60,696 bases of DNA from Salipiger bermudensis HTCC2601 (GTDB taxonomy: Bacteria; Pseudomonadota; Alphaproteobacteria; Rhodobacterales; Rhodobacteraceae), in the NCBI RefSeq assembly GCF_000153725.1, contig NZ_DS022276.1:1047223-1107918 (forward strand). Direction: 5' to 3'. Each line of letters begins with the position of its first letter. Within the stretch, counting starts at the first letter, position 1. Made by a program: the position numbers and the translations under genes. The notes under the pieces were generated by a model that was not told the origin of the DNA, ran no database searches, and saw only the letters and a list, made by a program, of their open reading frames with translations. Below are positions 1 to 60,696 of the stretch, in pieces.

Positions 1-205
1 AGAGTGACGGGGCGCAGCGCTGCCTGTCTGGCGGGCGCCTGGGGCGCGGGTGCAGGGGCGCTGCCCCTCTGCGGCAGGGCCGCATTCACCCCCGAGGTAT
101 TTTCGAACCAAAGAAGATATGGGGGCCTTGTCCGACGTTGCGTCGGTTCGGCTTCCGCGCGCGGGTGGGGAGTGCTAGCCATGGGGCCGAGAGGCGGGAG
201 GCGCG
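1..205. other. Non-coding lead-in before the histidine kinase
   Basis: No convincing gene is seen here. The stretch contains a GC-rich hairpin around 51-70 (GGGGC/GCCCC arms) and then a dispersed-repeat-like sequence. The kinase ribosome binding site (GGGAGG) lies just before position 206. The hairpin could terminate a gene that ends to the left of the window, but that gene is not visible. Confidence 0.5.
91..126 (+). repeat. Dispersed intergenic repeat, copy 1
   Basis: The core reads GAGGTATTTTCGA followed by AAGAAGATATGGGGGC. A close relative (GAGTATTTTCGA, then GAGAAGATGGGGGC) lies at 15964-15994 before pheT. Both are intergenic and follow GC-rich hairpins. From memory, similar GGGAGTATTTT sequences are common between genes in Rhodobacteraceae; this has not been checked here. 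Confidence 0.5.
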
Positions 206-2086
206 ATGAGCAAGGATGCACTGACACAGGCCGGGCTGAACCTGATCCAGCAGGCTCTGTCGATTTATGACAGCGACCTGCGGCTGGCGGTGTGCAACCG
301 CCGCTTCGCCGAGATGTTCGATCTGCCGAAGCGCCTCACCGACGAGGGCGCGCGGTTCGAGGACACCATCCGGCATCTCGTCGAGCGCGGCGAATACGGT
401 CACGTGGACGATCCCGAGAGCTTCATCGCGGTCCGGGTGCAGCAGGCCCGCGCCTTCGAGCCGCATTACATGGAACGCACCCGCGCCAACGGGCGCACCA
501 TCTCGGTCGAGGGCTCGCCGCTGCCGCAGGGCGGCTGGGTGACGGTCTATACCGACATCACCGGCATGAAGCGACAGGAGCAGCTGCTGCGCACCCGCTC
601 GGAGCTGCTCTCGGAGGAGGTGTTGCGGCGCTCGGAAGAAGTGTCGGCCAGCAACCGTCAGCTCGAGGCCACCAACGCGGCGCTGCAAGAGGCGCGGCGC
701 GAGCTGACCGAGATCGAGGCGCGCACCCGCCTCACCACCGAGATGATGCCGGCGCACCTTGCACGGGTCGACGCGGCGGGGCGCTACACGTTTTCCAACC
801 GGCGGCTGTCCTCGGTGATGCCGGGGCGGCCCTCTGAGATCCTCGGGCTGCATGTCTCCGAGGCACTGGGGCCAGCCTACGAGAAGGTGCGGCCGCATCT
901 CGAGCGCGCGCTCGGCGGGGCGCAGAGCATTTTCGAGTTCACCGACGAGGGCTCGTCGCGGCGCATCCGGGCGGTGTTCACCCCCGATCCCTGCGAAAGG
1001 GGGGTCTACATCCTGAGCCATGATGTCACCGAGGAGACGCAGGCACGGGCGGCGCTGCAGCAGACCAAGCGGCGGGAGCTGGCGGCACAGCTGACCTCGG
1101 GGCTGGCGCATGACTTCTCGAACCTGCTGACCATCATCCTCGGCATGCAGGCGAAGCTCGCGCGCATGGTCGAAGGGGAGGAAGCCGAAGCGCTGATCAC
1201 CGCCACGCTGCAGGCGGCGCGGCGCGGCGGCGAGCTGCTCAACCGCATCGCCGACATCACCAGCCACCGGGCCTGGCGCCCCGAGCCGGTGGCGCTGGCC
1301 CGCTTCCTGCGTGATCTCGAGACGCTGGCGCGGCCGTCCCTGCCCGAGGCACTGGCGCTGCGCATCGTGCAAGAGGCCGAGGGCGCCTTCCTGATCGACC
1401 CCGGAATGTTGCAGGACGCGGCGCTGAACCTAGTGCTCAACGCCGCCGATGCCTGCGGTGCGTCGGGCGAGATCACCGTTGCCGCCCGCGCCGTGCAGGA
1501 CACCTGGCTCGAGCTTTCGGTGGCCGACAGTGGACCGGGCTTCAGCGCGGAGGCGCTGGCGCACGGGCTCGACCCGTTCTTCACCACCAAGGGTGGCGAG
1601 GGGTCCGGGCTGGGGCTCGCCATGGTCTACGATATGGTCAAGCTTGCCGGCGGCGAGGTGAAGCTCGGCAATGGCGTGCGCGGCGCCTGCGTCACGCTGC
1701 GCCTGCCGCTGCGCCGACCCGAGACGCAGCCCACCGGCGGGCTGGCACTGCTGGTCGAGGACAATCCCGAGCTGCGCGCCCAGGTGCGCGAGATGCTCAC
1801 CGGGATCGGCCACAGCGTCATCGAGGCGAGCTCGGTCGAGGAAGCCTGCGCGCTGGCCGAGGGGCTCGAGATCGATCTCGTGCTGTCAGACATCTCGCTC
1901 GAGGGCGCGCTGCCGGGAAGCGCCCTGCCCGGGCTGCTGCCGGATCTGCCGGTGCGGCTGATGACCTCGCTGCCGCCCGATCACCCGCGGCACGTGGAGG
2001 CGCGGCAGGCGGCGCCGGTGCTGGCCAAGCCGTTCACCTCGGACGAGCTGCGGACGTTCCTCGGCCACCGGAGGGATGCCGCATGA
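206..2086 (+). CDS. Hybrid sensor histidine kinase, PAS-PAS-HisKA-HATPase-REC
   Basis: Cytoplasmic hybrid histidine kinase of 626 aa with no membrane segment. Order of parts: N-terminal PAS (about 10-120), a charged coiled coil (125-180), a second PAS (about 180-280), a HisKA helix with phospho-acceptor His302 in GLAHDFSNLL, an ATPase domain with N-box around N408-N412 and G-box DSGPG at 441, and a C-terminal receiver with likely phospho-Asp562 (LSDIS) and a conserved Lys (AKPF). The start follows GGGAGG. Its stop overlaps the next gene's start (ATGA), so it is translationally coupled to the response regulator. The signal is unknown; the PAS domains suggest an internal redox or small-molecule cue (inference). 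Confidence 0.92.
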   Translation: MSKDALTQAGLNLIQQALSIYDSDLRLAVCNRRFAEMFDLPKRLTDEGARFEDTIRHLVERGEYGHVDDPESFIAVRVQQARAFEPHYMERTRANGRTISVEGSPLPQGGWVTVYTDITGMKRQEQLLRTRSELLSEEVLRRSEEVSASNRQLEATNAALQEARRELTEIEARTRLTTEMMPAHLARVDAAGRYTFSNRRLSSVMPGRPSEILGLHVSEALGPAYEKVRPHLERALGGAQSIFEFTDEGSSRRIRAVFTPDPCERGVYILSHDVTEETQARAALQQTKRRELAAQLTSGLAHDFSNLLTIILGMQAKLARMVEGEEAEALITATLQAARRGGELLNRIADITSHRAWRPEPVALARFLRDLETLARPSLPEALALRIVQEAEGAFLIDPGMLQDAALNLVLNAADACGASGEITVAARAVQDTWLELSVADSGPGFSAEALAHGLDPFFTTKGGEGSGLGLAMVYDMVKLAGGEVKLGNGVRGACVTLRLPLRRPETQPTGGLALLVEDNPELRAQVREMLTGIGHSVIEASSVEEACALAEGLEIDLVLSDISLEGALPGSALPGLLPDLPVRLMTSLPPDHPRHVEARQAAPVLAKPFTSDELRTFLGHRRDAA

Positions 2087-2784
2087 GCGCGCCTCTGGTC
2101 TTCATCCTCGACGACGAGCCTGCGATCCGCACGATCCTGTCGGAGGCGCTGACAGAGGCCGGGTTCCGCACCCTGAGCTTCGCCCGCGCCACGGAGTTCG
2201 AGGCGGCGCTGAAACGGGCGACGCCGGATGTCTGCCTTGTCGACCTCGGCCTGCCCGACCGCGACGGGCTGACACTGGTGCATCGGCTGGCGCTGGAACA
2301 GGGGGCGAGCGTCATCATCATCTCGGGCCGTGCTCAGGTGCAGGACCGGGTGACCGGGCTCGAGCTCGGCGCCGACGACTACATCATCAAGCCCTTCGAT
2401 CCGGCCGAGGTGGTCGCGCGCATCCGGGCCCGTCTCCGCGGGCCCCGCGCGGCGCTGCGGCAGAGCGACACCGCCCGGTTCAACGGCTGGACGGCGCATT
2501 TCGACCGCTACGCGCTGGAGGACGAGGCCGGCGGGGAGACGCCGTTTTCCCATGCCGAGGGCGAGGTGCTGCGGCTGTTCCTCGACAGCCCCAAGCGCCT
2601 GATCACCCGGGCGCAGATGCAGGAGAGCCTTGGCGGCGCCGCAGGCGAGAGCTTCGACCGGGCGATGGATGTGCGGATCTCGCGGCTGCGCACCAAGCTG
2701 GGGGAGGATCCCAAGAACCCGCGGCTGATCAAGACGATCTACGGCGCGGGGTATATCTTTCTGGGGGATGTGGAGTGGGCGTGA
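2083..2784 (+). CDS. OmpR/PhoB-type response regulator
   Basis: Response regulator of 233 aa. The receiver has the acidic pair D10-D11, phospho-Asp54 (LVDLGLPD) and a KPF lysine. The C-terminal winged helix ends in the family signature RLRTKLGEDP...IKTIYGAGYIF. It is the obvious partner of the overlapping hybrid kinase. The kinase carries its own receiver, so phosphate could reach this protein directly or the fused receiver could compete for it. No target promoter can be assigned. Confidence 0.93.
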   Translation: MSAPLVFILDDEPAIRTILSEALTEAGFRTLSFARATEFEAALKRATPDVCLVDLGLPDRDGLTLVHRLALEQGASVIIISGRAQVQDRVTGLELGADDYIIKPFDPAEVVARIRARLRGPRAALRQSDTARFNGWTAHFDRYALEDEAGGETPFSHAEGEVLRLFLDSPKRLITRAQMQESLGGAAGESFDRAMDVRISRLRTKLGEDPKNPRLIKTIYGAGYIFLGDVEWA

Positions 2785-2951
2785 GGCAGGCATAGCCCGC
2801 GGGACAGCGCCTGGGCCTGAGCTTTGGCCTCTCTCAATAGACGCCAACGCTGATTGTTATGGGTGCCGCGACGGGGGTGTCTGTCTGCCGCGCCCAGGGC
2901 CGGTCGGCGCTTGGCGGGCAAAATGCCCAGCGCCTCGACCCAAAGCGACAT

Positions 2952-3113
2952 TCAGCCGCCAAGCATCCCCTTGAGCGCCGGCAATACGCCCGCCGCCAGC
3001 ACACCCACGATCACCCCGGCAAGCACCCTCGGCACAGGGCCGCCGATCCGGGGACCGGCCCAGCACAGCACCCCGCAGATGATGGCGTAATAGACGAGAC
3101 TGACCGGATCCAT
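2952..3113 (-). CDS. Small two-helix membrane protein (XapX-like)
   Basis: A 53-residue protein made of two hydrophobic helices separated by a short PRIGGPVPR loop, ending in a glycine-rich tail. The start at 3113 is chosen because GGGAGGA lies just upstream; a longer upstream start has no such site. Its size and G/P-rich helices resemble XapX-type small inner-membrane proteins, but the match is by eye. Function unknown. Confidence 0.55.
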   Translation of the reverse strand: MDPVSLVYYAIICGVLCWAGPRIGGPVPRVLAGVIVGVLAAGVLPALKGMLGG

Positions 3114-3170
3114 GCTATCCTCCCGTTCCCTCGCGAGCACGGTAGCACAGTTTCTGGATCTGCGCGGCGC

Positions 3171-3617
3171 TCAGGCGTCGCCCGGTTCCTCGGAGAGCAG
3201 CGTCACCAATTCGCCCTTCATCTGCTCCAGCTCGTCGCGGTAGCGCGAGGGGGCGAGGCTGCTGAGCGCGGCGTCGAACTCGGCCAGAAGCTGCGCCTCG
3301 GCGTCCTCGACGGCGCTCATCATGTCATCGTCGATCTCCTCGAAGAGCGAGCGCAGCGACACCGACGTGCGGTTGACCGCCGCGCGCACTCCGCCAGAGC
3401 GGTCGGGTTCACCGCCGAGCGCCGTCATGATCGCGGTGATGCGGTCGCATTGTTCCACGTGAAGGCCGCGGAACTTCAGCGCCACGTGACGAAAGTCGGG
3501 CTCGGCCTTCTCGGCCATCTCCTCGAACCAGGCATGGGTCTCGGCGCTGCGCGACAGCAGGTCCTGCAACGTCGAAAGCTGGTCGTCGCTTGCGCTGACG
3601 GGCTGGGGATCGGTCAT
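3171..3617 (-). CDS. DUF2383 / PA2169-type four-helix bundle protein
   Basis: A 148-aa soluble, acidic, helical protein. The pattern of a ~30-residue helix, then AEPDFRHVALKFRGLHVEQC, then paired amphipathic helices rich in Glu and Asp fits the ferritin-like DUF2383 family, whose function is not established. The start at 3617 (MTDPQ) is the first ATG giving a family-like N-terminus. The gene follows the amidohydrolase by about 60 bp on the same strand. Confidence 0.65.
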   Translation of the reverse strand: MTDPQPVSASDDQLSTLQDLLSRSAETHAWFEEMAEKAEPDFRHVALKFRGLHVEQCDRITAIMTALGGEPDRSGGVRAAVNRTSVSLRSLFEEIDDDMMSAVEDAEAQLLAEFDAALSSLAPSRYRDELEQMKGELVTLLSEEPGDA

Positions 3618-3676
3618 AACGGTTTCTCCGGGAACAGTTTTCTGAAAACGTCCTTCAGGCCGAGAGGTTCCCTGCC

Positions 3677-4876
3677 CTAGCCGAGCGCGGCCACGGCGCG
3701 CGCCAGCGTGTTGAGGCCGGTCACCAGATCGGCCTCGTCGGTGTCCTCTGCAAAGTCGTGGCTGATGCCGCCGATCGAGGGCACGAACAGCATCGAGACC
3801 GGCATCAGCCGGGCCACGTTGGTGGCGTCGTGCAGTGCGCCCGAGGGCATCACCCGCCAGTTGCCCGGCGCCTCGGCCTCGGCCGCCGTCTCGAGCGCCG
3901 AGCGCAGACCGGCATCCATCGTTACCGGATCGAGCCCCAGCATCGAGCCGAATTCGAGCCCCATGCCATGCGCCGCAGCGATCTCGGCGGCGGTGTCGCG
4001 GATGATCGTCTCCATCCGCGCCAGCCGGTCGGCATCGCCGTCGCGCCACTGCATCGAGAAGCGCGCCCGCCCCGGCACGATGGAGGCGGCGTTGGGATGC
4101 AGCGCAACATGGCCGATGGTCCAGACAGTCTGCGGGGTCACCACGTTGGCGAAGCGCTCGTTGAGCGCCGCGTTGAAGCTTGCGAGCGCCTGAAAGGCAT
4201 CGCGGCGCAGGTGCATCGGCGTGGTACCGGCGTGGTTCTGCTGGCCGGTAAAGCTCAGATGCATGTCGCGGATGCCGACGATGGCGTCGACCACGCCGAT
4301 CTTCTCGCCGCTGGTGTCGAGCACCGGCCCCTGCTCGATATGCATCTCGACATATCCCGAGAAGCGGGAGGGATCGACAAACCCGCCGCGCCGGTCGCCA
4401 AAACGGGCCCTGGCTTCGGCAAAGCTCACGCCTTGCGCGTCATGCAGCGCGTCGGCGCCTTCGAGCGTCTGGTTTCCGCCCCAGACCGAGCTGCCGGTGG
4501 TGACGCCGAAGCGGCCCTCCTCGTCGGAGAACGACACCACCGAAACCGGCGGCCCTCCGGCCTCCCGAGAGGCGCGGGCCACCTCCAGCGCCGCGACCAC
4601 GCCCAGCGCACCGTCGAGCCAGCCGCCCTCGGGCTGGCTGTCGGAATGCGACCCCATCAGCAGCGAGCGCCCCTCGGCCAGACCGAAGAGCGAGCCTGCG
4701 GGATCGAACTGCGGTGTGAGCCCCGCCTCGGACATGCGGCCCGCGAGCCAGTCGCGCGCGGCGATGTCCTCGTCCGAGAAGCCGGGGCGCGCGACCCCCT
4801 TCCCGACGCCGGAGGCGCCGAAGCGGCGCAGGGCATGCAGGTCCTCGAGGAAACGCTTGGGGTCGACGGGCAGCAT
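3677..4876 (-). CDS. M20-family Zn-dependent amidohydrolase (allantoate/N-carbamoyl amino acid hydrolase type)
   Basis: Cytoplasmic metal-dependent amidase of 399 aa. Metal-binding motifs are visible in order: [29 protein letters not shown], the [10 protein letters not shown] helix, then [11 protein letters not shown] at the dimer lid and [11 protein letters not shown] near the end. This set is typical of allantoate amidohydrolase, beta-ureidopropionase and N-carbamoyl-L-amino acid hydrolase, which release ammonia and CO2 from ureido compounds. Motifs alone do not settle the substrate. The start at 4876 has AAAGGAGT upstream; a 17-codon longer reading has none. It lies 75 bp after the thioesterase and may share its transcript. 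Confidence 0.88.
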
Positions 4877-4951
4877 GGCGGCACTCCTTTCGAAGCGGAC
4901 CCTGCGGACGGCGCGGCGCGATGTCAAACGCGCTCGCCGGATTCCCGGCGC

Positions 4952-5383
4952 TCAGGCGAGGATTGTCTCAAGCGCGGCGCGCAGCCCGGCAGGCACGGGC
5001 GCGGGGCGGGTGTCGCGGTCGACGGCAACCTGGATGAAGAAGCCCTCGACGCAGGCGATCTCGTCGTCTTCGCGGAAGATGCCGACCTCGTAGCGCACCG
5101 AGCTGTTGCCCAGCCGACCGACGCGCAGCCCGGCGTGCAGCTGCTCGGGGAAGCGCGCCTCGGAATGGTAGGTCGCGCCGCTCTCGACCACGAGGTAGCG
5201 CAGATCCGCATCCGCGCCGAGATCGACGCCCTGCCCGGTCTGCCAGAGCGCCACGACCGTATCGATGTATTTCAGGTAGGTGACGTTGTTGATGTGACCG
5301 TAGAGATCGTTGTCGTCCCAGCGGGTCTGCACGGAGAAGAAGGCACGATAGGCGGAGCGGGGCGACGGGGCTTTGCGGGTCAT
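4952..5383 (-). CDS. 4HBT-fold acyl-CoA thioesterase
   Basis: Hot-dog-fold thioesterase of 143 aa. The signature QTRWDDNDLYGHINNVTYL near residues 19-37 carries the usual catalytic Asp and the helix that follows it, as in YbgC/FcbC-type acyl-CoA thioesterases. Its start overlaps the end of the TIGR02186 gene by 4 bp, so it is the third gene of a tightly coupled TauE-TIGR02186-thioesterase unit. Its substrate is unknown. Confidence 0.85.
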   Translation of the reverse strand: MTRKAPSPRSAYRAFFSVQTRWDDNDLYGHINNVTYLKYIDTVVALWQTGQGVDLGADADLRYLVVESGATYHSEARFPEQLHAGLRVGRLGNSSVRYEVGIFREDDEIACVEGFFIQVAVDRDTRPAPVPAGLRAALETILA

Positions 5384-6141
5384 CCGGATCTCAGGGCTCT
5401 GAAGGCCGCCGACGCACCCCAGCCGGCGGCGATGGCGATCACCAGCGAGAGCAGGCCGTAAAGCGGCGGTTGGTTGCGCGAGAGGTTGTAGAGCCAGCGT
5501 TCGAGCCCGACCTTGCCGACCTCGAGCTCGGAGCTGTACTGCGACACCACCCGGCCGCCGCGCGTTAGCAGGACGCGGACCGTATAGGTGCCCTCGACGA
5601 TGTTGGCGGGCATCGAGATCCGTGTGTCGAACAGGGTGGATTCGTTGAACGTCACGGTCACCGGGCGCTGCTGGTACAGACTGCGGGTCTCGCGCAGGCG
5701 GATCAGCGCCTCGGTGAAGCTGGGCGAATCGACGATGTTCATCGGCGCGCCGACCGAGCGGATGGCACGATTGACGGACACCTTGTGGCGCAGGTCCTCG
5801 ACCTCGGAGATCACCTGCGGCCAAGGCGCCGAGGTGGCCACCGCGTAGAACGAGGGCGCCGCGTCGATCTCGACCGCGTCGGTGTTGACCCAGATGCCGA
5901 AGCGCCGCTCCTTGCGCCAGACCGTGACCGGGGTGACCGGGCCCGAGACCGTGACGATGACCTCGAGCGGCGGCTCGGTGCGGATCTCGGTCTCGCGCTT
6001 CACTGCGCCGAAGATCAGGATCTCGGAGCCGTCAAAATCGGCGGTGATCGAAACCCGGTCCTTGCTCAGCCCCATGACCACCTCCTCGGCCCGGGCCGGC
6101 AGGGCGAAGACCGCCAGAAGCAGGAGCAGCAGCCGGATCAT
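5380..6141 (-). CDS. TIGR02186-family membrane-anchored periplasmic protein
   Basis: A 253-aa protein with an N-terminal signal peptide (hydrophobic run ending ALPARAEE), a beta-rich periplasmic body with VTVSGPVTPVTVWRKERR, and one C-terminal membrane helix (about 227-248). This matches the conserved TIGR02186 proteins found immediately after TauE/SafE exporters in alphaproteobacteria. It overlaps tauE by 4 bp. It probably assists the exporter, but this rests on the conserved neighbourhood and no biochemistry is known to me. Confidence 0.8.
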   Translation of the reverse strand: MIRLLLLLLAVFALPARAEEVVMGLSKDRVSITADFDGSEILIFGAVKRETEIRTEPPLEVIVTVSGPVTPVTVWRKERRFGIWVNTDAVEIDAAPSFYAVATSAPWPQVISEVEDLRHKVSVNRAIRSVGAPMNIVDSPSFTEALIRLRETRSLYQQRPVTVTFNESTLFDTRISMPANIVEGTYTVRVLLTRGGRVVSQYSSELEVGKVGLERWLYNLSRNQPPLYGLLSLVIAIAAGWGASAAFRALRSG

Positions 6142-7043
6142 TGCACCCCCAGCTCGTAGAGGTCGGCGGGGGTGAGAAACAGGTCGAGCGCCAGCTTGCC
6201 GCAGACCAGAAGCACCAGAGAGGCCAGCAGGATGCGCAGCTGCTCGGCCTTGAGCCGCGTGCCGAAGGCGGTGCCGAACTGCGCCCCGATCACGCCGCCG
6301 ATCAGCAGCACCAGCGCCAGCAGGATATCGACCGTGTAGTTGGTGACCGCGTGTAGCATGGTGGTGAAGGCGGTGACGAAGATGATCTGGAACAGCGAGG
6401 TGCCGACCACCACCTTTGTGGGCATGCCCAGAAGGTAGATCATCGCCGGCACCATGATGAAGCCGCCGCCCACGCCCATGATCGCCGACAGCACGCCCAC
6501 CGAGAGGCCGACCATCACCGGCGGGATCGCCGAGATGTAGAGTCCCGAGGTGCGGAAGCGCATCTTCAGCGGCAGGCCATGCACCCAGCCGTGGTGGCGC
6601 CGCTTGGGCGGGCCGCCCTTTTTCGAGCGCCTGAGCGCCCGCAGGCTCTCGACGAACATCAGCGAACCGATGATGCCAAGGAAGACCACGTAGCAGAGTC
6701 GTACCAGCAGATCGACCTGACCGACCTGCTTGAGCAGGTTGAAGACGTAGACGCCCAGCGCCGCACCGACGAGGCCGCCTCCGAGCAGCACCGTGCCCAT
6801 GCGCAGGTCGACGGTCTTGCGCTTGAGATGCGCCAGCACCCCCGAGACCGAACTCGCGACGATCTGGTTGGCGCCGGTGGCCACCGCCACGGCGGGCGGA
6901 ATGCCCATGAAGAACAGCAGCGGCGTGATCAGGAAGCCGCCTCCGACGCCGAACATGCCCGAGAGCACCCCGACCAGCCCGCCAAGGCCGAAGAGCAGGA
7001 AGACGTTGACCGAAACCTCGGCGATTGGGAGGTAGATCTGCAT
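6138..7043 (-). CDS. TauE/SafE-family sulfite/organosulfonate exporter
   Basis: Inner-membrane protein of 301 aa with about eight hydrophobic segments and two repeated GxxGGxxGVGGGFxxxP modules (one near 20-45, the other near 150-180), the hallmark of TauE/SafE. The family exports sulfite, sulfoacetate or related anions. It is the first gene of the overlapping unit with the TIGR02186 and thioesterase genes. A second, separate TauE paralogue lies at 20472-21242. Confidence 0.9.
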   Translation of the reverse strand: MQIYLPIAEVSVNVFLLFGLGGLVGVLSGMFGVGGGFLITPLLFFMGIPPAVAVATGANQIVASSVSGVLAHLKRKTVDLRMGTVLLGGGLVGAALGVYVFNLLKQVGQVDLLVRLCYVVFLGIIGSLMFVESLRALRRSKKGGPPKRRHHGWVHGLPLKMRFRTSGLYISAIPPVMVGLSVGVLSAIMGVGGGFIMVPAMIYLLGMPTKVVVGTSLFQIIFVTAFTTMLHAVTNYTVDILLALVLLIGGVIGAQFGTAFGTRLKAEQLRILLASLVLLVCGKLALDLFLTPADLYELGVQ

Positions 7044-7149
7044 GATCCATCTTTGAAACCGGCGCCCCGATTTGGCAAGCTCCCGGGCGGCGCCGCGTGT
7101 GGATCGGCGCGCGACTGTGATAGCGCTGCCGATTTTCTGCCATGCGGGC

Positions 7150-7827
7150 TCAGCCCGGGGCGCGGGGACCGAGGCCGCGGATCAGCAGCCACAGGCAGAA
7201 GGCGGTCTCGGACAGCACCGGCAGCAGGTAGGCCGGGGCGAAGAGGTCGGCCATCGCCGGGGCCATGAACAGGATCGTGCTGCCAAGGATATAGACCACG
7301 CCCGCCGCCGCGATCAGCCAACCCAGCAGTTTCGGAACAAACCCCGAGAGCACCAGCAGCCAGCCGGTGAGCAGGCTGTTCACCCCGAAGAACACCAGCC
7401 CGAGGTCGTAGCCGTGGCCGTGCAGCTCCAGCGCCAGCATCGCCGCTTCCGGGGCGCCGTCCCCATGCAGGATCAAAAGCGCGCCGTACTGGAACAGCAG
7501 CGACATGGCGATCAGAGCCGCCTGCACCAGCCTGAACACCATCGCCATCAACGCCAGCGCCGCGCTCACCGGGCGCAGCAGCAGGTAAAGCAGAACCGCC
7601 AGCGCGACGTCGGCCAGCGCCATCACCGTGTCGGCCGCAAGGCTCAGCCGCAGCGTGCCGGGTTGGGCGAGGATGGCCTCGGCAGTGGCCACGGCGTCCC
7701 CGGGCATGATCAGGCTGCCGCGCAGGGCGACCTCGCTGGTCAGGCCAAGCAGGATGATCAGAAGATAGAGCGCACCGGCAAGGCGCGCCGCGCCCATCGG
7801 GGCGGCAAGAGGGCTTTGGGCGGTCAC
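7150..7827 (-). CDS. DUF4386 family membrane protein
   Basis: Integral membrane protein of 225 aa with six likely helices, beginning ARLAGALYLLIILLG as in DUF4386 proteins and ending in ETAFCLWLLIRGL. The GTG start at 7827 is preferred because GAGGA lies 9 nt upstream; an ATG at 7854 would add nine residues. Function unknown. It lies 70 bp from the tetR gene on the same strand, downstream of it, so it could be part of the TetR transcript. Confidence 0.75.
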   Translation of the reverse strand: MTAQSPLAAPMGAARLAGALYLLIILLGLTSEVALRGSLIMPGDAVATAEAILAQPGTLRLSLAADTVMALADVALAVLLYLLLRPVSAALALMAMVFRLVQAALIAMSLLFQYGALLILHGDGAPEAAMLALELHGHGYDLGLVFFGVNSLLTGWLLVLSGFVPKLLGWLIAAAGVVYILGSTILFMAPAMADLFAPAYLLPVLSETAFCLWLLIRGLGPRAPG

Positions 7828-7896
7828 GGTATCGGATCCTCGCTGCGGCGGCATCTGTCGCCGCGACCCTAGACCGGCTCGCGGGCCGCGCAAAGC

Positions 7897-8574
7897 TCAG
7901 CGCACGCGAACCCCTTCGAGAAACACCCGAACCGCGCGACGGCGGCGCATCTGCTTGTCTTCGCGCGCGTGGCACGCGTCGAGGTGGCGCTCGTTCGGGA
8001 TCAGCAGATCGTGCAGGACCTCACCCATCACCATGTCGACCAGCAGTTCCGCCGCCTCGGTCGCGGTCATCTCGTGCAGGGTCACCTCGCCGCTCTCGGC
8101 GGCGCAGGCCAGTTCGGCCGAGATGTAGCTGATCAGAGCGCCCCGCCCCTCGGCATCCCACTGGCGCGCGATGCCGGGATGGATCGGCGCCTCGGCGATC
8201 ACGGCGCGCAGCACCTCGACCGCGCCCTGCTCGAATTGCGGCATCTCGTTCAGCGTCAGCAGTTTGTCGAGCCGCTCGACGAGAGGGAGGTCGCGCTCCT
8301 CTGGCGCGAGCGGGCGGAAGATGCGCTGCCCAATTCGCGCGAAGGTTGCCCCGAGCAGCTCCTCGCGGCTGGCAAAGATGGTGTAGAGCGTGCGCTTCGA
8401 CATCCCCGCCTTACGGGCGATGCCAGACATGCTGATGTCCTCGAGCCGGCATTGCATCAGCAGCTCGCCTACTGCGTCGAGCACCATGGCCTCGCGGGTC
8501 TCGTGATCGATCTGCACCGGGCGGCCGCGACGCCTTGGCGAAACCGCCCCGGTCTGTGATGATTGATCTGGCAC
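7897..8574 (-). CDS. TetR/AcrR-family transcriptional repressor
   Basis: A 225-aa regulator. A basic N-terminus (SPRRRGRP) leads into a TetR helix-turn-helix (about 22-68) containing MSGIARKAGMSKRTLYTIFASREELL, followed by an all-helical ligand domain. The GTG start at 8574 has AGGAG seven bases upstream. The gene is divergent from the RND efflux genes across 140 bp containing a perfect inverted repeat, so it is the likely repressor of the pump and perhaps of itself. The ligand is unknown. Confidence 0.9.
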   Translation of the reverse strand: MPDQSSQTGAVSPRRRGRPVQIDHETREAMVLDAVGELLMQCRLEDISMSGIARKAGMSKRTLYTIFASREELLGATFARIGQRIFRPLAPEERDLPLVERLDKLLTLNEMPQFEQGAVEVLRAVIAEAPIHPGIARQWDAEGRGALISYISAELACAAESGEVTLHEMTATEAAELLVDMVMGEVLHDLLIPNERHLDACHAREDKQMRRRRAVRVFLEGVRVR

Positions 8575-8631
8575 TGCACATCTCCTGTGCCGCAACGCAG
8601 AGAAAAAAACTCTGTTCCCGACGCGGCGAGC

Positions 8632-8660
8632 TTTACAAAACTACACAGTTTCCATATCGC
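8632..8660 (+). promoter_or_regulatory. Efflux promoter with candidate TetR operator
   Basis: TTTACA (8632-8637) is followed after 17 bp by TATCGC, a plausible sigma-70 promoter. Inside the spacer lies a perfect inverted repeat AAACT-ACAC-AGTTT (8638-8651). An operator between the -35 and -10 elements is a classic repressor position and fits the divergent TetR gene. The site is inferred from sequence only. Confidence 0.5.
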
Positions 8661-8714
8661 CATTCAAGACCGTTCCGCTTTTCAGCGGCCTTTTGCCTTC
8701 TTTGGAGTGCTCCC

Positions 8715-9908
8715 ATGCTCAGAGGACTTACCCGCACCCTGCGCCTTGCCACCGCCGCGCTGGTCACGGCCGCTGCCACCCTGCCCGCAGCCGCGCAGCA
8801 GCAGGGCGGCGAACGCCCGCCGCAACCGGTGACCGTGGTGACGCTTCAAGCGTCCGACGTGACGCTCACCTCCACCCTGCCCGGGCGCGTCGCCGCCTCC
8901 GGCGTTGCCCAGGTGCGCCCGCAGGTCAACGGCATCATCACCGACCGCCTGTTCGAGGAAGGCGCCGAGGTCGAGCAGGGCGAGGCGCTCTACCGCATCG
9001 ACCCGGCGGTCTACGAGGCCGCGATGGCCGCTGCCGAAGCCTCTCTGGCGCAGGCGGAAGCCACGCTCAGCTCCGCCCAGCGCGATGCCGACCGTCAGGA
9101 AGAGCTGCGCCAGCGCAACGTCGCCAGCCAGCAGAACCTCGACGACGCGCTCGCCGCACGCGACGTGGCGGAGGCGGCGGTGAAGGTGGCGCAGGCCAAT
9201 GTGCTCTCTGCCGAGATCGATCTCGAGCGCACCACCATCCGCGCGCCGATCAGCGGCTCCGCCGGCCTCAGCGAAGTGACCAAGGGCGCGCTGGTGACCT
9301 CGGGCCAGTCGACCGCGCTGACCACCATCCGCCAGCTCGACCCGATCTATGTCGACGTGACCCAGTCCGCCGCCGAGATGCTGCGCTGGCGCCGGTCGGG
9401 GCAGGATGTCGAGAGCGAGGGCAATGGCCTCGTGACGCTGACCCTCGCCGATGGCGAGACCTACGAGCACACCGGCCGCCTCGCCGCCGCGGAACCCTAC
9501 GTGAACGAGCAGACCGGCGTCATCGTGCTGCGCCTCGAGTTCCCCAACCCCGACCAGTTCCTTCTGCCGGGCATGTACGTGCAGGTCGAGATGCCGCAGG
9601 GCACCGTCGAGGATGCCATCCTCGCGCCGCAGGAAGGCGTCACCCGTGACCGCCGTGGCCGCCCGATGGCGATGGTGGTGAATGCCGAGAACGCCGTCGA
9701 GAGCCGCCAGCTCACCGTACAGCGCGATCAGGGCAATGCCTGGGTCGTCACCGACGGCCTTGCCGCCGGCGACCGCGTCATCGTGGCCGGCCTGCAGAAG
9801 GTCTCCGAAGGCATGACCGTGTCGCCGCAGGAACGCGCCGCTGCCGAGGGCGAAGAGTCCGCGGCGGGAGACACTGCCGCAGACACCGCCGAGACCGCCA
9901 CCGAATAA
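8715..9908 (+). CDS. RND efflux periplasmic adaptor (MexA/AcrA family)
   Basis: Membrane fusion protein of 397 aa. A signal peptide (1-28) ends LPAAAQ. It is followed by the lipoyl half-motif region (VRPQVNGIITDRLFEEGAEVEQGEALYRID), a coiled-coil hairpin (about 95-150), the beta-barrel and the C-terminal membrane-proximal domain, then an acidic Ala/Glu-rich tail. Unlike E. coli AcrA it has no lipobox cysteine, so it is probably a soluble, unlipidated adaptor. The start has GGAG upstream. It lies 30 bp before the pump gene. Confidence 0.94.
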   Translation: MLRGLTRTLRLATAALVTAAATLPAAAQQQGGERPPQPVTVVTLQASDVTLTSTLPGRVAASGVAQVRPQVNGIITDRLFEEGAEVEQGEALYRIDPAVYEAAMAAAEASLAQAEATLSSAQRDADRQEELRQRNVASQQNLDDALAARDVAEAAVKVAQANVLSAEIDLERTTIRAPISGSAGLSEVTKGALVTSGQSTALTTIRQLDPIYVDVTQSAAEMLRWRRSGQDVESEGNGLVTLTLADGETYEHTGRLAAAEPYVNEQTGVIVLRLEFPNPDQFLLPGMYVQVEMPQGTVEDAILAPQEGVTRDRRGRPMAMVVNAENAVESRQLTVQRDQGNAWVVTDGLAAGDRVIVAGLQKVSEGMTVSPQERAAAEGEESAAGDTAADTAETATE

Positions 9909-9938
9909 GCCGCGCCGCGAGCGTCAGGAGTCCCTCTT

Positions 9939-12900
9939 ATGGCCCGTTTCTTCATCGACCGTCCGGTCTTTGCCTGGGTGATCTCGATCCTCATCATGGG
10001 CGTCGGCGTGCTGTCGCTGCTCACCCTTCCCATCGCGCAGTATCCGCAGATCGCACCGCCCTCGGTGCGGGTGAGCGCGCAATATCCCGGCGCCTCGGCG
10101 CAGACCGTGGCCAATACCGTCACCCAGATCATCGAACAGCAGATGACCGGGCTCGACGGCATGCGCTACATGTCGTCCTCGTCGACCTCGGCCGGGACCG
10201 CCTCGATCACCCTGACCTTTGAATCCGGCACGGATCCGGACGTGGCGCAGGTGCAGGTGCAGAACAAGCTCAGCCAGGCCACCGCGCTGCTGCCCGAGAC
10301 GGTGCAGCGGCAAGGGGTCACCGTCGAGAAGGCGTCGTCGTCCTTCTTCATGGTGATCGGCCTGATCTCCGAGGATGGACGGCTCGAACAGGCCGACCTG
10401 TCGGACTACCTGAACTCCAACCTCGTTGACGAGTTCGCCCGCATCGAGGGCGTCGGCGGTGCGCAGGTCTTCGGCGCGCAATACGCCATGCGGATCTGGC
10501 TGGATCCGTCCAAGCTCGCCGCCTTCGAGATGACACCCTCGGACGTGGTCAGCGCGGTTTCGGCGCAGAACGCGCAGATCTCGGCGGGCTCCTTCGGCAC
10601 CCTGCCCGCCCCCGAGGGCCAGCAGCTCAACGCCACCATCACCGCGCAGTCGCTGCTCTCCACCCCGGAAGACTTCCGCAACATCGTGCTGCGCACCGAG
10701 ACCAATGGCGGCCTGGTGCTGCTGCAGGACGTGGCCGAGGTCGAGATCGGCGCCGAGAACTACTCCACCATCGCGCGCTACAACGGCCAGCCCTCCTCGG
10801 GCATGGCGCTGCAGCTGGCCTCGGGCGCCAACGCGCTCGACACCTCCGAGCGGGTCAAGGAGCGGATCGAGGAGTATTCCGAGTTCTTCCCCGAGGGCGT
10901 GGGCTACGTCATTCCCTACGACACCACCCCGTTCATCGAGATCTCGATCCACGAGGTGCAGAAGACCCTGATCGAGGCCATCATCCTCGTGTTCTTCGTG
11001 ATGCTGCTTTTCCTGCAGAACCTGCGCGCGACGCTGATCCCGACGCTGGCGGTTCCGGTCGTCATCCTCGGCACGTTCGGCATCCTCGCGATGGCGGGCT
11101 TCACCATCAACACGCTGACCATGCTCGCCATGGTGCTGGCCATCGGCCTGCTGGTCGACGATGCCATCGTGGTGGTCGAAAACGTCGAGCGCATCATGGA
11201 AGAAGAGGGTCTCTCCCCGCGTGAGGCAACGCGCAAGTCGATGGGCCAGATCACCGGCGCCCTGATCGGCATCGCGCTGGTGCTCTCGGCGGTGTTCGTG
11301 CCGATGGCCTTCTTCCCCGGCTCCACCGGTGTGATCTACCGGCAGTTCTCGATCACCATCGTCTCGGCCATGGCGCTGTCGGTGCTGGTCGCCCTGACCC
11401 TGACCCCGGCGCTCTGCGCCACGCTGCTCAAGGCGAAGGATGTGAACCACACAAAACGCGGCCCGTTCGGCTGGTTCAACAAGGGCTTCGACAAGACCGC
11501 CGACGGCTACCGCGGCACCGTGGCCTACCTGATCAAGCGCCCGCTGCGGATCATGCTGGTCTATCTCGCCCTCGCCGGCGGCATGGTCTACCTGTTCAAC
11601 AACACCCCCACCGGCTTCCTCCCGGACGAGGACCAGGGGATCCTGATGGTCCTCGTGCAGGGCCCCACCGGTGCCACCGCCGAGCGTACGCTCGACGTGG
11701 TCGAGCAGGTCGAGACCCATTTCCGCGAGAACGAGGCAGAGAACGTCGAGTCGGTGTTCGGCGTGGTCGGCTTCTCCTTCGCCGGTCAGGGCCAGAACAT
11801 GGGTCTCGCCTTCGTGCGGCTCAAGGACTGGGAGGAACGCCCGGACCCGAGCCAGAGCGTGCAGGCCGTCGCCGGACGCGCCTTCCCGGCCTTCATGGGC
11901 ATCCAGGATGCGCAGGTCTTCCCGATCGTGCCGCCCTCGGTGATCGAGCTCGGCAACGTCTCGGGCTTCGACTTCTACCTGCAGGCGCAGGCCGGCCAGA
12001 CCCACGAACAGCTCCTGAATGCCCGCAACCAGCTGCTTGGCATGGCCTCGCAGAGCGAGCTGATCGGCTCCGTGCGCCCCTCCGGGCTCGAGGACGCTGC
12101 CCAGTTCAACCTCGACATCGACTGGCGTGCCGCCGGCGCGGTCGGGGTCTCTCCCACCGATGTCGGCAACCTCCTGTCGGTGGCCTGGGCCGGGCAGTAC
12201 GTGAACGATTTCAACGACAACGGCCGCATCAAGCGGGTCTACGTGCAGGGCGAGGCGGACAGCCGCGCCACGCCGTCGGACCTGCAGAAATGGCGGGTGC
12301 GCAATGCCAATGGCGAGCTCGTTCCGTTCGCCAACTTCACCTCCGAGGACTGGGCCTACGGCCCGCAGGGCCTGAGCCGCTACAACGGCATCCCCTCGAT
12401 GCAGATCCAGGGCGAGCCGGCCGCCGGCGTGACCTCGGGCGAAGCGATGGCCGAGATGGAGCGCCTCGTGTCAGAGTTGCCGCCGGGCTACGCCCTCGCC
12501 TGGACCGGCCTGTCGCTGGAAGAACGCGACTCGGGCGGTCAGGCACCGCTGCTCTACGCCCTGTCGCTGGCGGCGATCTTCCTCTGCCTCGCGGCGCTCT
12601 ACGAGAGCTGGACGATCCCGTTCTCGGTGATGCTGGCAATGCCGATCGGTGTCCTCGGCACCATGGGCGCGGCCTACTGGTTCGGCTTCGAGAACGGCGT
12701 GTTCTTCCAAGTCGGCCTGCTCACGGTGATCGGCCTGACCGGCAAGAACGCCATCCTCATCGTCGAGTTCGCCCGCGAACGCTACGAGGCGGGCGAGGAG
12801 CTTCTGGCGGCGGTGGCCGAGGCGGCGAAGCAGCGCTTCCGCCCGATCATCATGACCTCGCTGGCCTTCTCGCTGGGCGTGGTGCCGCTGGTGCTGTCCT

Positions 12901-13073
12901 CCGGCGCCGGCGCCGGCGGCCGCACCGCGGTGGGTTCGGCGGTGCTTGGCGGGACCATCACGGGCACCGTGCTGGGGGTGATCTTCGTGCCGCTGTTCTT
13001 CGTCGTGGTGCAGCGCATCTTCGGTCGCAAGAAGGCCAAGGAACTTGCAGCCAAACAGGCCGAGACCGCCTGA
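9939..13073 (+). CDS. RND multidrug efflux pump, HAE1 family (AcrB/MexB type)
   Basis: A full-length 1044-aa inner-membrane proton antiporter, the usual size for AcrB. It starts MARFFIDRPVFAWVISI, has twelve membrane helices in two sets of six with two large periplasmic loops, and keeps the proton-relay pair in IGLLVDDAIVVVENVERIM and the later GLTGKNAILIVEFA segment. Its substrates are expected to be hydrophobic drugs, dyes or detergents. No TolC-like outer-membrane factor is present in the window, so the pump must borrow one. Confidence 0.95.
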   Translation: MARFFIDRPVFAWVISILIMGVGVLSLLTLPIAQYPQIAPPSVRVSAQYPGASAQTVANTVTQIIEQQMTGLDGMRYMSSSSTSAGTASITLTFESGTDPDVAQVQVQNKLSQATALLPETVQRQGVTVEKASSSFFMVIGLISEDGRLEQADLSDYLNSNLVDEFARIEGVGGAQVFGAQYAMRIWLDPSKLAAFEMTPSDVVSAVSAQNAQISAGSFGTLPAPEGQQLNATITAQSLLSTPEDFRNIVLRTETNGGLVLLQDVAEVEIGAENYSTIARYNGQPSSGMALQLASGANALDTSERVKERIEEYSEFFPEGVGYVIPYDTTPFIEISIHEVQKTLIEAIILVFFVMLLFLQNLRATLIPTLAVPVVILGTFGILAMAGFTINTLTMLAMVLAIGLLVDDAIVVVENVERIMEEEGLSPREATRKSMGQITGALIGIALVLSAVFVPMAFFPGSTGVIYRQFSITIVSAMALSVLVALTLTPALCATLLKAKDVNHTKRGPFGWFNKGFDKTADGYRGTVAYLIKRPLRIMLVYLALAGGMVYLFNNTPTGFLPDEDQGILMVLVQGPTGATAERTLDVVEQVETHFRENEAENVESVFGVVGFSFAGQGQNMGLAFVRLKDWEERPDPSQSVQAVAGRAFPAFMGIQDAQVFPIVPPSVIELGNVSGFDFYLQAQAGQTHEQLLNARNQLLGMASQSELIGSVRPSGLEDAAQFNLDIDWRAAGAVGVSPTDVGNLLSVAWAGQYVNDFNDNGRIKRVYVQGEADSRATPSDLQKWRVRNANGELVPFANFTSEDWAYGPQGLSRYNGIPSMQIQGEPAAGVTSGEAMAEMERLVSELPPGYALAWTGLSLEERDSGGQAPLLYALSLAAIFLCLAALYESWTIPFSVMLAMPIGVLGTMGAAYWFGFENGVFFQVGLLTVIGLTGKNAILIVEFARERYEAGEELLAAVAEAAKQRFRPIIMTSLAFSLGVVPLVLSSGAGAGGRTAVGSAVLGGTITGTVLGVIFVPLFFVVVQRIFGRKKAKELAAKQAETA

Positions 13074-13097
13074 CCCCCCTGCTATCGCAAGAACAGG

Positions 13098-13129
13098 CCG
13101 CGCCGTCCGGGACATCCCGGGCGGCGCGG
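13098..13129. terminator. Hairpin between the convergent efflux and oxyR genes
   Basis: A 14-bp stem with one G-T wobble (arms starting CCGCGCCG and ending CGGCGCGG) and loop ACAT, 24 bp after the pump stop. Only a weak T-run follows on either strand. It probably ends the efflux operon and may also serve oxyR. Confidence 0.65.
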
Positions 13130-13212
13130 TCGCGTTTCAGGTCCAGCTTTCAGGTCCAGATTCCAAGCGCGGTCTTCCGATCCGGGTTACAGGCCCAGAT
13201 TCAGGCCGGAAT

Positions 13213-14133
13213 TCAGGCCATATCCTGCTGCATCACCGCACGGGTGCGCTGCAGGATCCCGCCCAGCCGTGCAAAGACCTCGGCCCGCGGCGTGCCCGGC
13301 CGCCAGCCCAGCATCACCCGGCGCGGACAGGCCCCCTCGAGCGGTGACAGCCCCACCTCCTGCCCTGCCAGCACCCCGGACAGGATCGCCAGATCCGGCA
13401 GCAGCGTGATCCCCAGCCCCTCGCTCACCATCGAGATCAGCGTCGAGAGGCTGGTGGCCGAGAAGCTCTCGTCCTGTTCGATCTCGTAGTCGGGAAAGGC
13501 TTTGAGCGCATGGCGCTGCAGGCAATGGCCGCGCTCGAGCAGCATCAGCCGCGCCCCCTCCAGCGCCTCGCCGCTCACCGCGCCGCCGCCATAGCCCGAC
13601 AGGCCGGGCGGCGTGGCGAGGTGGTAGCCGTCATCGAAGAGATGCATCGTCTCGATGCCCGCGATATCGAAGGGCTGGGCGAAGAGGATCAGGTCGAGCC
13701 GCCCCGACAGCAGCCCCTCGACCAGTTGCTCGGTCAGCTCCTCGCGCAGGAACAGCCGCAGCTCGGGGAAGGCACCACGCAGCGCCGGGAGGGCCCGCGG
13801 GATCAGGTAGGGACCGATGGTCGGGATCGCCCCCAGCCGCAGGTCGCCCTGGTCGGGCCGGCCCTGCGCGGCGGCCAGCGCCTCGATATCACCCGCCGCC
13901 AGCAAGAGCGCCCGCGCCCGCCCGGCGATCTCTGCCCCGAGCGGCGTAAGGATCACCGAGCGGGTGTTGCGCTCGGCCAGCTGCACGCCGAGCCGCTCCT
14001 CGAGCTCGCGCAGCCCTGCGCTCAGGGTGGGCTGGGTGACGTGGCACAGCTCGGCGGCGCGCGAGAAGTTCAGCGTCTCGGCGAGCGCGGCGAGGAAGCG
14101 CAGCTGGCGCAGGGTGATCTGCGGATTGATCAT
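13213..14133 (-). CDS. oxyR: LysR-family peroxide regulator OxyR
   Basis: A 306-aa LysR regulator: helix-turn-helix at 5-64 (TLNFSRAAELCHVTQPTLSAG), then a two-lobed sensor domain. The segment LLERGHCLQRHAL aligns with the E. coli OxyR redox loop, so Cys204 matches the peroxide-reacting Cys199. The position matching the second cysteine (Cys208) is Phe213, so the classic disulfide switch cannot form as in E. coli. ATSLSTLISMVSEGLGITLLP continues the OxyR pattern. It is divergent from a peroxiredoxin, with a good OxyR half-site at its own start codon. Confidence 0.87.
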   Translation of the reverse strand: MINPQITLRQLRFLAALAETLNFSRAAELCHVTQPTLSAGLRELEERLGVQLAERNTRSVILTPLGAEIAGRARALLLAAGDIEALAAAQGRPDQGDLRLGAIPTIGPYLIPRALPALRGAFPELRLFLREELTEQLVEGLLSGRLDLILFAQPFDIAGIETMHLFDDGYHLATPPGLSGYGGGAVSGEALEGARLMLLERGHCLQRHALKAFPDYEIEQDESFSATSLSTLISMVSEGLGITLLPDLAILSGVLAGQEVGLSPLEGACPRRVMLGWRPGTPRAEVFARLGGILQRTRAVMQQDMA

Positions 14134-14160
14134 AGAGGTTTTCTATCACAATGAGCGATA
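14132..14160. promoter_or_regulatory. Candidate OxyR binding site in the oxyR-prx intergenic region
   Basis: ATAG-N7-CTAT (14132-14146) matches the OxyR half-operator pattern exactly. An overlapping palindrome TATC-N9-GATA (14144-14160) fits the LysR T-N11-A rule. The site begins inside the oxyR start codon, implying autorepression, and lies about 85-110 bp before the peroxiredoxin start, suitable for activation. Confidence 0.6.
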
Positions 14161-14244
14161 CAATCAATTTCAAGAATATGACTATCACAAGTACATCGGG
14201 GTCATCGAACGACAGACTCTGGTTTTGACAGAAGGAAGACCCCG

Positions 14245-14889
14245 ATGCTCGACGCACCCTGCCCGCAGATGCCCCGCCTCAACGAGCCCGCCCCGGCCTT
14301 TGACGCTCCCACCACCGACGGCCGCAAGACGCTTCAGGACTACCGCGGCCAGTGGCTGATCCTGTTTTCGCACCCGGCGGATTTCACCCCGGTCTGCACC
14401 ACCGAGTTCATCGCCTTCGCCAGGAAGCAGGACGCTTTTGCCGAGATGAACACCGCCCTGCTCGGCCTGTCGATCGACAGCCATTACAGCCACATCGCGT
14501 GGATTCTGAACATCAAGGAAAAGTTCGGCGTCGAGATCCGCTTCCCGATCATCGCCGACCTGAGCATGACGGTGGCGCAGTCCTACGGCATGATCCAGCC
14601 CGGCGCCTCCGACACCGCTGCAGTGCGGGCGACCTTCATCATCGACCCCGAGGGCGTGCTGCGTGCCATGGTCTACTACCCGATGAACGCCGGCCGATCG
14701 GTGGACGAGATCTATCGACTGCTCGTGGCGCTGCAGACCGCCGACGCCAACAAATGCGCGATGCCGGAGAACTGGACACCGGGCGACCCGGTGATCGTGC
14801 CGACCCCGGCCACCCCCGAGGCCGCGATGGCCCGCGCCGGCGAAGGCTATGACACCGTCGATTGGTATTTCTCCACCCGCCAGCTCTGA
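14245..14889 (+). CDS. 1-Cys peroxiredoxin (Prx6/AhpC-TSA family)
   Basis: A 214-aa peroxiredoxin that reduces H2O2 and organic peroxides. The active-site motif HPADFTPVCTTEF puts the peroxidatic cysteine at Cys51. The longer C-terminal domain with NKCAMPENWTPGDPV is typical of Prx6-type enzymes and there is no 2-Cys resolving motif. GGAAG lies before the ATG. It is transcribed divergently from oxyR and is very likely in its regulon (inference from the shared operator region). Confidence 0.93.
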   Translation: MLDAPCPQMPRLNEPAPAFDAPTTDGRKTLQDYRGQWLILFSHPADFTPVCTTEFIAFARKQDAFAEMNTALLGLSIDSHYSHIAWILNIKEKFGVEIRFPIIADLSMTVAQSYGMIQPGASDTAAVRATFIIDPEGVLRAMVYYPMNAGRSVDEIYRLLVALQTADANKCAMPENWTPGDPVIVPTPATPEAAMARAGEGYDTVDWYFSTRQL

Positions 14890-14897
14890 TCCGGCGG

Positions 14898-14922
14898 CCG
14901 GTGCGCCCTTGTGGCGCACCGG
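14898..14922 (+). terminator. Hairpin after peroxiredoxin
   Basis: A perfect 10-bp stem (CCGGTGCGCC / GGCGCACCGG) with a 5-nt loop lies 9 bp after the stop codon. No T-run follows, so it may act as a weak terminator or protect the mRNA 3' end. Confidence 0.55.
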
Positions 14923-15031
14923 CGGCACTGGATACCCATGCGGATTGGAACATATCTTCAATTCGGAACATGTCATACGAGAGCGCCGCAGCCATGGGCT
15001 CGGCAAGCCCCACAGGACAACGAGGACCAAG

Positions 15032-15907
15032 ATGACCCATAGCCCGATCGTCAAGAGCTTCTGGGACGAAGCAACCGGAAGCTGGCAATATGTCTTCCAC
15101 GATCCCGCCACCATGAAGGGCGCGATCGTCGATCCGGTCTGGGATTACGACCCGCAGGCCGCCGCCACCAGCACCGAGAACGCCGAGAAGATCCTCGCGT
15201 ATGTCGAGGAGACCGGCATCGAGGTGGTCTGGATCCTCGACACCCACCCCCATGCCGACCATTTCTCCGCCGCCCCGTGGCTGAAGGAAAAGCTCGGTGC
15301 CCCCACCGCCATCGGCGAGAGGGTCACCGGCGTGCAGACGCTCTGGCAGGGCATCTACAACCTCGGCTCCGATGTCCCGACCGACGGCAGCCAGTGGGAC
15401 AGGCTGCTGGCCGATGGCGATGAAATCATGGTCGGCGAGATCCCGGTGAAGGTGATCTTCTCGCCCGGCCACACGCTGGCTTCGATCACCTATGTCGCGG
15501 GCGACGCGGCCTTCGTGCACGATACCTTCATGATGCCCGACAGCGGCACCTCGCGCGCCGATTTCCCCGGCGGCTCCTCGAAGGATCTCTACGAGACCAT
15601 CCAGAAGATCCTGTCGCTGCCCGACGACACCCGGCTCTATGTCGGCCACGACTACGCCCCCGAGGGCCGCGACGCCGCCTGCTGCGCCACCGTCGCCGAG
15701 CACAAGGCCTCGAACATCCACCTCAAGGACGCGCCGTCCGAGGCCGAGTACCGCGCCGTGCGCGACAAGCGCGATGCCACCCTGCCGCTGCCCAAACTGA
15801 TGCTGGCAGCCTTGCAGATCAACATCCGCGGCGGGCGCAAGCCGGAGCCGGAGGGCGATGGCCGGCGCTACCTCAAGATCCCGCTGGATTACTTCGAGCC
15901 ACGCTGA
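15032..15907 (+). CDS. MBL-fold metallo-hydrolase, ETHE1/persulfide dioxygenase-like
   Basis: A cytoplasmic metallo-beta-lactamase-fold protein of 291 aa. The metal motif DTHPHADHFS is followed by SPGHTLAS, FVHDTFMMPDSGTSRADFPGG and YVGHDYAPEGRDA. This pattern is seen in ETHE1-like persulfide dioxygenases and the related Blh hydrolases, which oxidise glutathione persulfide to sulfite. The upstream 140 bp hold a direct repeat GGAACAT (14947-14953 and 14965-14971) that could be a regulator site. Two TauE exporters in the window could remove sulfite, but neither is adjacent. Confidence 0.82.
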   Translation: MTHSPIVKSFWDEATGSWQYVFHDPATMKGAIVDPVWDYDPQAAATSTENAEKILAYVEETGIEVVWILDTHPHADHFSAAPWLKEKLGAPTAIGERVTGVQTLWQGIYNLGSDVPTDGSQWDRLLADGDEIMVGEIPVKVIFSPGHTLASITYVAGDAAFVHDTFMMPDSGTSRADFPGGSSKDLYETIQKILSLPDDTRLYVGHDYAPEGRDAACCATVAEHKASNIHLKDAPSEAEYRAVRDKRDATLPLPKLMLAALQINIRGGRKPEPEGDGRRYLKIPLDYFEPR

Positions 15908-15920
15908 CGGGGCGAGTTGT

Positions 15921-15994
15921 CCCGGCCCTGCCCTGTAGCGGGTCGGGCGGGATGCCTCCGGCGGGAGTATTTTCGACGAAGAGAAGATGGGGGC
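15921..15994 (+). repeat. Hairpin plus dispersed intergenic repeat, copy 2
   Basis: A GC stem (CCCGGCCC with GGGTCGGG, 15921-15947) is followed by a small CTCC/GGAG hairpin and TATTTT, then the repeat GAGTATTTTCGA...GAGAAGATGGGGGC that resembles 91-126. It sits after the metallo-hydrolase stop and may terminate that gene. The rest of the 220-bp gap before pheT shows nothing further. Confidence 0.5.
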
Positions 15995-16130
15995 GCTCAA
16001 GAACTGTGCCCTCGGCATGGGCGGCAGACGATGGCGCGCGTGGGGCGCATTGGCCGGCCGCCCCTTTCCCCCTGCGCGGCGATCCGCTAAGAGCGGCGCG
16101 ATACGTGACACCAACACGGGCGGCTTCGCG

Positions 16131-18527
16131 ATGAAATTCACCCTTTCCTGGCTGAAAGAGCACCTCGACACCACAGCCTCGGTCGACGAGATCACCGAGG
16201 CACTGACCGATCTCGGGCTCGAGGTCGAAGGGGTCGAGAACCCCGCCGAGCGGCTGGCGGCCTTTACCATCGGCAAGGTCCTCAAGGCCGAGAAGCATCC
16301 GGACGCGGACAAGCTCCGTGTCTGCACCGTGCTGACCGACGAGGGCGAGAGCCAGATCATCTGCGGCGCGCCCAACGCCCGCGAGGGCATCACCGTGGTC
16401 ATCGCCAAGCCCGGCACCTACGTGCCCGGCATCGACACCACCATCCAGGTCGGCAAGATCCGCGGCATCGAGAGCTTCGGCATGATGTGCTCGGAGCGCG
16501 AGATGGAGCTGTCGGAAGAGCATGACGGCATCATCGAGCTGGCCTCGGGCGAGGTCGGGCAGTCCTTCACCGACTGGCTCGCCGAGAACGATCCCGCCAA
16601 GGTCGACCCGGTGATCGAGATCGCCATCACCCCCAACAGGCCCGACGCGCTTGGCGTCGAGGGCATTGCCCGTGATCTCGCGGCGCGCGGCCTCGGCACG
16701 CTGAAACCGCTTACCCCGGTGACGGTCGCGGGCAGCTTCCCCTGCCCGATCTCGGTGACCATCGAGGACAGCGCCAAGGACGGCTGCCCGGTCTTCTATG
16801 GCCGCGTCATCAAGGGCGTGAAGAACGGCCCCTCGCCGCAATGGCTACAGGACCGGCTCAAGGCCATCGGCCTGCGCCCGATCTCCTTCCTCGTCGACGT
16901 GACCAACTTCTTCACCTTCGACCGCAACCGCCCGCTGCACGTGTTCGACGCCGACAAGGTGCAGGGCAACCTGCGGGTGCACGCAGCTGAGGGCGGCGAG
17001 ACGCTCGAGGCGCTGGACGAGCGGACCTACACCATGGAGCCGGGGATGATCCTGATCTCCGCCGACAGCGGGCCGGAGAGCCTTGGCGGCGTGATGGGCG
17101 GCGAGCCCACGGGTGTCAGCGACGAGACCGTCAACGTCTTCCTCGAGGCGGCCTATTTTGACCCGATCCGCACCGCCTACACGGGGCGCGGCCTGAAGAT
17201 CAATTCCGACGCCCGCTACCGCTTCGAGCGCGGCATCGACCCGGCCTCGGCCCAGCCCGGCATCGAGGCGGCGACGCGGATGATCCTCGACATCGCAGGC
17301 GGCGAGGCCTCCGAGGTGGTGGTCGCGGGCGAGACCCCCGATGTCAGCCGCGCCTACAAGCTCGACACCGACCGCGTGGTGAGCCTCGTCGGCATGGAGA
17401 TCCCGGCCGACGAGCAGCGCGCCACTCTGGAGGCGCTCGGCTTCACGCTCGAGGGCGACATGGCCCACGTGCCGAGCTGGCGCCCCGACGTGATGGGCGA
17501 GGCGGATCTCGTCGAGGAGGTCGCCCGCGTGGCCTCGCTCACCAAGCTCAAGGGCCAGCCGATGCCGCGCCCGCAGGCGGGCGTGCCCGCCCCGATCCTG
17601 TCGCCGATGCAGAAGCGCGAGCAGATCGCGCGTCGTACCGTGGCCGAGCTCGGCTACAACGAATGCGTCACCTACAGCTTCATCGACAAGGCGGCGGCGG
17701 AGCTCTTCGGCGGCGGCGACGATGCCACCATGCTCGCCAACCCGATCAGCTCCGAGATGAGCCACATGCGCCCGCAGCTGCTGCCGGGCCTGCTGCAGGC
17801 GGCGGCGCGCAACCAGGCGCGCGGCTTCGCCGATCTGGCGCTGTTCGAGGTTGGCGCGGCCTTTCAGGGCGGCGAGCCGGAAGAGCAGCACACCCAGATC
17901 ACCGGCCTGCTCGTGGGCCGCAGCGGCCCCAAGGACGTGCACGGCGCCTCGCGCCCGGTCGACATCTTCGACGCCAAGGCCGATGCCGAGGCGGTGTTGT
18001 CTGCGATCGGCGCGCCCGCCAAGATGCAGATCCTGCGCGGCGCCGAGGAATGGTGGCACCCGGGCCGTCATGGCAAGCTCTGCCTCGGCCCCAAGAAGGT
18101 GCTCGGCGTGTTCGGCGAGATCCACCCCAAGGTGCTGGCCGAGCTCGGCGTCAAGGGCCCGGCGGTGGGCTTCACGCTCTACCCGTCCGAGATCCCGCTG
18201 CCGCGCTCCAAGGGCTCGGGCCGTCCGGCGCTGAAGCTCAACGACCTGCAGGCGGTCGAGCGTGACTTCGCCTTCGTGGTCGATGCCGACGTGGCGGCGC
18301 TCGATCTGGTCAACGCCGCGGCGGGCGCCGACAAGGCGCTGATCGAGGAGGTCCGGGTGTTCGACGAGTTCATCGGCGGCAGCCTCGGCGAGGGCAAGAA
18401 GTCGCTGGCGATCACCGTGCGCCTGCAGCCCTCCGACGCGACGCTGAAGGAGAAGGACATCGAGGCGGTCGGCGCCAAGATCGTCGAGAAGGTGACCAAG
18501 GCCACCGGCGGCACGCTGCGCGGCTGA
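16131..18527 (+). CDS. pheT: Phenylalanyl-tRNA synthetase beta subunit
   Basis: The 798-aa beta chain of the alpha2-beta2 enzyme that charges tRNA-Phe. Order: N-terminal MKFTLSWLKEHL, an OB-fold tRNA-binding domain (about 40-150, KVLKAEKHPDADKLRVC), the B3/B4 editing region, the B5 domain, the catalytic-like core and a C-terminal FDX-ACB anticodon domain (SDATLKEKDIEAV). The length is normal. The ATG at 16131 is chosen from the conserved N-terminus; its ribosome binding site is weak. The alpha-subunit gene pheS is not adjacent. Confidence 0.97.
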   Translation: MKFTLSWLKEHLDTTASVDEITEALTDLGLEVEGVENPAERLAAFTIGKVLKAEKHPDADKLRVCTVLTDEGESQIICGAPNAREGITVVIAKPGTYVPGIDTTIQVGKIRGIESFGMMCSEREMELSEEHDGIIELASGEVGQSFTDWLAENDPAKVDPVIEIAITPNRPDALGVEGIARDLAARGLGTLKPLTPVTVAGSFPCPISVTIEDSAKDGCPVFYGRVIKGVKNGPSPQWLQDRLKAIGLRPISFLVDVTNFFTFDRNRPLHVFDADKVQGNLRVHAAEGGETLEALDERTYTMEPGMILISADSGPESLGGVMGGEPTGVSDETVNVFLEAAYFDPIRTAYTGRGLKINSDARYRFERGIDPASAQPGIEAATRMILDIAGGEASEVVVAGETPDVSRAYKLDTDRVVSLVGMEIPADEQRATLEALGFTLEGDMAHVPSWRPDVMGEADLVEEVARVASLTKLKGQPMPRPQAGVPAPILSPMQKREQIARRTVAELGYNECVTYSFIDKAAAELFGGGDDATMLANPISSEMSHMRPQLLPGLLQAAARNQARGFADLALFEVGAAFQGGEPEEQHTQITGLLVGRSGPKDVHGASRPVDIFDAKADAEAVLSAIGAPAKMQILRGAEEWWHPGRHGKLCLGPKKVLGVFGEIHPKVLAELGVKGPAVGFTLYPSEIPLPRSKGSGRPALKLNDLQAVERDFAFVVDADVAALDLVNAAAGADKALIEEVRVFDEFIGGSLGEGKKSLAITVRLQPSDATLKEKDIEAVGAKIVEKVTKATGGTLRG

Positions 18528-18551
18528 GCCCGCCTCACCGCTTGAGACAGG

Positions 18552-18583
18552 AAAGGCGCGGCTCCGCGAGGGCCGCGCCTTTT
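18552..18583 (+). terminator. Intrinsic terminator after pheT
   Basis: A stem AAAGGCGCGGC / GCCGCGCCTTT with an 8-9 nt loop, ending in TTTTG, 25 bp after the pheT stop. A typical rho-independent terminator. Confidence 0.85.
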
Positions 18584-18706
18584 GCGTTCATCGCGCGGCG
18601 TTCCGTTGCCGGCACATGGGCATTGCGGGCCCTAGACGCAGCTCCCTTGCGCGTGGCCCCATGCCCTTGCCGTCTTTGTCGCGACGCGGTGAAGACCGTT
18701 CTCCGC

Positions 18707-19048
18707 TCAGCCCTCGGCGGTCAGCTCGTCGAAGATCGCCAGCGCCTTGGCGGCGTAGCTGAGCCCAGGGCCACCTGCCATCTGCACCGACATGCCCAGC
18801 ACGTCGACCAGCTCTTCACGGGTGGCACCGGCCTTCACCAGCGCTGCCACGTGCGACAGGATGCAGCCCTCGCAGCGGATCGCCACGGCGATGCCAAGTG
18901 CCACGAATTCCTTTTGCTTCCTGCTCAGCGCGTTGTCGACGGTCGCGGCCTTCTGGAGCTCCATGAAGCCGGCAAAGGTCTCGGGCATGGCCTTGCGCAG
19001 CTCGCGCATGTAGCCGGCATTGGCGCTGATCTGGTCCTTGAAGCTCAT
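18707..19048 (-). CDS. Carboxymuconolactone decarboxylase/AhpD-like protein
   Basis: A 113-aa all-helical protein. The motif IRCEGCILSHVAALVKAGAT contains a CxxC plus His arrangement characteristic of AhpD-type alkylhydroperoxidases, which use the cysteine pair for thiol redox chemistry. The start at 19048 has AAAGGAC upstream; two earlier in-frame ATGs do not. It is a single gene with a perfect palindrome just upstream. It could act in peroxide defence together with the peroxiredoxin 4 kb away, but this is a guess. Confidence 0.85.
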   Translation of the reverse strand: MSFKDQISANAGYMRELRKAMPETFAGFMELQKAATVDNALSRKQKEFVALGIAVAIRCEGCILSHVAALVKAGATREELVDVLGMSVQMAGGPGLSYAAKALAIFDELTAEG

Positions 19049-19061
19049 GGCCTGTCCTTTC

Positions 19062-19078
19062 ATGCAAATCGCTTGCAT
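19062..19078. promoter_or_regulatory. Palindromic operator upstream of the AhpD-like gene
   Basis: A perfect inverted repeat ATGCAA-N5-TTGCAT centred about 22 bp upstream of the AhpD-like start codon. A related imperfect copy, ATGCAA-N4-TTGCA, lies at 19152-19166 in the same intergenic region, so a dimeric regulator may bind twice. The regulator is unknown. Confidence 0.45.
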
Positions 19079-19338
19079 CTCTAAGACCATGCAGCCCTCG
19101 CCCGAGCCTTGATCGAGATCAGGCGGCGCGCGGGAAGCCCCCATGCATCACATGCAAGCCTTTGCAGGTATGACCGGCCCGCAGAGCGCCTGTTTCCACG
19201 GCGATTTCCGCACCCCGGTCACACGATCCGTGAAAATTCCGGCGAGACGGTCGCCCGCCCTTGGCCGAGCCCACGGATCGACGCTAACAAGCCCGCAAGA
19301 CCGCCGCGCCGGACGTGGCCCACAGCCAGACGGAGCCC

Positions 19339-20466
19339 ATGATGAGCGACCACAAGATCGACCGCATCCGCGTTCACCGCGTGCTGATCCCCGGCAAGGC
19401 GGTGCATTCGCACGGCATCGGCGACGTGGCGGGCATCCACGCCGTAATCCTCGAGGTGATCACCGACACCGGCCTGACCGGCTGGGGCGAGGCCTCGCCC
19501 TGGCCCGCCTTCACCGGCACCGCAGAGGGTACAGTCGCGGCGCTCTATACCTATCTCCGCCCGCATCTCATCGGGCAGGACCCGGTGCAGGTCGAGCGCC
19601 ACATGCGGGACGCCGAGGCACTGGTGGTGGGCCACCCCGAGGCCAAGGCGGCGCTCGAGATGGCGCTGCTCGATCTCACCGGACAGATCTCGGGCCTGTC
19701 GGTCTGCGAGCTGGTGGGTGGCCGGATGCGCGACGACATGGGGCTGAGCTTTTCCGTCGCCAACCCGGATTTCGGCAAGGATCTCGAGGACGTGGCGGCG
19801 ATGTGGGCCGAGGGCGTGCGGATCTTCAAGATCAAGACCGGCTTCAAGAGCCACGGCTTCGACCTGATGCGGCTCGAGAAGCTGCGCGGGATCTACGGCG
19901 CCGAGGCCGACCTGCGCATCGACTACAATCAAGGCCTGCCCGCCTATGACGCGGTGCGCTGCATCCGCGATCTCGAGGCCTTCCGCCCGACCTTTGTCGA
20001 GCAGCCGGTGAAGATGCACGAGCGCGACGCGCTGGCCCATATCGCCCATGTGATCGAGACCCCGATCATGGCCGACGAGTCGGTCTTTGGCGTGCGCGAG
20101 GCGCTTCACGGGGTGCAGATCCGCATGGCCGACATCTTCTCGCTGAAGGTGATGAAGTCCGGCGGCATCCGCCGCGCGCTCGAGGTCAGCGCCATCGCCC
20201 GCGCCGCCGGGATCGAGGTCTATGGCGGTTGCATGTTCGAGACCGGTCTCGCCCATGCCGCCGGCGCTCACCTGATGGCGGCGCTGCCTGAACTGCGGCT
20301 CGACTGCGAGTTCTACATGTCGACCTACTATGCCAGCGAGGACATCCTCACCGAGCCCTTCCCGGTCCGGGGTGGCCGGGTGCACGTGCCAGAGGGCCCC
20401 GGTCTCGGGGTGGCGGTCGACCCGGCGATGCTGGCGAAATACGCGCAGGCCGAGGCGCTCGGCTAG
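19339..20466 (+). CDS. Enolase-superfamily enzyme (mandelate racemase/muconate lactonizing type)
   Basis: About 375 aa. An N-terminal capping domain is followed by a TIM barrel with the superfamily residues in order: KIKTG (KxK base, near 167), RIDYNQG and VEQPV and MADES (three Mg ligands on successive strands), SLKVMKSGG (second Lys base) and MFETG. The pair of lysines suggests a racemase, epimerase or cycloisomerase of the MLE subgroup; the substrate cannot be told. ATGATG gives two starts; GGAG spacing slightly favours the second (19342). It is convergent with the second tauE and divergent from the AhpD-like gene. Confidence 0.85.
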   Translation: MMSDHKIDRIRVHRVLIPGKAVHSHGIGDVAGIHAVILEVITDTGLTGWGEASPWPAFTGTAEGTVAALYTYLRPHLIGQDPVQVERHMRDAEALVVGHPEAKAALEMALLDLTGQISGLSVCELVGGRMRDDMGLSFSVANPDFGKDLEDVAAMWAEGVRIFKIKTGFKSHGFDLMRLEKLRGIYGAEADLRIDYNQGLPAYDAVRCIRDLEAFRPTFVEQPVKMHERDALAHIAHVIETPIMADESVFGVREALHGVQIRMADIFSLKVMKSGGIRRALEVSAIARAAGIEVYGGCMFETGLAHAAGAHLMAALPELRLDCEFYMSTYYASEDILTEPFPVRGGRVHVPEGPGLGVAVDPAMLAKYAQAEALG

Positions 20467-20471
20467 GGCGC

Positions 20472-21242
20472 TCAGCCCAGGAAGGCGCGGCGCAGCAGGT
20501 TCAGCGCCGCGACCAGCAGCACCCAGAGGGTGATCTTGCGGAACGCCGCCTGATCGATCCGGTCATGCACCTTCATGCCCAGCCACATGCCGAGCATGGA
20601 CGGCACCACGAGAAAGGCCGAGAACCACACGGTCTGAGCATTGAGCACGCCGGACACCGTATGCGCCCCGGTCAGCGACAGCGCGCCAAGCCCGTAGGCC
20701 ACGCCCTGCACGCGGATCTGCTCGCGCTTCTCGGTGTCGATGGCGGTGAGATAGGCCACCATCGGCGGCCCCCAGACCCCGGACATGCCGCCGATGAAGC
20801 CCGCGACGCTGCCGATCACCACCTCGGCAAAGCGGTTCTGCCCGTTCTTCAGATGCGGCCGCCATCCGGCCAGCTGCATGATGCAGAACAGCGCCACCGG
20901 CCCGCCGATCATCGCCAGAAGCACCGGAACGGGCAGCACCCGCACCAGCTGTGACGAGAGCAGCAGGCAGAGCAGCCCCGCGCCCAGAAACACGCGGAAT
21001 CGCTTGAGCGAGGCCAGGGCGGCGCCGAAGCCGTGTTGCAGCGCCTGCACCGCGTTGCTGATCAGCGCGGGCAGGATCAGACCGGCCAACGCCAGCTCGG
21101 GCGACAGGAAGCTGCCAAGGCCCGAAATCAGGATCATCGGCAAGGCAAACCCGACCATGCCTTTGACCAACCCAGCCAGAGCCGAGACCCCGAAGGAAAG
21201 AACGAGCAAGGAGGGCGGGATCAGGCTAAATATCGTGTCCAT
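20472..21242 (-). CDS. Second TauE/SafE-family exporter
   Basis: A 256-aa inner-membrane protein with about eight helices. It has the duplicated TauE pattern: LAGLVKGMVGFALPMIL in the first half and GSVAGFIGGMSGVWGPPMVAYL in the second. It is shorter and more divergent than the TauE at 6138-7043 and has no TIGR02186 partner. It lies alone, head-to-head with mcd across 146 bp. The transported anion is unknown. Confidence 0.85.
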   Translation of the reverse strand: MDTIFSLIPPSLLVLSFGVSALAGLVKGMVGFALPMILISGLGSFLSPELALAGLILPALISNAVQALQHGFGAALASLKRFRVFLGAGLLCLLLSSQLVRVLPVPVLLAMIGGPVALFCIMQLAGWRPHLKNGQNRFAEVVIGSVAGFIGGMSGVWGPPMVAYLTAIDTEKREQIRVQGVAYGLGALSLTGAHTVSGVLNAQTVWFSAFLVVPSMLGMWLGMKVHDRIDQAAFRKITLWVLLVAALNLLRRAFLG

Positions 21243-21284
21243 GGGATGCTCATAACATGCTCGCGCGGCATGTCTTTCTGAAAT

Positions 21285-21336
21285 TTGCGCGCAACAATAG
21301 AACTAAGGAATACCTCACGGGGTATTTTTGTTGCGC
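21285..21336. promoter_or_regulatory. Nested inverted repeats between tauE and mcd
   Basis: A palindrome TTGCGCGCAA (21285-21294) starts a larger structure: arms GCGCAACAA (21289-21297) and TTGTTGCGC (21328-21336) enclose a perfect AATACC-tcacgg-GGTATT hairpin (21309-21326). This could be a regulator site for mcd or a leader hairpin. Propionate and acetyl-CoA pathway regulators of the PccR/RamB type recognise TTTGCAAA-like repeats, a loose similarity only. Confidence 0.4.
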
Positions 21337-21388
21337 TGCACCTGCAAAGTAGGTATCCCCACCGAGACCCAGGAGAAGGAAGTGATTC

Positions 21389-23077
21389 ATGGCACATGAC
21401 GGACAGGACATCGCCCTCGGCCAGAGCATCCTGCTCGACGATCTGACCGGCCTCACCAAGGCCGCCATCGCCCCCGCCGAGGCGGTGCTCGAGGCCGCGC
21501 GTGCTTCGCTGCGCGCCACGGTCGAGGAGGATGGCCGCGTCTCCGGCAAGCTGATCGAGGAAAACCAGTTCGCCGCCCACGGGCTCGCCTGGCTCGCCAC
21601 CTATGTCGAGAGCCTGCGCCAGATGCAGTACTGGGCCGACAAGCTGACCGGCGAAGGCGGCTTCGGCGAGGTCGAACAGCTGATCCACCAGATCGCGTTT
21701 GGCGAGTATCTCAACCAGATTGCCGGCGGCATCCAGATGAACCAGGGCGAGATGGTGCGCCTCTCGGATCTGGGCGTCAGCGCAGAGGCCGCCGCCGCGC
21801 TGCGCACCGATGCCACTGAAACGCTGATGGCGCGGGGCAACAGCCAGGCCGCCCGCTCGCGCCTCGTGGAGCTGATGCAGGAACGCTCGGCCGAGATCAC
21901 CGTCGGCAAGACCGCGCTCGACGAAGAGCTCGAGATGATCCGCGAGCAGTTCCGCCGCTACGCCGTCGACAAGGTCGAGCCCTTCGCCCACGAGTGGCAC
22001 CTGAAGGACGAGCTGATCCCGATGGAGGTCATCGAGGAGCTCGCCGAGATGGGCGTGTTCGGCCTCACCATCCCCGAGGAATACGGCGGGTTCGGCCTGT
22101 CCAAGGCCTCGATGTGCGTGGTCTCGGAAGAGCTGTCGCGCGGCTATATCGGCGTGGGCTCGCTGGGCACCCGCTCCGAGATCGCCGCCGAGCTGATCAT
22201 CGCCGGCGGCACCGAGGAGCAGAAGCAGAAATGGCTGCCGGCGCTGGCCTCCGGTGAGAAGCTGCCCACCGCCGTGTTCACCGAGCCCAACACCGGCTCG
22301 GATCTTGGCTCGCTGCGCACCCGTGCGGTCAAGGACGAGAACGGCGATTACACCGTCACCGGCAACAAGACCTGGATCACCCACGCCGCGCGCACCCACG
22401 TGATGACGCTGCTGGCCCGCACCGATCCCTCGACCGACAACTACAAGGGTCTGTCGATGTTCCTGGCCGAGAAAACCCCGGGCACCGATGCTGAGCCGTT
22501 CCCGACCGAGGGCATGACCGGCGGCGAGATCGAGGTGCTGGGCTATCGCGGCATGAAGGAATACGAACTCGGCTTCGATGGCTTCAAGGTCAAGGGCGAG
22601 AACCTGTTGGGCGGCGAGGAAGGTAAGGGCTTCAAGCAGCTCATGGAGACCTTCGAGAGCGCCCGCATCCAGACCGCGGCCCGCGCCATCGGCGTGGCGC
22701 AGGCGGCGCTCGACGTCGGTATGCGCTATGCCGAGGACCGGAAGCAGTTCGGCAAGTCGCTGATCGATTTCCCGCGGGTGTCGGGCAAGCTCGCGATGAT
22801 GGCGGTGGAGATCATGATCGCCCGCCAGCTGACCTACTTCTCGGCGCGCGAGAAGGACGAGGGCATCCGTTGCGATCTAGAAGCCGGCATGGCCAAGCTG
22901 CTCGGCGCCCGCGTGGCCTGGGCCAATGCCGACAACGCGCTGCAGATCCACGGCGGCAACGGTTTCGCGCTGGAATACACCGTGAGCCGCATCCTGTGCG
23001 ACGCCCGCATCCTCAACATCTTCGAGGGTGCAGCCGAGATTCAGGCTCAGGTGATTGCACGCAGGCTTCTTGGGTGA
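21389..23077 (+). CDS. mcd: (2S)-methylsuccinyl-CoA dehydrogenase, ethylmalonyl-CoA pathway
   Basis: A 562-aa FAD acyl-CoA dehydrogenase with an N-terminal extension of about 170 residues before the usual ACAD fold. That extension and total length match Mcd of Rhodobacter, which oxidises (2S)-methylsuccinyl-CoA to mesaconyl-CoA. Seen: FTEPNTGSDLGSL (FAD/substrate loop), the EDRKQFGK segment, IHGGNGFALEY, and IFEGAAEIQ, where Glu546 aligns with the general base of medium-chain ACADs. GGAGAAGGA precedes the ATG. The last 14 codons and stop belong to the first unit of an 88-bp tandem array; the apparent original 3' end is 352 bp downstream and codes for the same peptide. Confidence 0.88.
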   Translation: MAHDGQDIALGQSILLDDLTGLTKAAIAPAEAVLEAARASLRATVEEDGRVSGKLIEENQFAAHGLAWLATYVESLRQMQYWADKLTGEGGFGEVEQLIHQIAFGEYLNQIAGGIQMNQGEMVRLSDLGVSAEAAAALRTDATETLMARGNSQAARSRLVELMQERSAEITVGKTALDEELEMIREQFRRYAVDKVEPFAHEWHLKDELIPMEVIEELAEMGVFGLTIPEEYGGFGLSKASMCVVSEELSRGYIGVGSLGTRSEIAAELIIAGGTEEQKQKWLPALASGEKLPTAVFTEPNTGSDLGSLRTRAVKDENGDYTVTGNKTWITHAARTHVMTLLARTDPSTDNYKGLSMFLAEKTPGTDAEPFPTEGMTGGEIEVLGYRGMKEYELGFDGFKVKGENLLGGEEGKGFKQLMETFESARIQTAARAIGVAQAALDVGMRYAEDRKQFGKSLIDFPRVSGKLAMMAVEIMIARQLTYFSAREKDEGIRCDLEAGMAKLLGARVAWANADNALQIHGGNGFALEYTVSRILCDARILNIFEGAAEIQAQVIARRLLG

Positions 23078-23429
23078 CGATGTCGCAAACCCTCCGGGGG
23101 AGGGTTGGCCTCGGCTGCACGCCGAGATTCAGGCTCAGGTGATTGCACGCAGGCTTCTTGGGTGACGATGTCGCAAACCCTCCGGGGGAGGGTTTGCCTC
23201 GGCTGCACGCCGAGATCCAGGCTCAGGTGATTGCACGCAGGCTTCTTGGGTGACGATGTCGCAAACCCTCCGGGGGAGGGTTTGCCTCGGCTGCACGCCG
23301 AGATCCAGGCTCAGGTGATCGCACGCAGGCTTCTTGGGTGACGATGTCGCAAACCCTCCGGGGGAGGGTTTGCCTCGGCTGCACGCCGAGATCCAGGCCC
23401 AGGTGATTGCACGGCGCCTGCTGGGCTGA
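23033..23429 (+). repeat. Four 88-bp tandem units re-encoding the mcd C-terminus, plus displaced native 3' end
   Basis: Units begin at GCCGAGAT at 23033, 23121, 23209 and 23297, each exactly 88 bp. A 45-bp partial fifth copy (23385-23429) is taken as the original gene end. Every unit encodes AEIQAQVIARRLLG and a TGA stop, then carries a hairpin with 11-bp arms (GCAAACCCTCC / GGAGGGTTTGC, loop GGG) and a second hairpin CTCGGC/GCCGAG whose right arm is the next unit's GCCGAG codons. The fifth copy encodes the same peptide with different codons (CGG CGC CTG CTG GGC against CGC AGG CTT CTT GGG). The first unit has one T-to-G change in the hairpin arm; others differ at ATT/ATC. Confidence 0.95.
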
Positions 23430-23456
23430 GCACCTGCACTGACGCTGAAACAGGAA

Positions 23457-23486
23457 GGGCGGTGACTTCGGTCACCGCCCTTTTCC
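23457..23486 (+). terminator. Intrinsic terminator downstream of the mcd array
   Basis: A perfect 10-bp stem GGGCGGTGAC / GTCACCGCCC with a TTCG tetraloop followed by TTTTCC. It lies 28 bp after the displaced original mcd stop and so is probably the ancestral mcd terminator. It may also slow minus-strand transcription from glpK. Confidence 0.92.
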
Positions 23487-23535
23487 ATTCATTAGGACAT
23501 CTCCGGCGCGGCGGCGCCAAGGCGACGGCCCGACC

Positions 23536-25020
<1,485 letters not shown>

Positions 25021-25092
25021 ATCTCCCCCCTCCGGTCTTTCCCTTGCGGCGCTCCTGCCGCTCAATCTGTTGCGGGTGAGGCCCCCGTCCAG

Positions 25093-26690
25093 TCACCCGA
25101 CACGTGTGTCGACGCGACGATGGCCCGCCTGCATGTAATCCTCCAGCGCCGCGACCTGCGCCTCGCTCTGGCGCAGCCCGAGCTTGCTCCTCCGCCAGAG
25201 CACGTCCTCCGCGGTGCGCGCGTATTCGTGATCCATCAGCCAGTCGACTTCGGCCCCGGTGAGATCGCCGCCGAACATCGGGCCAAGCGCCTCGATATCC
25301 TTGGCTTCGCCGAGGATCTTGCGCGCCTCGGTGCCGTAATGCTTGACCAGCCGGCGCGCCCAGCGCTCGCTCAGGAACGGGTAGGAGCGCTGCAGCCCCG
25401 AGATCTGCGCCGGCACGCCGTCGACCGGGAAATCCCCGCCCGGCAGGGTGACACCGGCGGTCCAAGGCCCGCTTACGCCGGGCAGGTTCTCGGCGATCTT
25501 CTCGAGCGCGCTTTCCGCGAGGCGGCGATAGGTGGTGATCTTGCCACCGAAGACGTTCAGCAGCGGCGCCCCGCCCGCGCCCTCGACCTTGATGGTGTAG
25601 TCGCGGGTGGCCGCCGTGGCGCTGCTGGCGCCGTCATCGTAAAGCGGGCGCACGCCGGAATAGGTCCAGACCACGTCCTCGGCAGAGATCTCCTGCTTGA
25701 AGTAGCGGTTGGCGAAGTCGATCAGGTATTGCTGCTCTTCCGGGCTGCAGTCGGGGCGCTTGTCAGGGTCGAGATGCTCGGCATCGGTGGTGCCGATCAG
25801 GGTGAAATCCTCCTCGTAGGGGATCGCGAAGATGATCCGCCCGTCGGTACCCTGGAAGAAGTAGCACTTGTCGTGATCATAAAGGCGGCGCGTCACGATA
25901 TGCGAGCCGCGCACCAGCCGGACCCCTCCTTGACGTTGAGATGCACCTTCTCGTGGATGATGTCGCCCACCCACGGGCCACCGGCATTGATCAGCATCCG
26001 GGCAAAATGGGTGACGGTCTCTCCGGTTTGGGTGTCCTGCACCTCCACCCGCCAGAGATCACCGTCGCGCGCCGCCGAGAGCACCTTGGTGCGGGTCATG
26101 ATCTTTGCGCCACGCGCCTCCGCATCGCGGGCATTGAGCACCACGAGACGCGAATCCTGCACCCAGCAGTCGGAATACTCGTAAGCCGTCTCGAACCGGT
26201 CTTCGAGCGGGGCACCCTCGGGTGTGCCCTTGAGAGAGACGGTGGAGGTGCCCGGCAGGATCTTCCGCCCGCCGAGGTGGTCGTACATGAACAGGCCCAG
26301 CCGGATCAGCCAGGCCGGGCGGCGCCCCTTCATCCACGGCATCACCGTGGTCAGCAGCTTCGAGGTCGGCGTGTCACTCTCGAAGCGCATCGACGGGTGA
26401 TAGGGCAGCACGAAGCGCATCGGCCAGCTGATATGCGGCATGGCGCGCAGCAGCACTTCGCGCTCGATCAGCGCCTCGCGCACCAGCCGGAACTCGAAGT
26501 ATTCGAGGTAGCGCAGCCCGCCGTGGAACAGCTTGGTCGAGGCCGAGGAGGTCGCCGACGCGAGGTCGTTCATCTCGGCCAGCCGGACCGACAGGCCCCG
26601 CCCTGCCGCGTCGCGGGCGATGCCGCAGCCGTTGATGCCGCCGCCGATAATGAAGAGATCGGTCGCCTCTCGCGTCTGCTGGTCTGCCAT
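25093..26690 (-). pseudogene. glpD: Aerobic glycerol-3-phosphate dehydrogenase, single frameshift
   Basis: FAD-dependent membrane-associated enzyme that oxidises glycerol 3-phosphate to dihydroxyacetone phosphate. The first frame starts DLFIIGGGINGCGIARDAAG (dinucleotide-binding motif) and runs to MLINAGGPWVG...VHLNVKEG, then shifts. The rest (VRLVRGSHIVTRRLYDHDKCY onward, to the C-terminal helical domain) continues in another frame. One extra G in the GGGG run (CCCC on the plus strand at 25923-25926) would restore a full-length protein of about 530 aa. Both halves are otherwise well conserved, so this is a recent mutation, a phase-variable run or a base-calling error. Confidence 0.9.
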
Positions 26691-26759
26691 GGCCCTGTCC
26701 TTGCTGCGATATGCGTCTTATCGGTATGCCGAAAGCACACCCGTCTCGCAAGTTAAACG

Positions 26760-26798
26760 CTTTCGCTTTCTTTCGTTTCCAGAAAATTGGCAAAAAAC
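26760..26798. promoter_or_regulatory. Candidate GlpR operator repeats
   Basis: Between glpD and glpR, TTTCG occurs at 26761, 26771 and 26794, and the inverse AACGAAAG occurs at 26955-26962 just before glpR. Repeated CTTTCG(T/C)TT-like half-sites are a common layout for DeoR-family regulators. The remainder of the 278-bp gap shows no gene. Confidence 0.4.
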
Positions 26799-26968
26799 CG
26801 CATTTTCGCGTTGAAACGCGCAGCGCTCACGGGGGTTTTCCCCGCCCGAAGATCAATAGGGCGGTAACATGGCACCATTTCGCAATCGATATGGCGGGAA
26901 ATCTGCGCTATTCCCTTGCGAGATCGGCATGGCAGCGGCACAGTTGCGAACAAAAACGAAAGCCTCGA

Positions 26969-27736
26969 ATGTCCAGCTCTTTTCGCCACCCCGAAATCCT
27001 CGAGATCGCGCGCCGCGACGGCAAGGTCAGCGTCGAACTTCTGGCGCAGCATTTCGGTGTCACCTTGCAGACCATTCGCCGCGACCTTGCCGATCTTGCC
27101 GAGGCAGGCCAGCTCGACCGGGTGCATGGTGGCGCGGTGCTGCCCTCGGGCACGGTCAATATCGGCTACGAGGAACGGCGCGAACTCAACCCCGCTGCCA
27201 AGAGCGCCATCGCACGGGCCTGCGCCGAGCAGATCCCGGACGACATCTCGCTGTTCCTCAATATCGGCACCAGCACCGAGGCGGTGGCCCGGCAGCTTCT
27301 CACCCACCGCAACCTGCTGGTGGTGACAAACAACATGAACGTCGCCAACATCCTCGCCGGCAATCCCGATTGCGAGGTCATCGTCACCGGCGGGCACCTG
27401 CGGCGCTCGGATGGCGGGCTGGTCGGCAACCTTGCCGCCGGCACCATCGGGCAGTTCAAGTTCGACCTCGCGGTGATCGGCTGCTCGGCGCTCGATGCCG
27501 AAGGCGACCTGCTCGATTTCGACATCCAGGAGGTCGGCGTGAGCCAGGCCATCCTGCGCCAGTCGCGGCGCACCTTCCTCGTGGCCGACGCCTCCAAGCG
27601 GACCCGCAGCGCACCGGCGCGCATCGCCTCGCTGAGCCAGATCGACACGCTGTTCACCGACGCGCCCCTGCCCGGCCCGCTGGCGCAGCGCTGCGCCGAT
27701 TGGGGCACCGAGATCGTCATCGTGCCCTCGGCCTGA
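26969..27736 (+). CDS. glpR: DeoR-family regulator, GlpR type
   Basis: A 255-aa repressor. The N-terminal DeoR helix-turn-helix (about 5-60) includes VSVELLAQHFGVTLQTIRRDL and the LDRVHGGAV wing. The sugar-phosphate sensor domain has the NIGTSTEAVA and VVTNNMNVA motifs and ends FTDAPLP. It is divergent from glpD-glpK, so it most likely represses glycerol use, with glycerol 3-phosphate as inducer. The start at 26969 gives a normal family N-terminus; the open frame extends upstream without support. Confidence 0.92.
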   Translation: MSSSFRHPEILEIARRDGKVSVELLAQHFGVTLQTIRRDLADLAEAGQLDRVHGGAVLPSGTVNIGYEERRELNPAAKSAIARACAEQIPDDISLFLNIGTSTEAVARQLLTHRNLLVVTNNMNVANILAGNPDCEVIVTGGHLRRSDGGLVGNLAAGTIGQFKFDLAVIGCSALDAEGDLLDFDIQEVGVSQAILRQSRRTFLVADASKRTRSAPARIASLSQIDTLFTDAPLPGPLAQRCADWGTEIVIVPSA

Positions 27737-27792
27737 TCCCGCGCGAGCCCCGGCTTTGCGGGACGCGACGCTGCAGCCGCCGGACGGCTGTC

Positions 27793-27821
27793 TTGACACT
27801 CCATCGCCTGCCGCCCATGAA
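27793..27821 (+). promoter_or_regulatory. Candidate promoter of lepB operon
   Basis: A perfect -35 TTGACA (27793-27798) is followed 17 bp later by CATGAA, a weak -10. It lies 33 bp before the lepB start and 57 bp after glpR, consistent with an independent housekeeping promoter. Confidence 0.4.
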
Positions 27822-27853
27822 GCCGGGGTCAGACGGCGCGAAAGGCATGTTTC

Positions 27854-28687
27854 ATGGCAAAAGAGAAAGAAACCGGCGGCTTCCTCGAGACCGTCAAGAC
27901 GATCGTCTACGCGCTTCTGATTGCGGGCGTGTTCCGGACGCTGTTCTTTCAGCCCTTCTGGATTCCCTCCGGCTCGATGAAGGACACGCTGCTGATCGGC
28001 GACTTCCTCTTCGTCAACAAGATGAGCTACGGCTATTCCTACGCCTCCTGCCCGTCGATCCGCCTGCCCGTGGTCGGGCTCGACGTCGACGCCAAGGACA
28101 TCTGCGGCTGGCTCGGCGATGACAACGGCCGGATCTTCGGCTCCGAGCCCGAGCGCGGCGATATCGCGGTGTTCCGCCACCCGGTCACCGGGCGCGACTT
28201 CATCAAGCGCGTGATCGGCATGCCGGGCGATCGCATCCAGATGACCAACGGCCTGCTCTACATCAACGACGAGCCGGTCGAGGTCGAGCGCAACGGCACC
28301 TTCTCCGAGACCGCCGAGCCGCAGGGCCCGCAACAGCTGCGCCCGCGCTGCGAGAACGGCCCCGTGGGCACCGGCGGCGCCTGCGAGAAATCGCGCTGGA
28401 CCGAGACCCTGCCCAACGGCAAGTCGCATGACATCCTCAACATCGCCATGCAGGGCTCGGACAACACCCGTGTCTATACCGTGCCCGAAGGCCACTACTT
28501 CATGATGGGCGACAACCGCGACAATTCCTCCGACAGCCGCGTGCCCAGCGCCGCCGGCGGCGTCGGCTTCGTCCCGTTCGAGAATCTGATCGGCAAGGCA
28601 AACCGCGTCGTCTTCTCGTCCTCCGGCCGCTCGATGCTGTTCTTCTGGACCTGGCGCGGCGACCGCTTCTTCCACAAGCTGCAATGA
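27854..28687 (+). CDS. lepB: Signal peptidase I
   Basis: A 277-aa inner-membrane serine protease that cleaves signal peptides of exported proteins. One N-terminal membrane helix (about 14-34), then box [11 protein letters not shown] with nucleophile Ser41, box [15 protein letters not shown] with catalytic Lys118, and box [13 protein letters not shown]. An insert with three cysteines between boxes B and D (SCPSIRLP...KDICGW, and another Cys pair around [13 protein letters not shown]) is seen in rhodobacterial LepB. Its stop overlaps the rnc start (ATGA), the standard lepB-rnc-era order. Confidence 0.96.
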
Positions 28688-29367
28688 AGAGGTCTGCCGA
28701 GATCATCGCGCTCGAAGAGCGTCTCGGCCACCGCTTTGACCGGCCCGAGTTGCTGCGCCGTGCGCTGACGCACTCCTCGATGTCGGCCCCGGGCCGCGAG
28801 GACAACCAGCGGCTCGAGTTCCTCGGCGACCGGGTGCTGGGCCTCGTCATGGCCGAGGCGCTTCTGGCCGACGACCGCAACGCCTCGGAAGGCCAGCTTG
28901 CGCCGCGCTACAACGCGCTGGTGCGCAAGGAAACCTGCGCCGACGTGGCGCGCGAGGTCGACCTTGGTGCCGCGCTGAAGCTTGGCCGCTCCGAGATGAT
29001 GTCGGGTGGCCGCCGCAAGATGGCGCTGCTGGGCGATGCCATGGAAGCGGTGATCGCAGCGGTCTATCTCGACGCCGGGTTCGAGGCCGCCAAGGATCTG
29101 GTGCGCCGGCTCTGGGGTGATCGGGTCACGCGCGTCGACGAGGATGCGCGCGACGCCAAGACCTCGCTGCAGGAGTGGGCGCAAGCGCGCGGGATGCCGC
29201 CGCCGGCTTACGTAGAGACCGCGCGGTCCGGCCCCGATCACGCCCCGGTCTTCACCATCGAAGCGCGGCTCTCATCCGGCGAGACGGCGCAGGCCACCGC
29301 CGGGGCCAAGCGCAAGGCCGAGCAGGAGGCCGCCGCGGCGCTGCTTGCCAAGGTGACGGGTGGCTGA
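28684..29367 (+). CDS. rnc: Ribonuclease III
   Basis: A 227-aa endonuclease for double-stranded RNA, needed for rRNA processing. The catalytic domain carries [18 protein letters not shown] (signature with acidic metal ligands) and [19 protein letters not shown]. The C-terminal dsRNA-binding domain (about 155-225) contains [11 protein letters not shown] and [15 protein letters not shown]. It overlaps lepB by 4 bp and the transporter gene downstream by 8 bp. Confidence 0.97.
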
Positions 29368-30256
29368 GCGCGGCGCGTCCGGAAATATGCTGGGCGCGCT
29401 CTTCATGTGCGCCGCCATGACGCTGTTCGCCATCGAAGATGCGCTCTTCAAATCGGTGACGCCGGCGCTGCCGCCCGGAGAGGCGACACTTATCTTCGGC
29501 CTCACCGGCACAGCGATCTACGTGCTGCTCACCCTGCGCGCGCGCGAACCGGTGCTGCACCCTGCGATCCTGCGCCCGAGCCTGATGATGCGGACCGTCT
29601 TCGAGATCATCGGACGGCTGTTCTTTGCCCTGTCGCTGGCCTACACGCCGCTCGCCATCACCTCGTCGATCCTGCAGGCCGCGCCGCTGGTGGTTACCGC
29701 CGGCGCGGCGCTGCTGCTGGGCGAACAGGTCGGCCCGCGACGCTGGATCGCCATGGCGGTGGGCTTCATCGGCGTGCTGATGATCCTGCGCCCGACGCCA
29801 GACGCCTTCCGCCCCGACGCGCTTCTGGCGGTCGCGGGCATGATCGGCTTCGCGATGCGCGATCTGTTCACGCGCGCCAGCCCGCCGGCGGTCTCGACCA
29901 ACCAGCTGGGTGTGCTGGGCTTTGCGGTTCTCATCGTGGCCGGGCTGATCATGCTGCCCTTCGACCCTGCCCCGCCGCGCCTGCCCACGGGCACCGAGCT
30001 CGGCCGGCTGCTGCTGACCGGTGCCGTGGGCGTCGCCGCCTACACGGCGCTGACTCGCGCGATGCGCGTGGGCGAGGTTTCGGTGGTGGCGCCGTTCCGC
30101 TATTCGCGGCTTCTGGTGGCGCTGACCTTCGCCTTCCTGTTCTTCGGCGAGCGCCCCGATCTCTGGACGCTCGCGGGCGGGCTGCTGATCGTGATCAGCG
30201 GGGTCTACACGCTGTTGCGCAGCGGCAAGCCGCGCCCCCCTGCCCGCCCCGAATGA
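29360..30256 (+). CDS. EamA/DMT-family membrane transporter
   Basis: A 298-aa inner-membrane protein with ten helices in two EamA repeats (about 10-140 and 150-290), the drug/metabolite transporter layout. A GTG start at 29360 overlaps the end of rnc by 8 bp, so it is translationally coupled within the lepB operon, between rnc and era. The substrate is unknown; the position inside an RNA-processing operon is probably not functional. Confidence 0.87.
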
Positions 30257-30541
30257 TCAGAGCTTCTCGCAGCTGACCTCGATCGCGGCGTCGCGACGCG
30301 CGCCGCCAAGCGACTCCTGCGCCAGCGCGATGGCCTGCGCGTTCTTTGCCTTCCAGCGCTTCGCCTGGCTCTGGCACTCGCCAAGGGACACGCCCTGCTC
30401 GCTGCCCTTGAGCGGCGAGTCGCGATAACTGCCATCGCCCTGCAGGGCGTGGATCGTCGGGACATAAAGGGTCTCGGCGCCGGCCATCGTGGCCAGCGCC
30501 ATGGTCATCAGGGCCAAAGCTGCTGCATGAACCTGTCGCAT
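30257..30541 (-). CDS. Small secreted periplasmic protein of unknown function
   Basis: 94 aa with a clear signal peptide (MRQVHAAALALMTMALATMAGA, cleavage before ETLY) and a mature part of about 70 residues with two cysteines, SLGECQSQAKRWKAK and EVSCEKL, that may form a disulfide. AAGGAG lies upstream of the ATG at 30541. It is on the opposite strand between the eamA gene and era, directly abutting the former. I do not recognise a family. Confidence 0.6.
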   Translation of the reverse strand: MRQVHAAALALMTMALATMAGAETLYVPTIHALQGDGSYRDSPLKGSEQGVSLGECQSQAKRWKAKNAQAIALAQESLGGARRDAAIEVSCEKL

Positions 30542-30681
30542 CAAAGTCTCCTTGCGCGTCGCTCCGAGTCGGAGCCTTCGCTATATAGGGCAGAGTGTCT
30601 GCCCTGCCAGCATCGCGTCCTATGGCTCTTTGCGCAAAAAACGACTATGTGATGCGGATCATTCCCCCAACGGACCAGCCC

Positions 30682-31587
30682 ATGACCACACGCGCCGGAT
30701 TTGTCGCCCTGATCGGAGAGCCCAACGCGGGCAAATCCACCCTCACCAACCGCATGGTGGGGGCCAAGGTGAGCATCGTCACCCACAAGGTGCAGACCAC
30801 CCGCGCCCGCATCCGCGGCGTGGCGATGGAGGGCGACAGCCAGCTTGTCTTTGTCGACACGCCGGGCCTGTTCAAACCGCGCCGCCGGCTCGACCGCGCC
30901 ATGGTCGCCGCGGCATGGGGCGGGGCGGCCGATGCCGACATCATCGTGCTTCTCGTCGAGGCCCATCGCGGCATCACCGAGGGCGTCGAGCGCATTCTTG
31001 AAGGGCTGGCCGATCTTCCTCAGGGGCGCACCGTGGCGCTGGCGATCAACAAGATCGACCGCGTCGAGGCCAAGGTGCTGCTGAAGCTGACCGAAGATCT
31101 CAACGAACGCTACGCCTTCGCCAAGACCTTCATGATCTCGGCCGAGAAGGGCCACGGCGTGAAGGACCTGCGCGAATGGCTCGCTGGCGAGGTTCCCGAG
31201 AGCCCGTGGCTGTATCCCGAGGACCAGATCGCCGACCTGCCGATGCGGACGATCGCCGCCGAGATCACGCGCGAAAAGCTGACCCTGCGCCTGCATCAGG
31301 AGCTGCCCTACCAGCTCACCGTCGAAACCGAGAGCTGGGAAGAGCGGCAGGATGGCTCGGCCCGCATCGATCAGGTGATCTACGTCATGCGAGACGGCCA
31401 CAAGGGCATCGTTCTGGGCCGCAAGGGCGAGACGGTGAAGGCCATCGGCCAGGCCGCCCGCACCGAGCTCGAGGAATTTCTCGGCCGCAAGGTGCACCTG
31501 TTCCTCCAGGTCAAGGTGCGCGAGAACTGGCTCGAGGAGGCCGAGCGCTATTCCGAGATGGGGCTCGACTTCAAGGACGGCAACTGA
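30682..31587 (+). CDS. era: GTPase Era, 16S rRNA maturation
   Basis: A 301-aa essential GTPase that binds the 3' end of 16S rRNA during 30S assembly. The G1 motif GEPNAGKSTLTN (near 10-21), G3 DTPGLF and G4 NKID are clear. The C-terminal KH domain ends in VKVRENWLEEAERYSEMGLDF. The start at 30682 gives the usual short N-terminus; an in-frame ATG at 30652 would add ten residues. The next gene starts 4 bp after the stop. Confidence 0.96.
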   Translation: MTTRAGFVALIGEPNAGKSTLTNRMVGAKVSIVTHKVQTTRARIRGVAMEGDSQLVFVDTPGLFKPRRRLDRAMVAAAWGGAADADIIVLLVEAHRGITEGVERILEGLADLPQGRTVALAINKIDRVEAKVLLKLTEDLNERYAFAKTFMISAEKGHGVKDLREWLAGEVPESPWLYPEDQIADLPMRTIAAEITREKLTLRLHQELPYQLTVETESWEERQDGSARIDQVIYVMRDGHKGIVLGRKGETVKAIGQAARTELEEFLGRKVHLFLQVKVRENWLEEAERYSEMGLDFKDGN

Positions 31588-31591
31588 CCCC

Positions 31592-31924
31592 GTGGCCCGT
31601 CTGACCACGCGGTTCTGGGTCGACGCCTATCTCGCCCGGCTGTCGTTCCAGACCATCCCTGCCTACGTGACCGCCCATGGCGACGACCATGCCGGCGCGG
31701 TTCTCGTGAAGCTCTCCACGCTTGACGGCAAGGCGCGGGCCTTCACCCGTGGCTTCGACCTGATGACCGGCGCCCGGCAATGGACCGAGCTGGCCGCGGG
31801 CGATGAGCGCGAGGTCGATGCCAGCATCGCGAAGCAGCGCAGCTTCGACCCCGATCTCTGGGTGATCGAGGTCGAGGACCGACAGGGCCGCCACCTGCTT
31901 GACGAGGAGGGGCTCTCGGACTGA
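31592..31924 (+). CDS. DUF1491 family protein
   Basis: 110 aa starting with GTG, 4 bp after era. The N-terminus ARLTTRFWVDAYLARL and the later VWVIEVEDRQGRHLL-like segment (DLWVIEVEDRQGRHLLDEEGL) are typical of DUF1491, a small alphaproteobacterial family regularly found between era and recO. It is probably linked to the Era/ribosome-assembly neighbourhood. No catalytic motif is visible. Confidence 0.85.
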   Translation: MARLTTRFWVDAYLARLSFQTIPAYVTAHGDDHAGAVLVKLSTLDGKARAFTRGFDLMTGARQWTELAAGDEREVDASIAKQRSFDPDLWVIEVEDRQGRHLLDEEGLSD

Positions 31925-31932
31925 GGCCCGCG

Positions 31933-32370
31933 CTACTCGGCGGCCCGCGCCGCCTGCCATTCGGGCAGGGGAAAGAGCCGGTCGTAGCCCCAGTTGAAGC
32001 ACAGCGCGTAGAGCATGTAGAACAGCGCAAAAGCCGCATCCATCACCAGCGCCTGCCAGATCGAGATGCCGAGATACCAAGCGATGAACGGCATCAGCAC
32101 CACCAGCAGACCGCCCTCGAACAGCACTGCGTGCAGGATGCGGACGCGCTTGGTCTTCTCGGTGCTGCCGGTCTGGCGCTGCAGCCCCAGATCAAAGAGA
32201 TAATTGTAGATCAGGTTCCACAGCGTCGCGAGCGTGGCGCTGACGATGCCGACCACGCCGATGTCGTGCATTGGCATCTGGAAGGCGAGCGCGCCGAGCG
32301 GAATCACCAGTAGCAGCCCGACGATTTCAAAGCTGATGGCGTGACGAAGACGATCGAGAGGTGAGCGCAT
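31933..32370 (-). CDS. PACE-family efflux transporter (AceI-like)
   Basis: A 145-aa inner-membrane protein of four helices arranged as two repeats. Both repeats carry the family signature of basic residue, His and Phe-Glu: LRHAISFEIVGLL and ILHAVLFEGGLL. A WNLIYNYLFD motif follows helix 2 and FNWGYDRLFPL ends helix 4. PACE proteins such as AceI export biguanide and quaternary ammonium biocides and natural polyamines. A single gene, convergent with DUF1491. Confidence 0.88.
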   Translation of the reverse strand: MRSPLDRLRHAISFEIVGLLLVIPLGALAFQMPMHDIGVVGIVSATLATLWNLIYNYLFDLGLQRQTGSTEKTKRVRILHAVLFEGGLLVVLMPFIAWYLGISIWQALVMDAAFALFYMLYALCFNWGYDRLFPLPEWQAARAAE

Positions 32371-32586
32371 GGCGACCTAGTCCTTGGTTGCCGGGCCGTC
32401 CCGAATGATATCCCGAGCTGGGGGAGGTCGTCCTCACACCTTAGAGATGCCAACGTCAGGGGCAGTCTTCAAGGCGCGGATGCGTGCGATTGGCGGATAT
32501 GTGCTTTAGACAGCCCGAGCAGTGCCTCTGGCAGACCGCGTCGGCGGCTGCCAGACTGGCGACGTGACGAAAGGGAGGCGAGACGA

Positions 32587-32964
32587 ATGAGCGAAACACG
32601 GGGAGGCTGCCTCTGCGGCGCGGTGCGCTTCGTGGCAAGCGGCGCGCCGGTCCGGGTCGGGATCTGCCATTGCATGGATTGCCGCAAGCACCACGGCGCT
32701 GCGTTCTTTGCGGCCGCCGTGTTCCCGGCATCGGCCGTCCGCGTCACCGGCGCGCCGCGCAGCTATCAGGGGCGGCATTTCTGCCAGACCTGCGGATCAT
32801 CGGTCTTTGCACAGAGCGGCGAGGAGGTGGAGCTGCATCTGGGAGCGCTCGACACACCGGGCCAGTTCGCACCGAGCTACGAGCTCTGGACCTGCCGCCG
32901 CGAGCCTTGGCTGCCAGCCTTCCCCGATATGACCTCCTTCGAGCGTGACCGCGAGGAGATCTAG
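32587..32964 (+). CDS. GFA-family zinc protein (first of two)
   Basis: A 125-aa protein with the glutathione-dependent formaldehyde-activating (CENP-V) fold. Zinc cysteines appear in order as GGCLCGAVRF, CHCMDCRKHHG and FCQTCGSSVF. Most family members have no proven enzyme activity; carbon-sulfur lyase roles are possible. GGGAGG lies before the ATG. It is convergent with the GntR gene, 8 bp apart. A second GFA protein lies at 47467. Confidence 0.88.
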   Translation: MSETRGGCLCGAVRFVASGAPVRVGICHCMDCRKHHGAAFFAAAVFPASAVRVTGAPRSYQGRHFCQTCGSSVFAQSGEEVELHLGALDTPGQFAPSYELWTCRREPWLPAFPDMTSFERDREEI

Positions 32965-32972
32965 AAGCCGCC

Positions 32973-33743
32973 TCAGCCTTTGGTGCGCACCCGTTCAAAG
33001 CGCTGGCGGGCGATGTCCTCGTCGCGCTCGGCCTGCCGGTCGGCGGCCAGCGCGTCCTCGACATAGCTCAGATGCGCCTCGACGGCGGCCCGGGCGGCTT
33101 TCGGGTCGCGGGCCTGCAGCGCGGTGTTGATGGCGCGGTGCTGATCGAGCAGCGCCTCGCGGGTGGTGCGCTGCTTGAACATGACGGAGCGGTTGTAGAA
33201 CACCCCCTCGCGCAGCAGCTGGTACATCGACCGCATCATGTGCAGCATGATGACGTTGTGACCGGCCTCGATGATCGCGAGGTGGAAATCGGCGTCGAGC
33301 CGCGCCTCGTCGGCCGGGTTGCGCTTGCCATGCGCCACCTCCATCTGCCCGAAGAGCTCGCCGATGACCCGCAGATCGGTCTCGGTGCCATGGGTCGCGG
33401 CGCGCTCGGCGGCGAGGCCCTCCATGTCGCGTCGAAAGCTCAGGTAGTCGAACACCGCCTCGTCATGGCGGGCAAAAAGCTGCACCAGCGTGTCGGAGAA
33501 CGCCGAGCCCAGCGCCTCGGTGACAAATATCCCGGCCCCCGCGCGCGAGCTCAGCAGGCCGCGCGATTGCAGATCCGACACGGCCTCGCGCAGCGAGGGA
33601 CGCGACACGCCCAGCCGCTCCGAAAGCTCGCGCTCCGCCGGAAGCCGCTCGCCCGGGCGCAGGATGCCACGCAGAATCAGTTCCTCGATCTGACGCACCA
33701 CCGCGGCGGCGAGCTTTTCCGAATGCACGGGACGGAAGGGCAT
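32973..33743 (-). CDS. GntR-family regulator, FadR subfamily (FCD domain)
   Basis: 256 aa. A winged helix at about 10-78 (ILRGILRPGERLPAERELSERLGVSRPSLREAV) is followed by an all-helical FCD sensor with a likely metal site built from DADFHLAIIEAGHN, DQHRAI and EAHLSYVED. PdhR, LldR and other organic-acid sensors have this architecture. It stands alone, so its targets are not obvious. A GGTCA-N7-TGACC inverted repeat lies just upstream, and a family-type operator occurs at 56934. Confidence 0.9.
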   Translation of the reverse strand: MPFRPVHSEKLAAAVVRQIEELILRGILRPGERLPAERELSERLGVSRPSLREAVSDLQSRGLLSSRAGAGIFVTEALGSAFSDTLVQLFARHDEAVFDYLSFRRDMEGLAAERAATHGTETDLRVIGELFGQMEVAHGKRNPADEARLDADFHLAIIEAGHNVIMLHMMRSMYQLLREGVFYNRSVMFKQRTTREALLDQHRAINTALQARDPKAARAAVEAHLSYVEDALAADRQAERDEDIARQRFERVRTKG

Positions 33744-33766
33744 GAGAGGATCCGATCTTGCGAGAA

Positions 33767-33785
33767 TTGGTCAGATCATATGACC
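33767..33785. promoter_or_regulatory. Candidate autoregulatory operator of the FadR-type gene
   Basis: TTGGTCAGATCATATGACC contains GGTCA-N7-TGACC and TTGGTC-A-GATCAT, close to the TTGGTC-N-GACCAA pattern of FadR/LldR regulators. It is centred about 33 bp before the regulator start codon. Confidence 0.4.
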
Positions 33786-33835
33786 GCACCGCCTTTGGAC
33801 GCAAGGCGCTCTGGCGCGGCGTCACCGGTCAGCGC

Positions 33836-34294
33836 TCACCAGCGGTCGAGCGCAGCCTCGTCCTCGTCCTTGGCCGCGACCCAAGACTGGTCGCCACCGG
33901 CGCTTTCCTTCTTCCAGAAGGGCGCGCGGGATTTCAGGTAGTCCATCAGGTATTCCGCCGCCTCGAAGGCGTGCTGGCGATGCGCCGAGGCGGTGGCGAC
34001 CATCATGATGCGCTCGCCCGCCGCCATCTTGCCGTAGCGGTGGATCACCAGCACCTCGCCCAGCGACCAGCGCGCCTGCGCCTCGCTGGCGATCTTGGTC
34101 AGCGCCTTCTCGGTCATGCCGGGATAATGCTCGATCTCCATGCCCTCGAGGCCACCGGCCACGTCGCGCACCACGCCGGTGAAGGTCACCACCGCGCCAA
34201 GATCGGTGCGGCCCGCGGCGAAGCGCTCGGCCTCAACGCCGAAATCGAACGGCGCCTCCTGCACCACGACCCGAAGTCCGGCCTGATCCGACAT
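33836..34294 (-). CDS. moaE: Molybdopterin synthase catalytic subunit
   Basis: The 152-aa large subunit of molybdopterin synthase, which transfers sulfur from MoaD thiocarboxylate to precursor Z. Recognisable are VVTFTGVVRD, LEIEHYPGMTEK-like sequence (MEIEHYPGMTEKAL), VIHRYGKMAAGE and the C-terminal lysine loop KSRAPFWKKE containing the active-site Lys. The C-terminal 20 residues (after DQSW) are acidic and extended. It follows moaD by 13 bp. Confidence 0.95.
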   Translation of the reverse strand: MSDQAGLRVVVQEAPFDFGVEAERFAAGRTDLGAVVTFTGVVRDVAGGLEGMEIEHYPGMTEKALTKIASEAQARWSLGEVLVIHRYGKMAAGERIMMVATASAHRQHAFEAAEYLMDYLKSRAPFWKKESAGGDQSWVAAKDEDEAALDRW

Positions 34295-34307
34295 CGCCCG
34301 CCCCCCC

Positions 34308-34556
34308 TCAGCCGCCGGTCATCGGCGGGAAGAACGCGACCTCGCGGGCACCGGCCAGCGGCGCATCGAAATCCGTGAGTTCTTGATCGACGGCCACGCG
34401 CAGCGCCGAGAGATCGGCAAAGGCCGCCTCGTAGCGCTCCTCGCGCGCCTTCAGCTCCTCGACCAACGCGGCCACGGTGGCGGCAGAGGTCTCGAGTTTC
34501 TCTTTCGGCAGCCCGATGCGCTCGCGCACCCAGGCGAAATACAGCACGTCGATCAT
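34308..34556 (-). CDS. moaD: Molybdopterin synthase sulfur carrier subunit
   Basis: An 82-aa ubiquitin-fold protein ending in the required Gly-Gly (PPMTGG), which is adenylated and then thiocarboxylated to carry sulfur to MoaE. It starts MIDVLYFAWVRERIG with GAGGGA upstream. Its start overlaps the end of pgsA by 4 bp and moaE follows directly, so recO-pgsA-moaD-moaE is a likely transcript. Confidence 0.93.
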   Translation of the reverse strand: MIDVLYFAWVRERIGLPKEKLETSAATVAALVEELKAREERYEAAFADLSALRVAVDQELTDFDAPLAGAREVAFFPPMTGG

Positions 34557-35219
34557 CTGTCGTCCCTCAGGTGGGGCCAGGCCTTCACAAAGTAGTCCCA
34601 GCCGGTGATCAGCGTCAGCGCGGCGGCCATCCACAGCAGCGTCAGACCGAGATAGCCCGCCCAGAGCATACCCTGCTCCTTCCAGACCAGCCCGTGGATG
34701 TCCTCGGCTTCGTGACTGAGAATCGCGCTGACCTGTTCCGGCGATACGCCCTCGACGCTGACCGCAAGGTAATGCTCGAACACGCCTTGCGCGAAAAGCA
34801 CCGCGATCGCGACCATCTGGAAGTGGTCTTCCACTTCGCCAGCTTGGTGACCTTGAGCGTGCCGGCGGTGTCGCCGAGGAACTCGCGCAGGCCGCTGACG
34901 AAGACCTCGCGGAAGAGTATGAAGGTCGCGGGCAGCACCAGCCACGGCGACATCGAGGAATAGCCCACGATCACCCATCAGCGCGATCACCACCCATCGC
35001 CTTGTCGGCGATCGGGTCGAGCATCGCGCCGAGCTTCGATTCGAGGCTCCATGTCCGGGCGATATACCCGTCGAACCAGTCGGTTACGGCGGCGCTGATG
35101 AACAGCAGCAGCGCGAACCAGTCCGCCAGCGGACGGGAGAAATACAAAAACATCACCGCCACGCCGGGAGCGGCGAGCAGGCGGAGGGCGGTGAGGGTGT
35201 TGGGCAGGGTCCAGCGCAT
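34553..35219 (-). pseudogene. pgsA: CDP-diacylglycerol-glycerol-3-phosphate phosphatidyltransferase, three frameshifts
   Basis: PgsA makes phosphatidylglycerol phosphate at the inner membrane. The CDP-alcohol signature ISAAVTDWFDGYIARTW...GAMLDPIADKAM is intact in the first frame. Then come two single-base insertions (CCC at 34993-34995 and 34974-34976, each one C longer than expected) and one deletion (34823). Read across the shifts the protein continues VIVGYSSMSPWLV, ILFREVFVSGLREF, KVTKLAKWKTT and QMVAIAVLFAQGVFEHY to a normal end, about 220 aa. All parts look conserved. Because PgsA is normally essential, sequence error or a second functional copy is likely. Confidence 0.9.
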
Positions 35220-35273
35220 GGACGATACGTAGCGCCCTTTTGGGGGCGAGGAAAGGGAGCCGCGCGCGACAGT

Positions 35274-36002
35274 TCAGCTCGATTGTCGCGCCAGCCGGTC
35301 GAGGAACAATCCGCGCGCCGCCGGCAGCGGCCTGTCGCCCAGCGCCGGGGCAAGCCGGTTCTCGAGGAAATGCCCCGTCGTCCGCAGCGCATCGAGGATC
35401 TCGCCGTCGGGCGCGCTGCCGCGGCCCAGCATCACCGGCGGCAGCGGCAGCAGCCGCGCCACCCAGTCCCCTGCCCCGAAGGCCGAGACCGCCCGCCCGG
35501 TGCGCGGCGAGACGTAGTCGAGCGGTTCGTTGGTTCCGGTCACGGCGCAGGCCGAGAGATCGAGGCCGAAGCCCATCTCGTCGAGCAGCGCCATTTCCCA
35601 GCGCATGTAGGCCAGAGGCCAGAGCTCGCGCTCGGCCAGCAGGTCGAGCAAGCTCTCGGTGCGGGCATAGAGCGCCGGGTGGGCTTCGCGCTCGGGCAGG
35701 CAGAACGACAGCAGCGCCACCACCGCGTTGAGCCCGGCCAGCGACAGCCGATCGGACATGGCGCTGGCGGCGCGCGAGCGCTGCGGCTCGACGGTCCAGG
35801 CGCCCATGTGATCCTCGAGTCGCGCCCGCCAGGTCAGGTCCAGCTGCGCGCCGGGCTGCAGCGAGGGCGCGATCTTGCGCGAGGTGCCGCCACGCAGCAC
35901 GCCCATGTGACGGCCATGCTCGGCGGTAAAGACCTCGAGAATCGCCGAGGTCTCGCCATGCCTGCGGGTCGAGAGAAGAATGCCGGTGTCGCGCCAGTCC
36001 AT
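35274..36002 (-). CDS. recO: DNA repair protein RecO
   Basis: A 242-aa recombination mediator that helps load RecA in the RecFOR pathway. An N-terminal OB-fold starts [26 protein letters not shown] with [10 protein letters not shown]; a helical domain with [19 protein letters not shown] and [12 protein letters not shown] follows. It normally lies beside era/DUF1491; here it is about 3.4 kb away and on the other strand. The start at 36002 matches family N-termini; an upstream ATG adds 12 unsupported residues. Confidence 0.93.
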
Positions 36003-36059
36003 GCGCGCGACTATCCTCCGCCTTGCCGGGATCGGCAAGTTGCGTCACATCTTGCAGCC

Positions 36060-36656
36060 ATGACCCTGCGCGCCCGCCTCTTCGCAACGCTCATCGCCCT
36101 CGTCTCCGTGGCGGGGCTGGTGCTGCAGTTCGTGACCTACGGCATCGACCATCCCGGCGCCGACGCGCTCGACACGGTCTGGAGCCTTGCGCGCTATTTC
36201 ACCATCCTGACCAACGCGCTGGTGGCGGTGAGCTTCACGCTCATGGCGCTTCGCGGGCGGATGCCCGGCCCGCTCTGGATCGGCGGCCTGACGCTTTGGA
36301 TCGCCATCGTCGGGGTGGTCTACTACGCGCTGCTGGCCAACGCGGTGAGCGGGCTCGACGCGGTCGCCGACCGGTTGGTGCACATGGTGACCCCCCTTCT
36401 GACGGTGGCGTTCTGGCTCTTCTGCGCCCCGAAACACGGGCTGTCTCTGGTCAGCGCGGCGACCTGGCTGCTCTGGCCGCTGGTCTATGTGGGCTATGCG
36501 CTGCTGCGCGGGCAGCTGGACGGGCTCTACCCGTATTTCTTCGTCGACCCGACAAGGATCGGCTGGGACGGCGTGCTCCGCTGGTCGGCACTGCTCTGCG
36601 CCAGCTTCGCCAGCGCCGGGGGGCTGCAGGTGGGCCTCGCCCGGTTTCTGCGCTAG
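36060..36656 (+). CDS. Pr6Pr-type six-helix membrane protein
   Basis: A 198-aa integral membrane protein with six hydrophobic segments. The conserved features of Pr6Pr/FAR-17a-like proteins are visible: RYFTILTNALVAVSF in helix 2, LVHMVTPLLTVAFWLF, and WPLVYVGYALLRGQLDGLYPYFFVD in the fifth region. Function unknown. It is divergent from recO with 57 bp between starts. Confidence 0.8.
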   Translation: MTLRARLFATLIALVSVAGLVLQFVTYGIDHPGADALDTVWSLARYFTILTNALVAVSFTLMALRGRMPGPLWIGGLTLWIAIVGVVYYALLANAVSGLDAVADRLVHMVTPLLTVAFWLFCAPKHGLSLVSAATWLLWPLVYVGYALLRGQLDGLYPYFFVDPTRIGWDGVLRWSALLCASFASAGGLQVGLARFLR

Positions 36657-36954
36657 GCCCCCAGGCCAAGCCTCGCCACATCAGCTATCGGCAGTCCCGC
36701 CCAGCCGGGATCCTGCAAGCCATTGAGCCCCCTCTCGAGCCACAGCGACAGGCGTCGCGCACGCTGCAGCCGAGGCGTGGGGCGCTCGCCTCGGTTGCGA
36801 GACCGCTTCCAACGACCGTCAGCGTGGCAGCCCTTCCGCGACCGTCTCAGAGTCAGAGTCAGATCCACCACACGCTCCGGCGGCCACCTTGGTCAAGCCG
36901 GCGCCCGGCCCCTCGTCCTTGCCGACTGGCCCGCAGCCCCGGATCCCCGGACAA
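36657..36954. other. Intergenic region, no supported gene
   Basis: A 300-bp GC-rich stretch between the Pr6Pr gene and the amtB terminator. A minus-strand open frame (36653-36871, ending in an RLSLWLERG segment) exists but has no ribosome binding site and no recognisable family. No repeat was noticed. Confidence 0.4.
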
Positions 36955-36982
36955 CAAAAAACCCGGGCGCGAACGCCCGGGC
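36955..36982 (-). terminator. Intrinsic terminator of glnK-amtB
   Basis: On the minus strand, an 8-bp perfect stem CCCGGGCG / CGCCCGGG with a TTCG loop is followed by TTTTTTGTT. It lies 35 bp after the amtB stop. Confidence 0.92.
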
Positions 36983-37016
36983 AGTTGGTCACGAAAGGCT
37001 GATAGGAAGGAGGAGA

Positions 37017-38354
37017 TCAGCCCTTGGAGAATTCCGGGTAGGCCTCCATGCCCAGCTCGCCCATGTCGAGGCCCGCGATTTCTTCCTCTTCCGAGACACG
37101 GATGCCCATGACCAGCTTGAGGATGAACCACACGACCGCGGAGGTGACGACGGTGAAGATGCCGACCACGACGATGCCGTAGAGCTGCGTGCCGAGCGAG
37201 GCGTCACCGTTGGTGAAGACCACGGCGATGGTGCCCCAGATGCCGCAGATCAGGTGGACCGGGATCGCGCCGACGACGTCGTCGATCTTCATCTTGTCGA
37301 TCGCCGGGATGGCGAAGACCACGATGATACCGCCGATGGCACCGATGATGGTGGCTGCGCCCAGCGAGGGGGTCAGCGGCTCTGCGGTGATCGAGACGAG
37401 GCCTGCGAGGGCGCCGTTCAGGACCATGGTGAGGTCGGGCTTCTTGAACATCACCTGGCTGACGATCAGCGCGGCGATGGCGCCACCGGCAGCAGCGGTG
37501 TTGGTGTTGGCGAAGATGCGCGACACGTCTGCGACGTCACCCACGGTGCCCATTGCCAGCTGCGATGCGCCGTTGAAGCCGAACCAGCCGAGCCACAGGA
37601 TGAACGTGCCGAGCGTGGCGAGGGTCAGGTTGGAGCCCGGGATCGGGATCACGGTGCCGTCCTTGAACTTGCCGATACGCGGGCCGAGGATGATGGCACC
37701 GGTCAGAGCGGCCCAGCCACCCACGGAGTGCACGACGGTCGAGCCGGCGAAGTCGAGGAAGCCTGCTGCGTCGAGGAAACCGCCGCCCCACTTCCAGGAG
37801 GCCTGCAGCGGGTAGATGATCGAGGTCAGCACGATCACGAAGATCAGGAACGGCCACAGCTTGATACGCTCGGCCAGGGTGCCCGAAACGATCGACGCGG
37901 TGGTGGCGCAGAACATCAGCTGGAAGAAGAAGTCCGAGCCGGTCGAGGCGTAGCCGTAATCGTCGGCACCTTCGGCGGTCACACCCACGACTTCAAGAAC
38001 CGCGGGGCCCCAGACGCCGGAGATGATGCCTTCGGAGGCCCAGGTGCCGAGCGGGTACATCAGGTTGTAGCCGATCAGGTAGTAGAAGATCGCGGCGAGC
38101 GAGAACAGCGCGACGTTCTTCATGCACTGCATGGCGACGTTCTTGGAGCGGACGAGGCCGGCTTCCAGCATCGCGAAGCCTGCGGCCATCCACATCACCA
38201 GGAAACCACCGATGAGGAAGAGCAGCGAGTTGAAGATGAAGACGGTGTCGGTCGAGGCGTTGACGCCCGGAGCGGGGCCCTCGTCCTGTGCCAGGCCCAG
38301 CGAGGGCAGCGCGATCAGCGCGGCAGCCGGGGCGAGAGTCTTGAGAAGTTTCAT
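37017..38354 (-). CDS. amtB: Ammonium transporter AmtB
   Basis: A 445-aa trimeric inner-membrane ammonium channel. A cleavable signal sequence (MKLLKTLAPAAALIALPSLGLAQ) is followed by eleven helices. Family markers present: the GASTDTVF-like start, FFQLMFCATTASIVSG with a phenylalanine gate region, DFAGSTVVHSVGGWAAL with the first pore His, and FNGASQLAMG. The C-terminal tail is short and acidic (EEEEIAGLDMGELGMEAY). It lies 39 bp after glnK, the standard pair in which GlnK plugs the channel under nitrogen excess. Confidence 0.97.
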   Translation of the reverse strand: MKLLKTLAPAAALIALPSLGLAQDEGPAPGVNASTDTVFIFNSLLFLIGGFLVMWMAAGFAMLEAGLVRSKNVAMQCMKNVALFSLAAIFYYLIGYNLMYPLGTWASEGIISGVWGPAVLEVVGVTAEGADDYGYASTGSDFFFQLMFCATTASIVSGTLAERIKLWPFLIFVIVLTSIIYPLQASWKWGGGFLDAAGFLDFAGSTVVHSVGGWAALTGAIILGPRIGKFKDGTVIPIPGSNLTLATLGTFILWLGWFGFNGASQLAMGTVGDVADVSRIFANTNTAAAGGAIAALIVSQVMFKKPDLTMVLNGALAGLVSITAEPLTPSLGAATIIGAIGGIIVVFAIPAIDKMKIDDVVGAIPVHLICGIWGTIAVVFTNGDASLGTQLYGIVVVGIFTVVTSAVVWFILKLVMGIRVSEEEEIAGLDMGELGMEAYPEFSKG

Positions 38355-38393
38355 GTTCCGTTGTCCCTTGTAATCTTTGCGAACGAACCGCGA

Positions 38394-38732
38394 TCAGATC
38401 GCGTCTGCGTCGGTTTCGCCGGTACGGACCCGCACCGCCTGCGCCACGTCCAGCACGAAGATCTTGCCGTCGCCGATCTTGCCGGTCTGCGCCGTCTTGG
38501 TGATCGTTTCGACAACCTGGTCGGCCATGGAGGCAGCAACCACGATCTCCAGCTTGATCTTCGGTACGAAGTTCACAGCATATTCTGCGCCGCGGTAGAT
38601 TTCGGTGTGGCCGGACTGAGAGCCGAAGCCCTTGATTTCCGTCACCATCATGCCGCGCACGCCGATACCGGTGAGCGCCTCGCGCACCTCCTCGAGCTTG
38701 AACGGCTTGATCGTCGCAATGATCAGTTTCAC
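38394..38732 (-). CDS. glnK: PII nitrogen regulatory protein GlnK
   Basis: A 112-aa trimeric signal protein sensing 2-oxoglutarate and ATP/ADP. The GTG start at 38732 gives exactly the usual length, starting (M)KLIIATIKPFKLEEVREAL. T-loop Tyr51, the uridylylation site, is present in IYRGAEYAVNF. The C-terminal GDGKIFVLDVAQAVRVRTGE signature is intact. It is first in an operon with amtB and has an NtrC-type site upstream. Confidence 0.96.
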   Translation of the reverse strand: MKLIIATIKPFKLEEVREALTGIGVRGMMVTEIKGFGSQSGHTEIYRGAEYAVNFVPKIKLEIVVAASMADQVVETITKTAQTGKIGDGKIFVLDVAQAVRVRTGETDADAI

Positions 38733-38848
38733 CTTGGTCCCTTTCAGTTTTGCAGACGGCTGCCTGCGGTATGCATGGGCAGAAAGCCGCCCGATGCCTG
38801 GCATTGGAAGAAAAGGCCCTTGTAAGGCCCGAGCGAGTCCCCATTGAC

Positions 38849-38863
38849 GCACAAGAAAAGTGC
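38849..38863. promoter_or_regulatory. Candidate NtrC site upstream of glnK
   Basis: GCAC-N7-GTGC (38849-38863) has the exact half-sites and spacing of NtrC-binding sites. It is about 117 bp upstream of the glnK start codon. A second, half-matching GCAC lies at 38892-38895. A 257-bp divergent region separates glnK from the PBP1A gene. Confidence 0.5.
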
Positions 38864-38989
38864 TTAATCTGACTGATCGCACAATTTTAATGCACATCAA
38901 AAAGTCATTAATCGGGCAGTTTCGCGGTCTACATCACCCGCCAAAGTCGCTATCCTGCCTCGAAAGAGCAGCATGCCAGGCAAGACGAC

Positions 38990-41173
38990 ATGAGTGATTC
39001 AGGCCGGGGCAAGGGCCGGCTGGTGGCGGAGCGACGCTACCAGGAAAAGGCCGGCCAAACGCCCAGGAAATCCAAGCCGAAGAAGACCAACCGCAAGGCA
39101 CCGCGGCGCAAGCCCGTGCGCAAGCGCAATCCCATCGCGGCCTTCTTCATTGGCATATTCCGCTGGGTCTTCGGCCTGATCTGGAAGATCACATGGCGGA
39201 TCACGGCGGTTGTGGCGCTGCTCCTCGCGGTCGGCGTGGGCTATTTCTACGCCCAGCTTCCCCCGGTCGAGGATCTGCTCGACGGCCGCGCCCGCGGCTC
39301 GGTCACGCTGATGGACCGCAATGGCCAGATCTTCGCCTGGCGCGGCGACCAGTTCGGCGGCGCGGTGACCGCCGACAGCGTCAGCCCGCATCTGCGCAAC
39401 GCGGTCATCGCCACCGAGGACAAGCGCTTCTACCGCCACTTCGGCATCTCGCCCCGCGGCATCGCCAGTGCCGTGCGCATCAACATGTCCGAGGGCCGCG
39501 GCCCGCTCTCGGGCCACGGCGGCTCGACCATCACCCAGCAGACCGCGAAGCTGCTCTGCCTCGGCGTGCCCTTCGACGACACCCAATGGGAGAGCGAGGC
39601 CGCCTACATCTCTGATTGCCGCCGCACCACGCTGGTCCGCAAGGGCCGCGAGGCGCTCTACGCGATGGCGATGGAGGCCAAGTACACCAAGGACGAGATC
39701 CTCTCGATCTATCTCAACCGCGCCTACATGGGCGGCGGCGCCTACGGTGCCGAGGCCGCGGCGCAGCGCTATTTCAGCAAACACGCCGGCGAGCTGAACC
39801 CGCAGGAATCGGCGATGCTCGCCGGTCTGCTGACCGCGCCGTCGTCGCTGTCGCCGACGAACGACATCGAGCGCTCGCAAGCGCGCGCCGCCACGGTGCT
39901 GCGGCTGATGAACGATCAGGGCTTCCTCTCCGCCGAGCAGACCCAGCGCGCGCAGGCCAACCCGGCGGAACTTTCGGAAGAGGCGCAGCGCCGTCTTGGC
40001 GGGTATTTCGCCGACTGGGTGATGTCGACCGGGCCGGAGTTCTTCACCCGCGACACCACCGAGGACGTGGTGATTGCGACCACGCTCGACCCCAAGCTGC
40101 AGCGCGCCGCCGAAGAGGCGATGAACACCGTCTACCGCGAGAAGGTCACCAAGCCCGGCTCGGTGGTGCAGGCGGCGATCGTGGTGATGTCGGCGGACGG
40201 CGCCGTGCGCGCCATGGTCGGCGGCAAGAAGACCGGCGTCTCGGGCGTGTTCAACCGCGCCACGCAGGCCAAGCGCCAGACCGGCTCCTCCTTCAAGCCC
40301 TTCATCTACGCCACCGCGCTGGAGCTCGGCTATTCGCCCTATGACACCGTCGTCGACGAGCCGTTCTGCATGAACATCCCCGGCTCGGGCCAGTGGTGCC
40401 CCGAGAACTACAGCCGCAACTACAAGGGAACCGTCACCCTCACCGACGCGCTCAAGCAGTCGCTCAACATCCCCGCGATCAAGATCTCCGAAAGCGTCGG
40501 CCGCGATCTGGTGCACAAGGTGGCAAACGAGTTCGGCATCAAGTCCGAGCTCAACGACACCCCTGCCATGGCGCTCGGCACCTCCGAGGCCACGCTGCTG
40601 GAGATGACCGGCGCCTATTCCGGCTTTCTCAACGGCGGCTCCGCGGTGGTGCCCTACGGGCTCAAGGAACTGCGGCTCAAGGGCGATGACGAGGTGCTCA
40701 TGGGCACCGGCGGCGGCATCCGCGAGCGGGTGATCCAGACCGAGGCGGCGGGCCAGCTGACCTGGATGATGGAGAAGGTCATCACCGAGGGCACCGGTCG
40801 CCGCGCGATCCTGCCCGACGGCCGCCCGGCCGCCGGCAAGACCGGCACCTCGAACGATGCCCGCGACGCGTGGTTCATCGGCTTCACCGCCGACTACGTG
40901 GTTGGCGTCTGGATGGGCAACGACGATAACTCGCCGCTCAGCGGTGTCACCGGCGGCGGCCTGCCGGCCGACATCTGGCGCGAAACCATGGTACGCGTGA
41001 ACGAAGGCCTGCCGATCAATCCGCTGCCCGCCATCGCCCCCGAGGGCCCCTCGCCGCAGATGGTCGAGGAGCAGCAGCGCCAGCAGCAACAGCAGCAGGC
41101 GCCGACGCAGGAACGCCGCCAGCGCGACAACTTCATCCAGCAGGTCCTGCGCGACCTTCTGGGCGGCGGCTGA
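38990..41173 (+). CDS. Class A penicillin-binding protein (PBP1A family)
   Basis: A 727-aa bifunctional peptidoglycan synthase. A very basic cytoplasmic N-terminus (1-48, rich in Lys/Arg), one membrane helix (about 62-88), the GT51 transglycosylase domain with catalytic Glu143 in ATEDKRFYRHFG and GGSTITQQTAK, then the transpeptidase domain with nucleophile Ser433 in TGSSFKP and the AAGKTGTSND box. A GT51 insertion (LCLGVPFDDTQWESEAAYISDC) carries two cysteines. The C-terminus is Gln-rich (EEQQRQQQQQQAP), a low-complexity periplasmic tail. Confidence 0.94.
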   Translation: MSDSGRGKGRLVAERRYQEKAGQTPRKSKPKKTNRKAPRRKPVRKRNPIAAFFIGIFRWVFGLIWKITWRITAVVALLLAVGVGYFYAQLPPVEDLLDGRARGSVTLMDRNGQIFAWRGDQFGGAVTADSVSPHLRNAVIATEDKRFYRHFGISPRGIASAVRINMSEGRGPLSGHGGSTITQQTAKLLCLGVPFDDTQWESEAAYISDCRRTTLVRKGREALYAMAMEAKYTKDEILSIYLNRAYMGGGAYGAEAAAQRYFSKHAGELNPQESAMLAGLLTAPSSLSPTNDIERSQARAATVLRLMNDQGFLSAEQTQRAQANPAELSEEAQRRLGGYFADWVMSTGPEFFTRDTTEDVVIATTLDPKLQRAAEEAMNTVYREKVTKPGSVVQAAIVVMSADGAVRAMVGGKKTGVSGVFNRATQAKRQTGSSFKPFIYATALELGYSPYDTVVDEPFCMNIPGSGQWCPENYSRNYKGTVTLTDALKQSLNIPAIKISESVGRDLVHKVANEFGIKSELNDTPAMALGTSEATLLEMTGAYSGFLNGGSAVVPYGLKELRLKGDDEVLMGTGGGIRERVIQTEAAGQLTWMMEKVITEGTGRRAILPDGRPAAGKTGTSNDARDAWFIGFTADYVVGVWMGNDDNSPLSGVTGGGLPADIWRETMVRVNEGLPINPLPAIAPEGPSPQMVEEQQRQQQQQQAPTQERRQRDNFIQQVLRDLLGGG

Positions 41174-41276
41174 CTGACGCCACGGCGCACCGCGCGAGGG
41201 ATGGGATTTTTCTTTCCCTCGCGCCGCCGACACGGTCTAACACTGGCCACGTCCCCTCGACGGAAGGAGCCCCGGC

Positions 41277-43610
41277 ATGAGCGTGAAAGAGATCTTCGAG
41301 AGCATGGAATACGGTCCCGCCCCCGAAAGCCCCGCCGAGGCGCTTACCTGGCTCGTCGACCAGGGCGACCGCTTCGGCCACTTCATCGACGGCGCCTTCA
41401 CCCCGCCGGGCGAGACCTTCGAGAGCCGCAACCCGGCGACCGGCGAGGTCCTGGCGAGCCTCACGCAGGCGACACAGGCCGATGTCGACGCCGCCGTCTC
41501 TGCCGCCCGCGCCGCACAGGGAAAATGGCAGCGCCTCGGAGGTCCGGCCCGCGCCCGTCACCTCTATGCCATCGCCCGGCTGGTGCAGAAGCACGCCCGG
41601 CTCTTCGCGGTGCTCGAGACGCTGGACAACGGCAAGCCGATCCGAGAGAGCCGCGACATCGACGTGCCCCTCGTCGCCCGCCACTTCTACCACCATGCCG
41701 GCCATGCCCAGCTGATGGAGAGCGAGATGCCGGGGCGCGAGGCGCTCGGTGTCTGCGGCCAGATCATCCCGTGGAACTTCCCGCTGCTGATGCTGGCATG
41801 GAAGGTCGCTCCGGCGCTGGCGATGGGCAACACCGTGGTGCTGAAGCCCGCCGAATGGACCTCGCTCACGGCCCTGCTTTTCGCCGATATCTGCCGCCAG
41901 GCGGGCCTGCCCAAGGGTGTGGTCAACATCGTCACCGGCGACGGCGCGGTCGGAGAGATGATCACCGCCTCGGAGGTCGACAAGATCGCCTTCACCGGCT
42001 CGACCGAGGTCGGCCGGAAGATCCGTGAGGCCACCGCCGGCAGCGGCAAGGCGCTGACCCTCGAACTGGGCGGCAAGTCGCCCTACATCGTCTTCGAGGA
42101 TGCCGATCTCGACAGCGCCGTCGAGGGGCTGGTGGATGCGATCTGGTTCAACGGCGGGCAGGTCTGCTGCGCCGGCTCGCGGCTTCTCGTTCAGGAGGGC
42201 ATCGCCGAGCGCTTCCACGCAAAGCTCAAGGCGCGCATGGAGAAGCTGCGCATCGGCGATCCGCTCGACAAGTGCATCGACGTGGGGGCCATCGTCGATC
42301 CGGTGCAGCGCGACCGCATCGCCGCGATGGTCGCAGGCAGCGACGGCGAGATCTTCCAGTCCGGCCCCTGCCCCGAGGGCTGCTTCTACCCGCCGACGCT
42401 GATCTCCGGGCTGTCGCCGGCCTCGAAGCTGATGCAGGACGAGATCTTCGGCCCGGTGCTGGTCTCGGCCACTTTCCGCACGCCTTCCGAGGCGGTGCAG
42501 ATGGCCGACAACACGCGCTACGGCCTCGCCGCCAGCGTCTGGTCCGAGAACATCAACACCGCGCTCGACATCGCGCCCAAGCTCGCCGCCGGCGTGGTCT
42601 GGGTCAACGGCTCGAACATGTTCGACGCCGCCGCTCCCTTTGGCGGCCTGCGCGAAAGCGGCTTCGGGCGCGAGGGCGGCCCGGAGGGTCTCACGGCCTA
42701 CACCCGCGACAGCCGCAAGCCCAAGGCGCTCAAGCCCATCGCGCCCTTCGGCGGCGACGAGGCCGAGCCGCAACCGGTGGACCGCACCGCCAAGCTCTAT
42801 ATCGGCGGCAAGCAGGCGCGGCCCGATGGCGGCTACGCCCGCGCGGTCAACGACAAGCGCGGCAAGCTCATCGGCCAGGCGCCGCTGGCCAACCGCAAGG
42901 ACATCCGCAACGCCGTCGAGGCGGCGCGCGGCGCGGCAGCGTGGTCTTCGGCCAGCGCCCACAACCGCGCTCAGGTGATCTATTATATCGGCGAGAACCT
43001 CTCGGCGCGCGCCGAGGAGTTCGCCGCCACCATCGACCGCATGACCGGCGCCCGCACCGGCGCCAAGGAGGTCGAGAAATCGGTCGAGCGGCTCTTTACC
43101 TATGCCGCCTGGGCCGACAAGTTCGATGGGCGCATCGCCAACGTGCCGCTGCGCGGCGCGGCGCTTGCCATGCGCGCGCCCTGCGGCGTGATCGGCGGCT
43201 TCTGCCCCGATGCCTACCCCCTGCTCGGGCTCGTGTCGCTGATGGCCCCGGCCATCGCCATGGGCAACCGGGCGATTCTCGTGGCCTCCGAACCGTTCCC
43301 GCTCGCCGCGACCGAGTTCTACCAGGTGCTCGAGACCTCGGACGTGCCGGGCGGCGTGGTCAACATCCTCACCGGCAGCCATGCCGAGCTGGCGCCCACG
43401 ATGGCCAGCCACATGGATATCGAGGCGGTGTGGAGCTTCTCGGGCGCCGATCTCTCGACAGAGATCGAACGCGGCGCGGCGGGCAACCTCAAGCGCGCTT
43501 GGGTGAATTACGCCCAGGACCGCGACTGGATGGGCGCCGATGGCGAAGGCCGCGCCTTCCTCGAGGCCGCGACCGAGGTCAAGACGGTGTGGATCCCCTG
43601 GGGCGCCTGA
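41277..43610 (+). CDS. Double-domain aldehyde dehydrogenase
   Basis: 777 aa. Residues about 35-480 are a complete NAD(P)-dependent aldehyde dehydrogenase with Rossmann motif FTGSTEVGRKI, general base Glu263 (LELGGKSP) and nucleophile Cys297 (NGGQVCCAGSR). Residues about 510-777 repeat the N-terminal half of the fold (CGVIGGFCPDAYPLLGLV, MGNRAILVASEPFPLAA, GGVVNILTG) but stop before any ELGG or catalytic Cys, so the second domain is inactive and may serve oligomerisation. GGAAGGAG lies before the ATG. The substrate is unknown. Confidence 0.92.
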   Translation: MSVKEIFESMEYGPAPESPAEALTWLVDQGDRFGHFIDGAFTPPGETFESRNPATGEVLASLTQATQADVDAAVSAARAAQGKWQRLGGPARARHLYAIARLVQKHARLFAVLETLDNGKPIRESRDIDVPLVARHFYHHAGHAQLMESEMPGREALGVCGQIIPWNFPLLMLAWKVAPALAMGNTVVLKPAEWTSLTALLFADICRQAGLPKGVVNIVTGDGAVGEMITASEVDKIAFTGSTEVGRKIREATAGSGKALTLELGGKSPYIVFEDADLDSAVEGLVDAIWFNGGQVCCAGSRLLVQEGIAERFHAKLKARMEKLRIGDPLDKCIDVGAIVDPVQRDRIAAMVAGSDGEIFQSGPCPEGCFYPPTLISGLSPASKLMQDEIFGPVLVSATFRTPSEAVQMADNTRYGLAASVWSENINTALDIAPKLAAGVVWVNGSNMFDAAAPFGGLRESGFGREGGPEGLTAYTRDSRKPKALKPIAPFGGDEAEPQPVDRTAKLYIGGKQARPDGGYARAVNDKRGKLIGQAPLANRKDIRNAVEAARGAAAWSSASAHNRAQVIYYIGENLSARAEEFAATIDRMTGARTGAKEVEKSVERLFTYAAWADKFDGRIANVPLRGAALAMRAPCGVIGGFCPDAYPLLGLVSLMAPAIAMGNRAILVASEPFPLAATEFYQVLETSDVPGGVVNILTGSHAELAPTMASHMDIEAVWSFSGADLSTEIERGAAGNLKRAWVNYAQDRDWMGADGEGRAFLEAATEVKTVWIPWGA

Positions 43611-43800
43611 TACGGGCTTGATACGCGGCGGCGCGGGCGTTAAGCGCTGCGCTGCCCTGCGATCATTGAGATTTTGCGACTCCGATGCTATCTTAAAGGC
43701 ACGCCCGGCGCCGGGGTGGCTTTCGGCGCTTGCAACCAAGGAGGACAACGTCCTGACACTTACTGCGAATGCGGCCGGTGCCGCAGAGCCGGGGGCGCCG

Positions 43801-44172
43801 ATGAACGGCCTGCCCCAATCCGAGGTCACAAGCGAGCAGATCCTCGCGCGCATCCTCGAAAGCCTCGATGACAACAAGGCGGAAGACGTCGTGCAGATCG
43901 ACCTGCGCGGCAAGACCTCCGTGTGCGACCAGATGGTCGTGTGCTCGGGCCGCTCCTCGCGTCAGGTTGTCTCGATCGCCGAGAAGCTGGTCGAAGACCT
44001 GAAGCACGATCTGGGCCTGCTGCCCAAGATCGAGGGTCAGGACACCGGCGACTGGGTTCTGGTCGACACCGGCGATGTCATCGTCCATGTCTTCCGCCCG
44101 GAAGTGCGCGAGTTCTACCAGCTCGAGAAGATGTGGATGCCGCTTGGCAAAACCGCGCAGACCGTGACCTGA
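43801..44172 (+). CDS. rsfS: Ribosomal silencing factor RsfS
   Basis: About 123 aa. RsfS binds ribosomal protein uL14 and blocks subunit joining in starvation. The fold is clear: EDVVQIDLRGKTSVCDQMVVCSGRSSRQV, then EGQDTGDWVLVDTGDVIVHVFRPEVREFYQLEKMW. The ATG at 43801 has no good ribosome binding site, whereas a strong AAGGAGG (43739-43745) points to GTC/CTG codons at 43750-43755, which would add 16 or 17 residues. The pair rsfS-rlmH, 10 bp apart, is the usual arrangement. Confidence 0.9.
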   Translation: MNGLPQSEVTSEQILARILESLDDNKAEDVVQIDLRGKTSVCDQMVVCSGRSSRQVVSIAEKLVEDLKHDLGLLPKIEGQDTGDWVLVDTGDVIVHVFRPEVREFYQLEKMWMPLGKTAQTVT

Positions 44173-44182
44173 CCACGGTCTC

Positions 44183-44653
44183 ATGCGCGTACATCTTTGC
44201 GTCGTGGGGCGCCTTCGGGCGGGCCCCGAACGCGATCTTGTCGACGACTACCTGAAAAGATTCGACCGCACCGGTCGTGCGCTCGGGCTTGGCCCGGTGC
44301 GCGTGGTGGAGGTCGACGACCGCAAGGGCGGCGGCATGGCCTCCGAGGCGGAGTTGCTGCGCCGCGCCCTGCCCTCCGGCGCGCGGCTCTGCATCCTCGA
44401 TGAACGCGGCAAGCTCATGAGCTCTCCGGATTTCGCCCAGACCCTCGGCCGCTGGCGCGATGACGGCACCCAGGACATGGCCTTCGTCATCGGCGGTGCC
44501 GACGGCCTCGACCCGTCGTTGCGCGCCGAGGCCGACATGGCGCTGTCCTTCGGGCAGATGGTCTGGCCGCACATGTTGGTGCGGGTGATGATCGCCGAGC
44601 AGCTCTACCGCGCCGCCTCGATCCTCGCAGGAAGCCCATACCACCGCGTGTGA
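44183..44653 (+). CDS. rlmH: 23S rRNA pseudouridine-1915 N3-methyltransferase
   Basis: A 156-aa SPOUT methyltransferase (the standard length) that methylates pseudouridine 1915 in helix 69 of 23S rRNA. It starts MRVHLCVVGRLRAGPE; the SAM knot contains CILDERGKLMSS, FVIGGADGLDPSLR and a C-terminal AEQLYRAASILAGSPYHRV that is nearly invariant in the family. Cotranscribed with rsfS. Confidence 0.97.
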   Translation: MRVHLCVVGRLRAGPERDLVDDYLKRFDRTGRALGLGPVRVVEVDDRKGGGMASEAELLRRALPSGARLCILDERGKLMSSPDFAQTLGRWRDDGTQDMAFVIGGADGLDPSLRAEADMALSFGQMVWPHMLVRVMIAEQLYRAASILAGSPYHRV

Positions 44654-44865
44654 GGGCCCGTTACGATTCACCTGAGCGGGAATTCGCGCGCGCAGCATTC
44701 CACGGCGGCGGGTTTCCGCTAGCGGTATTGAGGCACCATTGCCAAGCCCGACATGCTTGAATTAGCAGGATTCCCAAGCGTGTGCTCGCTGCCTGAAATC
44801 GCGCGTATGCGTCGGCAACCCTGTCCCCAGCGGTCAATTCCCGTCCGCGAGTCGGCGCATCTCAA
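44654..44865. other. Intergenic stretch before the rlmH-side terminator
   Basis: About 210 bp without a convincing gene. It contains an imperfect hairpin (GCTTG...CAAGC around 44754-44780). It is either a long 3' untranslated region of rlmH or a small RNA ending at the strong terminator that follows; no good promoter was found. Confidence 0.35.
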
Positions 44866-44908
44866 GGCCCCGGAGTTCCCCAAACTCCGGGGCCACCTTC
44901 TTTCTTGG
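44866..44908 (+). terminator. Intrinsic terminator between rlmH and uppP
   Basis: A perfect 12-bp stem GGCCCCGGAGTT / AACTCCGGGGCC with a 5-nt loop, followed by CCTTCTTTCTT on the plus strand. It is 12 bp before the uppP stop (opposite strand). Confidence 0.85.
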
Positions 44909-44919
44909 AAAGAGACTGC

Positions 44920-45723
44920 TCAGCTATAGGCGTAGATCAGCAGACCGGCGCCGAGAATGACGCGGTAGATGACGTAGGGCGTGAAGCTCACCGAGTGCAG
45001 CAGACGCATCATCAGGGTCAGCGCCGCCAGCGCCGCACCAAAGGCGAAGACCGCGCCGATCAGCCCGTCGATGGCAACGCTGGCATCGGCCTCGGAGGCG
45101 ACCTCGAGCCCCAGCAAAGCGCCCGAGGCGAGGATCGTCGGAATCGACATCAGCATCGCGATCTTGGCGGCGTCGTGCCGATTGTAGCCCAGGAACCGCC
45201 CGCCGGTGATGCAGATGCCCGAACGCGAGGTGCCGGGGATCAGAGCCACCGCCTGCCAGAGCCCCATCTTCAGCGCATCCATTGCGCCCCAGTCCTGCTC
45301 TTCCTTGTGCACCGGCCCGCGCTGGTCGGCCCAGTAGAGCACGATCCCGAAGCCCAGCATCGTCCAGCCGATCACCGCCACCGAGCGCAGCGCCTCGTCG
45401 AGACCGGTGATCTTCATCAGGAGGCCCGCGATGATCACCGGGATGGTGGCGATGATCAGGCCGAAGGCGAGCCGCGCCCCCGGCGTCTCGCGCCGTCCGC
45501 GGATCAGGTCGACGGTGCCCAGCGCCACCACGCGTACGTCGCGCCAGAAATAGAGCACCACGGCGGCCAGCGTGCCGACATGCACGGCAACATCGATGGC
45601 CTGCCCCTGATCGGCCATGCCTGTCAGATTCGGCAGAAGAATCAGGTGACCTGAGGAGGAAATAGGCAGAAACTCGGTGATGCCCTGTATCAGGGCCAGC
45701 AGGATGAGCTGCAGCATTGGCAT
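44920..45723 (-). CDS. uppP: Undecaprenyl-diphosphatase
   Basis: A 267-aa (BacA-type) membrane phosphatase that recycles undecaprenyl pyrophosphate for cell-wall synthesis. Both signature loops are present: GITEFLPISSSGHLIL near residue 14 and PGTSRSGICITGGRFLG near residue 160. Eight hydrophobic segments are seen. A single gene, divergent from gltD. Its product complements the peptidoglycan enzymes at 38990 and 53309. Confidence 0.96.
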   Translation of the reverse strand: MPMLQLILLALIQGITEFLPISSSGHLILLPNLTGMADQGQAIDVAVHVGTLAAVVLYFWRDVRVVALGTVDLIRGRRETPGARLAFGLIIATIPVIIAGLLMKITGLDEALRSVAVIGWTMLGFGIVLYWADQRGPVHKEEQDWGAMDALKMGLWQAVALIPGTSRSGICITGGRFLGYNRHDAAKIAMLMSIPTILASGALLGLEVASEADASVAIDGLIGAVFAFGAALAALTLMMRLLHSVSFTPYVIYRVILGAGLLIYAYS

Positions 45724-45814
45724 GGGCAGGAACCTCCGGCTAGCCTCACACCGTGTCTATAACGCCCTTGTTTCAAGGGGAAAAGCGTCAAATAGGTCCG
45801 GCTCGTTACTCAGT

Positions 45815-45864
45815 TTTCATGAAAGAATGCTGTGCGCCGAGTCGTGTTCGCAAAATAAAGCGAA
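45815..45864. promoter_or_regulatory. Palindromes in the uppP-gltD divergent region
   Basis: A perfect TTTCATGAAA (45815-45824) and an inverted repeat TTCGC-N8-GCGAA (45847-45864) are followed by TATAGG, a possible -10 for gltD. Either could be an operator. No regulator can be named. Confidence 0.3.
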
Positions 45865-45949
45865 TATAGGTCAGCCTTTCTGACTTTTCTTTCAATTCAG
45901 CTTTCAGTATTGAAGCCCGACCCAAGGACTTGTTCGGAGACCCAGGAAC

Positions 45950-47386
45950 ATGGCGAAGCAGCCGATGCTCAAATTCGTGAAGATCGAGCGGGATATGCCC
46001 GAGAAACGCGAGGCAGATGTCCGGAACAAGGACTTCGACGAAATCTATGCCGAGTTCGCCGACGCCAAGGCGACGGAGCAGTCGAGCCGTTGTTCGCAAT
46101 GCGGCGTGCCCTACTGCCAGTCGCACTGCCCGCTGCACAACAACATCCCCGACTGGCTGCGCCTGACCGCGACCGGCCGCCTCGAGGAGGCCTACGAGGT
46201 CAGCCAGGCGACCAACACCTTCCCCGAGATCTGCGGCCGCATCTGCCCGCAGGACCGTCTGTGCGAGGGCAACTGCGTCATCGAGCAGTCGGGCCACGGC
46301 ACCGTGACCATCGGCTCGGTCGAGAAGTACATCACCGACACCGCGTGGGAGAAAGGCTGGGTCAAGCCCGCCTCCCCGGCGCAGGAACGTCAGGAAAGCG
46401 TCGGCATCATCGGTGCCGGCCCCGGCGGCCTTGCCGCCGCCGACATGCTGCGCCGCGCCGGCGTGCAGGTGACGGTCTATGACCGCTATGACCGTGGCGG
46501 CGGCCTGCTGACCTACGGCATCCCGGGCTTCAAGCTCGAAAAGGAAATCGTCATGCGCCGCATGCAGCAGCTCGAGGATGGCGGCGTCCGCTTCGTGATG
46601 AACTGCAGCGTCGGCGAGGACATGTCCTTCGAAGACATCCGCGAACAGCATGACGCGGTGATCATCGCCACGGGCGTCTACAAGTCGCGCGACCTGCGCG
46701 GCCCCGGAGCTGGCGCCAAGGGCATCGTCAAGGCGATCGACTACCTCACCGCGTCGAACCGCACCGCCAATTTCGGCGATACCGTGCCGGAATACGAAAG
46801 CGGCGAGCTCAACGCCAACGGCAAGAAGGTCGTGGTGATCGGCGGCGGCGACACCGCCATGGACTGCGTCCGCACCGCGATCCGTCAGGGCGCCGAGAGC
46901 GTGAAATGTCTCTACCGCCGCGACCGTGCCAACATGCCCGGCTCGCAGCGCGAAACCCAGAACGCCGAGGAAGAAGGCGTGCAGTTCGAGTGGCTGACCG
47001 CGCCCAAGGGCTTCATGGGCGATCCGGTCTCCGGCGTGCTGGTACAGAAGATGCGCCTCGGCCTGCCCGATGCCACCGGTCGCCAGTCGCCCGAGCTGAT
47101 CGAGGGCTCCGACTACGAAGAGCCCGCCGATCTGGTCATCAAGGCGCTCGGCTTCGAGCCGGAAGAGCTGCCGACGCTGTGGGGCGCGCCCGAGCTGGAA
47201 GTGACCCGCTGGGGCACCATCAAGGCCGAGTTCACCTCCGGCCGCACCGCCCTGCCCGGCGTCTACGCCGTGGGCGACATCGTGCGCGGTGCCAGCCTCG
47301 TGGTCTGGGCGATCCGTGACGGCCGCGACTGCGCCGAGCACGTGCTGCAGGACTTCAACAAGACCGCCGCCGTCGCGGCGGAGTGA
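45950..47386 (+). CDS. gltD: Glutamate synthase small subunit
   Basis: The 478-aa NADPH-binding beta subunit that feeds electrons to GltB. The N-terminal domain holds two 4Fe-4S cysteine sets (CSQCGVPYCQSHCPLHNN and ICGRICPQDRLCEGNC). FAD motif GIIGAGPGGLAAADML and NADPH motif VVVIGGGDTAMDC follow, ending with the GDIVRGASLVVWAIRDG signature. It lies upstream of gltB with two small genes between them, all in one direction. Confidence 0.95.
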   Translation: MAKQPMLKFVKIERDMPEKREADVRNKDFDEIYAEFADAKATEQSSRCSQCGVPYCQSHCPLHNNIPDWLRLTATGRLEEAYEVSQATNTFPEICGRICPQDRLCEGNCVIEQSGHGTVTIGSVEKYITDTAWEKGWVKPASPAQERQESVGIIGAGPGGLAAADMLRRAGVQVTVYDRYDRGGGLLTYGIPGFKLEKEIVMRRMQQLEDGGVRFVMNCSVGEDMSFEDIREQHDAVIIATGVYKSRDLRGPGAGAKGIVKAIDYLTASNRTANFGDTVPEYESGELNANGKKVVVIGGGDTAMDCVRTAIRQGAESVKCLYRRDRANMPGSQRETQNAEEEGVQFEWLTAPKGFMGDPVSGVLVQKMRLGLPDATGRQSPELIEGSDYEEPADLVIKALGFEPEELPTLWGAPELEVTRWGTIKAEFTSGRTALPGVYAVGDIVRGASLVVWAIRDGRDCAEHVLQDFNKTAAVAAE

Positions 47387-47466
47387 TCCAGGGCGCGCGC
47401 CAGCGCGGCGCGCCCCGCAAGCCGGCGCGTCGGATGGCCCGATGCGCCATGCCAGAGGACAGGGTG

Positions 47467-47904
47467 ATGACCGGACGGACAGGCGCATGCATGTGCGGCG
47501 CGGTGCGCTTCACGGCGAAGTCGATGGGCGGCTTCGGCGTCTGCCATTGCGAGCAGTGCCGCCGCTGGGCCGGCTCGGCGCTGTTCGCCGTCACCGTGCC
47601 GGTCGCCGACATGGCGATTGAGAACGCGGGCAGCATCCGCGCCTTCCGCTCCTCCGACTGGGCCAGCCGCGAGTTCTGCGGCACCTGCGGCTCGGTGCTT
47701 TGGTATCGCTACGACAAGGGCGTCGACGGCGCCGGCGATTACGAGGTCACCATCGGCCTGCTCGATGATGCCTGCGGGCTGGTGCTCGAGCGCGAGATCT
47801 TCGCCGACGAGAAGCCCGACTGCTGGGCACTGCAGGGCGATCATCCCCGCATGACCCGCGCCGAGACGCTGACCAAGTACGGCGTGCAGGTGGACGGCGC
47901 ATGA
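47467..47904 (+). CDS. GFA-family zinc protein (second of two)
   Basis: A 145-aa CENP-V/GFA fold protein with zinc cysteines GACMCGAVRF, CHCEQCRRWAG and FCGTCGSVLWY. It is larger than the paralogue at 32587 by a C-terminal region. The start at 47467 is preferred (GAGGACAGGGTG upstream); earlier in-frame ATGs at 47449 and 47383 are possible. It sits inside the gltD-gltB run and overlaps the next gene by 4 bp. Role in glutamate synthesis unknown. Confidence 0.87.
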   Translation: MTGRTGACMCGAVRFTAKSMGGFGVCHCEQCRRWAGSALFAVTVPVADMAIENAGSIRAFRSSDWASREFCGTCGSVLWYRYDKGVDGAGDYEVTIGLLDDACGLVLEREIFADEKPDCWALQGDHPRMTRAETLTKYGVQVDGA

Positions 47905-48452
47905 TCCGCGCCCTGCCCACTCTGGCGCTTGCCGCGCTGCTCGCCGCGCCCGCCACGGCCGAGATCCAGCCCTATGCCGGGCAGGACGCGCGCGACGTCG
48001 CCTCGCTGAGCGCGGCAGATGTGCAGGCGATCCTCGCGGGCGAGGGCTGGGGCCTGGCAAAGCCCGCCGAGCTCAACGGCTACCCCGGTCCGGCCCACGT
48101 GCTGGAGCTCGCCGAGGAGCTGGAGCTGACAGACGAACAGACCGCCTCGGTAGAGGCGATCCATGACGAGATGACGCGCGCGGCGATGACTGCCGGCGCC
48201 GAATACGTCGCCAGCGAAGAGCATCTGACCAAGATGTTCCGCGCCGGTCACGCTGAGCCCGACATGCTCGCCGCCCTGCTGCAAAGCTCGGCCAACGCAT
48301 TGTCGCGGCTGCGCGAGGTGCACCTTGCGGCGCATCTGGCGGTGACGCCGCTGCTGAGCGACGACCAGAAAGAGACTTACGCGCGTCTGCGCGGATATGG
48401 CGGCGGGACCGGGGGGCACGAAGGTGCCGGCCACGACCACCCGCAGCATTGA
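47901..48452 (+). CDS. Periplasmic Spy/CpxP-like protein with His-rich tail
   Basis: 183 aa with a signal peptide (MIRALPTLALAALLAAPATA). The mature part is helical, with two motifs resembling the LTxxQ repeats of Spy/CpxP (ELTDEQTASVEAIHDEM and LSDDQKETYARLRGYG), and ends in a Gly/His tail (GGHEGAGHDHPQH) that could bind metal. It is translationally coupled to the GFA gene (ATGA overlap) and lies 16 bp before gltB. Known relatives are periplasmic chaperones or metal sensors; this one is not assigned. Confidence 0.65.
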   Translation: MIRALPTLALAALLAAPATAEIQPYAGQDARDVASLSAADVQAILAGEGWGLAKPAELNGYPGPAHVLELAEELELTDEQTASVEAIHDEMTRAAMTAGAEYVASEEHLTKMFRAGHAEPDMLAALLQSSANALSRLREVHLAAHLAVTPLLSDDQKETYARLRGYGGGTGGHEGAGHDHPQH

Positions 48453-48468
48453 TCAAGGAGGCTTGACC

Positions 48469-51400
48469 ATGACCACTTACGACCAGAACTGGGCCGCCGC
48501 CGAGGAAGCCAAGCGCAAATGGATGGAAGAGAACGCCCTGTTCCGCGAGGAGCATGAGCATTCGTCCTGCGGCGTGGGCCTCGTGGTGTCCATCGACGGC
48601 AAGCCGTCGCGCAAGGTTGTCGAGGCAGGCATCACCGCGCTGAAGGCCATCTGGCACCGCGGCGCAGTTGACGCCGACGGCAAGACCGGCGACGGCGCCG
48701 GCATCCATGTGCAGATCCCTGTCGCGTTCTTCTACGACCAGATCGACCGCACCGGCCACGCGCCGCGCAAGGGTGAGCTGATGGCCGTGGGCCAAGTCTT
48801 CCTGCCGCGCACCAACTTTGCCTCGCAGGAGACCTGCCGGACCATCGTCGAGACCGAGGTCCTGCGCATGGGCCACTACATCTACGGCTGGCGCCACGTG
48901 CCGGTGAACGTCGACTGCCTTGGCGAGAAGGCCAACGCGACGCGCCCGGAGATCGAGCAGATCCTGATCTCGAACGCCAAGGGCGTCGACGAGGAGACCT
49001 TCGAGCGCGAGCTCTACGTCATCCGTCGCCGCATCGAGAAGGCCGCCGCCGCGGCCGGCATCAACGAGCTCTACATCGCCTCGCTGTCCTGCCGCTCGAT
49101 CATCTACAAGGGCATGATGCTGGCCGAGCAGGTGGCGGATTTCTATCCCGATCTGCAGGACGAGCGCTTCGAGTCCGCCTTCGCGATCTACCACCAGCGC
49201 TATTCCACCAACACCTTCCCGCAGTGGTGGCTGGCCCAGCCCTTCCGCATGCTCGCCCATAACGGCGAGATCAACACGCTGAAGGGCAACACCAACTGGA
49301 TGAAGAGCCACGAGATCCGCATGGCCTCGTCGACCTTCGGAGAGATGGCCGAGGACATCAAGCCGATCATCGCCAGCGGTGCGTCGGACTCCGCCGCCCT
49401 CGACGCGGTGTTCGAAGTGCTGGTCCGCGCCGGGCGCAACGCGCCGATGGCCAAGACCATGCTGATCCCGGAATCGTGGTCCAAGCAGGCGGTGGAGCTG
49501 CCGCAGGCGTGGCGCGACATGTATTCCTACGTCAACTCGGTGATGGAGCCGTGGGACGGCCCCGCGGCGCTCGCCATGACCGACGGCCGCTGGGTCTGCG
49601 GCGGTCTCGACCGCAACGGCCTGCGTCCGATGCGCTATGTCGTGACCGGTGACGATCTGCTGATCGCCGGCTCCGAGGCGGGCATGGTTCCCGTCGACGA
49701 GGGCACCGTCCGCGAGAAGGGCGCGCTTGGCCCAGGCCAGCTCATCGCCGTCGACATGGAAGAGGGCAAGCTCTACCACGACACCCAGATCAAGGACCGC
49801 CTCGCGGCCTCGCAGCCCTTCGGCGAATGGGTCGGCAAGATCACCGATCTTGACGAGCCGCTGTCGAAGGTCACCGAGAAGCCGGTCTTCACCGGCGCCG
49901 AACTGCGCAAGCGTCAGATCGCGGCGGGCTACTCGATCGAGGAGCTCGAGCAGATCCTGTCGCCGATGGCCGAGGACGGCAAGGAGGCGCTGGCCTCGAT
50001 GGGCGACGACACGCCCTCTGCGGTGCTGTCCAAGAAGTATCGCCCGCTGAGCCACTTCTTCCGCCAGAACTTCAGTCAGGTCACCAACCCGCCGATCGAC
50101 AGCTTGCGCGAATTCCGCGTCATGAGCCTCAAGACGCGGTTCGGCAACCTCAAGAACGTGCTCGATGAATCCTCGTCCCAGACCGAGATCCTCGTGCTCG
50201 AGAGCCCGTTCGTGGGCAACGCCCAGTTCGACGAGCTGAAAGAGCACTTCAATGCCGGGCTGGTCGAGATCGACTGTACCTTCCCCGCCGATGGCGGCGA
50301 GGGCGCGCTGCGCGAAGCACTGGCGCGCATCCGCAACGAGGCCGAGGACGCGGTGCGCTCGGGCGGCGGGCACCTCGTGCTCACCGACCAGCACCAGTCC
50401 GAGGACAAGGTCGCGATGCCGATGATCCTCGCCACCTCGGCGGTACATTCCTGGCTGACCAAGAAGGGCCTGCGCACCTTCTGCTCGCTGGGCGTCCGCT
50501 CGGCCGAGTGCATCGACCCGCATTACTTCGCCGTCCTCGTGGGCTGCGGTGCGACCATCGTGAACCCCTACCTCGCCGAGGACAGCCTGGCCGACCGCAT
50601 CGACCGCGGCCTGCTCGACGGCAGCCTGACCGAGAACGTCGCCCGCTTCCGCGAGGCCATCGACCAGGGTCTGCTCAAGATCATGGCCAAGATGGGCATC
50701 TCGGTGATCTCGTCCTATCGCGGCGGCCTCAACTTCGAGGCCGTAGGCCTGTCGCGCGCCATGTGCGCCGAGTACTTCCCCGGCATGCTGAGCCGGATCT
50801 CGGGCATCGGTGTGCACGGCATCCAGAACAAGGCCGAGGAGATCCACGAGCTGGCCTTCCGCGGCGGCCGCGACGTCCTGCCGATCGGCGGCTTCTACAA
50901 AGCGCGCAAGTCGGGCGAGACCCACGCGTGGGGGGCGCAGACCATGCACCTCATGCAGGCGGCCTGCAACAAGGCCTCCTACGAGCTTTGGAAGACCTAT
51001 TCCAAGGCGATGCGGGCCAACCCGCCGATCCACCTGCGCGACCTGCTGGACGTGAAGCCGATCGGCAAGGCGATCCCGATCGAGGAGGTCGAGAGCATCA
51101 CCTCGATCCGCAAGCGCTTTGTCACCCCGGGGATGTCGCTGGGTGCGCTGTCGCCCGAGGCGCACAAGACCCTCAACGTCGCGATGAACCGCATCGGCGC
51201 CAAGTCGGATTCCGGTGAAGGCGGCGAGGATCCGGCACATTTCGTGCCCGAGCCCAACGGCGACAACCCGTCGGCCAAGATCAAGCAGGTGGCATCGGGC
51301 CGCTTCGGCGTCACCGCCGAGTACCTGAACCACTGCGAAGAGCTCGAGATCAAGGTCGCGCAGGGTGCCAAGCCCGGCGAGGGTGGCCAGCTTCCGGGCA

Positions 51401-53010
51401 TGAAGGTCACCGATCTGATCGCCCGCCTGCGCCACTCGACCAAGGGCGTGACGCTGATCTCGCCGCCGCCGCACCACGACATCTACTCGATCGAGGACCT
51501 TGCGCAGCTGATCTACGACCTCAAGCAGATCAACCCGCGCTGCAAGGTGACGGTGAAGCTGGTGGCGTCTTCGGGCGTCGGCACGATTGCGGCCGGTGTT
51601 GCGAAGGCCAAGGCCGACGTGATCCTGATCTCGGGTCACAACGGCGGCACCGGCGCGTCGCCGGCGACCTCGATCAAGTATGCCGGTCTGCCATGGGAGA
51701 TGGGCCTCACCGAGGCGCACCAGGTTCTGGCGATGAACAAGCTGCGTGACCGTGTCACGCTGCGCACCGACGGCGGTCTGCGCACCGGCCGTGACATCGT
51801 CATGGCCGCCATGATGGGCGCCGAGGAATTCGGCATCGGCACCGCCGCGCTGATCGCCATGGGCTGCATCATGGTCCGCCAGTGCCAGTCGAACACCTGC
51901 CCGGTGGGCGTCTGCACCCAGGACGAGGAGCTGCGTGGCAAGTTCACCGGCAATGCCGACAAGGTGGTCAACCTGATCACCTTCTACGCCACCGAAGTGC
52001 GCGAGATCCTCGCCTCGATCGGTGCACGCAGCCTGAACGACGTGATCGGCCGCGCCGATCTGCTGCGTCAGGTGTCGCGCGGGGCCGAGCATCTCGACGA
52101 CCTCGACCTCAACCCGCTGCTGATCCGCGTCGATGGCGCAGACGACATCGTCTACGACCGCTACAAGGACCGCAACGCGGTGCCCGACACGCTCGATGCC
52201 GAGATCGTCCGCGACGGTCACCGCTTCCTCGAGGACGGCGAGAAGATGCAGCTCTCCTACGCGGTGCAGAACACCCACCGCACCGTGGGCACGCGGACCT
52301 CGTCGCACATCGTGTCGAAGTTCGGCATGCGCAACGCGCTGCAGCCCGATCACCTGCACGTCAAGCTGACCGGCTCCGCCGGCCAGTCGCTGGGGGCCTT
52401 CGCGGCGCCGGGCCTCAAGATCGAGGTGTCGGGCGATGCCAACGACTATGTCGGCAAGGGCCTGTCGGGCGGTCTGATCGTGGTGCGTCCGCCGATGATG
52501 TCGCCGCTCAAGGCGGAAGAGAACACCATCATCGGCAACACCGTGCTCTACGGTGCCACCGACGGCCACCTCTTTGCTGCCGGCCGCGCAGGCGAGCGCT
52601 TCGCGGTGCGCAACTCGGGCGCCAAGGTGGTGGTCGAGGGCTGCGGCTCGAACGGCTGCGAGTACATGACCGGCGGTGTGGCGGTGATCCTCGGACCGAT
52701 CGGCGCCAACTTCGGTGCCGGCATGACCGGTGGCATGGCCTATCTCTATGACCCCGAGGGCATGGCGCAGGATATGCTGAACATGGAAAGCCTCGTCACC
52801 TGCACCGTCACGCAGGAGCACTGGGAAGCCGAGCTGAAGGACCTCATCGAGCGTCACGTCGCCGAGACCAAGAGCCGCAAGGCGCAGGACATCCTGCAGC
52901 ACTGGGATCTCGAGAAGGGCAACTTCCTGCAGGTCTGCCCCAAGGAGATGCTCAACAAGATCGCCCACCCGCTGGGAATCGAGGACAGCGTCGCGGTTCC
53001 GGCCGAGTAA
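48469..53010 (+). CDS. gltB: Glutamate synthase large subunit
   Basis: The 1513-aa alpha subunit of NADPH glutamate synthase, making two glutamates from glutamine and 2-oxoglutarate. A 33-residue propeptide precedes the class II amidotransferase nucleophile Cys34 (HSSCGVGLV). Central and FMN-binding synthase domains follow with the 3Fe-4S cysteines in MGCIMVRQCQSNTCPVGVC, then the GXGXG beta-helix (GLSGGLIVVRPP, GCGSNGCEYMTGG). A strong AAGGAGG precedes the start at 48469. Full length, no breaks. Confidence 0.98.
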   Translation: MTTYDQNWAAAEEAKRKWMEENALFREEHEHSSCGVGLVVSIDGKPSRKVVEAGITALKAIWHRGAVDADGKTGDGAGIHVQIPVAFFYDQIDRTGHAPRKGELMAVGQVFLPRTNFASQETCRTIVETEVLRMGHYIYGWRHVPVNVDCLGEKANATRPEIEQILISNAKGVDEETFERELYVIRRRIEKAAAAAGINELYIASLSCRSIIYKGMMLAEQVADFYPDLQDERFESAFAIYHQRYSTNTFPQWWLAQPFRMLAHNGEINTLKGNTNWMKSHEIRMASSTFGEMAEDIKPIIASGASDSAALDAVFEVLVRAGRNAPMAKTMLIPESWSKQAVELPQAWRDMYSYVNSVMEPWDGPAALAMTDGRWVCGGLDRNGLRPMRYVVTGDDLLIAGSEAGMVPVDEGTVREKGALGPGQLIAVDMEEGKLYHDTQIKDRLAASQPFGEWVGKITDLDEPLSKVTEKPVFTGAELRKRQIAAGYSIEELEQILSPMAEDGKEALASMGDDTPSAVLSKKYRPLSHFFRQNFSQVTNPPIDSLREFRVMSLKTRFGNLKNVLDESSSQTEILVLESPFVGNAQFDELKEHFNAGLVEIDCTFPADGGEGALREALARIRNEAEDAVRSGGGHLVLTDQHQSEDKVAMPMILATSAVHSWLTKKGLRTFCSLGVRSAECIDPHYFAVLVGCGATIVNPYLAEDSLADRIDRGLLDGSLTENVARFREAIDQGLLKIMAKMGISVISSYRGGLNFEAVGLSRAMCAEYFPGMLSRISGIGVHGIQNKAEEIHELAFRGGRDVLPIGGFYKARKSGETHAWGAQTMHLMQAACNKASYELWKTYSKAMRANPPIHLRDLLDVKPIGKAIPIEEVESITSIRKRFVTPGMSLGALSPEAHKTLNVAMNRIGAKSDSGEGGEDPAHFVPEPNGDNPSAKIKQVASGRFGVTAEYLNHCEELEIKVAQGAKPGEGGQLPGMKVTDLIARLRHSTKGVTLISPPPHHDIYSIEDLAQLIYDLKQINPRCKVTVKLVASSGVGTIAAGVAKAKADVILISGHNGGTGASPATSIKYAGLPWEMGLTEAHQVLAMNKLRDRVTLRTDGGLRTGRDIVMAAMMGAEEFGIGTAALIAMGCIMVRQCQSNTCPVGVCTQDEELRGKFTGNADKVVNLITFYATEVREILASIGARSLNDVIGRADLLRQVSRGAEHLDDLDLNPLLIRVDGADDIVYDRYKDRNAVPDTLDAEIVRDGHRFLEDGEKMQLSYAVQNTHRTVGTRTSSHIVSKFGMRNALQPDHLHVKLTGSAGQSLGAFAAPGLKIEVSGDANDYVGKGLSGGLIVVRPPMMSPLKAEENTIIGNTVLYGATDGHLFAAGRAGERFAVRNSGAKVVVEGCGSNGCEYMTGGVAVILGPIGANFGAGMTGGMAYLYDPEGMAQDMLNMESLVTCTVTQEHWEAELKDLIERHVAETKSRKAQDILQHWDLEKGNFLQVCPKEMLNKIAHPLGIEDSVAVPAE

Positions 53011-53034
53011 GCCGCTCCAAGAGGAAACAACAAA

Positions 53035-53069
53035 AACGCCCGGGCACTCCCCGGGCGTTCTTGTTTTTC
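53035..53069 (+). terminator. Intrinsic terminator of gltB
   Basis: A perfect 10-bp stem AACGCCCGGG / CCCGGGCGTT with a 5-nt loop, followed by CTTGTTTTTC, 24 bp after the gltB stop. Confidence 0.93.
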
Positions 53070-53261
53070 AATACCTTGGCTCGGGGCCGCCTCACGAGGG
53101 CCGCATTCTCCCCCAAGTGGTGTCGCAATACCGTGAGATGATGAACCCTGTCCCGGCTCATCCCGGGGCACAGCGTGGTGTACGGGTACGAGTGACAGGA
53201 CCTTCTTTGCCGCACAGAGGCGGTCCGGGTCCGGTGCGTTCGGGCGTACCGGGCCCTTTTT
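53070..53261 (+). other. Orphan hairpin-plus-U-run region, possible small RNA
   Basis: After the gltB terminator there is about 190 bp without a gene, ending in a second strong terminator: a 12-bp stem with two G-T wobbles (53227-53256, arms starting GGGTCCGG and ending CCGGGCCC) and TTTTT at 53257-53261. A terminator with no gene before it suggests a small transcript, but no clear promoter is seen. The motif AGGGCCGCATTC-CCCCC at 53097 also occurs at 76. Confidence 0.3.
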
Positions 53262-53308
53262 GCGAACACTGCTTTCCCGAACGAGTCCGCCCGTGTAGAC
53301 CATGATCC

Positions 53309-54067
53309 ATGGCGCGAGCAGCAAAGAAAACCAAAGCGAAGCAGACCAGCGATTCCGCCCCGCGCAAATCCGCGTCGGGGACCAGACGGCCGTTCCGACC
53401 GTTGCGCTGGTTCATCCGGCTGGCCGTTCGCGGGGGCCTTGTTCTGCTGGCGCTGGTGCTGCTGCTCGTGGTGCTCTACCGCGTGGTCGACCCGCCCACC
53501 ACCTACACCATGTGGTCCGAGGGCAAGCGGCTGGGCGCGCCCGTCGATCACGTCTGGGTCGATGCGGACGACATCGCGCCGGTGATGCTGCGCTCGGTCG
53601 TGGCAGCGGAGGACGCGAACTTCTGCACCCACTGGGGCTTCGACATGAAGGCGATCCGCAACGCCATCGAGGAAGGCGGCAACCGCGGTGCCTCGACGAT
53701 CTCGCAGCAAACGGTGAAGAACGTCTATCTCTGGCAGGGCCGCAGCTGGCCGCGCAAGGCGCTCGAGGCGATGATCACGCCGCTGGTCGAGGCGGTCTGG
53801 CCCAAGCGCCGGATCCTCGAGGTCTATCTCAACATCGCCGAGTTCGACGAGGGCGTGTTCGGCGTCGGTGCTGCGGCAGAGCATTATTTCGGGGTCGCCT
53901 CACAGGCGCTCAGCGCGACGCAGGCGGCCCGTCTGGCGGCGATCCTTCCCGATCCAAAGGATCGTTCCGCCTCGCGGCCCTCAAACTTCGTGCAACGCCG
54001 CTCGGCGCAGATCCGCGACGGTGCTGCCACGATCGAGCGCGATGGCCGTGACGACTGCTTCGAGTAA
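53309..54067 (+). CDS. mtgA: Monofunctional peptidoglycan transglycosylase
   Basis: A 252-aa GT51 glycosyltransferase that polymerises lipid II in the periplasm. A basic N-terminus (1-33) and one membrane helix (about 36-60) precede the catalytic domain, with the general base Glu101 in VVAAEDANFCTHWGFD and the GNRGASTISQQTVKNVYLW and LEVYLNIAEFDEGVFGVG motifs. No transpeptidase domain is present. A single gene. Confidence 0.95.
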   Translation: MARAAKKTKAKQTSDSAPRKSASGTRRPFRPLRWFIRLAVRGGLVLLALVLLLVVLYRVVDPPTTYTMWSEGKRLGAPVDHVWVDADDIAPVMLRSVVAAEDANFCTHWGFDMKAIRNAIEEGGNRGASTISQQTVKNVYLWQGRSWPRKALEAMITPLVEAVWPKRRILEVYLNIAEFDEGVFGVGAAAEHYFGVASQALSATQAARLAAILPDPKDRSASRPSNFVQRRSAQIRDGAATIERDGRDDCFE

Positions 54068-54558
54068 GCCGGTCGTCTTTACGCTGAGGGAATTGGTGCG
54101 CACTCTGGTTTCGAATTAAAGGTGCATATGAGATTCGCCTTATGGGCACACGCCTATTCGTCACGCCGGTGAAACCGCAATTTCCGCCCCCCCTCTGTGA
54201 CGCCTCGAATACTCTCTCGAAGAGCGGAACCGCGGAAAAGAAAACCGGCGCCAGATGGGGATATCTGACGCCGGCTCTTGCTGAAACAGAATACTATAAG
54301 CGCCACTCACTAACGCCGTTAAACAACTTTAAACAATATTGCCGATCCGGGAACGCATGACGGGAACTCGATACTCCCCCGGTGCCGACGGACATAAACT
54401 TCTCATAACGGGGCCCGAAACGAAATTAGCGTGATTGCCTGCGTAGTTTTGCCTATGCGCAATCGCCGCCGTGGCAGTTGCCCGGAACGCCCCTTTGTGG
54501 AAGAACTTCGGGGCATGTAAGCCACCGGCCGGCCGGCGGACTCTGGCACGGGGGTGTG
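54068..54558. other. 490-bp intergenic region with hairpin and direct repeats
   Basis: No supported gene. A hairpin at 54245-54274 (CCGGCG-C-CAGAT with ATCTG-A-CGCCGG) is followed on the minus strand by TTTTCTTTTCC, so it terminates better leftward than for mtgA. An AT-rich spot has TTAAACAA repeated with 10-bp period (54319-54326 and 54329-54336), like a phased binding site. The last 80 bp form the GC-rich leader of the kinase gene. Confidence 0.4.
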
Positions 54559-56877
54559 ATGCGCGTTTCACTTGGAGCACTGCTGGCAGTCGGCCTTGCC
54601 GGGCTGCAGTTCATCGCGGTTCTCGCGGTGGTGTTTTCCTCCTACGTGACCTCGGAACGCGCGCTTCTCGATCACGCCCGCGACCTGCTCAGCGATGTCG
54701 GCACCAACACCATTGAGCATTCCCGCGGCTTCCTCAGCCCCGCACGCGGCGCCGCAGAGCTTTCGGCCCGGCTGGCTCAGGACCGGGTGATCGCCAGCGA
54801 CGTGCCCGAGCTGCTCGAGCAGCTGCTGTTCCAGCAGCTTCAGCTCGCGCCGCAATTCGCCGGGGTCTATCACGGCAACGAGAACGGGGATTTCGTCTAT
54901 GTCATGCGCGCGGATAATGCGCCCGGGCCGTTCCGGACCAAGATCATCCGCGTCAACGGTGACAAGCGCAGCACCGAACTGATCTGGCGCGACGACGAGT
55001 TCCGGGTGATCGAGCGCCGCCTCGACCCCGACGACACGTACGATCCGCGCACGCGCCCGTGGTACATCCGCGCTCGCCAGCAGCTGACCACGATCTGGAC
55101 AGATCCCTACATCTTCTTCTCCTCCCAGCAGCCCGGCATCACGCTGGCCTCGCCGGTGATGGACGGCCCCGACAGCGTGCGCGGCATCGTCGGCGTCGAT
55201 ATCGAGATCAGCGACATCTCGGATTTCCTCGCTCGGCTGCGCATCGGCAGCACCGGGCGGGCGCTGATCATCCACCGCAATGGCGACGTGCTGGCGCATC
55301 CGAACCAATCCCTGCTCAAGACCAAGGACGCCGACGGCACGCTGCGCTTCGTCGACATCCGGCAGTTCGAGGACCCCATCGCCCGTGCCGCCTTTGCGCA
55401 GGTCATGGAGAACGGGGTCGCTGCCGTGGAAGAGGAGACGCTGTCGCAGTTCCGCTACAACGGCGGGACCTATGTGGCCGTCGTGATGCCGCCGATCAGC
55501 GAGCACCTGCCCTGGACCATCGCGGCCTACGCGCTGGAAAGCGACTTCACCGAGGTGATCAAGGAGAACCGCCTGACCAACATCTGGATCGCGGCGGTGG
55601 TTGCGGCAATCACCGGGATCTGCGGGCTGGCGCTGGCGAATTTCATCTACAAGCCGGTGCGCGCCTTCGCGGTGCGCTCGGCGCTGATCTCGCAGGGGGA
55701 ACTCGATCCTTCCGAACCGCTGCCCAAGACCTACCAGGAGCTCGAGAACGCCAACGAGACGCTGATGCAGCAGATCGCCGCGCGGCGCGAGACCGAGATG
55801 GAATACGGCAGCACCTTCGCATTGTCCTCGCGCGGCATGGCCCAGATCGACGCCCGGACGGGGCGCTTCCTGCGCGTCAACGAGCGATTCTGCGAAATCA
55901 CCGGCTACAGCGCCGAGGCGCTTCAGGTCATGGCGATCTCGGACCTGATCCACCCGGACGACCCGCCCTTCCGCCTGTTCACCGGAGACGACGGCGATCC
56001 GGTCCGCGAGATCAACCAGGAACTGCGCTGCGTGCGGCGTGGCGGCGCGGCGATCTGGACGGCGCTCAACTCCATCCTGATCTTCAACCAGCAGGGCCGG
56101 CCGCTGCACTTCGTGCTCACCATGGACGACATCACCCAGGCCAAGCACACCGAGGAACAGATCGCCGAGCTCAGCAAGGACCTGTCGAATCTGTCGCGCG
56201 ACAACACAATGGGCCAGGTCGCCGCCGGGCTGGCGCACGAGCTCAACCAGCCACTGACCGCCATCGCGCAGAACGCTGACAGCGCGCTCTACGCGGTCGA
56301 CCAGATGAGCGCCGCCAATCCCGAGCTGCACGCCACGCTCGAGGAGATCGCCGAGCAGTCGGTGCGCGCCGGCGAGATCATCCGCGCCCTGCGCGCCTTC
56401 ATCCGCCGCGACGAAGGCATCCGCACCGATTTCGATCTTTCCGAACTGGTGGCGCAGACCCAGCGCCTGGTCATCGCCGAAGCCCGCGCCGCCAACGCGA
56501 CGATGACCACCGAGCTCGAAGACCTGCCGCCGGTGAACGCCAACCGCCTGCAGATCGCGCAGGTTCTGGTGAACCTGCTGCGCAATGCCATCGAGGCCGT
56601 GGCCGAGAATACCGAAGGCGAGCGCCGCGTTACCGTGCGGGCGCACAGGCTCGGCAAGCAGGTTCTCGTGACCGTGGCCGATACCGGCCCGGGCGTGTCG
56701 CCCGATATCAGTCTCTTCACCGATTTCGAGACCACCAAGCCCAGCGGCATGGGCCTTGGCCTGTCGATCTGCCAATCCATCGTGCAGGCCAATGACGGTC
56801 GCCTCTGGCACGAGCGCTCGGACCCGCGCGGCGCAAGTTTCCGCTTTACGGTGAATGCCGCGGAAATGCCGTCCTGA
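54559..56877 (+). CDS. Membrane sensor histidine kinase with Cache and PAS domains
   Basis: A 772-aa kinase. Membrane helix 1 (about 5-28), a large periplasmic double-Cache sensor (about 40-330, with DPRTRPWYIRA typical of dCache), membrane helix 2 (about 335-360), a cytoplasmic PAS (about 425-530, NERFCEITGYSAEAL), then HisKA with the phospho-His in GLAHELNQPLTAI and an ATPase with DTGPG and GMGLGLSIC. The dCache sensor suggests a small extracellular ligand such as an organic acid or amino acid. It is followed after 166 bp by a FixJ-type regulator, its likely partner. Confidence 0.92.
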   Translation: MRVSLGALLAVGLAGLQFIAVLAVVFSSYVTSERALLDHARDLLSDVGTNTIEHSRGFLSPARGAAELSARLAQDRVIASDVPELLEQLLFQQLQLAPQFAGVYHGNENGDFVYVMRADNAPGPFRTKIIRVNGDKRSTELIWRDDEFRVIERRLDPDDTYDPRTRPWYIRARQQLTTIWTDPYIFFSSQQPGITLASPVMDGPDSVRGIVGVDIEISDISDFLARLRIGSTGRALIIHRNGDVLAHPNQSLLKTKDADGTLRFVDIRQFEDPIARAAFAQVMENGVAAVEEETLSQFRYNGGTYVAVVMPPISEHLPWTIAAYALESDFTEVIKENRLTNIWIAAVVAAITGICGLALANFIYKPVRAFAVRSALISQGELDPSEPLPKTYQELENANETLMQQIAARRETEMEYGSTFALSSRGMAQIDARTGRFLRVNERFCEITGYSAEALQVMAISDLIHPDDPPFRLFTGDDGDPVREINQELRCVRRGGAAIWTALNSILIFNQQGRPLHFVLTMDDITQAKHTEEQIAELSKDLSNLSRDNTMGQVAAGLAHELNQPLTAIAQNADSALYAVDQMSAANPELHATLEEIAEQSVRAGEIIRALRAFIRRDEGIRTDFDLSELVAQTQRLVIAEARAANATMTTELEDLPPVNANRLQIAQVLVNLLRNAIEAVAENTEGERRVTVRAHRLGKQVLVTVADTGPGVSPDISLFTDFETTKPSGMGLGLSICQSIVQANDGRLWHERSDPRGASFRFTVNAAEMPS

Positions 56878-56925
56878 CCGGATCCCGGTAAACCGAAAAA
56901 CTGGCGTGTCCGCATGGATGCAAAG

Positions 56926-56945
56926 AGACCAAATTGGTCTACCAA
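56926..56945. promoter_or_regulatory. GntR/FadR-type operator before the response regulator
   Basis: Two overlapping perfect inverted repeats: AGACCAA-A-TTGGTCT (56926-56940) and TTGGT-CT-ACCAA (56934-56945). The second fits the TGGTnnACCA rule for FadR-subfamily regulators. It is about 100 bp upstream of the response regulator gene. Confidence 0.5.
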
Positions 56946-57043
56946 CAGTTGCTTATCCTTGAAAAAGCTGACATTCCGCGCTGAACTCTTTTCGAGAAAC
57001 AGAATTTCCCTGCGCTGTTTCGCAATTCAGGTTTCGGTTTTCC

Positions 57044-57685
57044 ATGGGTGACAGCAATCAGATGATCTTCATCGTCGATGATGATCAGGACATCCGGACC
57101 TCACTGACCCGCGCGCTGACGCAGCGCGGCTTCGAGGTCGAGGCCTTCGCCTCCGGGCGCGAGTTTCTCGCCGCCTATGATGGTGAGCAGGCCGCATGTC
57201 TGGTGCTGGATCACGGCATGCCGGGAATGAGCGGGCTCGAATTGCAGGCCCTGCTGAACGGCCAGGGCAGCCCGCTGGCTGTGGTGTTCATCACCGGCCA
57301 TGGCGGGGTACCGGAATCGGTGCAGGCGATGAAGGCCGGCGCGGTCGATTTTCTCGAGAAACCGTTCCGCCAGTCGGTGCTGATCGAACGGATCGAGACC
57401 GCCCTCGAGATCGCATCGGCCAAGCGTGACGCGCTCGAGACGCGGCGCGCGCTGCAGGCCCGCTTCAATCGGCTGACTGCGCGCGAGGAAGAGATCGTCA
57501 AGCGCATGCTCACCAACCCCGCCGAGGTATCGAGCAAGGAGATCGCCAACTCGCTCGGCATCAGCCCGCGCACCGTCGATCACCACCGCGCCCGCATCCT
57601 CGAGAAGCTCGAGATCCGATCGCTGGTCGAGCTGGTCGACCTTGTCAGCAAGCTGCGCGGCGAAAGCGCATCGGCACAGCTCTGA
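57044..57685 (+). CDS. FixJ/NarL-type response regulator
   Basis: 213 aa. Receiver domain with acidic patch DDDQD at 12-16, phospho-Asp56 (LVLDHGMPGMSG), Thr (FITGHGG) and Lys (EKPF). A LuxR-type helix-turn-helix at about 145-205 (LTAREEEIVKRML...SSKEIANSLGISPRTVDHHRARI). This is the FixJ/TodT arrangement. It follows the Cache kinase and precedes the sulfatase by about 500 bp, so it might regulate the sulfatase (inference). Confidence 0.93.
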   Translation: MGDSNQMIFIVDDDQDIRTSLTRALTQRGFEVEAFASGREFLAAYDGEQAACLVLDHGMPGMSGLELQALLNGQGSPLAVVFITGHGGVPESVQAMKAGAVDFLEKPFRQSVLIERIETALEIASAKRDALETRRALQARFNRLTAREEEIVKRMLTNPAEVSSKEIANSLGISPRTVDHHRARILEKLEIRSLVELVDLVSKLRGESASAQL

Positions 57686-58181
57686 CGCCGGCGCCCGGGC
57701 CACACGCTCGCGCAGCACCTGCCGGCGACAGGCCGCCTCCGTTCTGGCACGCCTTGCTGAGATAGCTCTTGTCATTGACCGACTGGGTGAACGAGACACT
57801 GCCCACCGGCAGGTCGCGGTGTCACGTCAGCAGCCTGGCATGCTCGATGATCGGGCGGCTCCTGTCCGTTCGAACGGCAGCGCATCCGTCATCGCCGCCC
57901 GGACGATCCGCGTGATCGCCCCCGTCCGGGCGCTCTGCGTCGATCCGGACCGCACCATAGACGCGGCGACCTATCGTCTCGACCCATCCCGCTACCGCGT
58001 AATCTCGCAGGACCTTCCAGCAGAGGAGGTCGCACACCCAACGCACGCGGCCACGAGCGACCGACATACGCGATCCCTTGCCGTTTCCGCCGAAGCAGAA
58101 AATTTATGCAAGACGTGACAGAGAAGATTGCCGCAAGCTACACTTATGCGCGAGTCCTTCGCGATACATGGAGAAGATTCG
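57686..58181. other. 495-bp region without an intact gene
   Basis: No gene is supported. On the minus strand, about 57690-57820 reads as a protein-like stretch (VGSVSFTQSVNDKSYLSKAC) that follows a stop from another open segment and has no start or ribosome binding site. It could be a remnant. The GGAGAAG ribosome binding site of the sulfatase lies at the right end. Confidence 0.35.
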
Positions 58182-59738
58182 ATGAGTAGATTTACAGCCT
58201 TGGCCACTGCCGCCCTATTTTCCGCTTCAATGGCCACGGCTCAGGACGCCGGAACCGACAAGCCCAACATTCTGGTGATCTTCGGAGACGATATCGGCCA
58301 GACCAACCTCTCGACCTACAGCTTCGGCCTCATGGGCTACGACACACCCAATATCGATCGGATCGCCTCCGAGGGTGCCAAGTTCACAGACTATTATGCC
58401 GAGCAGAGCTGCACTGCGGGGCGCTCTACCTTCATCACCGGCCAATCGACGCTCCGCACCGGCCTCTCCAAGGTCGGGCTGCCCGGGGCAAACGCCGGCA
58501 TGCAGGACGTGGATGTGACGCTTGCCTCGGCACTCAAGGATCACGGCTACGCCACCGGCCAGTTCGGCAAGAACCACCTCGGCGACCGCGACGAGCATCT
58601 CCCCACGGAGCACGGGTTCGACGAGTTCTTCGGCAACCTCTATCACCTCAATGCAGAGGAGGAGCCGGAGCAGTTCAACTATCCGCAGGACCCGGAATTC
58701 CGCGAGCGCTTCGGCCCGCGTGGCGTCCTGCACTCCTATGCGGATGGCGAGATCGAAGACACCGGCCCGCTCACCCGCAAGCGGATGGAGACCGTCGACG
58801 GGGAAACCGCCGCCGGAGCGATCGACTTCATGACCCGCGCCGTGGAGTCGGGCACGCCCTTCTTCACCTGGTACAACACCACCCGGATGCACTACAAAAC
58901 CCACGTGCGGGACGAGAACCGCAGCGAGCCGGGCCTGACCGCGCCGACCGAATATGCCGATGGCATGGTCGAGAATGACGGGGTGATCGGCGAGGTTCTT
59001 GACGCTCTCGACGAACTGGGTGTCGCCGACAACACGCTGGTGATCTACACCACCGACAACGGTCCGCACCAGAACACTTGGCCGGACGCGGGCACCACGC
59101 CGTTCCGGTCCGAAAAGAACACCAACTGGGAAGGTGCATATCGCGTGCCGGCGCTGATCCGCTGGCCCGGCATGATCGAGCCCGGCACCGTCTACACGGA
59201 GATGTTCTCAGGGCTTGACTGGTTCCCGACGATCATGGCCGCCGTCGGAGACACCGACATCAAGAGCGGCTGATGGCGGGGACCCCATCGACGGCGAGGA
59301 GTACAGAACCATCTCGATGGCTACAACCAACTCGACTACCTCACCGGGGCCACTGATGAGGGCGCGCGCGACGAGTTCTTCTACATCAACGATGATGGCG
59401 AGATCGTCGGCCTGCGCTACGAGAACTGGAAGGTGGTCTTCAAGGAACAGCGCAAGCAGGGCACCATGGGTGTGTGGGCCGAGCCCTTCACCGAGCTGCG
59501 TGTCCCCAAGCTGTTCGACCTGCGTGCCGATCCCTACGAGCGCGCCGACATTACCTCGAACACCTACTGGGATTGGGTGAGCGATCACGCCTACCTCGTG
59601 GCACCGGCCTCGCAGGAGGTCGCGAAGTTCTTCGCCACGTTCGAGGAATATCCGCCGTCGCAGCGTCCGGACAGCTTCTCGATCGATCAGATCCAGGAAG
59701 AGCTGAACAACAGCCTCGCGAACATGGGTAGCAACTGA
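58182..59738 (+). pseudogene. Secreted arylsulfatase, three single-base deletions
   Basis: A type I sulfatase of about 518 aa if repaired. A signal peptide (MSRFTALATAALFSASMATAQ) is followed by NILVIFGDDIG (Ca ligands), the formylglycine site Cys77 in SCTAGRST, FGKNHLGD, and VIYTTDNGPHQNT. The frame breaks after MAAVGDTDI: one base is missing at about 59264 (AAGAG for AAGGAG), one in CCCC at 59283-59286 and one in AA at 59307-59308. The third deletion restores the original frame, and YNQLDYLTGATDEGARDEFFY...FDLRADPYERADITSN continues to a normal end. Either decay or base-calling error. Confidence 0.88.
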
Positions 59739-59755
59739 TCTCACCGCATTGATCT

Positions 59756-59780
59756 CGGGCCGGCCTGCACTGCCGGCCCG
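59756..59780 (+). terminator. Hairpin after the sulfatase
   Basis: A perfect 9-bp stem CGGGCCGGC / GCCGGCCCG with a 7-nt loop, 18 bp after the stop codon. Followed only by ACTTG, so a weak terminator. Confidence 0.6.
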
Positions 59781-59822
59781 ACTTGCGCCATTGCCCCGAG
59801 CCGACACCCTGTTGGCCGGGTC

Positions 59823-59983
59823 TTGAATGCCCGGGAACGCGACGAAGGGAGCGAGCACGCGCAGTGTCGGAAAGCCCCCAAGGACCTTCAGCGAGAACTT
59901 TCGGGCCTCTACGACACGGAAGCGGACTTCCACACGCTTGAGATCCGCAGCAAGCTGCTGGAGATGCTGACTTTTCCGGACAG
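59823..59983 (+). other. Possible small gene remnant before the rrn terminator
   Basis: An open frame reading QRELSGLYDTEADFHTLEIR...LLEMLTFPD looks protein-like over about 50 residues but runs into the rrn terminator and tRNA without a stop, so it cannot be a normal gene. It may be the end of a lost gene. No family recognised. Confidence 0.25.
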
Positions 59984-60018
59984 CAAAAAGGCCGCGACCC
60001 TTTCGGGTGCGGCCTGTT
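59984..60018 (-). terminator. Terminator of the rRNA operon
   Basis: On the minus strand, GGCCGC-ACCC, loop GAAA, GGGT-C-GCGGCC, followed by TTTTTGC. It is 10 bp beyond the tRNA-fMet 3' end and closes the 23S-5S-tRNA transcript. Confidence 0.85.
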
Positions 60019-60027
60019 CGTTAGGAC

Positions 60028-60104
<77 letters not shown>

Positions 60105-60176
60105 GCGATTTTGCCCTGATTATGTTTTGGTCAGGGTGGATCGTTTAGAGAGATACGGTTTTGTGGTCTTTTCTAG

Positions 60177-60293
60177 GTTTGGCGGTGACCTACTCTCCCA
60201 CGTCTTGAGACGCAGTACCATTGGCGCGACGGCACTTAACGACCGGGTTCGGAATGGAGCCGGGTGTTTTGCTCGTGCTATGACCACCAAACC
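60177..60293 (-). rRNA. 5S ribosomal RNA
   Basis: About 115 nt on the minus strand. It starts TTTGGTGGTCATAGCACG and contains CCCGGCTCCATTCCGAACCC and GGTACTGCGTCTCAAGAC, ending GAGAGTAGGTCACCGCC. Ends are placed by complementarity of the terminal stem and may be off by a few bases. Confidence 0.95.
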
Positions 60294-60484
60294 AAGGAAA
60301 GACCACGCTGCAGAGACGGTGCGGCAGGGAGCGTTTCGCGACGCGAAGCGCGCTGCCAGATCCCGTCACTGCGGGTGGGTGTTCATCAACCTGCCCTGTC
60401 GGGCGGTGCTGTCAGTCGAGTACGCTGTATGTGTATGCTTTTGAGTGTTCGCAGTCAGGTTTGTGTCCCTGTCTGTTACTGGAT
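60294..60484 (-). other. 23S-5S internal spacer
   Basis: A 190-bp spacer inside the rrn transcript. It contains a hairpin (AGCG...CGCGACGCG...CGCT around 60330-60355) likely used in RNase processing. No gene seen. Confidence 0.6.
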
Positions 60485-60696
60485 CAAATCAAGCCTATCG
60501 GACCATTAGTACCGGTCAACTGAACATGTTACCATGCTTACATCTCCGGCCTATCGACGTGGTGGTCTTCCACGGTCCTCAGGGATACCTTGTTTTGAGG
60601 GGGGCTTCCCGCTTAGATGCCTTCAGCGGTTATCCTGTCCGATCATAGCTACCCAGCACTGCCGTTGGCACGACAACTGGTCCACCAGTGATCGTC
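60485..60696 (-). rRNA. 23S ribosomal RNA, 3' end (partial)
   Basis: The last 210 nt or so of 23S on the minus strand, cut by the window edge. Conserved 3' domain VI sequence is recognisable (GGATAACCGCTGAAGGCATC, and CCGATAGGCTTGATTTG at the end). The exact 3' end is approximate. Confidence 0.94.

Follow-up and report, generated by a model that had tools for sequence, protein, structure and literature searches.

At the 3′ end of mcd, a gene taken to encode methylsuccinyl-CoA dehydrogenase, the genome of Salipiger bermudensis HTCC2601 (hereafter G000) carries a tandem array of 88-bp units, each of which repeats the end of the gene itself. We propose, with a probability of about 0.55, that this array is the local amplification of a recurrent, protein-free "gene-end cassette" that is exchanged between mcd genes by way of gene-end homology. 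Three lines of comparison bear on this proposal: an RNA structure whose two strands covary across the stop codon, the presence of the same architecture in some genomes and empty sites in their relatives, and the largely synonymous divergence between the end that the gene now uses and the copy displaced behind it.

A cassette of this kind would open with the final 14 mcd codons and their stop, continue through a short spacer and a hairpin, and close with an arm that is the complement of codons in mcd. In the RNA, the arm would pair back into the coding sequence and close a structure over the entire gene end and its stop codon, and in the DNA the 45-bp gene end would be cargo and homology at once. 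An incoming unit, present as linear donor DNA or as a circle, would recombine homologously with the resident mcd end, which would leave the protein intact and push the resident end downstream as a displaced copy, and the repeated ends would then allow units to multiply in tandem (G000 has four units, G039 two hairpins) or to be lost without a scar, the latter giving rise to empty sister genomes. Copy numbers and empty relatives suggest that amplification and loss occurred as such DNA steps; transfer of the cassette is likewise our probable reading of the comparisons, with vertical inheritance accompanied by losses as a possible alternative, and the RNA structure may have a function, e.g., as an mRNA 3′-end structure.

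Four 88-bp units repeat the end of mcd

The window, i.e., the whole stretch of 60,696 nt that was analysed, contains a single array of this kind according to TRF (23029-23413; period 88, 4.4 copies, 97% matches). An earlier sequence-only reading had described four exact 88-bp units followed by a final gene end with synonymous codons, and this description was confirmed, with the units head to tail at 23033-23384 and the 45-nt gene end closing the array at 23385-23429 (Table 1). Every unit starts GCC GAG ATY CAG GCT CAG GTG ATY GCA CGC AGG CTT CTT GGG TGA, while the final copy terminates in GCA CGG CGC CTG CTG GGC TGA, and both unit and displaced end translate to EIQAQVIARRLLG followed by the stop. 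After the TGA come the spacer CGATGTC, the hairpin GCAAACCCTCC-GGG-GGAGGGTTTGC, and the arm CTCGGCTGCAC. The reading frame of mcd continues into unit 1 only, with units 2-4 and the final copy lying behind the stop, and the unit length of 88 does not divide by 3. Small differences exist among the units, which have either ATT or ATC at two codons (both synonymous), and unit 1 has one different hairpin base; because of these distinguishing bases and because the window is located on a 4.08-Mb contig, an assembly artefact is an unlikely source of the array.

Table 1 Features of the mcd 3′ end, with positions counted from the first base of the window
Feature	Position	Strand	Remarks
mcd, taken as (2S)-methylsuccinyl-CoA dehydrogenase, 562 aa	21389..23077	+	last 14 codons and TGA inside unit 1
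Base-stem 5′ strand GTGCAGCCGAG	23028..23038	+	in mcd codons; exact reverse complement of arm, covariation, MFE fold
Unit 1	23033..23120	+	gene end 23033-23077, spacer 23078-23084, hairpin 23085-23109, arm CTCGGCTGCAC 23110-23120
Unit 2	23121..23208	+	past mcd stop
Unit 3	23209..23296	+	past mcd stop; one synonymous-type difference from unit 2
Unit 4	23297..23384	+	past mcd stop; two synonymous-type differences from unit 2
Displaced mcd end, body-style codons CGG CGC CTG CTG GGC TGA, taken as native	23385..23429	+	sequence comparison
Terminator-like hairpin GGGCGGTGAC-TTCG-GTCACCGCCC, TTTT tail	23455..23486	+	sequence comparison

We take the mcd protein to be a methylsuccinyl-CoA dehydrogenase from its Pfam acyl-CoA dehydrogenase domains and its best PDB sequence matches, namely 6es9 in first place (named acyl-CoA dehydrogenase, E 1e-253) and also 8ciw (named (2S)-methylsuccinyl-CoA dehydrogenase, E 1e-85); none of the NCBIfam models reached its cut-off on this protein. 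The unit codons AGG, CTT, CTT, and GGG had been called foreign to the style of the gene, and the counts bear this out, since in the 547-codon mcd body AGG or AGA is used for 0 of 31 Arg, CTT for 1 of 55 Leu, and GGG for 2 of 58 Gly. Across genomes, AGA or AGG appears at the Arg pair in 6 of 13 element-bearing ends versus 1 of 33 element-free ends (the relic loci L254 and L271, described below, being left out), and in 7 of 8 further ends that lack an intact element and were retrieved with a query holding AGG; because these samples were chosen by similarity, we do not count the contrast as evidence.

Within its own genome, the unit was present at the mcd array only (genome search, E 0.001 or better). 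We also scanned 3,263 ends of open frames of at least 120 codons in six frames (206 from the window, 1,485 from 400 kb of G000, and 1,572 from 400 kb of the congener G009) for a 30-mer repeated at 25 or more of its 30 bases within 300 nt, and three ends carried such a nearby repeat, two of them belonging to the mcd array, which thus exceeds what chance would give. The third is a weak repeat at about 4110 of L222 on the minus strand (G000:C6 near 1584110), where 26 of 30 bases recur 63 nt behind the stop, and this repeated end lacks the mcd-type hairpin and arm.

Two simpler identities of the unit were considered and rejected. An intrinsic terminator was called neither in the unit nor elsewhere within 22900-23600 by the terminator scan, and the unit hairpin is followed by CTCGGC, with no T run. 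Ribosome bypass or RNA splicing across the unit was discounted, since nothing of the protein is missing when the stop is reached and since landing on the GCA that precedes the displaced copy would be out of frame. The terminator-like hairpin behind the array was not reported by the simple terminator scan, which needs 5 T in 8; its stem, with another loop, also stands behind the mcd stop of G004 and is missing from that position in G005.

A covarying structure spans the stop codon

To describe the unit as non-coding, as the sequence-only reading did, is incomplete, since its hairpin covaries and its arm can pair with codons of mcd. The arm is the exact reverse complement of a stretch of mcd that lies 37-47 nt upstream of the stop, and the cassette hairpins have stems of about 10-12 bp and, for the most part, a 3-nt loop. 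For unit 1, the predicted MFE structure includes the arm-gene pairing and reaches -50.1 kcal/mol (z -3.0; 0 of 200 shuffles equal it). If the upstream strand is omitted and the sequence between the first and second stops is folded by itself, its energy does not stand out from that of shuffles (z -0.48), and the long-range stem therefore carries the folding signal.

The hairpin and the long-range stem covary. In alignment A5 (11 sequences, 22 pairs, 500 shuffles), 92.4% of cells pair (shuffled mean 76.7), both sides change in 12 of the 22 pairs, and 37 cells carry both-side changes (shuffled mean 13.2), values that 0 of 500 shuffles reached in each case; the count of pair types was not above shuffles (108 of 500). 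Sliding the alignments lowers the paired share to 41-50%. Of the 11 base-stem pairs, 4 show changes in both partners and 6 never vary, and the two pairs adjoining the hairpin fail in 4 and 5 of the 11 sequences. Arms fit their own genes more closely than the genes of other genomes (102 of 110 bases, permuted mean 91.6, p 0.0004; with 8 distinct pairs, p 0.003; both in the first 10 genomes). As relatedness inflates the shuffle tests, we place weight on the wobble-position examples: wobble position 5 of the stem takes three pair types, the gene's codon choices GCC/GCG and GCA/GCC are mirrored in the arm, and in G061 an aberrant gene sequence, GCAGGGGAAA, is mirrored in full by the arm and matched by the displaced copy too. 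An RNA structure at the mcd end is thus supported by covariation, and we would expect it to fold in the cell, probably as a 3′-end structure.

A known RNA family was rejected as the identity of this structure, as Rfam returned no match at E 1 or better on 10 loci and, over 22500-24000, two matches that are far under their gathering scores and lie outside the array. A scan for a hairpin plus arm gave three matches (the mcd array and two at one stop-anchored G009 locus); reversed-text controls gave three as well, so the scan has little power.

The same architecture stands at mcd in nine genera

A search for the unit across Rhodobacteraceae, which the sequence-only reading had proposed, showed that it is not unique to this genome, with the same architecture at mcd in 13 genomes of 9 genera, i.e., 5 of 20 Salipiger genomes and 8 other genera, the latter from a 394-genome family sample. 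All 20 Salipiger genomes have mcd; the spacer, hairpin, arm, and second gene end come right after its stop in G000, G013, G014, G015, and G019 and are missing from the other fifteen, and the element pattern occurs in records named S. pallidus and S. pentaromativorans. G155, G039 (two hairpins), G238, G177, and G226 came to light in a DNA search of the 394 family genomes, and G191, G044, and G061 in a pattern search of 389 relatives. All 13 element genomes score at least 101 bits with R2, a covariance model of the structure that was built from 11 of them and thus has those 11 in its alignment. Applied to the 394 family genomes, R2 placed nine, G000 included, at 113.6-146.1 bits, with the next score at 74.6 bits in G330, and an intact element was found in none of the 20 lower-scoring R2 loci examined. 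What look like decayed or truncated mcd-type remains lie behind the mcd stop at L254 (G330; the locus of the 74.6-bit score) and L271 (G188).

The displaced copy restarts at the identical gene position in 13 of 13 genomes and is preceded by GCAC in 12 of them, and in the first copy of G039 the arm overlaps the displaced copy. Between genera the hairpin sequence is almost wholly different, while structure and junction stay constant, as would be expected of an old RNA. This agrees with a rival history in which the unit is an old, vertically inherited mcd 3′ RNA structure that was repeatedly lost via recombination between the two gene ends; the displaced copy would then still resemble coding sequence because of gene conversion or because cells that have deleted the unit make use of it. 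Also in keeping with vertical inheritance, gains and losses are about equally costly on the genus tree by our own reading of it, and TGACGATGTCGC is common to G155, G000, G013, and G015.

Empty relatives and synonymous codons point to a replaced gene end

The closest relatives of G000 lack the unit, and the empty site that the sequence-only reading had suggested looking for in such relatives was found in G004 and G005. In the mcd tree, three element-bearing genomes each group with empty ones, namely G000 with these two, G014 with G001 and G002, and G013 with G003 and G017, while the position of G015 and G019 is weakly supported. G000 and G004 share 0.952 identity over 1290 nt of the body and 0.833 at the gene end, and no 42-nt body window of the pair falls below that value. 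Among the 45 sites within 1203-1620 where G004 and G013 differ, G000 follows G004 at 37, G013 at 3, and neither at 5; among the 9 within 1644-1686, 5 agree with G013, 3 with G004, and 1 with neither, which is a suggestive but not clean switch of affinity from G004 toward G013 at the gene end. The final copy of the array shares 37 of 42 bases with the end of G004 and 38 of 42 with that of G005, as compared with 35 and 33 for the unit, with the caveat that 37 of 42 is itself under the body mean. Behind the final copy, the terminator stem of G000 is as in G004 and the next gene as in G005. From these end identities, the G000-G004 divergence, and the downstream sequence, we take it as most likely that the last copy is native and the unit an incomer, or else that the relatives lost the unit. 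The proposal of the sequence-only reading, that a small element inserted with a diverged mcd end and then amplified, is supported in part, by the empty relatives, the end identities, the comparison with body windows, and the codon pattern; the movement itself is something we infer from comparison among genomes.

Of the 14 codon positions compared in G000, 7 differ between the gene end and the final copy, and each of these changes is synonymous. Summed over 11 displaced copies in 10 genomes, the comparison with the gene end gives 51 synonymous and 10 nonsynonymous codon differences, counted over the 14 positions from GAG to the stop with stop-to-stop changes taken as synonymous and with G015 (3:9), the frameshifted G226 (0:10), and the truncated G019 (2:0 over 8 codons) set aside beforehand; with all copies included, the ratio is 56:29. 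Taken singly, the synonymous to nonsynonymous counts are 7:0 in G000, 5:0 in G191, 4:0 in G061, 7:1 in G177, 10:1 in the first copy of G039, and 0:1 in G014, whose two ends are identical except for one nonsynonymous base. About a quarter of single changes in the gene-end stretch would be synonymous, and orthologous Salipiger coding ends differ by 1175 synonymous and 0 nonsynonymous codons when compared pairwise over 13 codons, in pairs that are not independent. Because the changes are mostly synonymous, while a copy behind a stop should gather mostly nonsynonymous ones, the better-kept displaced copies seem to have spent most of their divergence as coding ends. The 51:10 sum hinges on leaving out the decayed copies, but G000, G191, G061, G177, and G039 suffice singly. 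Such a synonymous pattern is expected if a diverged end has recently taken the place of the resident one, and not if a duplication in place was followed by drift.

These counts bear on two of the alternatives. Plain replication slippage of the gene end and hairpin could account for the growth from one unit to four and perhaps for G014 with its nearly identical ends, which may reflect a local duplication or conversion, but the synonymous differences between unit and final copy in G000 and the closer resemblance of the nearest empty relatives to the final copy stand against it. Slippage as the origin of the G000 unit is already disfavoured, and as an account of the element it is very improbable; the same codons in all copies of a relative, which the sequence-only reading regarded as the mark of plain slippage, were nearly found in G014 and in none of the others compared. 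The vertical history outlined above fares somewhat better, though we consider it unlikely: conversion followed by divergence predicts many nonsynonymous changes in the non-coding copy, as against 51:10 with the decayed copies aside, and those decayed copies show that the displaced end is dispensable.

In G177, G191, G044, and G061, gene end and displaced copy share lineage-specific residues or bases, and any donor would therefore be a close relative, or the duplication local. Compared across genera, the unit ends do not stand out in identity from the genes, which lends no support to transfer between genera. G155 adds little here, as body identities near 0.6 in the G155-Salipiger pairs stem from an indel shift in the alignment and are meaningless, and the one sister genome compared with it has no element and an uninformative end.

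A stop-codon-anchored repeat family has related hairpins

The hairpin core GCAAACCCTCCGGGGGAGGGTTTG also follows purU-like and livH-like genes (names given from our reading of the proteins) in G013, G014, G015, and G019. The element at these sites, modelled as R1, is a three-way junction whose base stem starts at or beside the stop codon of the host gene. In 12 sequences, a set that omits 3 of 15 as offset, 8 of the 9 pairs of this stem have changes in both partners. With the best 150 candidates per genome scored, R1 was matched at least 85 times at E 0.01 or better, often in tandem, and the matches are spread over 15 of 20 Salipiger genomes; G000 holds one at G000:C6:1042639-1042716, about 4.5 kb before the window, and 7 more. 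In Rfam, 10 loci compared gave no family for this element. We retrieved 60 regions (including L091-L150) with 76 aligned matches, 52 of which have a stop codon at a fixed element position preceded by an open frame of at least 60 codons, and many of the other 24 are second or third tandem units. The ends of 15 of 25 purU-like loci were readable: those with the R1 element (L275, L276, L277, and L284) end in GGG and the stop, the element-free ones (L281, L282, L285, L286, L289, L293, L294, L296, L298, and L299) in GGC and the stop, and the one in G009, with an apparent relic, in GGG. It looks as if the R1 element supplied the last base of the purU-like gene.

The R1 element and the mcd unit have the hairpin core in common, in places identically over 24 nt, and both pair the 3′ flank of the hairpin with the host gene end. 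R1 members have their stem from the stop codon, many with a second hairpin and a GGGCGGAGCCC-type tail, and a long gene-end copy was not seen among them; the mcd stem, unlike theirs, begins 47 nt ahead of the stop, and a base stem with the stop codon, a second hairpin, and a GGGCGGAGCCC tail were not found at mcd. The mcd unit shows the R1 apex TCC-NNN-GGA, imperfectly in G015, G019, and G061. On mcd-type loci, R1 scores 15-30 bits or finds no match (at most 25.6 bits in the window and 30 in G039), and 8 of 12 further mcd-type loci have no R1 match at E 1 or better, as compared with 28-99 bits for matches of the R1 family; because of these low or nil scores, we regard mcd-type loci as hairpin relatives and not as R1 members. 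At L256 (G272), the mcd stop is followed at a short distance by a perfect hairpin, GAGAGGCTCC-AGT-GGAGCCTCTC, and no displaced gene end is present; to the eye the hairpin looks like short R1 elements, but an R1 match at E 1 or better is absent.

A hairpin that is identical in some genomes and common to a stop-anchored family, which some purU-like genes have and others lack, is what might be expected if a site-specific recombinase or transposase acting in trans moved the unit and recognised the hairpin, as for other non-autonomous palindromic elements. We judge such an enzyme improbable for the mcd unit, which is found at mcd only, a restriction that the requirement for gene-end homology explains more simply. 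Carrying exchange through gene-end homology further, the unit might be a recombinase-free selfish element that carries nothing but a functional copy of the final mcd codons, uses it as homology to enter and leave Rhodobacteraceae mcd genes unnoticed, imposes an RNA structure on the transcript through its arm and hairpin, and draws its hairpins from the stop-anchored pool, a picture that we offer tentatively and with some doubt. Among the best 10 or 12 matches to titles and abstracts of the open-licence literature, we found no description of an mcd end repeat or of a stop-anchored repeat in Rhodobacteraceae.

Comparison with known systems

Phage 21, like prophage e14, inserts in icd of Escherichia coli. 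The e14 prophage integrates inside the 3′ part of icd and provides a diverged gene end that preserves the protein, with 12 base exchanges and two conservative residue changes over 165 bp and with icdC as the displaced copy (as given in the portion of PMC11148124 that treats this site). The restoration of a gene end at a metabolic gene, which was unfamiliar to the sequence-only reading, is therefore what e14 does as well, and what differs here is its occurrence with 88 bp and no recombinase. The mcd unit is like e14 in bringing a copy of the target 3′ end and leaving the product intact. It differs from this integrase-bearing prophage in the features that we consider distinctive, namely its size of 88 bp, the lack of a protein of its own, the tandem state, and the arm that pairs back into the gene; an integrase is absent from the unit, which is too short for one, and the ORFs across the array are mechanical reading frames. 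Because restoring gene ends is a hallmark of e14-like elements, the array could in principle be the scar of a larger one that restored the mcd end and then lost its interior, but we find this hardly credible, as the small structure recurs in 13 genomes, the mcd ends examined include no larger intermediate, and the arm and hairpin covary.

Short, protein-free elements that form stem-loops, as the mcd unit also does, include RPE, ERIC, RUP, and NEMIS, which occupy many loci, whereas the mcd unit was found only at mcd. To our knowledge, they do not carry a copy of the target gene end. RPEs are described, in the part of PMC2229807 concerned with them, as small palindromic elements found also inside genes. 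MITEs are marked by terminal inverted repeats and a target-site duplication; in the mcd unit, the inverted arm is the complement of host codons, and what is duplicated is the end of the gene. The MIRU repeats of mycobacteria are tandem units at stop codons with a size similar to that of the mcd unit; we liken them to it by description only and know of no host gene-end copy in them. REP/RAYT elements combine a hairpin that has a GTAG-type foot with a RAYT transposase in the genome, and in the array sequence no GTAG lies beside the unit hairpin.

Conclusions

If our reading is true, the restoration of gene ends, known from prophages and islands, would be achievable by 88 bp without any protein, with the target's own end serving as the homology. 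Synonymous divergence of a gene end from the non-coding copy behind it would then be a signature for spotting recent gene-end replacement, and the covarying RNA structure that spans the stop codon of mcd would be directly testable.
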